A stretch of DNA of 37,819 nucleotides from Lachnospiraceae bacterium (GTDB lineage Bacteria; Bacillota; Clostridia; Lachnospirales; Lachnospiraceae): contig JAFSBX010000087.1 of assembly GCA_017437065.1 (NCBI GenBank), forward strand, positions 1 through 37,819, written 5' to 3'. This document shows, in pieces, positions 1 to 37,819 of the stretch. The position numbers were made by a program, and so were the translations under genes. The notes beneath the pieces were generated by a model. That model had not been told where the DNA came from, searched no databases, and saw only the letters and a program-made list of their open reading frames with translations. Position 1 is the stretch's first letter; the number at the start of each line of letters is the position of its first letter.

Positions 1-1
1 G

Positions 2-58
2 GACGGAGCGGGCTTGCTCAATCCTTTATCTTATTACCTAAGTAAAGTTGGAATATAA
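2..58 (+). CDS. C-terminal tail of group II intron-encoded protein (partial)
   Basis: Frame 2 is open from the window edge and ends in TAA at 56-58. The last residues read DGAGLLNPLSYYLSKVGI. As I recall, the C-termini of class IIC intron reverse transcriptase/maturases have a similar GLLN-L-YY pattern. It stops seven bases before domain V, as expected of a maturase ORF in domain IV. Only 18 residues are visible, so the call depends mainly on the adjacent domain V. A second frame is also open until 45, so the frame choice is not certain. Confidence 0.45.
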   Translation, partial: DGAGLLNPLSYYLSKVGI

Positions 59-64
59 ATTGTA

Positions 65-138
65 GAGCCGTATACGAGACCCGTACGTACGGTTCAATGA
101 GAGGGAAATAATACATTGCTATTATTTCTCTACTCTAT
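65..138 (+). ncRNA. Group II intron RNA domains V and VI
   Basis: Domain V (65-95) begins GAGCCGTAT, with the catalytic AGC triad at 66-68. It pairs with GTACGGTTC at 87-95, has the two-base AC bulge at 85-86, and a short upper stem around GAGA. The GTATAC...GTACGTACGG pattern is typical of class IIC. The upper stem is only about 3 bp with a 5-base loop, so domain V is 31 rather than the usual 34 nt. After the linker AAT, domain VI pairs 99-112 with 121-135, leaving A132 unpaired as the branch-point adenosine, with an 8-base loop at 113-120. Confidence 0.8.
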
Positions 139-146
139 TCAAGGTG

Positions 147-812
147 CTAGTTTGTATCAGTAGTTACAGGAGTTGTCTGAGTGTTCTCCTGTGTAGTTTC
201 TTCAGAAGTATCTTTTCCTGCTAATTCATCAAATTTTTTCATTACTGCTTCGTAGGTTTTTTTGGAGATTTCCGGAAGTTCACCACCCCATGTTTTCTCA
301 GCCTGTTCGTAAGCAGTTTTGAACGCTTCACGCATATCTTCAATCTTATCAGGGTCTCCGCCTGTCAGAGCAGTAGCAAAATCAACGATACGGCTGGAAG
401 TTTTTTCTACGCCCCAGTAACCGTCTTCGGCGATATCTTTCTGTGCCTGTTCTTTTGTAGCAGCATCTACTGTAAAGTCACCTTTAGAAAGGAAAGACCA
501 GATATCAGTAGCCTGTCCATAAGTTGTAGACTGTTTGCTGATTAACTGTTCAACAAGGCTCTTGAACTGTGCAACTCTTGCATCTGCATCTGCTTTTAAT
601 TTTGCAATTAAAGCTGTGTCCTGTTTATAGGTTTTTGTTGCAGATTCTGTTTCTGTGGAAGTTGAAGGCTCATAAACAACGCCACTTTCCACCTTTGTAT
701 TTGTAGCAGCATCTGTCTTTGTTGTAGTATCTGCTGCTTTTGGTGTTGTGTTATATGAAGAATAAGCACTTGCAGCATCGGTTCCTGTAACTCCATTTAC
801 ATTCATACTCAT
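147..812 (-). CDS. Uncharacterised 221-residue protein, probable motility-regulon member
   Basis: The protein has no signal peptide or membrane segment. Residues 1-65 are Ala/Thr/Ser-rich low-complexity sequence, residues about 70-200 look helical and conserved, and the tail is Thr-rich. The core contains DGYWGVEKTS, GGDPDKIEDM and a tryptophan in WGGELPEIS. I recall similar sequences as uncharacterised proteins of flagellated bacteria but cannot verify this here. The ATG at 812 has AAAGGAG seven bases upstream. A sigma-D-like promoter lies about 90 bases upstream (905-932), which points independently to the flagellar/motility regulon. A class IIC intron lies just beyond its 3' end. No biochemical function can be given. 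Confidence 0.85.
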   Translation of the reverse strand: MSMNVNGVTGTDAASAYSSYNTTPKAADTTTKTDAATNTKVESGVVYEPSTSTETESATKTYKQDTALIAKLKADADARVAQFKSLVEQLISKQSTTYGQATDIWSFLSKGDFTVDAATKEQAQKDIAEDGYWGVEKTSSRIVDFATALTGGDPDKIEDMREAFKTAYEQAEKTWGGELPEISKKTYEAVMKKFDELAGKDTSEETTQENTQTTPVTTDTN

Positions 813-904
813 AACGACACTCCTTTCTCATTACATTTGTAATGAAATACCATCCATGGTAAATATTTTGTATCAATCTAGGAAATATCTCCTATCTTTT
901 ATTT

Positions 905-932
905 ATATCGGCAAATTAATGTTTAGATATTA
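905..932 (-). promoter_or_regulatory. Sigma-28/sigma-D-type promoter for the gene at 147-812
   Basis: On the minus strand GCCGATAT (912 down to 905) exactly matches the Bacillus sigma-D -10 consensus. A TAAT (932 to 929), one mismatch from the TAAA -35, lies 16 bases upstream. Transcription would start about 85 bases before the ATG at 812. The match is by eye. The -10 is strong and the -35 weaker. Confidence 0.55.
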
Positions 933-941
933 CCCTTAACA

Positions 942-970
942 TTGATTTTTTATAAGGAATTGTATATAAT
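942..970 (+). promoter_or_regulatory. Sigma-A promoter for the ispE operon
   Basis: TTGATT at 942-947 and TATAAT at 965-970 are separated by 17 bases. This is the only good vegetative promoter in the 299-base intergenic stretch 813-1111, and it points at ispE. It leaves a leader of about 135 nt. Confidence 0.7.
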
Positions 971-994
971 TAAGTACAATCTTTGTATACAAGC

Positions 995-1038
995 GTCCGG
1001 TTGGCACACTGACAATATTGATGTGTCACTATACCGGA
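995..1038 (+). other. Possible stem-loop in the ispE leader
   Basis: TCCGGT at 996-1001 can pair with ACCGGA at 1033-1038. An inner ACAC/GTGT pairing (1006-1009 with 1023-1026) and a self-complementary CAATATTG at 1013-1020 lie inside. I recognise no riboswitch or T-box consensus. It may be structure without regulatory meaning. Confidence 0.3.
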
Positions 1039-1111
1039 TCGTCAGACGTTTATGACGTATGGGAATTGGCTTGCACATTTGTGAAAAGCTGGAAAGGCAG
1101 ACGAATAAATT

Positions 1112-2044
1112 ATGGATCAGTTAATATTAAAGGCATATGCCAAGATAAATCTTTCATTGGATGTGGTAAGACGCAGACCCGATGGATATCATGATGTGAA
1201 AATGATTATGCAGACAGTAGATTTGTATGACATGATTACACTGGAAAAAGCAGAGAGTGGAATTCATACGGCTGTGAAAATGGGCAAAAGTTTTACTGTG
1301 GAAAATGAGGAAACAGAAAATACAACCAACACTTTATCGGAAGAGCTTCCTGCGGATGAGAATAATTTAATATATAAGGCAGCAAAGCTGATTATGGAAA
1401 GCAAAAATATTACGGAAGGTGTTAGAATTCATTTAGAAAAAAACATTCCGATTGCAGCAGGGATGGCAGGCGGAAGTACGGATGCGGCCGCAGTATTCAG
1501 GGGAATGAATCAACTGTTTTCTCTTGGTATGAGTACGGAAGAATTAAAGGCAATGGCAGTAAAAATCGGTGCAGATGTACCTTACTGTATAGAGGGAGGT
1601 ACGCAGCTTTCGGAAGGAATTGGCGAAATTCTTACTCCAATAAAGGGAATTCCACATTTTTATCTTTTGATAGCAAAGCCTGAAATAAGTGTATCGACAA
1701 AATATGTTTATGAGAATCTTCATTTGGAGGGACTTTTGGGACATCCTGATGTAGATGGAATGGCTGAATCGATTAAAGCAGGTGATTTGGGAGGAATTGT
1801 AAGCCGGATGGAAAATGTTCTGGAAAGCGTAACGGTGAAAAAGTATCCGGTTATTGGAGAAATTCGCGAATTTATGAAGAAGCATGGGGCAGAAAACGCG
1901 CTGATGAGCGGGAGCGGTCCTACCGTATTTGGTGTTTATAAAGACAGACAGCGTGCAGAAGAGGCAGCAGAGCTGTTAAATCGGGAAAATCTGGCAAAAC
2001 AGATATTTGTTACAACGATAAAGGTGAATGAGGAGGTAAAATAA
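1112..2044 (+). CDS. ispE: 4-diphosphocytidyl-2-C-methyl-D-erythritol kinase
   Basis: IspE is a cytosolic GHMP kinase that phosphorylates CDP-methylerythritol with ATP in the non-mevalonate (MEP) route to isopentenyl diphosphate. The N-terminus AYAKINLSLDV carries the first GHMP motif. The glycine-rich ATP loop is PIAAGMAGGSTDAAA, and the C-terminal motif is MSGSGPTVFGVY. At 310 residues it is slightly longer than usual, because of a Glu/Thr-rich insertion near residues 55-75. The ATG at 1112 gives the canonical N-terminus although the ribosome site (GGAAAGG near 1091) is distant. It leads an operon with the GntR gene four bases downstream. Confidence 0.93.
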   Translation: MDQLILKAYAKINLSLDVVRRRPDGYHDVKMIMQTVDLYDMITLEKAESGIHTAVKMGKSFTVENEETENTTNTLSEELPADENNLIYKAAKLIMESKNITEGVRIHLEKNIPIAAGMAGGSTDAAAVFRGMNQLFSLGMSTEELKAMAVKIGADVPYCIEGGTQLSEGIGEILTPIKGIPHFYLLIAKPEISVSTKYVYENLHLEGLLGHPDVDGMAESIKAGDLGGIVSRMENVLESVTVKKYPVIGEIREFMKKHGAENALMSGSGPTVFGVYKDRQRAEEAAELLNRENLAKQIFVTTIKVNEEVK

Positions 2045-2048
2045 TAGT

Positions 2049-2747
2049 ATGAATGATAACCTTCAAATGAACGGAGATGAATTTTTACCGTTAAGAGATG
2101 TTGTTTTTAATACATTGAGACAGGCAATTCTGACAGGCGAATTAAAGCCGGGCGAACGTTTGATGGAAATTCATCTTGCTAATAAACTGGGAGTAAGTCG
2201 TACCCCTATTAGAGAAGCTATCAGAAAACTGGAACTGGAAGGGCTTGTTAATATGATTCCCAGAAGGGGAGCAGAGGTAGCTGAGATTACGGAAAAGAGT
2301 TTGAAAGATGTTTTGGAAGTAAGAAGAACATTAGATGCCTTGTCGGTAGAGCTTGCTTGTGATAGAATCAGTGACGAGGAACTGGATACACTTCGGATGG
2401 CATGTTTAAAATTTGAAGAAGCAACTAAGACGAAGGATGCCAGAATTATTGCCAAAGCGGATGTGGCACTGCATGATATTATTGTAAAGGCAACGGGAAA
2501 TCAACGACTGATACAGCTTTTGAATAATTTGTCTGAACAGATGTATCGTTATCGTTTTGAATATATTAAAGACGAAAGTGGTCATGCCACACTTATAGAA
2601 GAGCATAGAATTATATATGAGAGTATCCTGAAAAAAGATAAAGTGACAGCTGCAGATACAGCTAAGCTTCATATTGATAATCAGGAGAAAGCAATTATGA
2701 AGCAGATACAGTTGGAGAAGCAGGAGAAGACGAAAAGAAGAAAGTAA
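2049..2747 (+). CDS. GntR-family transcriptional regulator, FCD subfamily
   Basis: This 232-residue DNA-binding regulator has an N-terminal winged helix with the signature LANKLGVSRTPIREAIRKL at about residues 39-57. A helical FCD ligand-binding domain follows at about 85-220, with candidate metal or ligand residues in DVALHDII and in EEHR. FCD regulators usually sense organic acids or sugar acids. The effector cannot be read from sequence. The start is supported by GAGGAGG overlapping the end of ispE. Co-transcription with ispE and murI suggests a housekeeping position, and no obvious metabolic target gene lies next to it. The C-terminus is very Lys/Glu-rich. Confidence 0.9.
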   Translation: MNDNLQMNGDEFLPLRDVVFNTLRQAILTGELKPGERLMEIHLANKLGVSRTPIREAIRKLELEGLVNMIPRRGAEVAEITEKSLKDVLEVRRTLDALSVELACDRISDEELDTLRMACLKFEEATKTKDARIIAKADVALHDIIVKATGNQRLIQLLNNLSEQMYRYRFEYIKDESGHATLIEEHRIIYESILKKDKVTAADTAKLHIDNQEKAIMKQIQLEKQEKTKRRK

Positions 2748-2823
2748 GACAAAGATTGAATAATGGTTAAATTTCAGTCAATACTCTTTAAAAAGAAAAG
2801 TTCTTTGGAAGGAGTTAATGAAA

Positions 2824-3051
2824 ATGAAACAGATTCGTTCGTTTGGTTTACTTATATTTACAGGAGTTTTGTGGTGGGGGCTTGCTTTTCCGGAGCTTTG
2901 CTTTATGGAAGGCACTTATGAAATAGTAGAAGTAACGGCGGCAGATGCTATGATAGGAAATGTGATGCAGGAAGAGCCGGATGAATTGGAAGGACTTTTT
3001 GAAGCAGGTCCGGAAAAAATTATTGTGAAAAGTAAATTAATGAGGAATTAA
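2824..3051 (+). CDS. Small exported or membrane-anchored protein of unknown function
   Basis: About 75 residues. The N-terminus has a short positive segment followed by a hydrophobic stretch (LLIFTGVLWWGLAF) that should act as an uncleaved anchor or signal peptide. The rest is short and acidic (EEPDELEGLFEAGPE). GGAAGGAG at 2807-2814 lies nine bases from the ATG at 2824 but only three from the ATG at 2818, so 2824 is preferred. It sits four bases before murI, so it may be co-translated with it. I do not recognise a family. Confidence 0.65.
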   Translation: MKQIRSFGLLIFTGVLWWGLAFPELCFMEGTYEIVEVTAADAMIGNVMQEEPDELEGLFEAGPEKIIVKSKLMRN

Positions 3052-3055
3052 GTCA

Positions 3056-3904
3056 ATGACAGACGATAGAGAACAACTTCAAAATACACCGATTGGTGTA
3101 TTTGATTCGGGAGTAGGGGGTCTGACAGTAGTAAGGGAAATTATACGGCAGATTCCTAACGAAAAAATTGTATATTTTGGAGATACTGCGCGTGTGCCGT
3201 ATGGAAGTAAGTCAAAAGATACGGTTACGAAGTATTCTAAACAGATAGTTCGTTTTCTGAAAACGCAGAACGTAAAGGCTGTGGTAGTTGCCTGCAATAC
3301 GGCAAGCGCATATGCCTTGGATGAAATCGAAAAGGAAATTGATATTCCGATTATCGGCGTTGTAAAGCCGGGCGCGAAGGTAGCAGCGGAGACAACAAGG
3401 AATGGAAAAATCGGTGTTATCGCTACGGAAGGAACGATTAACAGTCAGATTTATTCTACATATATAAAGAAGATAAATGAAAACATAAATGTGATTGGGA
3501 AAGCCTGTCCGTTGTTTGTACCTTTGGTGGAAGAGGGGCTTTTGGTAGACCCGGTTACTGATGAGATAGCCATGCGTTATCTTTCGGAATTGATTGACAG
3601 AGATATTGATACTCTGATTCTTGGATGTACCCATTATCCACTCATCCGTTCTACGATTGGAAAAATTATGGGAGAAAATGTGGCACTTGTGAATCCTGCA
3701 TATGAAACGGCAAGGGGATTAAAGGAGCTTTTAGAGCGCGAGGATTTGTTGAACAAAAAAGAAGCGGGACTTGGTGAAAACAAATATCGCTTTTTCGTAA
3801 GTGATGGTGCCGAGAAATTTAAACGATTTGCTAATTCAGTTTTGAAATATGGCATTCTTTCCGCAAAGACAATAAATATAGAGGAGTACAGTGTGAAAAA
3901 ATAG
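3056..3904 (+). CDS. murI: Glutamate racemase
   Basis: MurI interconverts L- and D-glutamate in the cytosol, supplying D-Glu for the MurD step of peptidoglycan synthesis. The 282 residues include PIGVFDSGVGGLTV near the start, FGDTARVPYGSK, the first catalytic cysteine in VVACNTASA, and the second in LGCTHYPLI. The family is a cofactor-independent two-cysteine racemase and both cysteines are present. Length is normal. It follows the small exported protein by four bases and precedes the DUF1934 gene by twelve bases, with AGGAGG between them, so these form one operon. Confidence 0.95.
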   Translation: MTDDREQLQNTPIGVFDSGVGGLTVVREIIRQIPNEKIVYFGDTARVPYGSKSKDTVTKYSKQIVRFLKTQNVKAVVVACNTASAYALDEIEKEIDIPIIGVVKPGAKVAAETTRNGKIGVIATEGTINSQIYSTYIKKINENINVIGKACPLFVPLVEEGLLVDPVTDEIAMRYLSELIDRDIDTLILGCTHYPLIRSTIGKIMGENVALVNPAYETARGLKELLEREDLLNKKEAGLGENKYRFFVSDGAEKFKRFANSVLKYGILSAKTINIEEYSVKK

Positions 3905-3916
3905 GAGGCTTATTGA

Positions 3917-4360
3917 ATGACAAAAGACGTATTACTGGCAATCAGGGGGTTGCAGTTTGATGTAAATGATGAAGAAAATAAAATAGAAACCATCAATCCT
4001 GCCCAGTATTATAATAAAAATAACCAGCACTATGTGGTTTATGATGAGATAACGGAAGGATTTTCCGAAAGTACAAAAAATATTATTAAATTTAAAGAAC
4101 ATTGCATGGATTTGACCAAAAGAGGGCTTGTAAATGTGCATATGGTGTTTGAGGAAAATAAAAAGAATATGACCAGTTATTCTACTCCATATGGGAACAT
4201 TTTAATAGGTATTGATGCTAAAAAAGTGACTTGTACGGAGGAGGAAGAGAATATTCGGGTTGATGTTGAGTATGCTTTAGAAGTCAACTACGAGCATCTT
4301 GCCGACTGTAAAATTCAGATGAATATCCGTGCAAGAGAAGCAGGGATGGAGTTATCTTAG
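3917..4360 (+). CDS. DUF1934 domain protein
   Basis: This 147-residue soluble protein matches the DUF1934 (YwiB-like) pattern: an N-terminal beta segment (VLLAIRGLQFD), YVVYDEITEGFSESTKNIIKF in the middle, the turn motif STPYGNILIG, and a C-terminal strand ending NIRAREAG. The family adopts a small calycin-like beta barrel, and its role is unknown. It is the last gene of the ispE-murI operon and is followed directly by a strong terminator. RBS: TAGGAGG at 3904-3910. Confidence 0.85.
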   Translation: MTKDVLLAIRGLQFDVNDEENKIETINPAQYYNKNNQHYVVYDEITEGFSESTKNIIKFKEHCMDLTKRGLVNVHMVFEENKKNMTSYSTPYGNILIGIDAKKVTCTEEEENIRVDVEYALEVNYEHLADCKIQMNIRAREAGMELS

Positions 4361-4377
4361 TGCATTGGTTACATATA

Positions 4378-4443
4378 AAAAGAGTTCGTCAGATTTTGAA
4401 TAAATCCCAAATGAACGGGTATTAAAATCTGATGAACTCTTTT
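4378..4443. terminator. Strong bidirectional intrinsic terminator
   Basis: A 20-bp stem pairs 4378-4397 with 4424-4443 (one G-U pair), with a 26-base loop. It begins with a run of A and ends with a run of T, so it works in both directions. It separates the convergent DUF1934 gene and the minus-strand gene at 4465-4941. Confidence 0.9.
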
Positions 4444-4464
4444 AAGTTTTCGTGTTCAGATATA

Positions 4465-4941
4465 TTATTTTACAGGCTTTGCTCCGGCTTTTTCCTGTAA
4501 CTTTTCAATGTTACGTTTGAAGAAGCCTTTTTTCTTCTGCTCTACAGGGGCAGATTTTCCATGAAGACCTTTCACATCCGTAATATAAATTCCACTGACA
4601 ACTGCCTTTACTTCTTTTTTAACAGGAACGTTATCAAAGATTTTCTCGTCACATACTAAAGACATAATCTGTGGACCAACTTTTGCTTTTACAATAGGAA
4701 GTTTGGAACCACGTAAAAGCTTAGGTGTCTGTTCTAAAACAATGGCAGGAAGACCGGCATCTTTCATCTTCATACGCTTTTTATCAATAATAAGCATAGA
4801 AACGGTTTGTTTTGCTGCTTCTAACTGTTCACGTTGTTCATCCTGCTTTTTCTGTGCCTTTTTTCCGAAGAAATATAAGCCAATAAGGGCAGCAACCAAT
4901 ATAACTGCGATAACTATTAATACAATCGATAATGTACTCAC
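4465..4941 (-). CDS. Membrane-anchored cytoplasmic protein of unknown function
   Basis: 158 residues. Residues 5-26 form one transmembrane helix (IVLIVIAVILVAALIGLYFF), followed by a charged Lys/Gln/Glu-rich coiled segment. A compact domain containing KVGPQIMSLVCD comes next, and the tail is Lys-rich and probably basic. The start codon is GTG at 4941, with AGGAGG seven bases upstream, so it begins GTG AGT ACA. It is monocistronic, with its own promoter and the shared terminator. I cannot name a family. Confidence 0.8.
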   Translation of the reverse strand: MSTLSIVLIVIAVILVAALIGLYFFGKKAQKKQDEQREQLEAAKQTVSMLIIDKKRMKMKDAGLPAIVLEQTPKLLRGSKLPIVKAKVGPQIMSLVCDEKIFDNVPVKKEVKAVVSGIYITDVKGLHGKSAPVEQKKKGFFKRNIEKLQEKAGAKPVK

Positions 4942-4974
4942 GGGGTATCCTCCTAAGAATTTAATGTAAATTTT

Positions 4975-5003
4975 ATTTTATCATTCTTTTTTTTATTAAG
5001 CAA
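4975..5003 (-). promoter_or_regulatory. Sigma-A promoter for the gene at 4465-4941
   Basis: On the minus strand TTGCTT (5003-4998) and TAAAAT (4980-4975) are 17 bases apart. The divergent cls gene has a TATAAT at 5010-5015 on the plus strand, but no convincing -35. Confidence 0.55.
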
Positions 5004-5079
5004 GTAGGATATAATAAAAGGGCTATTTTAACGAATGAGAGAGTTACTGAATTAAGAAGAATAGCAGAAGGGAATAAAA

Positions 5080-6552
5080 ATGGAAAATGTTTTGCAAATT
5101 GCCATTAGTATATGGGATATATTTTCTCCATATCTGCTAATCATCAATACACTTTTATCAATAATTGTAGTCTTTTTTCAGAGAAAAGACCCGCAATCAG
5201 TCTGGTTATGGCTTATGGTTTTGAATTTCATACCGATAATAGGTTTCATTTTTTATCTTCTTATCGGTGGAGATATGCATAAACAGAAAATGTTTAAACT
5301 GAAAGGAATAGAGGATCGTTTAAATGATATTATCAGAATGCAGGAAGATAGCCTGATAAATAAGGAATTGGAAAAGCAGGCACCGGAAATTACAGAGTAT
5401 TCGGATTTAGTACTGTTTAATCTGGAAGCAGGTTCTTCAGTGTTGTCAGATGATAATGATGTCACAATTTTTGCGGATGGGAACGAGAAGTTTGATGCTT
5501 TGATTGAAGATATGGAGCAGGCAAAAGAATTTATTCACATCCAATATTATATAATTAAGAACGATGTGCTTTTTCAGCGGATAAAAGATGTTTTGATTGA
5601 AAAGGTAAAGCAGGGGGTAGAAGTAAGGATTCTGTTTGATGCTTTAGGATGCCGATCGGTTTCCCCTAAATTTTGGAAGGAACTGGAAAGTCATGGAATT
5701 ATGACAGCGGAATTTTTTCCGGCGATTTTGAGACATCTGCAATTGCGTATGAATTACCGTAATCACCGTAAAATAGTAGTTATCGACAATAAGGTGGCTT
5801 ATGTAGGAGGGTTCAACATCGGAAAAGAATATATCGGATTGGATCCTAAATTCGGTTATTGGAGAGATACCCATTTGCGTATCGAAGGAACAGCACTTCT
5901 GCAGTTGGAAATCCGTTTTCTGTTAGATTGGAACTATGCAGCAAAAGAAAACCTGTTTACAAATTCCAAGTATCTGGATATAGAGGCAAGAAGTTATAAG
6001 TCCGGATGTGAAATGCAGATTATTTCCAGTGGTCCGGATTCCAGAATGAAGATTATCAGGGATAATTATGTACGACTGATTGGAAAGGCAAAGAAAAGTA
6101 TTTATATACAGACGCCTTATTTTATTCCGGATGAGGCTATGCTTACGGCTTTAACTACAGCAATTTATTCAGGGATTGATGTAAATATCATGATTCCTTG
6201 TAAGCCGGATCATATGTTTGTGTACTGGGCAACCTATTCTTATATCGGAGATATGGTTATGGCAGGGGCAAAGTGTTATACTTATGATAATGGTTTTCTC
6301 CATTCTAAGGGGCTGGTAGTGGATGATAAGGTGTTCTGCTATGGAACTGCCAATATGGACATCCGCAGTTTTGCATTGAATTTTGAAGTGAACGCAGTAG
6401 TATACAATGAACAGAAGGCAACGGAAATGCGGGAACTCTTTATAAAAGATTTGGAGCATTGCAGTCAGATTACAAAAGATGTATATGCCAGTCGCTCTCT
6501 GTTAATCAGAATAAAAGAACAGGTCAGCAGATTATTATCCCCGGTACTATAG
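5080..6552 (+). CDS. cls: Cardiolipin synthase
   Basis: This membrane phospholipase D-family enzyme condenses two phosphatidylglycerols into cardiolipin plus glycerol. The 490 residues begin with two transmembrane helices (about 14-30 and 38-60), typical of the Cls N-terminus. Two HKD motifs follow: H229-K231-D236 (HRKIVVID) and H408-K410-D415 (HSKGLVVDD), each followed by a GG/GT...N stretch. Length and two-motif layout are normal. It is transcribed from a site near 5010-5015 (TATAAT). RBS AGAAGGGAAT precedes the ATG. It appears to be a single-gene unit. Confidence 0.94.
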   Translation: MENVLQIAISIWDIFSPYLLIINTLLSIIVVFFQRKDPQSVWLWLMVLNFIPIIGFIFYLLIGGDMHKQKMFKLKGIEDRLNDIIRMQEDSLINKELEKQAPEITEYSDLVLFNLEAGSSVLSDDNDVTIFADGNEKFDALIEDMEQAKEFIHIQYYIIKNDVLFQRIKDVLIEKVKQGVEVRILFDALGCRSVSPKFWKELESHGIMTAEFFPAILRHLQLRMNYRNHRKIVVIDNKVAYVGGFNIGKEYIGLDPKFGYWRDTHLRIEGTALLQLEIRFLLDWNYAAKENLFTNSKYLDIEARSYKSGCEMQIISSGPDSRMKIIRDNYVRLIGKAKKSIYIQTPYFIPDEAMLTALTTAIYSGIDVNIMIPCKPDHMFVYWATYSYIGDMVMAGAKCYTYDNGFLHSKGLVVDDKVFCYGTANMDIRSFALNFEVNAVVYNEQKATEMRELFIKDLEHCSQITKDVYASRSLLIRIKEQVSRLLSPVL

Positions 6553-6599
6553 AAGAGTGTGAAAAATTAAAGGAAATGCTTTTAAGAGGGAAATTTATG

Positions 6600-6608
6600 T
6601 GTTATAGT
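6600..6608 (+). promoter_or_regulatory. Extended -10 promoter for the FKBP lipoprotein gene
   Basis: TG-T-TATAGT at 6600-6608 fits an extended -10 element 35 bases before the ATG at 6644. No good -35 is visible. Confidence 0.4.
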
Positions 6609-6643
6609 AAGCATTAGTGAGTAATAATTAGGAAGGAGTTAAT

Positions 6644-7822
6644 ATGAAGAAAAAATTAGCGGTTTTGCTTATTACGGCAATGACTGTAAGTGTGCTTAGT
6701 GCATGCGGAGCAGATAAAGAAAAGACAGAAGAAGGACAGACACAGGTTGTTGAAACAGAAAACAATACTGAGGCAGCGGAAAGTGTAGCAGCAACCGAAG
6801 CCGAGTCTGCTGAAATGGTTTTTTTGAAGGATTATGAAGTAGAAAGTTATGTAACCTTAAATGATTATCAGAATGTGGCTGTTACTTTGACAAAAACGGT
6901 AGTTACAGATGCAGATGTAGACAATTATATTACAAGCATTTTAAGTAATTATGGCGGTAGAGAAGAGTTTGCCATTATGGACAGAGCGGTAGCAGAAGGT
7001 GATACAGCGAATATTAATTATTCGGGAAAACTTGACGGAGTAGCTTTTGAAGGTGGTACAGATGATTCGGAAGAGGGAACGAATTTAGGTATTGGTTCTA
7101 ATTCCTTTATTGACGGATTTGAGGATGGTCTGATTGGTGTAATGCCGGGGGAAACAGTAGACTTAAATCTGACATTTCCGGAGAATTATCAGAGTACGGA
7201 TCTGGCAGGAAAAGAAGTAGTATTTACTGTAACAGTAAATGGAATTGCACCGACAGTCGGAGATCTTACAGATGAAATGGCAGTGGCATTAAATGAAGAA
7301 ACGTCTACAGTGGATGCGTATAAACAGTCAGTTATGGAAATGCTTACAGAAGAGGCTCTGTTGGAGTTTGATAATTATTATGACACATATGTAGAAAATG
7401 CAATTGTTGAGAAGATTGTAGAGGAATCTACCTTTACAGATGTTCCGAAAGAAATTGTGAATAAGTATAAAAATACAATTATAGAAGCTGACACACAGAC
7501 AGCTGCAATGTATCAGATGGATTTAGAGTCTTTTGTTACTGCAGCCTATGGCATAAGCTATGAAGAATATGAAAGTACTATGTATACGTATGCAGAGAAC
7601 ATGGCAAAGCAGATTATAGCATTTCAGGCAATCGCGAATAAAGAGAATCTGAATATTGATGATACTAAATTGGCAGAAGAATTGGAAACATATGCACAGA
7701 ATAGTGGTTTAGAATCAGCAGATGATTTAGGAGAAGATGTAAGAGAAAGTTATAGAGAATCTCTTATGTTTGTAGGTGTTTTAGATTATTTAAAAGAAAA
7801 AGCACAGGTAACTGTGGAGTAA
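6644..7822 (+). CDS. FKBP-type peptidyl-prolyl isomerase lipoprotein, trigger-factor-like
   Basis: A predicted surface lipoprotein of 392 residues. The signal peptide ends in the lipobox LSAC with Cys21 as the lipidated residue. A low-complexity Glu/Ala/Thr linker (about 25-60) leads to an FKBP domain at about 110-203 (GDTANINYSGKLDGVAFEGG, then IDGFEDGLIGVMPGE and FPENY). The C-terminal 180 residues are helical and resemble the trigger-factor substrate-binding domain. The order N-terminal arm, FKBP, helical C-domain mirrors trigger factor without the ribosome-binding part. It probably folds secreted proteins outside the membrane. RBS GGAAGGAG precedes the ATG. Confidence 0.88.
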   Translation: MKKKLAVLLITAMTVSVLSACGADKEKTEEGQTQVVETENNTEAAESVAATEAESAEMVFLKDYEVESYVTLNDYQNVAVTLTKTVVTDADVDNYITSILSNYGGREEFAIMDRAVAEGDTANINYSGKLDGVAFEGGTDDSEEGTNLGIGSNSFIDGFEDGLIGVMPGETVDLNLTFPENYQSTDLAGKEVVFTVTVNGIAPTVGDLTDEMAVALNEETSTVDAYKQSVMEMLTEEALLEFDNYYDTYVENAIVEKIVEESTFTDVPKEIVNKYKNTIIEADTQTAAMYQMDLESFVTAAYGISYEEYESTMYTYAENMAKQIIAFQAIANKENLNIDDTKLAEELETYAQNSGLESADDLGEDVRESYRESLMFVGVLDYLKEKAQVTVE

Positions 7823-7893
7823 TAAAGCCGGTGGAGCGGCAAAGATGCAGTAGGGACAACAGAAAGAAAACTGCATAGAAAGGGCAAAGGGAT

Positions 7894-9285
7894 ATGGAAT
7901 TAACAGATATTAGAGAATTGTATCGTGAAACAGAAAAATATGTAGACAAAGAAGTAACTGTGGGTGGTTGGGTCAGAAGTAACAGAGACTCAAAAACTTT
8001 TGGTTTTATTGTAATTAATGACGGAACATTTTTTGAGACATTGCAGGTAGTTTACAGTGATGCACTTGATAACTTTGATATGGTGTCAAAGTTAAATGTA
8101 GGAAGTGCCATTGTAGTAAAAGGTAAAATTGTTGCAACACCACAGGCAAAACAGCCATTTGAAATGCAGGCAACAGAGGTAGTTTTAGAAGGAGCATCCT
8201 CAGCAGATTATCCTCTTCAGAAAAAACGCCACAGCTTTGAATATTTGAGAACAATTTCTCACTTACGTCCGAGAACAAATACATTCCAGGCAGTATTCAG
8301 AGTACGTTCTTTATGTGCATATGCAATTCATACTTTCTTTATGGAAAGAGGCTTTGTTTATGTACACACACCATTGATTACAGGCAGTGACTGTGAAGGT
8401 GCAGGAGAGATGTTCAGAGTAACGACTCTCGATATGGAAAATCCGCCTTTAACAGAAGATGGAAAAATCGATTACAGCCAGGATTTCTTCGGGAAAGAGA
8501 CAAACTTAACAGTAAGTGGTCAGTTGAACGTAGAAACTTATGCATTTGCATTTAAAAACGTATATACTTTCGGACCGACTTTCCGTGCGGAAAACTCTAA
8601 CACAACAAGACATGCAGCAGAGTTCTGGATGATTGAGCCGGAAATTGCATTTGCTGATTTGAAGGATGATATGATTCTTGCAGAAGCAATGTTAAAACAT
8701 GTCATTCGTTATGTGCTTGAAAATGCACCGGAAGAAATGAATTTCTTTAATCAGTTTGTGGATAAAGGATTAATTGAAAGATTAAATCATGTATTAAACT
8801 CTGATTTCGGTCATGTAACTTATACGGAAGCTATTAAGATTCTGGAACAGCACAATGACGAATTTGAATACAAAGCATACTGGGGTTGTGATTTACAGAC
8901 AGAGCATGAACGTTATCTGACAGAAAAAGAATTCAAGCGTCCGGTATTCGTAACAGATTATCCGAAGGAAATCAAAGCTTTCTATATGAAGCTGAATGAG
9001 GATGGAAAGACAGTTGCGGCTATGGATTGTCTTGTACCGGGAATCGGAGAAATTATCGGAGGAAGTCAGAGAGAAGACAATTTGGAAGTTCTGGAACAGA
9101 GAATGGAAGAATTAGGATTAAATAAAGAAGATTATGATTTCTATCTTGATTTAAGAAGATATGGTTCTGTACGTCATGCAGGCTTTGGTCTTGGTTTTGA
9201 AAGATGTGTTATGTATTTAACAGGAATGGGTAATATCAGAGACGTAGTTCCATTCCCAAGAACCGTAAAAAATTGTGATTTATAA
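7894..9285 (+). CDS. asnS: Asparaginyl-tRNA synthetase
   Basis: This class IIb aminoacyl-tRNA synthetase charges tRNA-Asn in the cytosol. The 463 residues comprise an N-terminal OB-fold (about 18-105, [12 protein letters not shown]) and a catalytic domain. Motif 2 is [21 protein letters not shown]-like, and motif 3 is [15 protein letters not shown] followed by [10 protein letters not shown], diagnostic of AsnRS. Length is normal. The 71-base gap upstream is too short for a T-box leader, so amino-acid-dependent attenuation is unlikely. Confidence 0.96.
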
Positions 9286-9351
9286 AATTGCAGTTTATAT
9301 TTAATTTATGGAAACTGACAAAAGGGATAAAGAATTTATACAGGAGTCCAT

Positions 9352-10608
9352 ATGAAGAATAAGATTAGCCGTTTTTCAGGTTTGGTGTTAGCGGTTGTTC
9401 TGATTATTTCGGTGGTGGTGCCAGTGAGCGCCTCCACCATTTCTGAATTACAGGAGCAGCAGAAGGAACACCAGTCAAAGTTGGATGAAGTGACAAGTCA
9501 GATTACTGAAATGGAGAACGAACAGGAAATTCTGGAGGAAGAAATCAGTGACCTTGACTCAGAAATTATAAATATGTTTACAAGTATTGAACTGCTGGAA
9601 GAGGAAATTGACGATAAAGAGGATTCTATTTCAATTGTTCAATCAGAAATTGAAGTGGCAGAAGCGGAATATGAAAAAGCCAAAGCGGAAGAAGAAGCCC
9701 AGTATGAGGAAATGAAAATTCGAATCCGCTATATGTATGAGCAGGGTGAAACTGTTTATATGCAGATAGTTCTGGAGGCAGGCAATTTCGGAGATAAGCT
9801 GAACAAGGCTAATTACATAGAAAAGCTGTATGAATATGACAGGAAAATGCTGGAGGAATATCAGGCGGCAAAAGAAGCAGTGTTAGAACTTCAGGCACAG
9901 TTGGAGCAGGATAAGGCGAAACTTGAGGCAGAAAAGGCAGAATTGGAAGTGACAAAGGCAGAGTTGGAAGAACAGAAGGCATATATGGACACACTTCTTG
10001 CCAAAAAGAAAGCAGAATCATCCAATTATGATACACAGATAGCACAGGCAAAAAAGCAGGCATCAGCGTATAAGAAAAAGATTAAAGAAGAACAGAAGAA
10101 GATTAAAGCATTACAGGAAGAAGAGAGACGAAAAGCAGAAGAAGCATTGAAGGCACAGAAAGAGCAGGCAAATGCCGGCGGTAACTCAGGCGGCAGTTCG
10201 GGAGGCAGTTCCGGTGGGAATTCAGGTGGCGGAAGCTATAATTCACCTGCCAGTAGCGGAGGAAGTGCTACCGGACAGCAGATTGCAAGTTATGCGTGTC
10301 AGTTTGTAGGAAATCCTTATGTAAGTGGTGGAACGAGTTTAACAAACGGAGCAGACTGTTCCGGATTTACCTATCGTGTTTACAGTGATTTCGGATATTC
10401 TATTCCGAGGACTTCTTATGCCCAGCGTAGTGCCGGAAAATCAGTTGATTATTCGAATGCACAACCGGGGGATATTATTTGCTATTCCGGTCATGTGGCA
10501 ATATATATCGGCAATGGTAAAATTGTACATGCCAGCACTCAGAAGACGGGAATTAAAATAAGTAATGCACAGTATAGGGAAATACTCTCGGTAAGAAGGA
10601 TTGTATAA
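9352..10608 (+). CDS. Secreted PcsB-like coiled-coil protein with NlpC/P60 hydrolase domain
   Basis: A predicted exported peptidoglycan endopeptidase of 418 residues. A signal peptide covers about residues 1-28 (cleavage near VSAS). A long coiled coil (about 30-275, Glu/Lys/Gln-rich) is followed by a Gly/Ser linker (about 278-305) and a C-terminal NlpC/P60 domain. Catalytic Cys336 lies in GADCSGF, His381 in SGHVAIY, and a further His393 in KIVHAS. In this architecture (PcsB, CwlO types) the coiled coil is thought to control hydrolase activity through FtsEX; no ftsEX lies nearby. It likely cleaves peptide cross-bridges during growth or division. Confidence 0.92.
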   Translation: MKNKISRFSGLVLAVVLIISVVVPVSASTISELQEQQKEHQSKLDEVTSQITEMENEQEILEEEISDLDSEIINMFTSIELLEEEIDDKEDSISIVQSEIEVAEAEYEKAKAEEEAQYEEMKIRIRYMYEQGETVYMQIVLEAGNFGDKLNKANYIEKLYEYDRKMLEEYQAAKEAVLELQAQLEQDKAKLEAEKAELEVTKAELEEQKAYMDTLLAKKKAESSNYDTQIAQAKKQASAYKKKIKEEQKKIKALQEEERRKAEEALKAQKEQANAGGNSGGSSGGSSGGNSGGGSYNSPASSGGSATGQQIASYACQFVGNPYVSGGTSLTNGADCSGFTYRVYSDFGYSIPRTSYAQRSAGKSVDYSNAQPGDIICYSGHVAIYIGNGKIVHASTQKTGIKISNAQYREILSVRRIV

Positions 10609-10625
10609 TTTAGGGAAAGGTTTCT

Positions 10626-11210
10626 ATGGGGTTATTAATGAGTAAATCTAGCAATGTGAACAGGAATAGAACAAGAAATACTGCTCTTTCAGCAATGTTT
10701 ATTGCTATTGGTATTGTATTGCCCTTTTTTACCGGGCAAATACCGCAAGTAGGCAATCTATTGCTTCCCATGCATTTTCCGGTGTTTCTTTGTGGGTTGG
10801 TTTGTGGCTGGGAGTATGGCATAACAGTTGGTTTTGTACTTCCTTTGTTACGGTCTGCTATTTTTGGTATTCCGATTCTTTATCCGAATGCACTGACAAT
10901 GGCTATAGAGCTTGCCACATATGGCTTTGTTTCGGGATTTTTGTATAATCGTGCCAAAAATCAGGGAATTAAGACGATATATGTATCTATAATCAGTGCC
11001 ATGATTAGTGGGCGTATTACCTGGGGACTGGCGCAGCTTATGTTTCTTGGAATAAAAGGAAATACTTTTACGTGGCAGATGTTTGCAGCAGGTGCATTTT
11101 TTAATGCCATACCCGGTATTATATTGCAGCTTGTTCTGATTCCGGCAGTCATATCCGTATGCAAATTGGCAGGAATTACAGGACAAAGAATGAATACAAA
11201 TATTGGGTGA
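10626..11210 (+). CDS. ECF transporter substrate-binding (S) component
   Basis: A membrane protein of 194 residues with about six hydrophobic helices, for example TALSAMFIAIGIVLPFF and the C-terminal GIILQLVLIPAVISV. The N-terminus has LSAMFIAIGIVLP, similar to the helix-1 region that contacts the EcfT subunit in S components. S components bind vitamins or related compounds and share an EcfAAT module encoded elsewhere. The substrate cannot be assigned. The kinase five bases downstream suggests the imported compound is phosphorylated on entry. The ATG at 10626 (or the one at 10641) follows GGAAAGG. Confidence 0.82.
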   Translation: MGLLMSKSSNVNRNRTRNTALSAMFIAIGIVLPFFTGQIPQVGNLLLPMHFPVFLCGLVCGWEYGITVGFVLPLLRSAIFGIPILYPNALTMAIELATYGFVSGFLYNRAKNQGIKTIYVSIISAMISGRITWGLAQLMFLGIKGNTFTWQMFAAGAFFNAIPGIILQLVLIPAVISVCKLAGITGQRMNTNIG

Positions 11211-11215
11211 GGATT

Positions 11216-11785
11216 ATGCAGAATATTGTTACATCTATAACAGAAATGATTCATCAATTGAGTAAAGAAAAAAAGAACCTGATTATTGCTATAGACGGAA
11301 GGTGTGCAGCGGGAAAAACCACACTTGCTGCACAGTTACAGGAAGTCTTTTCCTGTAATGTAATACATATGGATCATTTTTTTCTCAGAACGGAACAAAG
11401 GACAGAGGAACGATTAAATACTCCGGGTGAAAATATTGATCACGAAAGATTTCTGGAAGAGGTACTGGTGCCTTTGAGAACCGGAAATTCTTTTACTTAT
11501 CGTCCGTATGATTGCAGGAAACAGAGATTGTCAGAAGAAATAATGACGGAACCAAAGGCAGTTAATATTATTGAGGGTTCATATTCCTGTCATTCTGCAT
11601 TGTGGGAGTATTATGACCTGAGAGTGTTTTTGACGGTCAGTCAGGAAGAACAGTTGCGTAGGATTATCCATAGAGATGGAACTGAAAAAGCGGAAATTTT
11701 CAAAAATAAATGGATTCCGCTTGAAGAATATTATTTTTCTTCTTATGAAATTGATAAACGGTGTGATTTTTGTTTCGAGACATAA
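11216..11785 (+). CDS. Uridine-kinase-like P-loop kinase
   Basis: A cytosolic kinase of 189 residues in the uridine kinase/phosphoribulokinase-like group. The Walker A is GRCAAGKTT (G28-T36). A conserved acidic strand, VIHMDHFFL, follows, where the Asp-His takes the place of the usual Asp-Asp/Asp-Phe. A lid arginine cluster (RRIIHRDG) comes near the end. The ATG at 11216 is chosen because GGGTGAGG overlaps the end of the S-component gene. The pair looks like import plus phosphorylation of a vitamin or nucleoside. The stop codon lies inside the terminator stem, so nothing is co-transcribed beyond it. Confidence 0.8.
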   Translation: MQNIVTSITEMIHQLSKEKKNLIIAIDGRCAAGKTTLAAQLQEVFSCNVIHMDHFFLRTEQRTEERLNTPGENIDHERFLEEVLVPLRTGNSFTYRPYDCRKQRLSEEIMTEPKAVNIIEGSYSCHSALWEYYDLRVFLTVSQEEQLRRIIHRDGTEKAEIFKNKWIPLEEYYFSSYEIDKRCDFCFET

Positions 11786-11809
11786 ATTTTATGTCTCGAA
11801 ATTTTTTTT
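11773..11809 (+). terminator. Intrinsic terminator overlapping the kinase stop codon
   Basis: TTTCGAGACATAAA at 11773-11786 is perfectly repeated in inverse at 11788-11801, followed by a T run to 11809. The stop codon TAA (11783-11785) lies in the stem loop region. Confidence 0.88.
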
Positions 11810-11881
11810 AATGAAAATCCCATTGCGTAGCAATTTTAAATGGATTGTTGCATCGTAATTATGAAGGTACTGAATAATTAC

Positions 11882-11911
11882 GAATAAAGAATTGAAAAGT
11901 TACACATACTA
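11882..11911 (+). promoter_or_regulatory. Sigma-G (forespore) type promoter
   Basis: GAATA at 11882-11886 and CATACTA at 11905-11911 are 18 bases apart. This fits the Bacillus sigma-G pattern GHATR-N18-CATWHTA with no mismatch. Transcription would begin about 20 bases before the AAGGAGG and ATG of the gene at 11941. Read by eye. Confidence 0.65.
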
Positions 11912-11940
11912 GCCGTGAAAAAATTTTAAGGAGGAATCAT

Positions 11941-12126
11941 ATGTCTAATATTTCAGAATTAGAATTACAGAATCTTCGTCACCTTATCATGGGGTATGAC
12001 ACATCCAAAGCAAAAATGGAAGAGTATGCAAATTGTGCAACAGACCCTAAAATTAAACAGTTTTTTGAAAAAGGTGCAAAAACAGCACAGGAAAATAAGC
12101 AGACATTAATGAAATTTTTGCAGTAA
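11941..12126 (+). CDS. Small helical spore-associated protein
   Basis: 61 residues, soluble, with no signal peptide. It is predicted all-helical (SELELQNLRHLI, KIKQFFEKGAKTAQENKQTL). It is the shorter of a pair: it resembles half of a coat-F type helical bundle, and the next gene has the fuller motif. AAGGAGG lies directly upstream, with a sigma-G-like promoter before it, so expression in the forespore during sporulation is likely. A structural role in the spore is inferred. Confidence 0.75.
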   Translation: MSNISELELQNLRHLIMGYDTSKAKMEEYANCATDPKIKQFFEKGAKTAQENKQTLMKFLQ

Positions 12127-12154
12127 TAATTTTGGAAAGGTTAAGGTAATTGGA

Positions 12155-12409
12155 ATGCAGGAAAAAGTAGTTGTAAATGATACATTGGCCAGTATCAACG
12201 GAGAATTGGTGCGTTACGGTGAAATGATTCCACAGACAGAAAATAAAGAGTTGAAACAGACTTTAAAACAGTTCAGAAATGCTTGTGAAATGTCTCAGGA
12301 AGAGTTATATCAGATGGCAAGAGAAAAATCTTATTATGTGCCGGCTTCTAAAGCAACAGAAGAAGAAATCCAGCATGTAAGAGGTCTTTTTACAACCGGT
12401 CTTTTGTAA
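12155..12409 (+). CDS. CotF-family spore coat-like protein
   Basis: 84 residues. The sequence TENKELKQTLKQFRNACE followed by QEELYQMAREKSYYVPAS fits the Coat-F pattern of two helices ending in an aromatic W/Y-Y-x-P/PA turn. Bacillus CotF-like proteins are spore coat or spore-interior components. It lies 28 bases after the 61-residue gene and is closed by a terminator, so the two form a bicistronic sporulation unit under the promoter at 11882-11911. RBS GGAAAGG. Confidence 0.78.
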   Translation: MQEKVVVNDTLASINGELVRYGEMIPQTENKELKQTLKQFRNACEMSQEELYQMAREKSYYVPASKATEEEIQHVRGLFTTGLL

Positions 12410-12424
12410 GATTTGTATTTAATT

Positions 12425-12468
12425 AAGAATCCGATATATGTTGGATGACATATGCCGGATTCTTTTTT
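12425..12468 (+). terminator. Intrinsic terminator of the CotF-like pair
   Basis: AAGAATCCGATATATGT at 12425-12441 pairs with ACATATGCCGGATTCTT at 12448-12464 (one mismatched position), followed by T residues. Confidence 0.85.
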
Positions 12469-12556
12469 GAATATATGGTTGATTTCATAAAATAAAATTA
12501 GTACAATATAATTTGTAATAGTAAAAAAGGACTAGAAGGTATTTTGGAGGTGCGCT

Positions 12557-15502
12557 ATGCTAGATGAGCGGAATCCATTGACAGGATTGTATTACGATAA
12601 GATCTTTTTGAAAAAGGTTGAGGATATTTTAAAGAATGTTACCGTGGATACTTATTGTATGGTAGCAATTGATATTGAACATTTCAGACTATTTAATAAG
12701 CTTTATGGAAGAGATGCGGGAGACGAGTTACTGATCCATATTGCAGACTGTGCAATAAAAATGCGTGATACATATAATGGGGCAGCGGGGTATTTTGGCG
12801 GAGATAATTTCGGTGTATTAATGCCTTATAAAGACGAACTGATAAGGGAACTTCTTGATTCCATTATTGAAGGAGTAAGGAGATGGAATAAGGCGGTAGG
12901 ATTTTTACCGGCGTTGGGTGTGTATGCTATAGATGATTTATCTGTTTCGTCAACATTGATGTATGACAGGGCAACGATAGCACTGAATCATGTGGTAGGT
13001 AACTATGCGAAAAGAATATGCAAATACAATCCGGATATGGAAGAAAAACTGGAAGAGGAATTAAAAATTCTGTCGGAAGTCCAGGTGGCATTGGAGAAGG
13101 ATGAGTTTACTTTTTTTGCACAGCCACAGTGTGATATTTCTACCGGTAAAATAGTTGGTGCGGAGTCTTTGGTAAGATGGAGACACAGCACAAAGGGAAT
13201 GATACCGCCGGGAGTTTTTATTCCTGTTTTAGAAAAAAACGGTTTTATTGCAGATTTGGACAGACATGTGTGGAGAAAAGTTTGTGAATGGCTGAGAAGC
13301 TGGATTGACAGAGGCTATCATCCGGTGCCGGTTTCCATTAATGTGTCAAGAATTGATATGTTTTCCATGGATGTACCTGCCTATTTAAAGGAATTACTTG
13401 ATACGTATAATTTACCGGCAAAGCTTTTAAAGGTAGAAATTACAGAAAGTGCTTATGCAGAGAGTAGTGATACGATTATAAAATCTGTTAAACAGCTTCA
13501 GGATGCAGGATTTTTGGTAATGATGGATGATTTCGGAAGCGGATATTCTTCCTTGAATATGCTGAAAAATGTTGCGGTAGATGTGATAAAGCTGGATATG
13601 CGCTTTCTGGACATTAATGAACAGGAAGAAGAAAAGGGAATCGGTATTCTGGAGTCTGTAGTCAACATGGCGAGAATGATGGGACTGCCTATTATTGTAG
13701 AAGGTGTAGAGACGCAGAAGCAGGAGGACTTCTTACGTAGTATGGGATGCAGATATACGCAGGGGTATTACTATTACAGACCTCTGTCTATTGAGCAGTT
13801 TGAAGAGCTTCTGGCAGATGAGAGAAGACTGGACTTTGACGGTTTCTGGTGCAAACAGATAGAGCCTTTACATGTAAAAGAATTTCTGGATGATAATTTG
13901 TTCAGTGATACGATGTTAAACAATATTCTTGGAGCGACTGCTTTTTATGAAATGTATGAAAATCAGATAGAAATTACCCGTGTGAACGAGCAGTATTATC
14001 AGTTGGCAGGGATTTCCTCCGATGAAGAAGCAGATTACGGAAAGAAATTCTGGAATCACGTGAGAGACGATGACAGACCTCTGCTGTTTTCTATATTTGA
14101 GCAGGCATATGAAAATCCTTCCGGCGGTGGTCAGGGATTTGTGCATTATCTGCGTACAGATGGAAAAGTGCTTTGGGTATATTTAAGAGTCTTTTTCTTA
14201 AGAGAAAAGGATGGACGTAAGATTTTTTACAGTTCCCTTGTGGATATGACTTCTGTACATGAAAAGAAGGAAGGTACCAGACTGGTAGTGCAGGAAGTAA
14301 ATGAATTATCTGAGAAGCAGCAGGCACGTATGGAAAAATATTATGGAGATATGCCCTGCGGATACGGTGTAGGAAAAGTCATACTGGATGAGAATGAAAA
14401 ACCGATTGATTATGAGATTGTATATGCAAATCAGGAGATGGAAGGGCTGAGTGGTGGAAATATACAGCGATTGCGGCATATGATTTTGAAAGCATTTGGA
14501 AATGATACGGAAAAACTGCTTAGGAAGGCGTATCAGGCGGCGTTTTTGGGTGAGACTGTAAATCATTATGTATATAGTTCTGTTACAGGTCGTTATCTCC
14601 AACTTACATTTTATCAGTTTGAGTATGGCTATGTGGCATGTATACTGAGAGATGTAACTCATATGCGTATATATGAAGAAACATTAAATAGTATGCTTCT
14701 TGCATATCGTGAGGTTTATTTTATACATTTACAGGATAATTATTGCAGAATGATTTATCCGGATGAGAATCATTTGCTGGAAAGAGGTAATTACGAGGCT
14801 GTAGTTGATCGTCATTTTGGAATGGGTAAAATATTAAAATATGACGAGGAGAGTGTCAGGAAGTTTTTATCGCTTCAGAATCTTAGAAATCAGTTGCAAA
14901 AGCAGGATACCATTGAGTATAAGTATCGAAGAAGTGCCAAAAACGTTCCGGAAGAATGGTGTTTAACAAGTATTACTGTCAGTGAACGGGAAAATGGAAT
15001 GCCAAAAACGGCTATTATGGTAATTAGAAGTATTGATGCCCTTATGCGTGAGAAAGAGAATCAGAGAAAACAGCATTTGGCAGAGTCACTCGGTAATATG
15101 TCAGATGGCTTCTTTATTTATCGTGCGGTGGGTGATGAAAAGGTACTATATGCAAATCCGAAAGTATTACAGATTTATGGTTGTGAAACAATAGAAGAAT
15201 TCAGAGAATTTGTAAATTGTTCCTTTACGGGAATGGTGCATCCCGATGATTTAGAACGTGTAGAATGTGAAATTCAGGAGCAGATTGCCAGTTCCGACCA
15301 TAATATGGATTTTATTCAATATCGGATTATGCGAAAAGACGGAGAGGTTCGTTGGATAGATGATTGCGGACATCTTGAAAATGAAAGTATAGGTGCCGGT
15401 GGCGGATTATTCTATGTTTTTATTTCGGATATTACTGATACGATTACAGAGTCGCAGAAAGAGCGGTTGTTGAACTTAAATAAATATTATCGGAAAGAGT
15501 AA
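12557..15502 (+). CDS. Large GGDEF-EAL-PAS protein, likely c-di-GMP phosphodiesterase
   Basis: A cytosolic protein of 981 residues with no membrane segment. An N-terminal GGDEF-like domain (about 1-160) carries the motif GGDNF (81-85) instead of GGDEF, so cyclase activity is doubtful. The EAL domain (about 175-420) keeps its metal and catalytic residues: E203 in ESL, N in SINVSR, E in KVEITES, D324-D325 in DDFG, K in VIKLDM, E in VEGVET and Q in YTQGYYYYRP. Several PAS-like segments follow, including about 440-560 and 830-960. This suggests a c-di-GMP hydrolase controlled by C-terminal sensors, an unusual order since sensors usually come first. TATAAT lies at 12507-12512; RBS GGAGG. Confidence 0.9.
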   Translation: MLDERNPLTGLYYDKIFLKKVEDILKNVTVDTYCMVAIDIEHFRLFNKLYGRDAGDELLIHIADCAIKMRDTYNGAAGYFGGDNFGVLMPYKDELIRELLDSIIEGVRRWNKAVGFLPALGVYAIDDLSVSSTLMYDRATIALNHVVGNYAKRICKYNPDMEEKLEEELKILSEVQVALEKDEFTFFAQPQCDISTGKIVGAESLVRWRHSTKGMIPPGVFIPVLEKNGFIADLDRHVWRKVCEWLRSWIDRGYHPVPVSINVSRIDMFSMDVPAYLKELLDTYNLPAKLLKVEITESAYAESSDTIIKSVKQLQDAGFLVMMDDFGSGYSSLNMLKNVAVDVIKLDMRFLDINEQEEEKGIGILESVVNMARMMGLPIIVEGVETQKQEDFLRSMGCRYTQGYYYYRPLSIEQFEELLADERRLDFDGFWCKQIEPLHVKEFLDDNLFSDTMLNNILGATAFYEMYENQIEITRVNEQYYQLAGISSDEEADYGKKFWNHVRDDDRPLLFSIFEQAYENPSGGGQGFVHYLRTDGKVLWVYLRVFFLREKDGRKIFYSSLVDMTSVHEKKEGTRLVVQEVNELSEKQQARMEKYYGDMPCGYGVGKVILDENEKPIDYEIVYANQEMEGLSGGNIQRLRHMILKAFGNDTEKLLRKAYQAAFLGETVNHYVYSSVTGRYLQLTFYQFEYGYVACILRDVTHMRIYEETLNSMLLAYREVYFIHLQDNYCRMIYPDENHLLERGNYEAVVDRHFGMGKILKYDEESVRKFLSLQNLRNQLQKQDTIEYKYRRSAKNVPEEWCLTSITVSERENGMPKTAIMVIRSIDALMREKENQRKQHLAESLGNMSDGFFIYRAVGDEKVLYANPKVLQIYGCETIEEFREFVNCSFTGMVHPDDLERVECEIQEQIASSDHNMDFIQYRIMRKDGEVRWIDDCGHLENESIGAGGGLFYVFISDITDTITESQKERLLNLNKYYRKE

Positions 15503-15507
15503 ATTTG

Positions 15508-15536
15508 TTCACAAGACTGTAAAAGTTTGTTATAAT
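15508..15536 (+). promoter_or_regulatory. Sigma-A promoter for the 97-residue protein
   Basis: TTCACA at 15508-15513 and TATAAT at 15531-15536 are 17 bases apart, one mismatch from full consensus. The -35 lies six bases after the stop codon of the large c-di-GMP gene. Confidence 0.75.
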
Positions 15537-15612
15537 ATATGTAGAAGTAAGCGAACTATACTTTCACAGGGGAATAAGAAAAGTGGGGTATAGATGAAAC
15601 GGAGGTATAGAT

Positions 15613-15906
15613 ATGAAGCAAAAATGTATGCGTTCACCATTTCCGGTTGAAGCTCAGAAATATGAGATTGGAAAAGGCATGGAAGATGGTTTTGAATCAT
15701 TTACAAAAGTAATTACAAACGGTTGGATTAAGACAGACGGTCTGGTGCAGATAACACAGGAAGATGGAAGAATTGTATGTCCGTTTATTCAGAACCGAAG
15801 AGGTCTTGTTTTTATTAAAGAAGGCGATTATATTATTTATGAAGAAGGCGGAGAACGTCATTGCTGTGGTGAGGACAAGTTTCATGACAGATACCATCCG
15901 GTATAA
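15613..15906 (+). CDS. Small protein with phage-type GDYII...C...F...Y.PV tail
   Basis: 97 residues, soluble. The second half reads as a short beta-rich module (GLVFIKEGDYIIYEEGGER, then CCGEDKF and RYHPV). This resembles a small domain common in prophage hypotheticals, where a G-D-[YW]-[IV]-I turn is followed by a cysteine and F-x3-Y-x-P. The gene has its own good promoter and ACGGAGG. No other phage gene lies beside it. Function unknown. Confidence 0.75.
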   Translation: MKQKCMRSPFPVEAQKYEIGKGMEDGFESFTKVITNGWIKTDGLVQITQEDGRIVCPFIQNRRGLVFIKEGDYIIYEEGGERHCCGEDKFHDRYHPV

Positions 15907-15965
15907 GCTTTTACGATGACTTTTTAAGTTTCTGCACATAAAATATTTTGTTTGTGTGAAGGATA

Positions 15966-15974
15966 TGATATAAT
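15966..15974 (+). promoter_or_regulatory. Extended -10 promoter for the 36-residue membrane peptide
   Basis: TGATATAAT at 15966-15974 is a perfect extended -10 (TGN-TATAAT), 37 bases before the ATG at 16012. The -35 is poor (TTGTTT at 15948 with short spacing). Confidence 0.6.
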
Positions 15975-16011
15975 AAGCAAAGAATGTAAAAGGTTGAAAG
16001 GTGGTAACAGT

Positions 16012-16122
16012 ATGTTTGTAGTTTTGGCAGGCGGTTTATTGGTAATTATTGTGGCAGTCGTAGTAGCGGTAGTAGCATCCGTGGTATCAGCTGTAGCCGC
16101 CAATGAAGATATTGAAGATTAA
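16012..16122 (+). CDS. 36-residue single-pass membrane microprotein
   Basis: A short ORF reads ATG to TAA and encodes an almost wholly hydrophobic Val/Ala-rich helix (MFVVLAGGLLVIIVAVVVAV at the start) and a small acidic end, NEDIED. AAAGGTGG at 15997-16004 lies at normal spacing, an extended -10 promoter lies upstream, and a terminator follows at 16143-16182. The complete transcription unit supports a real gene. It should insert once in the membrane with its acidic tail on one side. Function unknown; a role with a partner membrane complex or as a regulatory or toxin-like peptide is possible. Confidence 0.7.
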   Translation: MFVVLAGGLLVIIVAVVVAVVASVVSAVAANEDIED

Positions 16123-16142
16123 GAGTTAAAAAGAAATGAATG

Positions 16143-16182
16143 AAAAGAGCTTACTACCGGAGTTGGGTGGCAGGCTCTTTTT
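16143..16182 (+). terminator. Intrinsic terminator after the microprotein gene
   Basis: AAAAGAGC at 16143-16150 pairs with GCTCTTTT at 16174-16181. An inner CTACC/GGTGG pairing and a T run complete the structure. Confidence 0.75.
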
Positions 16183-16206
16183 GTGTGGAGTGGAGGAAGC
16201 TGTGAG

Positions 16207-16241
16207 GGCATGTTGCACAAAATAATTTTGTGCAACATGCC
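16207..16241. repeat. 35-base perfect inverted repeat
   Basis: GGCATGTTGCACAAAA at 16207-16222 is exactly mirrored at 16226-16241 around TAA. No T run follows, so it is not a standard terminator. It lies between the terminator of the microprotein gene and the YbaK-type gene. It could be a regulator operator, an RNA hairpin in the leader of that gene, or a small dispersed palindromic element. Confidence 0.75.
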
Positions 16242-16307
16242 TACGACAGGTTTTTGAATGGGAATATTAAGTCTGAGTGTAGTAGATTAATTAGGAGTAT
16301 AGAGAGG

Positions 16308-16871
16308 ATGAGTATAAGTATGAGTATGGAATTAGAGGCTGGGAGACCGAGGAGTTTGGCGGGGAGATTGGAGAAGGAGATTAGGGTTTATGATTTGCTG
16401 GATAGTTTAGGGATTGAGTATATGCGGGTGGATCATGATGTTTTGCCGACTATGGAGGCTTGTCGGGAAGTGGATAAGATTTTGGATAGTTTTATTTGTA
16501 AGAATTTGTTTTTGTGTAATTCACAGAAAACGAAGTTTTATTTGTTGATGATGCCGGGAGAGAAGAAGTTTAAGACGAAGGAGCTTTCGGCGCAGATAAA
16601 TAGTGCGAGGCTTTCTTTTGCAGGTGAAGAGTATATGGAAGAGTTTTTGGACATCACGCCTGGCTCTGTCAGTGTATTAGGATTAATGAATGACAAGGAA
16701 GGGAAGGTGCAGCTTTTGGTGGATGAGGATGTACTTGCAGGAGAGTATATCGGATGTCATCCGTGCATGAATACTTCCAGTTTGAAAATTAAAACCCGTG
16801 ATTTGCTTGATAAGTTTTTGAAGGCGGTGGAGCATGAACCGATGATTGTAGCATTGAAAGGTGAAGCATAA
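16308..16871 (+). CDS. YbaK/ProX-type aminoacyl-tRNA deacylase
   Basis: About 187 residues. The YbaK/EbsC fold hydrolyses mischarged tRNA, typically Ala-tRNA-Pro or Cys-tRNA-Pro, in trans in the cytosol. Visible family features are EKEIRVYDLLDSLGIEY, DHDVLPTMEA, KNLFLCN (catalytic Lys region), KFYLLMMPGEKKF, and the C-terminal GYIGCHP-like EYIGCHPCMNTSS. Start choice: TAGGAG at 16292-16297 favours ATG 16308. Homology would also allow 16326 (MELEAGRP). Codons here end in G far more often than in neighbouring genes (GGG, AGG, TTG, GTG). Confidence 0.85.
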   Translation: MSISMSMELEAGRPRSLAGRLEKEIRVYDLLDSLGIEYMRVDHDVLPTMEACREVDKILDSFICKNLFLCNSQKTKFYLLMMPGEKKFKTKELSAQINSARLSFAGEEYMEEFLDITPGSVSVLGLMNDKEGKVQLLVDEDVLAGEYIGCHPCMNTSSLKIKTRDLLDKFLKAVEHEPMIVALKGEA

Positions 16872-16968
16872 GAAGTAAAAGTGTGATGGAAGAAGAGTGT
16901 TAACAGACGCTTTTGAAAAGCGTTTGATAGGTTGGATGATAGTTTGGAGGAAGCGGAGAGGGCTGGTT

Positions 16969-17739
16969 ATGATGCAGATAGATAGAAAAAAGGTTAAGAG
17001 TGTGTTCGCGGCTTATGTGGAGAATTATAATAGTAAGGACGAAAAGGTAAGACTGAAAATTGAGCATACATACAGGGTGGCAGAACTTTGTGAGCAGATT
17101 GCAAAGAGTATTGGATGCACGGAGTATGAAGCAGATTTGTCGTGGCTGACAGGAATGTTGCATGATATAGGGCGTTTTGAGCAGTTGAAAAATTATGGTA
17201 CTTTTATTGATGCGGAGTCTATTGACCATGCGGCATATGGTGCAGATATTTTGTTCAAAGAAGGAAAAATTAGGGATTATATTGAGGATAGTGAAGAGGA
17301 TGAACTGATAGAAAATGCCGTTCGTTTTCATAGTGCGTACCGCCTGCCGGAAAGCTTTGATGAAAGGACAAAGAAGTTCAGTGATATTTTAAGGGATGCG
17401 GATAAGGTTGATATTTTAAAAGTTAATGTGGATTTTCCGTTGGAAGAAATTTATAACGTGACTACGGAAGAATTAAGGAATGCGGAAGTGACGACAGAGG
17501 TTATGAAGAGTTTGCAGGAAAAACAGGCCACACTGCGAAGTCTGAAGAAAACTTCTGTGGATCATGTTGTGGGACATATTTCGTTGGTGTTTGAGTTGGT
17601 GTATGTGGAAAGTGTGCGTGTAGTGAAGGAGCAGGGGTATTTGGAAAAGTTGCTTTCGTTTCAGTCATGGAATGAGAAGACAAGAGAGCAGTTTCAGAAG
17701 ATACGGGCAGTGATGGAGGAGTATTTGGTGGAGATGTAG
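16969..17739 (+). CDS. HD-domain phosphohydrolase
   Basis: A soluble protein of about 256 residues with a metal-binding HD domain: EHTYRVAELC, the HD pair in GMLHDIGRFEQL, HAAYGADILF, HSAYRLPE, and a final Asp in RDADKVDIL. The family hydrolyses phosphate esters, often of nucleotides; substrate unknown. GGAGAGGG near 16955 supports ATG 16969 or 16972. It follows the YbaK-like gene by 97 bases and shares its G-ending codon preference. Confidence 0.85.
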   Translation: MMQIDRKKVKSVFAAYVENYNSKDEKVRLKIEHTYRVAELCEQIAKSIGCTEYEADLSWLTGMLHDIGRFEQLKNYGTFIDAESIDHAAYGADILFKEGKIRDYIEDSEEDELIENAVRFHSAYRLPESFDERTKKFSDILRDADKVDILKVNVDFPLEEIYNVTTEELRNAEVTTEVMKSLQEKQATLRSLKKTSVDHVVGHISLVFELVYVESVRVVKEQGYLEKLLSFQSWNEKTREQFQKIRAVMEEYLVEM

Positions 17740-17864
17740 GAGACAGATTCGCCCACTGCAAAGAAGAAATTTAAAAGTAGTCGAAGTGAGTAATAAGGAA
17801 ATACACGACTGAAATAAAGAAAAGGCATGATAGGTAGGGTGTAAAAAGAAGGATTGTTTTAGTT

Positions 17865-18632
17865 ATGAAAGAGTTTATTTTGATTGTTGAGGATGATAAT
17901 GATATTAATTGTATGTTGAAGGAGCTGCTTGAGGGGCAGGGATATGAGACGGTGCAGGCGTTTTCGGGGACGGAAGCGTTGCTGTATTTGGAAAAAAGAG
18001 TGCCGGATGGGGTGATTCTGGATTTGATGCTGCCGGGGATGGCCGGTGAGGAATTGTTAAAGCATATAAAGGAAAAAAGCCCGGATACTGCTGTGGTGGT
18101 ATCCTCTGCGAAAGAAGATGTGCAGGTGCGAATTTCACTGTTGAAGGCAGGTGCAGATGATTATGTTGTGAAGCCTTTTGATACACAGGAGCTTTTGGCA
18201 AGACTGGAGGCAGTGTTGCGAAGACTTGGCAGAATAAAACAATTGCAGACAGAAGAAGAGAAAAAGGCCCAAAATGGAGCACAGGAAAGCAGTGTTCAGT
18301 GTGGTAAAGCACAGTCGGGAAATGCACAGGAAGGCAGAGTGATTAAATATAAAGATATTGTAATGCGTCCGGAAGATTTCTTTATAACGGTGGGCGGAGA
18401 GGCAGTTTCGCTTACGAAGAGGGAGTATCTGATATTGGAGCTGTTAATGGAAAATCCGGCGAAGGTGTTTACGAAAAGCAATATTTATGAATCGGTGTGG
18501 AATGAAGAATTTTTAGGGGAAGATAATGCGGTAAATGTACACATCAGCAATATTCGTCAGAAACTGGCAAAGGTAAATCCGGAGGAAACGTACATACAGA
18601 CGGTTTGGGGAATCGGATTTAAAATGAATTAA
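17865..18632 (+). CDS. OmpR-family response regulator
   Basis: 255 residues. The receiver domain (about 1-120) has acidic pocket residues EDD near 9-11, phosphoacceptor Asp53 (ILDLMLPG), and Lys in VVKPFD. A Gln/Ala-rich linker of about 40 residues (roughly 125-165) is longer than usual. A winged-helix DNA-binding domain follows (about 165-255, TKREYLILELL, VNVHISNIRQKL, TVWGIGFKM). It heads a module with the ABC ATPase, permease and kinase downstream, so it likely controls that transporter, probably at the promoter region 18639-18689. Confidence 0.93.
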   Translation: MKEFILIVEDDNDINCMLKELLEGQGYETVQAFSGTEALLYLEKRVPDGVILDLMLPGMAGEELLKHIKEKSPDTAVVVSSAKEDVQVRISLLKAGADDYVVKPFDTQELLARLEAVLRRLGRIKQLQTEEEKKAQNGAQESSVQCGKAQSGNAQEGRVIKYKDIVMRPEDFFITVGGEAVSLTKREYLILELLMENPAKVFTKSNIYESVWNEEFLGEDNAVNVHISNIRQKLAKVNPEETYIQTVWGIGFKMN

Positions 18633-18638
18633 AACTTT

Positions 18639-18689
18639 AAGATTTCTTTATACTTTTCCTAAAGTTTCTAAAATCTCCACTGTTATTAT
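18639..18689 (+). promoter_or_regulatory. Probable response-regulator-dependent promoter for the ABC genes
   Basis: TG-T-TATTAT at 18681-18689 is an extended -10 without a recognisable -35. AAGATTTCT (18639-18647) and AAAGTTTCT (18661-18669) form a direct repeat 22 bases apart, about two helical turns, and the second copy covers the -35 position. ACTTTA and TAAAGT nearby are also inverted. This arrangement is common for OmpR-type activators. Confidence 0.45.
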
Positions 18690-18779
18690 AAATACAAGGT
18701 GTGAAACACAAATGGTTGAAAACACCAATAGATAAAGAATGTATGCGGAAAAAATTCCGGTAGTACAGAAAGGGAGATT

Positions 18780-19679
18780 ATGGAATATATACTGAAAACA
18801 GAAAATCTGACAAAAGTTTATGGAAAAACGAAGGTTGTAAACGTTGTCAGCATGCATGTGAAAAAAGGAGACATTTATGGTTTTATAGGCAAAAATGGTG
18901 CAGGAAAGACAACATTTATGCGAATGATAACCGGAATGGCAGCACCAACAGGGGGAGAAATAGAGCTGTTTGGAAAAAATGATTTGGAAAAACAGCGTAA
19001 AAGAATTGGAAGTCTGATTGAAAATCCGGGAATTTATCCGAATATGACGGCAAGAGAAAATCTTGAAGTTGTCAGAAGAAGTTTTGGAATTACAGACAAA
19101 AATGCTGTGGATGAGATGCTGGAATTTGTAGGTCTTGGCGGTACGGATAAGAAGAAAGTAAAAAACTTTTCCATGGGTATGAAGCAGAGACTTGGCATAG
19201 CAATTTCACTCTTTAGAAATCCGGATTTTTTAATATTGGATGAGCCGATTAACGGATTGGATCCGGCGGGAATTAAAGAAATCAGAGATTTACTGTTAAA
19301 ACTAAATACAGAAAGAAAAATCACCATTTTGATCTCCAGTCATATTTTAGGCGAATTGTCAAAGGTGGCCACACGTTACGGAATTATAAGAGATGGTTCT
19401 TTAGTAGAAGAATTTGAGGCAGGAGAACTGAACGAGAAATGTCGCAGATGTCAGAAACTTTCGGTAGATAATTTAGAGCTTGCAGTGACAATTTTGGAAG
19501 AAAAACTGCATATTACCGAATATGATGTGCCGGAGCCGGGCATTCTTCGGATTTTTGAACATTTGGACGAGAACGGAAAGATTAATAAGGAACTTGTTTT
19601 GGGCGGCGTGGAACTGAAAGAAAGCTATCTTACGGGGCAGGATTTAGAGGCTTATTTTATGGAGAGGCTTGGCGAATAG
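18780..19679 (+). CDS. ABC transporter ATP-binding protein (antibiotic-transport type)
   Basis: A cytosolic ATPase of 299 residues energising the permease downstream. Walker A is GKNGAGKTT (about 37-45), the signature NFSMGMKQRLGIA is a variant of LSGGQ typical of BcrA/lantibiotic-immunity ATPases, Walker B with its neighbour is FLILDEPINGLD, and the H-loop is SSHIL. The C-terminal 80 residues are an accessory domain common in this group. It starts with ATG immediately after GGGAG. Confidence 0.92.
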   Translation: MEYILKTENLTKVYGKTKVVNVVSMHVKKGDIYGFIGKNGAGKTTFMRMITGMAAPTGGEIELFGKNDLEKQRKRIGSLIENPGIYPNMTARENLEVVRRSFGITDKNAVDEMLEFVGLGGTDKKKVKNFSMGMKQRLGIAISLFRNPDFLILDEPINGLDPAGIKEIRDLLLKLNTERKITILISSHILGELSKVATRYGIIRDGSLVEEFEAGELNEKCRRCQKLSVDNLELAVTILEEKLHITEYDVPEPGILRIFEHLDENGKINKELVLGGVELKESYLTGQDLEAYFMERLGE

Positions 19680-19767
19680 TAGCAGTTTATTAAGGAAAAT
19701 ATGGAGATAAGAGTAGGAATTATAGTCAGAAAGACTGGATGGCTGTAGTCAAAGTGGAGGTTTTAGA

Positions 19768-20598
19768 ATGTTAAATTTATTGAGCGGAGAATTATATAAA
19801 TTAAGGAAAAGTAAATGTTTTTTGGTATGTCTTGTGTTGACGGTTGTATCAGTGATTTTTATGTATGGGACATTGTACTTGGCAAATGAGATGCAGCAGG
19901 GAGAAATAGAAAACGGTACGGCAGGAGTGACAGTGTTTACGGATGGACAGGAGAGTTCAGAGAGCGAAAACGTTTTGGAAGATATTACGATTTCGGAAGT
20001 ACTTCAGGTAATAATGGGAGGATTTTGTTCATTTATTGTAGTTATTTTTAATGCTATTTATGTCATTGGAGAGTTTGGTCACGGTGCTATAAAGAATATG
20101 ACCGGTAAGGGATATTCACGAAGTAAAATATTTATATCGAAATATGTTTCCTGTATTCTTGGAACTGTGATTATGCTGGTAACAGGTGCGGTTTCTAATT
20201 TGGCTGTAGGATGCATAGTTATAGGAACAGACGATATAAACGGTATTATGCTCAAAGATTATACCATTTATACAATACTAATGTTAGGACTTATTATGGC
20301 AATCAGTAGTTTGGTTGTTGCAGTTTCTGAAATCAGTAGAAATTTAGCTGTCGGTATTTCTATTGCAGTATGTATTGTGGGTGGTATATCTTCACTATTT
20401 TTCTCAGGGTTGGATTTAGTGTTAAAGCGTTTTTCAGTGCAACCGTCACAGTACTGGTTGATGGATTTGGTACAGGAATGTCCGTATACTGATTTCGGAG
20501 GCGAAATGATTCAAAGAATAATTATTTCAATTGTATTTTGGACAAGTGCTTCAATTATTATAGGGATATATCATTTTCATAAAGCGGATATAAAGTAA
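19768..20598 (+). CDS. ABC transporter permease (antibiotic-transport type)
   Basis: 276 residues with about six membrane helices, of the ABC-2/BcrB type. The N-terminal LSGELYKLRKSKCFLVCLVL is typical: an amphipathic lead followed by the first helix. An extracytoplasmic Glu/Ser-rich loop of about 60 residues follows. The HGAIKNMTGKGYSRSKIF cytoplasmic segment is a conserved feature of such permeases. It lies 88 bases after the ATPase and before the sensor kinase, so it probably exports or removes a peptide-type compound. The substrate is unknown. Confidence 0.88.
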   Translation: MLNLLSGELYKLRKSKCFLVCLVLTVVSVIFMYGTLYLANEMQQGEIENGTAGVTVFTDGQESSESENVLEDITISEVLQVIMGGFCSFIVVIFNAIYVIGEFGHGAIKNMTGKGYSRSKIFISKYVSCILGTVIMLVTGAVSNLAVGCIVIGTDDINGIMLKDYTIYTILMLGLIMAISSLVVAVSEISRNLAVGISIAVCIVGGISSLFFSGLDLVLKRFSVQPSQYWLMDLVQECPYTDFGGEMIQRIIISIVFWTSASIIIGIYHFHKADIK

Positions 20599-20681
20599 TG
20601 ATTTTTGAAAAGATAAGGACAACTATGAAGGAAAAAGAAGGGGTAAAAGATAGAGATATATAGGAAGGGCAGGGTGGTGAC

Positions 20682-21593
20682 ATGCAGACGATTTTGATAG
20701 GGATAGTGCTACTGCTTTTGGCAATGGTAGGCATTTTATTGTTCCGCCTGTGGTGTTACAGAGCACAGATAAAGCATATAACAGAAGAACTTTCTATGTT
20801 AGAAGAAGAGGATACCAATTATCGGTTATCCTCTTATTGTGCTGTTGGGAAAACAGAGGAACTGATAAAGAAAGCAAATGATATTATTGAAAAGTACAGA
20901 GAGACGGGAATAAAATTAAAAAAGGAAAATGTGGCTTACCGGGAAAGTATCACAAGTATTTCTCATGATATCCGAACGCCGCTTACTTCTGCAAAGGGGT
21001 ACATACAGATGATGCAGGGGGAGAAAGTCAGTCAGGAGAAAAGAGCAGAGTACGCAGAGGTTGTGGAACGGCGGCTGGATGATGTAATGGATATGCTGAA
21101 CCAGCTGTTTGAGTATGCACGAATTGAAGCCGGTGAGATGGCGTGGGAATCAGAAGTACTGAATGCAGGCAATCTGTTTGCAGAAACGCTTTCCATGTTT
21201 TATGATGATTTTACGAAAAGAGGCTGTGAGCCGGAGGTGGAAATCACACAGATGCCCTGTCGTATTCTAGGGGACAGGCATGCTTTTGTCAGAATTGTGG
21301 AAAACCTGATAAAAAATGCACTTGTACATGGAAAAGGCGGCTATCGTATGGCCTTACAGTTCGAGGAAGGATATGTGGTATTGCAGGTTTCTAATAGGAC
21401 GGACAGCATTGAGGAAAAGGAAATAGAGAGGATTTTTGACCGTTTTTATACGACGGATCAGTCCAGAAGCAGGAAAACGACAGGCCTTGGACTTGCCATT
21501 GTGAAAAAGTTTGCGGAACAGATGGGGGGAACGGCAGAGGCGGCTTTGGCAGGAGAATGTTTTACGGTAAAAGTGAGGATACCATTGATTTAA
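20682..21593 (+). CDS. Sensor histidine kinase
   Basis: 303 residues with a single N-terminal membrane helix (about 3-25) and almost no outside domain, so it cannot bind an external ligand by itself. The dimerisation domain has the H-box SHDIRTPL with phospho-His95. The N-box ENLIKNALVHG, the F-box FDRFYTTD and the G-box TGLGLAIVKKF are complete. Kinases with so little sensor often read the state of an adjacent ABC transporter. Its partner is the response regulator at 17865-18632, with the two transporter genes between them. RBS GGAAGGG. Confidence 0.92.
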   Translation: MQTILIGIVLLLLAMVGILLFRLWCYRAQIKHITEELSMLEEEDTNYRLSSYCAVGKTEELIKKANDIIEKYRETGIKLKKENVAYRESITSISHDIRTPLTSAKGYIQMMQGEKVSQEKRAEYAEVVERRLDDVMDMLNQLFEYARIEAGEMAWESEVLNAGNLFAETLSMFYDDFTKRGCEPEVEITQMPCRILGDRHAFVRIVENLIKNALVHGKGGYRMALQFEEGYVVLQVSNRTDSIEEKEIERIFDRFYTTDQSRSRKTTGLGLAIVKKFAEQMGGTAEAALAGECFTVKVRIPLI

Positions 21594-21637
21594 ATCAGGT
21601 ATCCTTAAATTATTGTTATATTTGTTTTTTTGTTGTG

Positions 21638-21666
21638 GAATAACCTTTTATCCTCTCTCATACAAT
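21638..21666 (+). promoter_or_regulatory. Sigma-E (mother-cell) promoter of spoIIID
   Basis: GAATAAC at 21638-21644 (5 of 7 to KMATATT) and CATACAAT at 21659-21666 (exact -10) are 14 bases apart. This matches the known sigma-E control of spoIIID in Bacillus. The short leader ends at GAGAGGA and the TTG start at 21696. Confidence 0.75.
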
Positions 21667-21695
21667 GTAAAAAAGTATTTCTGAGAGGATTTCCT

Positions 21696-21962
21696 TTGAA
21701 GGATTATATCGAAGAACGTGCTGTTCATATTGCAAATTATATTATTGACTATAATGCTACAGTAAGGCAGACTGCGAAGCAGTTTGGAATTTCGAAGTCT
21801 ACCGTACATAAGGACGTAACAGAGCGATTGATGCAGTTTAATCCTACCCTTGCCAAGGAAGCACGAAAGGTGTTGGATGTAAATAAATCGGAACGTCATA
21901 TCAGAGGTGGGCTGGCTACGCGAGAAAAATATTTACATCAGAGCGAAATAGGCATAAAATAG
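21696..21962 (+). CDS. spoIIID: Stage III sporulation transcriptional regulator SpoIIID
   Basis: A small mother-cell DNA-binding protein of 88 residues that, with sigma-E, switches the gene set and is needed for sigma-K expression in Bacillus. The helix-turn-helix is TVRQTAKQFGISKSTVHKDV. The surrounding EERAVHIANYIIDYNA and the KSERHIRGGLATREKY tail are diagnostic. The start is TTG at 21696, because GAGAGGA lies six bases before it and the sigma-E promoter ends just upstream. The in-frame ATG further upstream lies ahead of the promoter and cannot be used from that transcript. Confidence 0.95.
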   Translation: MKDYIEERAVHIANYIIDYNATVRQTAKQFGISKSTVHKDVTERLMQFNPTLAKEARKVLDVNKSERHIRGGLATREKYLHQSEIGIK

Positions 21963-21997
21963 AGGGTGGGTAAAAATCAGAAACGAAAGACATAAGT

Positions 21998-22027
21998 CTT
22001 CCTGTTGTAAATTTATGTAATAGGAAG
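21998..22027 (+). promoter_or_regulatory. Leader hairpin that covers the MATE ribosome binding site
   Basis: CTTCCT (21998-22003) pairs with AGGAAG (22022-22027), the Shine-Dalgarno of the next gene. With adjoining pairs and several G-U wobbles the stem reaches about 12 bp around a 6-base loop. It may limit translation until opened. Confidence 0.45.
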
Positions 22028-22037
22028 GAAACTAAAG

Positions 22038-23390
22038 ATGCTATACAGTAATAAGGATTTAAGAAAGTTAATTATTCCGCTCATTATGGAACAGCTTCTT
22101 GCTATTCTGGTGGGGCTGGCGGATACGGTTATGATTGCAGGCGAAGGTGAGGCTGCAATGTCGGGGGTTTCCCTTGTGGATACCATTAATATTCTGATAA
22201 TTAATATTTTTGCGGCATTGGCAACCGGAGGAGCTGTCGTGGCAGGGCATTGTCTGGGGCAAAAGGATCGGGAAAATGCAAATAAAGCGGCATGGCAGCT
22301 TGTACTGTTTTCTATATTAACATCTGCTGTAGTAACAGTTTTATTTATTGGTTTTCATACTTCGCTTTTGAGACTGGTGTTTGGACAGGTAGAAGCAGAT
22401 GTTATGCAGAGTGCAAAAACTTATCTGGTTCTGACGGCCATATCTATCTGTCCGCTTGCAGTGTATAATGCGTGTGCGGCACTATTTCGTGCCATGGGAG
22501 ATTCTAAAACTACAATGTGGATTTCCATTTTAATGAATGGATTGAATGTGACAGGAAATGCAATTTTGATTTACGGCGCAAAGTTAGGTGTGGCAGGAGC
22601 AGCGATTTCTACCAGTTTTTCCAGATTTGTGGCAATGATTATTATTGTGGTCTTAATGTTTCAGGTAAAACGGACGATTCATCTTAAGGGACAGGTTACA
22701 TGGAGAATGAATGGAAGCCTAATTAAGAAAATTCTTCACATTGGTGTACCGAACGGGTTGGAGAACAGTCTGTTTCAGTTAGGGAAAATTCTACTGCTCA
22801 GTCTTGTGACTACATTTGGAACTTATGCGATTGCAGCGAATTCTATCTGTAATGCGTTGGCATGTTTTAACATATTGCCGGGAACTGCCATTAACTATGC
22901 ACTACTTTCCGTTGCAGCGGTTTGTGTGGGGGCAGGAGAGTATAAGCAGGCACGATATTATACAAAGAAGCTGATGATGATTGCAAATGTGAGTCTTGCA
23001 GTATTTTCAATAGTTTTCTTTGTGTTTGCACCGCAATTGGCGGGAATTTATCAGGCAAGTAAAGAAACTACGGAAATGGCGGTGCAAGTGATACGTTGGC
23101 ACGCTGTTTTAGCGATTTTCTTCTGGATACCATCGTTTACGTTACCAAATACTCTGCGTGCGGCAGGGGATGTTATCTGGACAATGGTAATTGCGATTGT
23201 GTCGATGTGGACATTTCGTATTGGCACAGCGTATTTTTTCAGTTATTATTTTAATATGGGGTTGTTAGGTGTTTGGATTGCTATGACAATTGACTGGATA
23301 TTCAGGGCAATTTGTTATGTAATACGTTACAAAGGAACAAAGTGGGAAAGGATAATGGCGAAAAACTATGAAAAAAGTGAAAACGCTTAA
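22038..23390 (+). CDS. MATE-family multidrug exporter
   Basis: A 450-residue, 12-helix cation-coupled efflux protein. The N-terminal half has PLIMEQLLAILVGLADTVMI and GGAVVAGHCLGQKD, where many MATE proteins have VAGHxxG. The C-terminal half repeats the layout (GVPNGLENSLFQLGK). It probably exports drugs or metabolites across the cell membrane. The start has AGGAAGG inside a hairpin. The last 23 bases overlap the next gene. Confidence 0.9.
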   Translation: MLYSNKDLRKLIIPLIMEQLLAILVGLADTVMIAGEGEAAMSGVSLVDTINILIINIFAALATGGAVVAGHCLGQKDRENANKAAWQLVLFSILTSAVVTVLFIGFHTSLLRLVFGQVEADVMQSAKTYLVLTAISICPLAVYNACAALFRAMGDSKTTMWISILMNGLNVTGNAILIYGAKLGVAGAAISTSFSRFVAMIIIVVLMFQVKRTIHLKGQVTWRMNGSLIKKILHIGVPNGLENSLFQLGKILLLSLVTTFGTYAIAANSICNALACFNILPGTAINYALLSVAAVCVGAGEYKQARYYTKKLMMIANVSLAVFSIVFFVFAPQLAGIYQASKETTEMAVQVIRWHAVLAIFFWIPSFTLPNTLRAAGDVIWTMVIAIVSMWTFRIGTAYFFSYYFNMGLLGVWIAMTIDWIFRAICYVIRYKGTKWERIMAKNYEKSENA

Positions 23391-25092
23391 GGCGTATGCG
23401 GTTTATGGGGTTCAAATCGCATTCCTTTTGCTTGTGATATTTTTATTTATGTTTTCCAAAAAAAATACGGATGAAGTTGGAAAAGAGAATTTTACATGTG
23501 AAGAGTTGCGTACCGGATGGAATGTTTTGTATGCAGATGGAACAGAAGAATCGTTTGAGGTGTTACCGGATTATGTTAATATAGATGGCAGTAATGAGCT
23601 TATTATACAGAGAAAATTAGATACGATAGAGCTGAATAGGAATACAATAGGATTTTTTGCTTTTCAGCAGCAGATATATGTTTATTTAGATAATGAAGAG
23701 ATTATGCGTTTTGTGGAGGGTGAAGGGTTCAAGAGCAAAATGCCGGGAAACAGCTGGAAGTTTGTAGAATTTGAACCGGAGGACAGTGGCAAAACGCTTT
23801 CTATAAGGATTATACAGTGTTACGAAGATGGTAAGGTAACAATTCCTGTTTTGTATCAGGGGACTGCGGAAGGAATTATGGCAGAGTATTTAGTGGAAGC
23901 GGTTCCATTTTTCCTGATTAGTATGCTGGGAATTACTATCGGAGTTATGTTGTTAATATTGTATACCATTGCAGCTAAGAGAAATCTCAGACTGGGACAG
24001 GGACTTCCGTGGTTAGGGTTATTTTCCATATTTATAGGAGTTTGGTCAGCCATAGAAGGAAATATATATTCTTTCTTTTTTGATGAATTATTATTGTTCA
24101 GTAATTTGTCTCAGCTGAGCTTAAAAATGTGTATTATTCCTTTTATTATGTTTGTTAATATTACATTTCATAATGGAAAATCGAAGATATATAATGTGCT
24201 GGTGGGAGTTGTAGCAGCCGAATTCTGGATAACAAGTATATTACAGTTTACGGGAATTGCAGATTTTGAGGATACGATATTTTTTACACACTTAATATTG
24301 ATGGTTCTGGCAATTGTGGTGACAATGAATTGTATACAGGAGATTATTGCAGAACGGCGTGATAAGAAGTATAGGATAGAAAAAAGAATGCCATATATGA
24401 CGCATAGTTTATTTACAATTGTTATTGTTATTACTACGCTTGCAGATATGTACAGATACTATTTTACTAATGATCCGGATATTGCAAAATTCAGCAGAAT
24501 GGGGTATCTGGGATATGTTATTATGGTTGTTCTGGCATTGCTTTTAGATTTTGTGAAGTGGGTAGCTATCGGAAAACGGGCAGAAGATATTCAAGAAGAG
24601 GCATCAATGGATGCCATGACCAAGTTGTGGAACAGAGCCTGCTTTGAAAAAGATATTGATAAGCCAAATACGAAGAAACGTAAGAGAATGGGAATTATCG
24701 TATTTGATTTGAATAATCTAAAGACTTTTAATGATGGTTACGGACATGATATGGGTGACTATTATATTAAAGTGTGTAGCGAAATTATTAGAGACGCATT
24801 CAGCAAGTGGGGAAATGTGTATCGTATTGGAGGGGATGAATTCTGTGGAATTGCAGAAAATCTGTCCGTGAAAGAATTTGAAAAAGTAAAAACAGAAATG
24901 GAATTACAGATTAAGCAGTTGAAAATACCGAATTATGACCTGAATATGGAGATTGCATCCGGTTTCTGTAATTTTGATGAAAAGCAGGATATGAGTCTGC
25001 GTGATACGATGAAGAGGGCAGATCTTAATATGTATGAGCGGAAGCAGGAAATGAAGAAAACATCTTGTTTTTCTGAGGGTCCTAACGTATAA
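23368..25092 (+). CDS. Membrane diguanylate cyclase, 7TM-type sensor plus GGDEF
   Basis: 574 residues: an N-terminal helix (about 13-32), an outside beta-rich domain (about 35-175), and about seven transmembrane helices (about 180-400). This resembles the 7TMR-DISM receptors. A C-terminal GGDEF domain (about 415-570) follows. The active motif GGDEF (488-492) is intact, as are the metal Asp in IIVFDLNNLK and GYGHDMGD. The RxxD product-inhibition site is not apparent. It should make c-di-GMP in response to an external signal. ATG 23368 overlaps the MATE gene, has only a weak RBS, and is probably translationally coupled. It and the EAL protein at 12557 could form opposing activities. Confidence 0.88.
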   Translation: MKKVKTLKAYAVYGVQIAFLLLVIFLFMFSKKNTDEVGKENFTCEELRTGWNVLYADGTEESFEVLPDYVNIDGSNELIIQRKLDTIELNRNTIGFFAFQQQIYVYLDNEEIMRFVEGEGFKSKMPGNSWKFVEFEPEDSGKTLSIRIIQCYEDGKVTIPVLYQGTAEGIMAEYLVEAVPFFLISMLGITIGVMLLILYTIAAKRNLRLGQGLPWLGLFSIFIGVWSAIEGNIYSFFFDELLLFSNLSQLSLKMCIIPFIMFVNITFHNGKSKIYNVLVGVVAAEFWITSILQFTGIADFEDTIFFTHLILMVLAIVVTMNCIQEIIAERRDKKYRIEKRMPYMTHSLFTIVIVITTLADMYRYYFTNDPDIAKFSRMGYLGYVIMVVLALLLDFVKWVAIGKRAEDIQEEASMDAMTKLWNRACFEKDIDKPNTKKRKRMGIIVFDLNNLKTFNDGYGHDMGDYYIKVCSEIIRDAFSKWGNVYRIGGDEFCGIAENLSVKEFEKVKTEMELQIKQLKIPNYDLNMEIASGFCNFDEKQDMSLRDTMKRADLNMYERKQEMKKTSCFSEGPNV

Positions 25093-25135
25093 TTTAAAAA
25101 TACTGAAAGAAAATTTTTAGGAGGAGACAAATCCA

Positions 25136-26698
25136 ATGAATATGGGACAGGAACTTTCCAAAGAAAAAGTAATTGTCATTGACTTTGGCGGTCAGTACAA
25201 CCAGTTGGTTGCAAGACGCGTCAGAGAATGTAATGTTTACTGTGAAATATATTCTTATAGAACAGACATTGAACAGATTAAAGCAATGAATCCGAAAGGA
25301 ATTATTCTTACCGGCGGACCGAACAGCTGTTATGAAGCGGATTCACCGACATATACAAAAGAATTATTTGAACTTGGTATTCCGGTATTGGGACTTTGCT
25401 ATGGTGCCCAGCTGATGATGCATGTATTGGGTGGTAAAGTAGAAAAAGCGCCGGTACGCGAATATGGTAAGACAGAGGTTATGGTGGACAAGTCTTCTCC
25501 GTTATTTGGCGATGTGGCAGCTACCACAATTTGCTGGATGAGTCATTTTGATTATATTTCTCAGATTGCACCGGGATTCAAAATTACTGCACATACGGCA
25601 GATTGTCCGGTGGCAGCAGCAGAAAATGCAGAAAAGAATCTTTATGCTATACAGTTCCATCCTGAAGTACTTCATACACAGGAAGGAACAAAGATGCTTT
25701 ATAATTTCGTACGAGGTGTCTGTGGTTGTGCAGGTACTTGGAGAATGGATTCTTTCGTGGAGAATTCTATTAAAGCAATCAGAGAAAAAGTCGGAGACGG
25801 TAAAGTATTGTGTGCGTTGTCCGGCGGTGTGGATTCTTCTGTGGCAGCAGTTATGTTGGCTAAAGCAATCGGCGATCAGCTTACTTGTGTATTTGTTGAT
25901 CATGGTTTGCTTCGTAAAAATGAAGGCGATGAAGTAGAGGAAGTTTTTGGTCCGAATGGTCCTTATGAATTGAATTTTATCCGAGTAAATGCACAGGAAC
26001 GTTTCTACGGAAAGCTTGCCGGAGTAGAAGAACCGGAGCAGAAGCGTAAGATTATCGGTGAAGAATTTATCCGTGTATTTGAAGAAGAAGCAAAGAAAAT
26101 CGGAGCAGTGGACTTCCTTGTACAGGGAACCATTTATCCGGACGTAGTAGAGAGCGGACTTGGTGGTGAGTCAGCGGTGATTAAGTCTCATCATAATGTT
26201 GGAGGTCTGCCGGATTATGTAGATTTCAAAGAGATTATTGAGCCGCTTCGTGATTTATTTAAGGATGAGGTTCGTAAAGCTGGTTTGGAAATGGGAATTC
26301 CTGAGAAACTGGTATTCCGTCAGCCATTCCCGGGTCCGGGACTTGGAATCCGTATTATCGGTGAAGTAACTGCTGATAAGGTGAAGATTGTTCAGGATGC
26401 GGATGCTATTTATCGTGAAGAGGTTGCAAATGCCGGAATGGATAGAACGATTGGACAGTATTTTGCGGCGCTTACGAATATGCGGTCTGTTGGTGTTATG
26501 GGGGACGAGAGAACCTATGACTATGCAGTGGCGCTTAGAGCGGTGAATACGGTGGATTTTATGACAGCAGAAGCGGCAGAGATACCGTTTGAGGTGTTGC
26601 AGAAGGTTATGAGTAGGATTATTAACGAGGTGAAAGGCGTTAATAGGGTATTCTATGATTTGACGAGTAAGCCGCCGGGGACGATTGAGTTTGAATAG
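25136..26698 (+). CDS. guaA: GMP synthase (glutamine-hydrolysing)
   Basis: The final step of GMP synthesis: amination of XMP using glutamine and ATP. 520 residues. The class I amidotransferase domain carries Cys88 in [10 protein letters not shown] and the His-Glu of FHPEVLHT. The ATP pyrophosphatase domain contains [12 protein letters not shown]. The dimerisation domain ends in KPPGTIEFE, the canonical terminus. It is complete and normal. RBS TAGGAGGAG. No purine riboswitch fits into the 43 bases upstream. The last 150 bases use more G-ending codons than the rest. Confidence 0.97.
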
Positions 26699-26705
26699 TA
26701 GCATA

Positions 26706-26747
26706 AAGTCTGGGAAGCCTTTTAAACAGGGCATTCCCGGGCTTTTT
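26706..26747 (+). terminator. Intrinsic terminator of guaA
   Basis: AAGTCTGGGAAGCC (26706-26719) pairs with GGCATTCCCGGGCTT (26729-26743), with one bulge and two G-U pairs, followed by a T run. Confidence 0.88.
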
Positions 26748-26763
26748 CTTTTGATTTGCTAAT

Positions 26764-26865
26764 AAAATGCTACTAACAGCATTTTGGGCAACTATTCTTA
26801 TTCACATCGTTTTATTTCTTAGATAGCTTTTCGTTGAGGCATCGGGATAACCTTTCCGGATGCCT
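26764..26865. other. Two short stem-loops between guaA and the integrase remnant
   Basis: AAAATGCT (26764-26771) and AGCATTTT (26778-26785) form one hairpin. AGGCATC (26837-26843) and GATGCCT (26859-26865) form another just past the integrase stop. Integrase-side attachment sites are often near such structures, but no direct repeat proving an att site was found within the window by eye. Confidence 0.35.
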
Positions 26866-26868
26866 TTT

Positions 26869-27450
26869 CTAATGTATCCAGAAGTGGATTGCCCATTGGA
26901 GGTTCTGGTGTGGTGTAACCGGTGCATTAGTTGCAAGTTGTTCCAGATTGGTGACAAGTTCCTGCTGTTTGTGTGGAAACAGGTGGGAGTAAGTATTCAG
27001 TGTTGTGGATACCTTTTCGTGTCCCAGTCTGTCAGCAAGGATAAGTGCATCACAGCCCTGATTGATAAGTAAACTGGCGTGGGAGTGACGGATGTCATGA
27101 ATTCGTATTCTCTTCACACCGGTTTTCTTGCTACCACGCTCCATCTCATGGGAGAGGAAGTGCTTGGTAGCCGGGAACAGTCTTTCATTAGGGGAAAGCA
27201 TATATCTTGTATCCATATAACTTTGTAGCTCCTGACACAGAAAATCCGGAATTGGAACCTTGCGCTTACTTTTCTTTGTCTTTGGCGGAGTGATAATATC
27301 CTGTCCGTTCAGACGCTGATAGGTTTTGTTAATATCAATCTGTTTTGCAACAAGGTCGATATCAGCAGCAGTAAGTGCCAGAAGTTCCCCTTCACGCATT
27401 CCTGTCCAGTAGAGTACCTGAAAGCAGATATAGGAGGAGAAGATTCGTTT
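26869..27450 (-). pseudogene. 5'-truncated tyrosine-family integrase
   Basis: The frame is open from 27450 down to TAG at 26869-26871, preceded by TGA at 27453-27451, and has no proper start. The surviving part is the catalytic domain: first Arg in TGMREGELLAL, a beta-hairpin KRKVPIPD, HDIRHSHASLL, LADRLGHEKV, and the nucleophile Tyr in NTYSHLFP. All catalytic residues remain, but the N-terminal arm-binding and core-binding domains are missing, so it is probably inactive. It resembles the ICE/prophage integrase group (Tn916-like). An internal ATG at 27399 could start a fragment. It marks the junction between guaA and the accessory gene cluster. Confidence 0.85.
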
Positions 27451-27510
27451 TCAGGAACAGTATTTTGATAGTGAGATTATGATGTGAAATATACTGGAGG
27501 AACAAAAGAA

Positions 27511-28350
27511 ATGAGTAAAAGTCTTGTTTTTATAGATGACTTTTCAAAAGAAGAGATATATGAAATATTCAAATTGGCAGATAAGTTTGCGGATGACATG
27601 AGTCAGTTGAAACATTTAGAAGGAAAGACGGTTGTACTATTCTTTCCGGAGAGTAGTATTCGCACAAGAGTAACATTCGAAAAAGGAATTCAGGAGTTAG
27701 GCGGGAAGACGATACTTTTTCCGCCGGAAGCACTTGATAAGAAAGAGAAAATCCAAGATGTGATAGGGTATTTGGAAAACTGGGTTGATGCTATTGTGGT
27801 GCGCCATAGCGATATTGAGGTTGTAAAAAGTATGGCGAAGCATGCAAAGATTCCTGTGATTAATGCGATGACTTCGGAAAATCATCCGTGTGAAATTATT
27901 GCGGATCTATATGCATTATCAAAGCTTTTTAAGGATATTGAAAAGAAGAAATTTTTGTTTGTGGGAGCAAAAGGGAATATTGGAAATACATGGAAAGCAG
28001 CGTCTGAATTGATGGGATTTGAGTTGGAGCAAAGTTGTCCTGGTGGATATGAGATAGACAATATTAAGTTTCATGCAAATATCGATGAAGCGGTTATTGG
28101 AAAAGATATCATATGTACTGACTCCATACCGAATGGTGCAAAGGAAGATTTTAAAGAATATCAAATCACCTTACAGCATATGCAGAAAGCGAATCAGGGT
28201 GCAATTTTGAATCCCTGCCCGCCGTTTTTTCGGGGAGAAGAGGTTTCAGAGGACGTAATGAACAGTGATTATTTTGTGGGCTATGAATTTAAGAACTGTC
28301 TGATAAATGTACAGCAGGCAATTCTATGCTATTTGTTGGACAAGAAATGA
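27511..28350 (+). CDS. Aspartate/ornithine carbamoyltransferase family protein, divergent
   Basis: 279 residues, cytosolic. It transfers a carbamoyl group from carbamoyl phosphate to an amine. The phosphate-binding motif is SSIRTR (48-53, the SxRTR loop) and the second loop is HPCE (125-128, family consensus HPxQ). In place of the ornithine enzyme's HCLP loop it has NPCPPFFRGEE (234-244), resembling the aspartate-type HPxPxxRGxE. The acceptor is therefore neither obviously ornithine nor aspartate. TGGAGG ten bases before ATG 27511 decides the start; an upstream GTG at 27484 has no such site. It leads the ten-gene accessory cluster. Confidence 0.82.
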   Translation: MSKSLVFIDDFSKEEIYEIFKLADKFADDMSQLKHLEGKTVVLFFPESSIRTRVTFEKGIQELGGKTILFPPEALDKKEKIQDVIGYLENWVDAIVVRHSDIEVVKSMAKHAKIPVINAMTSENHPCEIIADLYALSKLFKDIEKKKFLFVGAKGNIGNTWKAASELMGFELEQSCPGGYEIDNIKFHANIDEAVIGKDIICTDSIPNGAKEDFKEYQITLQHMQKANQGAILNPCPPFFRGEEVSEDVMNSDYFVGYEFKNCLINVQQAILCYLLDKK

Positions 28351-28383
28351 TATAAAATATTTGACAGGAGATGTTTGGAATAA

Positions 28384-28827
28384 ATGATAGTCAGAGAAGC
28401 CAATATAAATGATTTGAATGAAATATTGCAGTTATATTTGTATCTTCATGAGGAAAGCATTCCGGAGGATACAGAGCATTTACGAAACACATGGAAGAGT
28501 ATTATTAGTGATGTGAATCATCATCTTATTGTTTGCGAAGTGGATAATAAAATTGTGGCATCCTGTGTATGTGTGATTATACCAAATCTTACAAGAAATG
28601 TGCGCTCATATGCTTTTGTGGAAAATGTGGTAACACATGGAGATTATCGTAAGAAAGGATATGCGACAGCCTGTTTGAATTATGCAAAGCAGATTGCAGA
28701 AGAAAACAATTGCTATAAGATGATGCTACTGACAGGTTCTAAGGAAGAAAGTACATTAAATTTCTATCGGAATGCCGGGTATAACAGCTCGGACAAGACG
28801 GCGTTTATCCAGTGGATTGATATGTAA
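28384..28827 (+). CDS. GNAT-family N-acetyltransferase
   Basis: 147 residues, a single GCN5-like acyl-CoA-dependent transferase domain. The pyrophosphate-binding region is VVTHGDYRKKGYATACL (R/Q-x-x-G-x-A pattern). The C-terminal strand and helix are MLLTGSKEESTLNFYRNAGY. It acetylates an amine; the acceptor is unknown. It lies 33 bases after the carbamoyltransferase, with AGGAG upstream. Confidence 0.88.
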   Translation: MIVREANINDLNEILQLYLYLHEESIPEDTEHLRNTWKSIISDVNHHLIVCEVDNKIVASCVCVIIPNLTRNVRSYAFVENVVTHGDYRKKGYATACLNYAKQIAEENNCYKMMLLTGSKEESTLNFYRNAGYNSSDKTAFIQWIDM

Positions 28828-28882
28828 AAAAATATGAATTAATAATTGTTTGGTAAAAATTATTGTAATGTTGGAGGTAAGT

Positions 28883-29521
28883 ATGATAATAGAAAATGCC
28901 ATAGAATATGTAAAACAGATATTTGCGAATGATTGTAGTGGGCATGACTATCATCATACCATGAGAGTTTATCGATTGACGGTGCAGATTGCAAAGCAGG
29001 AAAATGCAGATATGCTGATTGTGCAACTGGCAGCATTGTTGCACGATGTGGATGATGCAAAACTTTCACCGGAAACTTATGCTACGAAGAAAAATGCAAT
29101 TGATTTTATGGAAAGCAACGGTGTCGATAATAAAATGATTGAAATTGTATGTAAGATTATTGCGGAAGTATCGTTTGTGGGAACTGATTCAGTTGTGCCA
29201 AGTACGATAGAAGGTAAATGCGTGCAGGATGCGGACAGGCTGGATGCAATGGGTGCAATTGGAATTGCAAGAACATTTGCGTATGGTGGCAGTAAAGGCA
29301 GAAAGATATATGATCCGGAAATAAAGCCTCTGGTTAATATGAGTAAAGAGGAGTATCGCCAAAATCAAAATTCTACAAGCATTAATCATTTTTATGAAAA
29401 GTTGCTATTGCTAAAAGATATGATGAATACGGAAACTGCAAAGAGAATGGCTGAGCATAGACAAGCTGTTATGGAAGCCTATCTTGAGGAATTTATGACA
29501 GAGTGGGAAGGAGAATGGTGA
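28883..29521 (+). CDS. HD-domain phosphohydrolase, YpgQ/YedJ-like
   Basis: 212 residues. Metal ligands are visible in GHDYHHTMRV, the HD pair in LAALLHDVDD, and Asp in VQDADRLDAMGAIGIART. This last stretch is typical of the YedJ/YpgQ branch. Bacillus YpgQ has been reported as a manganese-dependent nucleotide pyrophosphohydrolase acting on (d)NTPs, so a house-cleaning or nucleotide-directed role is possible here. GGAGG five bases before ATG 28883 decides the start. It ends one base before the next gene. Confidence 0.87.
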   Translation: MIIENAIEYVKQIFANDCSGHDYHHTMRVYRLTVQIAKQENADMLIVQLAALLHDVDDAKLSPETYATKKNAIDFMESNGVDNKMIEIVCKIIAEVSFVGTDSVVPSTIEGKCVQDADRLDAMGAIGIARTFAYGGSKGRKIYDPEIKPLVNMSKEEYRQNQNSTSINHFYEKLLLLKDMMNTETAKRMAEHRQAVMEAYLEEFMTEWEGEW

Positions 29522-29522
29522 T

Positions 29523-30836
29523 ATGTTGAATATAAAATTTTATGATACAGTGGATGATGCAGTGTTGAAGTTTGCTGTGATTATTTCTCAGAGTGATGGC
29601 AAGTGGGTATTGTGTAAGCATAAGGAACGGGATACATATGAAGTTCCGGGAGGACATCGTGAAGCGGGAGAAGATATTTTAGAGACGGCGAAGAGGGAAC
29701 TGCAAGAAGAAACAGGTGCTGTTAAATTTGATATAGAACCGGTATGTGTGTATTCTGTCACTGGTAAAAACAGTTTAAATGAAACAGGCGAAGAAACGTA
29801 TGGATTATTATGTTTTGCAGAGATAATGGAATTTTCAGGTGAGTTGGAATGTGAGATTGAAAAAGTAGAGCTTATGGATGAATTGCCGGAAAACTGGACA
29901 TATCCATTGATACAACCAAAGTTGATGGAAGAATGGAGAAGACGGCAGGCGTGGGGAGATATAGACAGCAGTAAGGAGTGGAAAATAATTCAGAAAATTA
30001 CAAAAGGGTGGTCGGCAGACACAAAATATAAAATATTCACTAGACAGGGCGAGACTTTATTGTTACGTTTGGCAGACATTGATAAGTATGATGAAAAGAA
30101 AAAAGAGTTTGATATTATTACGAAGTATTCAGAAATAGGCATTCCTATGTCAATGCCTATTGATTTTGGTGTATGCAATCAAAATAAAAGTGTATATATG
30201 ATTTTGACTTGGGTAGAAGGACAAGATTTGGAAAGTGTTTTGCCTGGATTGTCAGAGAAAGAACAATTTGCTCTGGGAAGATTGGCGGGTGATATTTTAA
30301 AGAAAATACATAGCATATATGTAGAAGAAGAGGATATACCGACTAATACAAAGGCAGACAAAAAAATATTGCAGTTATCGAGATATGAATCATCAAATGT
30401 TAGAGTTGCAAATGATGAGATTGCAGTTAAATATGTGAAAGAAAATATACACAAGATATGGAAAGAAAAACCTGTGTATCAGCATGGAGATTTTCATCCG
30501 GGAAATCTAATATATATGGAAAATGGTGAAATTGGTGTGATAGACTTTAATCGTTGGGAAGTAGGCGATCCGTATGAAGAGTTTTATAAATTGGAAAGTT
30601 TTGCCAGAGAATTAAGCATTCCATACTGTATAGGTCAGATACAGGCATATTTTAATGATAATATTCCGGAAGATTTTTGGAGTATTCTTGCTGTGTATGT
30701 GGCGCATGCTTCATTGTTTTCAATAAAATGGGCAGAAAAGTTTGGACAGACAGATATAGATGCAATGGTTGAGAGATGTATGGTTGCTTTTGAAGACTAT
30801 GATTATTTTAGAAGAGATATACCGATTTGGTATTAA
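29523..30836 (+). CDS. NUDIX hydrolase fused to APH-type phosphotransferase
   Basis: A single 437-residue reading frame with two enzymes. Residues 1-145 form a NUDIX domain with a perfect box from G44 (GHREAGE, then RELQEETGA, E62 and E63 as metal ligands). Residues about 150-437 form an aminoglycoside/choline-kinase-type domain: RQGETLLLRLADI, YMILTWVEGQD (hinge), catalytic HGDFHPGN (H321-N328) and metal Asp341 in VIDF. NUDIX enzymes cut nucleoside-diphosphate-linked compounds; APH enzymes phosphorylate hydroxyls. The join is in frame with no stop. Consecutive action on one substrate is inference. AAGGAG precedes ATG 29523. Confidence 0.9.
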   Translation: MLNIKFYDTVDDAVLKFAVIISQSDGKWVLCKHKERDTYEVPGGHREAGEDILETAKRELQEETGAVKFDIEPVCVYSVTGKNSLNETGEETYGLLCFAEIMEFSGELECEIEKVELMDELPENWTYPLIQPKLMEEWRRRQAWGDIDSSKEWKIIQKITKGWSADTKYKIFTRQGETLLLRLADIDKYDEKKKEFDIITKYSEIGIPMSMPIDFGVCNQNKSVYMILTWVEGQDLESVLPGLSEKEQFALGRLAGDILKKIHSIYVEEEDIPTNTKADKKILQLSRYESSNVRVANDEIAVKYVKENIHKIWKEKPVYQHGDFHPGNLIYMENGEIGVIDFNRWEVGDPYEEFYKLESFARELSIPYCIGQIQAYFNDNIPEDFWSILAVYVAHASLFSIKWAEKFGQTDIDAMVERCMVAFEDYDYFRRDIPIWY

Positions 30837-30902
30837 GAGTGAATAAGTGAAACGGTGTTTAGCTTTTTACAATTATTAGGATATAAGGAAGGAGTTAAGC
30901 AT

Positions 30903-31661
30903 ATGAGAGATATGCATGTACATACTGAATTTTCTTGTGATTCGGATGCGAAAATGGAAGATTATATTGAGAAGGCAAAAGCGAGTGGAATAGGGACAAT
31001 ATGCTTTACTGATCACGTTGATTTGAATACAAATGATTATGGCTACAATTATTATTCAGCAGATAGATTTTGGGAGCGATTCAATGAGATAAAATATAAT
31101 GCAGATATGCTAATAGAACCATTAGCAGGAATAGAATTTGGTGAACCGCATTTGTATGAAAAGAACTTGAAGGAATTGACAAAATATCCATATGATTTTG
31201 TGATAGGAAGTATTCATTGGATAGGGGATATGTTTCCTTGTCAAAAGGTAAGAGAACAATATTCTGCCAAAGAATTTTATACATTGTATTGGAAAGAAGT
31301 CTTAAAAACGGTTCAGACAGGAGGATTTGATGCGTTAGGACATATTGATTTTCCAAAGCGTTATTATGGAGAAATCTACTATGAAGAAGCTGTCATCAAT
31401 GAAATATTCCGTAATCTGTTAGAGAAGGATTTGGTCATAGAAATTAATACATCTTCCTTGAGAAAGGGGCATGCACAGACTATGCCGGGAAAAGAATTAT
31501 TGGAGATATATAAAGCTAACGGTGGAAAATATGTCACAATAGGTTCGGATGCGCATGTTGTGGAGGACATAGGTGCAGATTACGAGACTGCAAAAAGTAT
31601 GTTAGAAGAAGTGGGATTGCAGGAAGTAATTTACAGACAAAGAAAGCGACAAATCATATAG
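30903..31661 (+). CDS. PHP-domain phosphatase, histidinol-phosphatase (HisJ)-like
   Basis: 252 residues. The metal-binding PHP fold is seen in RDMHVHTEFSCDS, CFTDHVDLN, GIEFGEPH, VIGSIHWIGD, DALGHIDFPKRY, and the final TIGSDAH. The HisJ/HisK branch dephosphorylates histidinol phosphate, but no other his gene is present, so the substrate here may differ. GGAG eight bases before ATG 30903 decides the start rather than an earlier ATG at 30855. Confidence 0.88.
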   Translation: MRDMHVHTEFSCDSDAKMEDYIEKAKASGIGTICFTDHVDLNTNDYGYNYYSADRFWERFNEIKYNADMLIEPLAGIEFGEPHLYEKNLKELTKYPYDFVIGSIHWIGDMFPCQKVREQYSAKEFYTLYWKEVLKTVQTGGFDALGHIDFPKRYYGEIYYEEAVINEIFRNLLEKDLVIEINTSSLRKGHAQTMPGKELLEIYKANGGKYVTIGSDAHVVEDIGADYETAKSMLEEVGLQEVIYRQRKRQII

Positions 31662-31681
31662 ATTATTTTTAGGTGAAAGAA

Positions 31682-32758
31682 ATGAAAGAATTAATTATTA
31701 AGGATATCAAAGAAGATTACTCCTTAGAAGAATACTTATCAGTGTCAAAATATATAAACTGGAAGGACAACAGAATCCTATCAAAGACTGATGAATTTAA
31801 ACAGAAATATGTAGATGAAATTTCTCTGATTAAAGCTATTTATGAGTATGTGCGTGATGAAATAAAACATTCTTGGGATGTTCAGGACAAGCGTGTGACA
31901 AAATCTGCTACAGAAGTGCTGGAACAGGGCGTTGGTATATGCTGGGCAAAAGCAAATCTTCTTGCGGCGTTTCTTCGAGCATGTGGAATCGCTGCCGGTA
32001 TTTGTTATCAGCGTCTCACATTAGGCGATGTACCCGAAACCGGATTTTGTATCCATGCATTAAATGCAGTTTATATCACATCATTTAACAGATGGATTTG
32101 CTTGGATGCAAGAGGTAATAAAGAAGGTGTAGATGCACAGTTTGATTTGGAGCAGGAAAGATTAGCTTTCCCGGTGCGTAGTGATTTGGGAGAGGTAGAT
32201 TATGGGATAGTTTATGCAAACCCATCTGACAAGTTGATGCAGGTATTAGAAGAGAATACGGATGCACTTTATATGTACCTAAATTGTTTGCCGGATAGTA
32301 TTTTTGAATATAAAAGAGCAACCATAGAAGACATAGATGAACTGGTAAGAACAAGGATTATCGTCCTTCGTGCAGCCAACAAATTGTCTGACGATGTGGA
32401 TATGTCAACGGTGGAAAAGGAGTCTTGTGCATATTATAAGCGGGCGTTAGAAAACGGTGAACATATTGCATATCTGGTGTATGATAATGGAACATTTATC
32501 GGTGCAGGTGGTGTCAGTTTCTATCAGGTAATGCCCACATATGATAATCCGACTGGTAAAAAGGCTTATATTATGAATATGTATACAGCACCGGAGTATA
32601 GAAGACAGGGAATTGCAATTCATACATTGGATTTACTGGTAAAGGATGCGAGGGAACAGGGCGTGTCGCAGATTGCTTTAGAGGCAACAGATATGGGGCG
32701 GCCATTGTATGAAAAATATGGATTTGTAAAAATGGAAGATGAAATGGAGTTGATATGA
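31682..32758 (+). CDS. Transglutaminase-like domain fused to GNAT acetyltransferase
   Basis: 358 residues. Residues about 1-195 form a transglutaminase/papain-like domain with Cys87 (GVGICWAKANLL), His125 (CIHALNAVY) and Asp142 (CLDARGN) as a complete triad. Residues about 210-358 form a GNAT domain (EYKRATIEDIDELV, then TAPEYRRQGIAIHTLDLL and YEKYGFVKME). The first domain may cut or transfer amide bonds; the second acetylates amines. ATG 31682 is preferred; an in-frame GTG lies 9 bases earlier. The end overlaps the next start by four bases. Confidence 0.88.
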   Translation: MKELIIKDIKEDYSLEEYLSVSKYINWKDNRILSKTDEFKQKYVDEISLIKAIYEYVRDEIKHSWDVQDKRVTKSATEVLEQGVGICWAKANLLAAFLRACGIAAGICYQRLTLGDVPETGFCIHALNAVYITSFNRWICLDARGNKEGVDAQFDLEQERLAFPVRSDLGEVDYGIVYANPSDKLMQVLEENTDALYMYLNCLPDSIFEYKRATIEDIDELVRTRIIVLRAANKLSDDVDMSTVEKESCAYYKRALENGEHIAYLVYDNGTFIGAGGVSFYQVMPTYDNPTGKKAYIMNMYTAPEYRRQGIAIHTLDLLVKDAREQGVSQIALEATDMGRPLYEKYGFVKMEDEMELI

Positions 32759-33456
32759 TGCATAAAGTAACAGACTTACAACCTTGGGAATGTCTCATGA
32801 AGCGAATTGTCTGGAAACAATTAGGAGAAATTCGAGATAAAAAGATACTTGATTTTGGTAGTGGCATTGGGATAACTGCAAACTATCTGGCAGAACATAA
32901 CGATGTAACAGCTATTGAACCGGATGGAGATAGCATAAAGGAGCGATGGGCAGACAACCAATACACACAAATTGCTGGTAGTACCAATGAATTGCACAAA
33001 TTTGATAATGAGACCTTTGATATGATTATCTGTCACAATGTCTTGGAGTATGCCGAAGATAGAGCGGATATTGTTAAGGAGTTTGCAAGGATTTTAAAAC
33101 CTAATGGCAAGATTTCTATTGTGAAACATAATCGTGCAGGTCGGGTTATGCAGATGGTTGTACTTTTGAATGATTTTGAACATGCCCATAGCTTGTTGGA
33201 TGGTAATGATGGAACGGCTTCCAAGTACGGAGCAATTCGTTACTATGAGGATACAGATATTGAGAAATGGTGTCCGGAACTTGTGATTACGAAGACATTG
33301 GGGATGAGAACTTTCTGGGATATGCAACAAAATCAGGAAATACATAAGGATGTTGATTGGCAGGATAAAATGGTGGAAATCGAGATGCGGGTATCGGATA
33401 TGGATGGATATAAAGACATTGCATTTTTTCATCATTTGATGATTGAGAAGAAATAG
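32755..33456 (+). CDS. SAM-dependent methyltransferase
   Basis: 233 residues, a class I methyltransferase. The SAM loop is ILDFGSGIGITANYLAEH. An acidic residue follows in VTAIEPDG, and motif IV is FDMIICHNVLEYAED. The helix-strand order is normal, and the C-terminal region (ITKTLGMRTFWDMQ) probably shapes the substrate pocket. Methylation target unknown. The start overlaps the previous stop as ATGA, so it is translationally coupled to the transglutaminase-GNAT protein. Confidence 0.88.
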   Translation: MMHKVTDLQPWECLMKRIVWKQLGEIRDKKILDFGSGIGITANYLAEHNDVTAIEPDGDSIKERWADNQYTQIAGSTNELHKFDNETFDMIICHNVLEYAEDRADIVKEFARILKPNGKISIVKHNRAGRVMQMVVLLNDFEHAHSLLDGNDGTASKYGAIRYYEDTDIEKWCPELVITKTLGMRTFWDMQQNQEIHKDVDWQDKMVEIEMRVSDMDGYKDIAFFHHLMIEKK

Positions 33457-33466
33457 GAGACACAGT

Positions 33467-34063
33467 ATGACAAGAGTGTATTTCGTGCGTCACGCACAGC
33501 CGGAACATAGTTGGAAAGAAGACAGAACAAGACCTTTGACGGAAGAAGGAAAGAAAGATTCGGCAATTGTACTGAAATTTTTGAAGGATAAGAAAATAGA
33601 TGCGTTTTATTGTAGTCCATACAAACGCAGCATGGATACCATTGCAGATGCGGCAGCTTTTTTCGGAAAAGAAATTATAACAGATGAGAGATTAAGGGAG
33701 CGTGAAAAAGGACCTGATGGCAACAACCACGGAATGTTCCAGAAACGTTGGGTTGACCATGATTATCATGAAGAGGGTGGAGAATCCATTGCTATGGTTC
33801 AGAGACGCAATATGGAAGCACTGAACGAGATTTTATCAGATAATACGGATAAAGAGATTGTTATAGGAACCCATGGTACAGCCCTTAGTACGATATTGAA
33901 TTTTTATGACAATAGTTTTGGATGCGAAGATTTTCTGCGAATTATAGATTGGATGCCATATATTATCGAACTGGATTTTGAAGGCGATAAGTTGGTTGGC
34001 AAACAGGAACATTGCCATGTGGAGAAAGAATATAAGGGCAAGCAGCGTGCGGATAAGAAGTAA
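33467..34063 (+). CDS. Histidine phosphatase (phosphoglycerate-mutase fold)
   Basis: 198 residues. The catalytic histidine is H9 in YFVRHAQPE (the family usually has RHG). A second basic motif, FYCSPYKRSMDTI, follows, then the late GTHGTALS histidine. Such enzymes remove phosphate from small molecules, proteins or sugars. GGAG seven bases upstream fixes ATG 33467. The 10-base gap to the methyltransferase gene indicates one transcript. Confidence 0.88.
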   Translation: MTRVYFVRHAQPEHSWKEDRTRPLTEEGKKDSAIVLKFLKDKKIDAFYCSPYKRSMDTIADAAAFFGKEIITDERLREREKGPDGNNHGMFQKRWVDHDYHEEGGESIAMVQRRNMEALNEILSDNTDKEIVIGTHGTALSTILNFYDNSFGCEDFLRIIDWMPYIIELDFEGDKLVGKQEHCHVEKEYKGKQRADKK

Positions 34064-34093
34064 TACTGTTTTATTGATGGAAGGATTGTAGTT

Positions 34094-35155
34094 ATGCAAT
34101 ATGCAAGAAAATTAAGAAAAGGTGACAAGGTAGCAATTGTAAGCTTGTCGAGTGGAATGCTCGGTGAAGAATTTTGCAGTCATAATATTGAGATCGGTGT
34201 AAAGAGATTAAAAGAATATGGTTTGGAACCGGTATTTATGCCGAATGCTTTGAAAGGTATTGAATATTTGCAGGCTCATCCGGAAGCAAGGGCGAAAGAC
34301 TTAAAAGATACATTTTTAGATGAGTCTATTGCAGGGATTATTTGTGCAATCGGTGGTGATGATACATACAGACTTTTGCCTTATCTGATGGAAGATGATG
34401 AGTTCATAAAAGAGGTAGAGAAGTATCCTAAATTATTTACAGGATTTTCAGATACTACGATTAATCATCTCATGTTTTACAAGCTGGGATTGTCTACCTA
34501 TTACGGACTAAACTTTATTTGTGATTTGGGAGAAATTGCAGATGAAATGTTACCATATACGAAAAGGGCATTTGAGGGATATTTGGAAGGCAATGAATTT
34601 GATGAAATTGTATCCAGCGACATTTGGTATGAAGAAAGAGAAGATTTTTCTAGATCTGCAATAGGAACAGAAAGAAAAACTCATAAAGAAGAACGTGGTT
34701 TTGAACTTCTGCAGGGAGGTGAAATTTTTCAAGGTGAATTATTGGGCGGATGCTTGGAAAGTCTTTATGATATATTGACCAATAGTAGATATGAGGATGA
34801 AAAGGAAGTTTGTGAGAGATATGGTCTGTTTCCGGATAAGGAAGAGTGGAGAGGAAAAATTCTGTTTATAGAAACTTGTGAAGAAAAACCGAGTCCGGAA
34901 TTGTTTGAAAGAGAAGTTCTATTGCTGAAAGAAAAGGGAGTATTTGACGTGGTAAATGGTGTGTTGGTTGGAAAACCACAGGATGAAGCTTTTTATCAGG
35001 AATATAAAGATATTCTTATTAAAGTAATAGATAATGAGAAACTTCCGATTGTTTATAATGTGAATTTTGGGCATGCTACACCGCGGTGTGCATTGCAGTA
35101 TGGTGTTGTTGCAAAGGTAGATATGAAACAGAAAAAGATTTTTGTGAACAAGTAG
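34094..35155 (+). CDS. S66-family LD-carboxypeptidase, MccF-like
   Basis: 353 residues. The catalytic Ser119 is in GFSDTT, Glu222 in GGCLESL and His327 in FGHATP, a complete Ser-Glu-His triad. The N-terminus LRKGDKVAIVSLSSG and the AIGGDDTYRLLP loop match the MccF subgroup rather than the murein-recycling LdcA group. MccF enzymes give resistance to microcin C-like peptide-nucleotides by cutting the amide link, so an immunity or detoxifying role fits. Length is typical of MccF (about 345). Confidence 0.87.
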   Translation: MQYARKLRKGDKVAIVSLSSGMLGEEFCSHNIEIGVKRLKEYGLEPVFMPNALKGIEYLQAHPEARAKDLKDTFLDESIAGIICAIGGDDTYRLLPYLMEDDEFIKEVEKYPKLFTGFSDTTINHLMFYKLGLSTYYGLNFICDLGEIADEMLPYTKRAFEGYLEGNEFDEIVSSDIWYEEREDFSRSAIGTERKTHKEERGFELLQGGEIFQGELLGGCLESLYDILTNSRYEDEKEVCERYGLFPDKEEWRGKILFIETCEEKPSPELFEREVLLLKEKGVFDVVNGVLVGKPQDEAFYQEYKDILIKVIDNEKLPIVYNVNFGHATPRCALQYGVVAKVDMKQKKIFVNK

Positions 35156-35166
35156 GAGAAGGTGTT

Positions 35167-35874
35167 ATGGCTGTATCATATAACAAATTATGGAAACTGT
35201 TAGTAGATAAAAAGATGAGTAAATCAGATTTGCGTAAAAAGGCAGAAATTGCTCCTAATACAATGACAAAATTACGCCGTGATGAAGAGGTAAGTCTTAC
35301 TATTCTTAGCAAGATATGTAAGACTTTGAATGCAGATTTTGGTGATATTGTAGAGTATGTACCGGATGCAGAAATTTGGGACTTGTATGATGAAAATAGG
35401 GAACTTATCGGACGGGAACATGTCAGAGGTGAGCAGTTACCGATAGACGGATACCATCTGGTGGTGCATGTTTGGATTCGAAATTCCAAGGGAGAGTATC
35501 TGATTGCGCAGCGTTCTGCAAATAGACCAACGTATCCGCTGATGTGGGAGTGTGTAGGTGGGGCGGTTGTGAAAGGTGAGGACAGTCTGTTAGGAGCAAT
35601 CAGAGAAGCAAAAGAAGAAGTTGGTGTTGACTTGAATCCGGAAAACGGACAAGTTCTTTTTACAAAAACACGAAAAATCATAGAGGGTAAAATCTTTAAT
35701 GATATTATGGATGTTTGGTTATTTGAGTATGATGGAGAGGTTGATTTGGGTAATGCTACAACAGATGAAGTGACACAGGTTACATGGATGAATCGGGAGC
35801 AAATTAAGGAACTGTTTAAACATAACATGTTTGTGGAGACATTGGAATACTTCTTTACGGAAGTGGATGATTAA
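35167..35874 (+). CDS. Cro/C1-type HTH fused to NUDIX domain, putative regulator
   Basis: 235 residues. Residues 1-65 form a Cro/C1-like helix-turn-helix of the small HTH_26 type (KSDLRKKAEIAPNTMTKLRR, LSKICKTLNADFGDIVEYV). Residues about 95-225 form a NUDIX domain (GAVVKGE...REAKEEVGV, with both metal Glu), with the IPP-isomerase/8-oxo-like lead WIRNSKGEYLIAQRS. It could sense a nucleotide-derived metabolite and control the cluster, comparable in principle to NrtR (a NUDIX-wHTH). It may also keep hydrolase activity. GGAG seven bases before ATG 35167 decides the start. Confidence 0.87.
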   Translation: MAVSYNKLWKLLVDKKMSKSDLRKKAEIAPNTMTKLRRDEEVSLTILSKICKTLNADFGDIVEYVPDAEIWDLYDENRELIGREHVRGEQLPIDGYHLVVHVWIRNSKGEYLIAQRSANRPTYPLMWECVGGAVVKGEDSLLGAIREAKEEVGVDLNPENGQVLFTKTRKIIEGKIFNDIMDVWLFEYDGEVDLGNATTDEVTQVTWMNREQIKELFKHNMFVETLEYFFTEVDD

Positions 35875-35905
35875 GGAACTGTAATATTTACTCAGGAGGA
35901 ATCAG

Positions 35906-36287
35906 ATGATAGAAAAAAATGATGATATATAGCAAAGGAATATCGACTTGTTAATAACAGGATATTGGTATGAGGATTTACCACCAGTTATAGATATAAT
36001 AAACATGAAAGCAATAATAAAGAGGATTATTGAAAATATTGATAATCATATATATGATGACTTTTATAAAACGAATGGAATAATAACTGAATATAAAAAT
36101 ACGCAGGCACCATCATATATATTTAATGACGGAATAGAATCTGTAACTTTCTTTGAATTTAAGAAGAATGGTGCATTGAGAGATGCAAATTCCTAATTTG
36201 AAATATTATTGTACATTTGTTTATAACACAATTTATATGGATGGAAAGGGTGATGTGAAATGGCAAACGAATTGGAAAGAGCATTAA
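35906..36287 (+). pseudogene. Decayed gene of unknown family: nonsense codon and frameshift
   Basis: CAGGAGGA leads to ATG 35906, but TAG stops the frame at 35930-35932. The same frame then stays open (NIDLLITGYWYEDLPPVIDI onwards) until TAA at 36195. One frame away, from about 36180, the protein seems to continue (EMQIPNLKYYCTFVYNTIYM) to about 36240, where the next gene begins. A translation start at TTG 35948 for an 82-residue product is possible but has no ribosome site. The simplest reading is a broken gene. Confidence 0.6.
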
Positions 36288-37198
36288 ATAATTACAAGAA
36301 AAATATGGATGCTAATAGAAAAGGAGATGCTGCCTGTTATGACAGCTTCTTTAAATATTGTATGGAAGAAGGATTATCAAAGTATCCTCTGAAAAAATTG
36401 TTTGTGGAATATATTAGCATGCACAGTATAGTAGAAGCTTGTAGAACCTATGTTGAAGAAAGTAAGAAGACAAAAACGATGCAAGCTATTAATAGATACT
36501 TGATTGCAATGGATAAGTTTTATGTAAACTACATAAAAAAGCAGGGGATTATATGTGACGAGCTTGAAGCAGGATGTCATAGAAAAGAAGTTATAAATGA
36601 TGTGGCTAATTCTATGAATGAAAAGTTGGGTAGTAGAAGAATAACTGTACCCATGAAACCTAACGAGATAGAAGCGATGGAAGAAGTTATTAAAACCTTG
36701 AATTGTGAAAGTCATTATCAATATGGTCAAATTGTAAGGTATAGACTCATGCTTGAATATGGATTTAAAAGTGAAGTCCTTTTGGATTTGAGATTGGAAC
36801 AGTTTGATGAGGAGACATTATCATTTAATTTAGAATATGCTGAAGATATTCACTTTAAACTGTTCTTAGACGAAGAATTAGGAAATATGGTAAAAAGATA
36901 TTGCGGAATGAATTGCAAAAAGGATAGGAAATGGCTATTTACTAATTCAAATGGAAAGAAGATATCTTCGCCTTACATAATGGATGAATTAAGAAAAAGA
37001 GCAAAAGAAAACTTTAATATTGCAGGATTTAGCCCCATGGCTACAGGGCTTACAGGTGTACAAAAATTATTAGAAAAAGGAATGACTATTGCTGAGATAA
37101 AACTGCTTACAGGTTTTGGAATACAAAAAATAGATGATGTAGCCGAATATATGTTGATGGCACAAGATATTGAAAAAGTAATAAACGAAAAGCTTTAA
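36260..37198 (+). CDS. Tyrosine-recombinase-like protein lacking catalytic residues
   Basis: 312 residues. An N-terminal helical SAM-like region (about 1-125) and a C-terminal domain (about 135-305) follow the order of phage integrases. MLEYGFKSEVLLDLRLEQF matches the place of the first Arg (TGxRxxEllxL), but Lys-Ser replaces the Arg. FSPMATGLTGVQKLL replaces HxLRHxxA, and TGFG replaces LGH. A Tyr remains in VAEYML. It may bind DNA without recombining, or act with an active partner. GGAAAGGG nine bases before ATG 36260; a terminator follows. Confidence 0.6.
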   Translation: MANELERALNNYKKNMDANRKGDAACYDSFFKYCMEEGLSKYPLKKLFVEYISMHSIVEACRTYVEESKKTKTMQAINRYLIAMDKFYVNYIKKQGIICDELEAGCHRKEVINDVANSMNEKLGSRRITVPMKPNEIEAMEEVIKTLNCESHYQYGQIVRYRLMLEYGFKSEVLLDLRLEQFDEETLSFNLEYAEDIHFKLFLDEELGNMVKRYCGMNCKKDRKWLFTNSNGKKISSPYIMDELRKRAKENFNIAGFSPMATGLTGVQKLLEKGMTIAEIKLLTGFGIQKIDDVAEYMLMAQDIEKVINEKL

Positions 37199-37213
37199 TG
37201 TAATTTAACGCGG

Positions 37214-37259
37214 CATTTCAATTTGTCATGCGGAGTCAAATATTGAAATGATTGTTTTT
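37214..37259 (+). terminator. Probable intrinsic terminator after the recombinase-like gene
   Basis: CATTTCAAT (37214-37222) pairs with ATTGAAATG (37242-37250), followed by ATTGTTTTT. Confidence 0.65.
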
Positions 37260-37322
37260 GATTAAGCAGGCAATTTGGAAAACTTCTAAGTCCGTTCGCA
37301 ATCTTGAATAAAAACAAGAAAG

Positions 37323-37343
37323 AATTCGTACAGAGAACGAATT
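37323..37343. other. Short hairpin in the leader of the last gene
   Basis: AATTCGT (37323-37329) and ACGAATT (37337-37343) are inverted copies, 34 bases before the last gene. The rest of the 178-base gap holds only the terminator and a ribosome site. Confidence 0.35.
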
Positions 37344-37376
37344 TCAACGTATTAGAGCTACTGGAAAGGAGAGTAT

Positions 37377-37819
37377 ATGGATGATATAGCAGAGATAAAT
37401 TATAAATTTCATAATCATGATATTGAGAATATATGGCATATCTTTTTTTGCTTATCGAATACGACATTTTCATCAATAGAATTATCTTTTGGTAAAAGTG
37501 GAGCATATATATTGTCATGTGAAACAATGATGTCAATTTGTAAAACACTTGAAACTATTGATTTTTGTTTCTATAGGAATGTTTATTTAGATGCATATAC
37601 TTTAATCCGGAAAATTAGGGACGACTTAATGCAGTATTTATTTGTGTTGAATATTATACAGAATAAACATGGTTTAACAGATAAAGAATGTAAAGAATTT
37701 CGGTTAGATCCAGAATCAATGATGAAAATGATAGGATTAGATATTTCAATATTGATTTCAGGAGAAAGAAAAACAGAAGCAGAACATGCTATGGAGAAAT
37801 GGATTTACAATGTATTGGA
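37377..37819 (+). CDS. Uncharacterised protein, runs off the window
   Basis: The frame is open from ATG 37377 (GGAAAGGAG at 37362-37370) to the window end, at least 147 residues. It is mostly helical and aromatic-rich, with YLDAYTLIRKIRDDLMQYLF and ISGERKTEAEHAMEKWIY as its most distinctive stretches. There is no clear signal peptide or membrane helix. I recall similar uncharacterised proteins in Lachnospiraceae accessory islands, but give no function. Its end is outside the window. Confidence 0.7.
   Translation, partial: MDDIAEINYKFHNHDIENIWHIFFCLSNTTFSSIELSFGKSGAYILSCETMMSICKTLETIDFCFYRNVYLDAYTLIRKIRDDLMQYLFVLNIIQNKHGLTDKECKEFRLDPESMMKMIGLDISILISGERKTEAEHAMEKWIYNVL

Follow-up and report, generated by a model that had tools for sequence, protein, structure and literature searches.

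A recurring mosaic array of small-molecule-modifying enzymes in a Lachnospiraceae bacterium

Analysis of a 37,819-nt stretch from a Lachnospiraceae bacterium (contig JAFSBX010000087.1, assembly GCA_017437065.1; the whole stretch is called the window) showed that the ORF list of the window contains a row of ten ORFs at 27511-35874, all on the plus strand, and that sequence comparison finds these genes in mosaic form across Lachnospiraceae genera. The ten-gene, one-strand operon, predicted from spacing and strand, is real, and it exceeds chance because the same genes recur together elsewhere, on one strand and mostly colinear. We consider it rather probable that it is a mosaic cargo array, i.e. 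a travelling, one-orientation, largely one-order set of independent small-molecule enzymes. The recurrence with members lost, swapped and fused suggests a travelling toolbox and not one metabolic pathway, the use of the toolbox probably being detoxification.

The nine gaps from g1 to g10, several of whose starts were picked by ribosome-binding site, are 33, 55, 1, 66, 20, -4, 10, 30 and 11 bases. This range of -4 to 66 agrees with the preliminary description, which had put the spacing at 66 bases or less with two coupled or nearly coupled junctions; these are g3/g4 (1 base apart) and g6/g7 (overlapping by 4 bases). Scans revealed no excess of terminators (3 found vs 4.4 expected from shuffles) or promoters (45 found vs 42.8 expected). 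Base composition did not clearly mark the region as an island.

The enzyme families previously named for the ten plus-strand genes were borne out by Pfam. Below, fetched loci are denoted by L and genomes by G. Gene g1 (27511..28350) encodes a divergent carbamoyltransferase of the ornithine/aspartate family (PF02729, 3e-38; PF00185, 3e-13) with relatives at 90% in L142 and 74% in L064; it scores under the cut-off in all 14 NCBIfam models matched, and as an ornithine carbamoyltransferase it does not pass the curated equivalog TIGR00658 (165 bits, cut-off 281). It is followed by a GNAT acetyltransferase, g2 (28384..28827; PF00583, 4e-16), matched in 31 of 160 family genomes at E 1e-25, and by an HD-domain phosphohydrolase, g3 (28883..29521; PF01966, 6e-12), with structure matches to PDB 3djb (E 9e-63) and yedJ 3gw7 (E 4e-22); the HD module also adjoins NUDIX in L163, and in L162 a stump of it does. 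Gene g4 (29523..30836) joins a NUDIX hydrolase head (about residues 1-141; PF00293) to an APH-type kinase tail (PF01636), which as an APH aminoglycoside kinase does not pass NF033068 (42 bits, curated cut-off 205). The PHP-domain phosphatase of the HisJ family, g5 (30903..31661; PF02811, 1e-28; TIGR01856, 130 bits, cut-off 90), was found in three of 160 family genomes at E 1e-40, the top other copy being at 81% in G137.

In the second half of the row, g6 (31682..32758) consists of a transglutaminase-like part (about residues 1-205; PF01841) and a GNAT part (about residues 207-358; PF00583), PDB 3mgd aligning to residues 209-357 only. A SAM-dependent methyltransferase, g7 (32755..33456; PF08241, 9e-17), has relatives at 89% in L087 and 90% in L142, and a histidine phosphatase, g8 (33467..34063; PF00300, 6e-25), at 93% in both L162 and L086. 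Gene g9 (34094..35155; PF02016 and PF17676, the N- and C-terminal S66 domains) encodes an S66 peptidase of the MccF-related group, which among PDB entries matches 4e94, a 'MccC family protein', at E 1.3e-126 and MccF chains at E 4e-15 to 1e-18. The last gene, g10 (35167..35874), combines an HTH_26 regulator head (PF13443) with a NUDIX domain (PF00293); PDB 3tyr, an 88-residue HTH protein, covers its residues 1-67 only, and a ligand-sensing regulator is possible. The fused nature of g4, g6 and g10 had escaped the preliminary description. Each half of these fusions matches alone in other genomes, the g4-type NUDIX head, here joined to the APH kinase, has HAD, M24 or GNAT as partner elsewhere, and the fusions in the arrays fall at module borders.

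Pairs of window genes lie at most 10 kb apart in 159 other genomes 25 times vs 1.0 expected, a figure that presumes random placement although accessory genes cluster anyway. For this count the thresholds were E 1e-40 for g1, g5 and g9 and 1e-25 for the remaining genes, the own genome was left out, and the two halves of the G035 carbamoyltransferase were merged. All 25 pairs are on the same strand and 19 are in the order of the window; they stem from 13 genomes, G048 and G141 supplying 12 of them.

Gene order was then considered in the fetched loci, many of which were fetched because of one match and some because of two, a sampling caveat. Rule-based mapping of 141 loci (match of at least 50%, best hit per module) yielded 40 with at least two modules; in 39 of them all members share one strand (150/151 members), and L024 has its two members on opposite strands. 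One order fits 344 of the 370 ordered pairs from the 39 multi-gene arrays, vs 269 on average and at most 305 in 300 shuffles, and the 26 conflicting pairs include whole-gene order changes in L086, L087, L104, L091, L113 and L148. Excluded from this test were short loci (L001-L020, L041-L060), control regions (L182-L201), loci covering the same region as another or near-identical to it (L061, L062, L063, L085, L097, L107, L121, L031), and the integrase, helicase, kinase and HAD modules; the halves of the own contig C95 (L021, L022) were scored separately. The test had been redone by rule because an earlier, hand-chosen set of 34 arrays, with 334 of 356 pairs in order (shuffles: mean 258, maximum 289), omitted some loci. 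With the window removed, the order from the hand-chosen set fits 45 of 55 window pairs; it puts hardly any constraint on the transglutaminase-like and PHP modules. The search for conserved order in relatives, which the preliminary description had proposed, thus found it largely kept, and the row is therefore a real recurring unit. Other modules of the related arrays are Ham1, pyrophosphatase-like, HIT, FMN reductase, PF12746 acetyltransferase, M24 and HAD.

The surroundings of the S66 gene show the mosaic at the level of a single member. For 22 of 37 other S66 copies, a further window gene or a stump of one lies at most 6 kb away (at least 60%); 12 copies are without trace of another window module, and three more have weak matches only. 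After removal of near-duplicates and of ORFs with at least 1000 aa, 34 S66 loci gave 125 neighbouring ORFs, of which 19 have Acetyltransf_1, seven NUDIX and seven His_Phos_1, vs at most one each in a control sample of 125 out of 216 ORFs (15 out of 20 fetched regions). In 405 of 446 S66 pairs the homology begins between -30 and +15 relative to the start codon, which suggested that single-gene cassettes with exact ORF borders move; this was rejected as a sufficient account on the finding of stumps of flanking genes beside S66.

Synonymous divergence differs between neighbours, indicating that neighbouring genes have mixed histories: compared with L116, dS is 0.17 (0.11-0.24) for g9, 0.70 (0.49-0.95) for g10 and 1.16 (0.74-2.82) for g2, the interval of g9 overlapping neither of the others. 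Compared with L087, dS is alike for the three shared genes (0.69-0.97, intervals overlapping). Purifying selection was seen in 10 of 11 comparisons (dN/dS 0.05-0.16), none of them on the transglutaminase-like part of g6; dS has reached saturation for APH (pN/pS 0.32). Stumps or deletion joins occur in L081, L082, L083, L084, L094, L101, L108, L116, L142 and L162, and such stumps, together with the in-frame fusions, show that members are being lost in place.

Upstream of the row lies guaA (25136..26698, plus strand), an ORF read as GMP synthase from its translation; a table in PMC5704250 gives the 3' end of guaA as a target of integrative and mobilizable elements. Between guaA and g1, at the island edge, is a truncated tyrosine integrase (26869..27399, minus strand; PF00589, E 1.5e-18, model positions 36-169 of 172) with 52% identical matches in L092 and L163. 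It retains the catalytic half only, and an intact integrase at the end of an element was not found in the window. A relaxase (PF03432, E 7e-39) is intact in L142, and fragments similar to it are present in L162 (86%), L108 (78%) and L116 (66%), in each case just upstream of the related array, which suggests that the array probably travels on mobilizable elements. A search of window positions 26601-37819 with the L142 relaxase gave no match and no remnant. A second guaA end was not seen within the contig, which ends 1.9 kb past the operon. The earlier designation of the region as an island thus gains from the truncated integrase by guaA here and from the relaxase or its fragments beside four relatives. 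A downstream tyrosine-recombinase-like ORF (36260..37198, plus strand; NF040815, E 7e-9, 35.6 bits vs cut-off 220), with no Pfam match at E 0.001 and no homologue in the fetched loci, is probably outside the operon and was rejected as a shuffling enzyme on these grounds. Phage or plasmid cargo was rejected for lack of a DNA match; S66 matched one viral contig at 49% and 10 plasmids, every one below 60%, and g6 none.

Several known systems resemble the array. In mosaic operons, horizontal transfer adds, removes and exchanges genes (Omelchenko et al. 2003, as cited in PMC4481853); here, too, the same genes are neighbours in other genomes, where some have been gained and others lost, and neighbours differ in history by dS against L116, with similar dS against L087. 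The model, as cited there, is general, whereas the present array has no recognisable pathway, recurrent fusions at module borders, and relaxase or its fragments by four relatives. With the guaA-targeting integrative mobilizable elements, as presented in PMC5704250, it shares the guaA neighbour, a tyrosine integrase and, beside related arrays, a relaxase; unlike them, the window holds no intact element, the integrase being truncated and neither a relaxase nor a second attachment site seen. Immunity to microcin C involves the MccF peptidase, the MccE acetyltransferase and the MccH HIT hydrolase (PMC9239234, PMC7157772). Correspondingly, g9 belongs to the MccF-related S66 group, GNATs are frequent in the arrays, and HIT matches of at least 52% occur in four related S66 loci; however, no mcc biosynthesis gene can be recognised among the ten, and g9 is far closer to 4e94 than to MccF chains. 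Integron cassette arrays carry swappable single-gene cargo in one orientation, with acetyltransferases and NUDIX proteins among it. The present array likewise has interchangeable single-gene cargo in one orientation, but here losses by deletion leave stumps. A search for attC-like sites between the genes, in which divergent sites could be missed, gave nine direct-repeat families of two copies each (65-89% identity), none of them gap-to-gap, and an integron was rejected for lack of recurring intergenic repeats.

A house-cleaning operon, in which NUDIX, HD, histidine phosphatase and PHP enzymes would clear abnormal phosphorylated metabolites from the nucleotide and metabolite pools with the rest as passengers, seems to us rather unlikely. 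It would account for the Ham1 matches in L162, L116, L093, L165 and L024, the pyrophosphatase-like matches in L162, L116, L142, L093 and L163, the HD-NUDIX pair of the window and L163, and the NUDIX-HAD fusion, in which the HAD part matches nucleotidase models under their cut-offs; but the pyrophosphatase assignment is a weak one (PF00719, E 2e-4, under its cut-off), the commonest S66 neighbours are acetyltransferases and not phosphatases, and S66, carbamoyltransferase and APH are out of place in nucleotide sanitation. Neutral piling-up of stray acquired genes at a hotspot, sharing one direction by chance, is improbable: while the guaA neighbour, the truncated integrase and the extensive decay in relatives would agree with it, the purifying selection and the strand and order common across genera would not.

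The preliminary description had left three readings side by side. The tailoring operon, or more generally one natural-product pathway for biosynthesis, tailoring or self-resistance, could explain a row of ten genes with transferases and a peptidase; yet Pfam finds no carrier, synthetase or transporter domains in any of the ten, and array content varies by genome with S66 often alone, which argues against such a pathway and makes it very improbable. Detoxification or metabolite repair is the best candidate reading. Least of all do we expect an anti-phage defence operon: L162 has an SF1-type helicase at the place of S66, and L104 has a relative of it, half of which weakly matches anti-phage helicase models, but PADLOC gave only weak matches for three of ten proteins (the best, 46 bits, between g7 and part of mad2), and for want of strong ones this candidate was rejected.

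Under the favoured reading of a mosaic cargo array, the genes most likely encode detoxification or clean-up enzymes acting independently (the MccF-related S66 peptidase, acetyltransferases, NUDIX) and carried as mobile cargo. The operon would be one instance of such an array, a set of about 20 stand-alone modules that modify small molecules, among them GNATs, NUDIX, HD, histidine phosphatase, S66 peptidase, methyltransferase and carbamoyltransferase, kept in one orientation and largely one order. Mobilizable elements would spread the arrays, this copy having come to lie beside guaA; single genes would be exchanged with other arrays by recombination, and illegitimate deletion would remove members. 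All genes may be read from a single upstream promoter, and every enzyme would act independently of the others in the cytosol, with toxic or damaged small molecules as substrates: aminoacyl- or peptidyl-nucleotides, most plausibly, for the S66 enzyme, abnormal phosphates for NUDIX, HD and phosphatases, and amino- or hydroxy-compounds for GNAT, APH, methyltransferase and carbamoyltransferase, with the HTH_26-NUDIX protein as a putative local ligand-responsive regulator.

Tentatively, we propose that gut Lachnospiraceae may carry mobile 'chemical immunity arrays' of colinear, relaxase-linked, single-step detoxifying enzymes, some bundling S66, GNAT and HIT and fusing new bifunctional enzymes. If true, these would be the small-molecule counterpart of phage-defence islands; some would combine, along with many other enzymes, these three classes, which are known for inactivating peptide-nucleotide antibiotics, and bifunctional enzymes would be built by fusion, the NUDIX head having at least four kinds of partner. 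If the favoured reading of a mosaic cargo array is right, the arrays are a natural record of operon erosion and of the origin of fused enzymes. It would then give many enzymes, such as the divergent carbamoyltransferase, the MccF-related peptidase and the NUDIX fusions, a testable common theme, and gut bacteria would swap detoxification and clean-up enzymes from a pool, as an ordered, editable array.

All ten plus-strand ORFs (g1 to g10, 27511-35874) that the preliminary description had reported, with spacers of 66 bases or less, are present in the window. According to Pfam they encode a carbamoyltransferase (g1), a GNAT (g2), an HD protein (g3), NUDIX joined to APH (g4), PHP (g5), a transglutaminase-like domain joined to GNAT (g6), a methyltransferase (g7), a histidine phosphatase (g8), an S66 peptidase (g9) and HTH_26 joined to NUDIX (g10); among the ten, g5 alone scores above a curated NCBIfam threshold, namely the one for the broad HisJ family. 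The catalytic motifs, judged by eye, are presumably intact in most of the ten proteins. The short g1 product (27511-28350) represents a divergent carbamoyltransferase family, which scores under every curated cut-off that it matched, has ornithine-side motifs unlike those of classical enzymes in the alignment, and occurs in 12 of 160 family genomes (E 1e-40).

Comparison of the ten genes with the 160 family genomes (threshold E 1e-40 or 1e-25) yielded 176 matches in 86 other genomes, each gene being distributed patchily, in 3 to 33 genomes with its own counted. Among 156 same-genome pairs of matches to different genes, 25 lay within 10 kb, against 1.0 expected under random placement, although these 25 are not independent, as they come from 13 genomes and 12 of them from two (G048 and G141). 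The search of related genomes for a conserved gene order, suggested by the preliminary description, found the order largely kept: all 25 close pairs are on one strand and 19 are colinear with the window. Rule-based mapping gauges order rather than frequency, since the loci had been fetched for one match and some for two; it placed at least two modules (member domains of the recurring array) in 40 of 141 loci, on one strand in 39 of these 40. A single consensus order fits 344 of 370 ordered pairs, 26 being in conflict; in 300 shuffles the number of fitting pairs averaged 269 and never exceeded 305. We conclude that the recurring mosaic operon is real.

The window's own genome (3.9 Mb, the window being one entire contig) holds a second, partly broken set (L021 and L022, G000:C95:53000-83000) with transglutaminase-like, HD, NUDIX and GNAT relatives (43-69%), directly upstream of what reads as an arginine-biosynthesis operon; lone relatives of g9, g1 and g7 lie on contigs C53, C81 and C62.

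An S66 scan of the species collection gave 96 relatives, of which 80 were kept. Locus L142 runs from a relaxase through a PF12746 acetyltransferase with an internal gap, HIT joined to a pyrophosphatase-like module and carbamoyltransferase to g2, another GNAT, the g6 GNAT half, methyltransferase, histidine phosphatase and S66. Locus L116 begins with a relaxase stump, FMN reductase, GNAT joined to the pyrophosphatase-like module, and a Ham1 stump abutting an M24 stump; then come g2, the other GNAT of L142, the g6 GNAT half, methyltransferase, histidine phosphatase, S66 and HTH-NUDIX. Where these two relatives have the other GNAT, between g2 and the g6 GNAT half, HD, NUDIX-APH, PHP and the transglutaminase-like domain are found in the window. 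L162 (G141) comprises kinase-like, pyrophosphatase-like, Ham1, an HD stump, NUDIX-M24, GNAT, histidine phosphatase, a helicase at the S66 position and HTH-NUDIX; residues 1-17 of its GNAT are g2-like by eye and the remainder resembles the g6 half. This helicase (AAA_11/AAA_12, with DUF2726 in L162; L162:10118-12847) also lies 3' of S66, split into two frames, at L104:12151-14873. The small pyrophosphatase-like module is joined to HIT at L142:4725-5447 and to GNAT at L116:3363-4124.

Fusion partners vary as well. The g4-type NUDIX head is free-standing in three loci (L082, L163, L022) and is otherwise fused to APH (window), HAD (L109, L106, L202), M24 (L162), a g6-type GNAT (L204) or another GNAT (L203); APH without it occurs in G049, G112, G055 and G131. 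The g6 halves are matched apart from each other in many genomes. In G032, G156 and G174, ORFs of 74-97 aa match the HTH half of g10 with 75-78% identity; the NUDIX half of g10 occurs without HTH in G135 and others.

The dN/dS ratios were 0.05-0.16 in 10 of 11 comparisons; for APH, dS was saturated. Between the window and L116, dS was 0.17 (0.11-0.24) for g9, 0.24 for the g6 half, 0.30 for g8, 0.70 (0.49-0.95) for g10 and 1.16 (0.74-2.82) for g2, and such inequality between neighbours of one array pair means that some members, at least, have travelled separately for part of their history; with L087, no dS difference was seen among the three shared genes. In L092 the S66 gene is 83% identical and guaA 57%, a contrast that favours transfer of S66.

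Erosion was assessed in 37 other near-complete S66 copies with at least 70% identity: 22 have another window gene or its stump within 6 kb, three show nothing beyond weak matches, and 12 show no match. Histidine phosphatase stumps lie 5' of S66 in L083, L084, L085 and L101, and HTH-NUDIX stumps 3' of it in L081 and L094 and, by eye, L096 and L097. Four shared bases at the L084 junction (GAAG, by eye) are the pattern expected of illegitimate deletion.

A truncated tyrosine integrase (PF00589) separates g1 from a gene ending at 26698 that, from its translated sequence, appears to be guaA, whose 3' end is among the listed targets of mobilizable elements (PMC5704250). In Roseburia faecis (L109), guaA is 86% identical and ends about 0.9 kb upstream of a NUDIX-HAD fusion; a single further ORF lies between this guaA and the fusion, and S66 comes after the fusion. 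No second guaA end was found within the window contig. The L142 relaxase (PF03432, E 7e-39), accompanied by a weak MobC match, lies about 0.2 kb upstream of the array, and fragments of it precede the arrays of L162 (86%), L108 (78%) and L116 (66%); it has no match in the window, nor did phage and plasmid records match the window DNA. Mobile-element ancestry of the operon is probable. Elsewhere in the window, an ORF at 36260-37198 weakly matches XerA/integron-type recombinases and, by eye, presumably lacks the usual catalytic residues; outside the operon, an aminoacyl-tRNA editing-domain protein adjoins an HD-domain hydrolase (16230-17739).

Among 125 ORFs neighbouring S66 at 34 loci, 19 matched Acetyltransf_1, seven NUDIX, seven His_Phos_1, five Methyltransf_11 and four HAD, compared with at most one for each family in 125 control ORFs; this excess is partly due to shared descent of the window genes. 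The g9 product is closest to PDB 4e94 ('MccC family protein'), and MccF chains match less strongly. HIT matches of at least 52% occur in four S66 loci (L142, L108, L095, L102) and one of 35% in a fifth (L080), with none in the window. Immunity to compounds of the microcin C type is known to be conferred by MccF, the GNAT MccE and HIT hydrolases (PMC9239234, PMC7157772). A microcin C-type immunity link of g9, GNAT and HIT may be taken as a lead, not as proof. Because the families are mixed and single genes survive, we favour, as the function that we infer, a set of detoxification and clean-up enzymes that each act on their own. The operon is a variant, itself new, of an already known kind of system.
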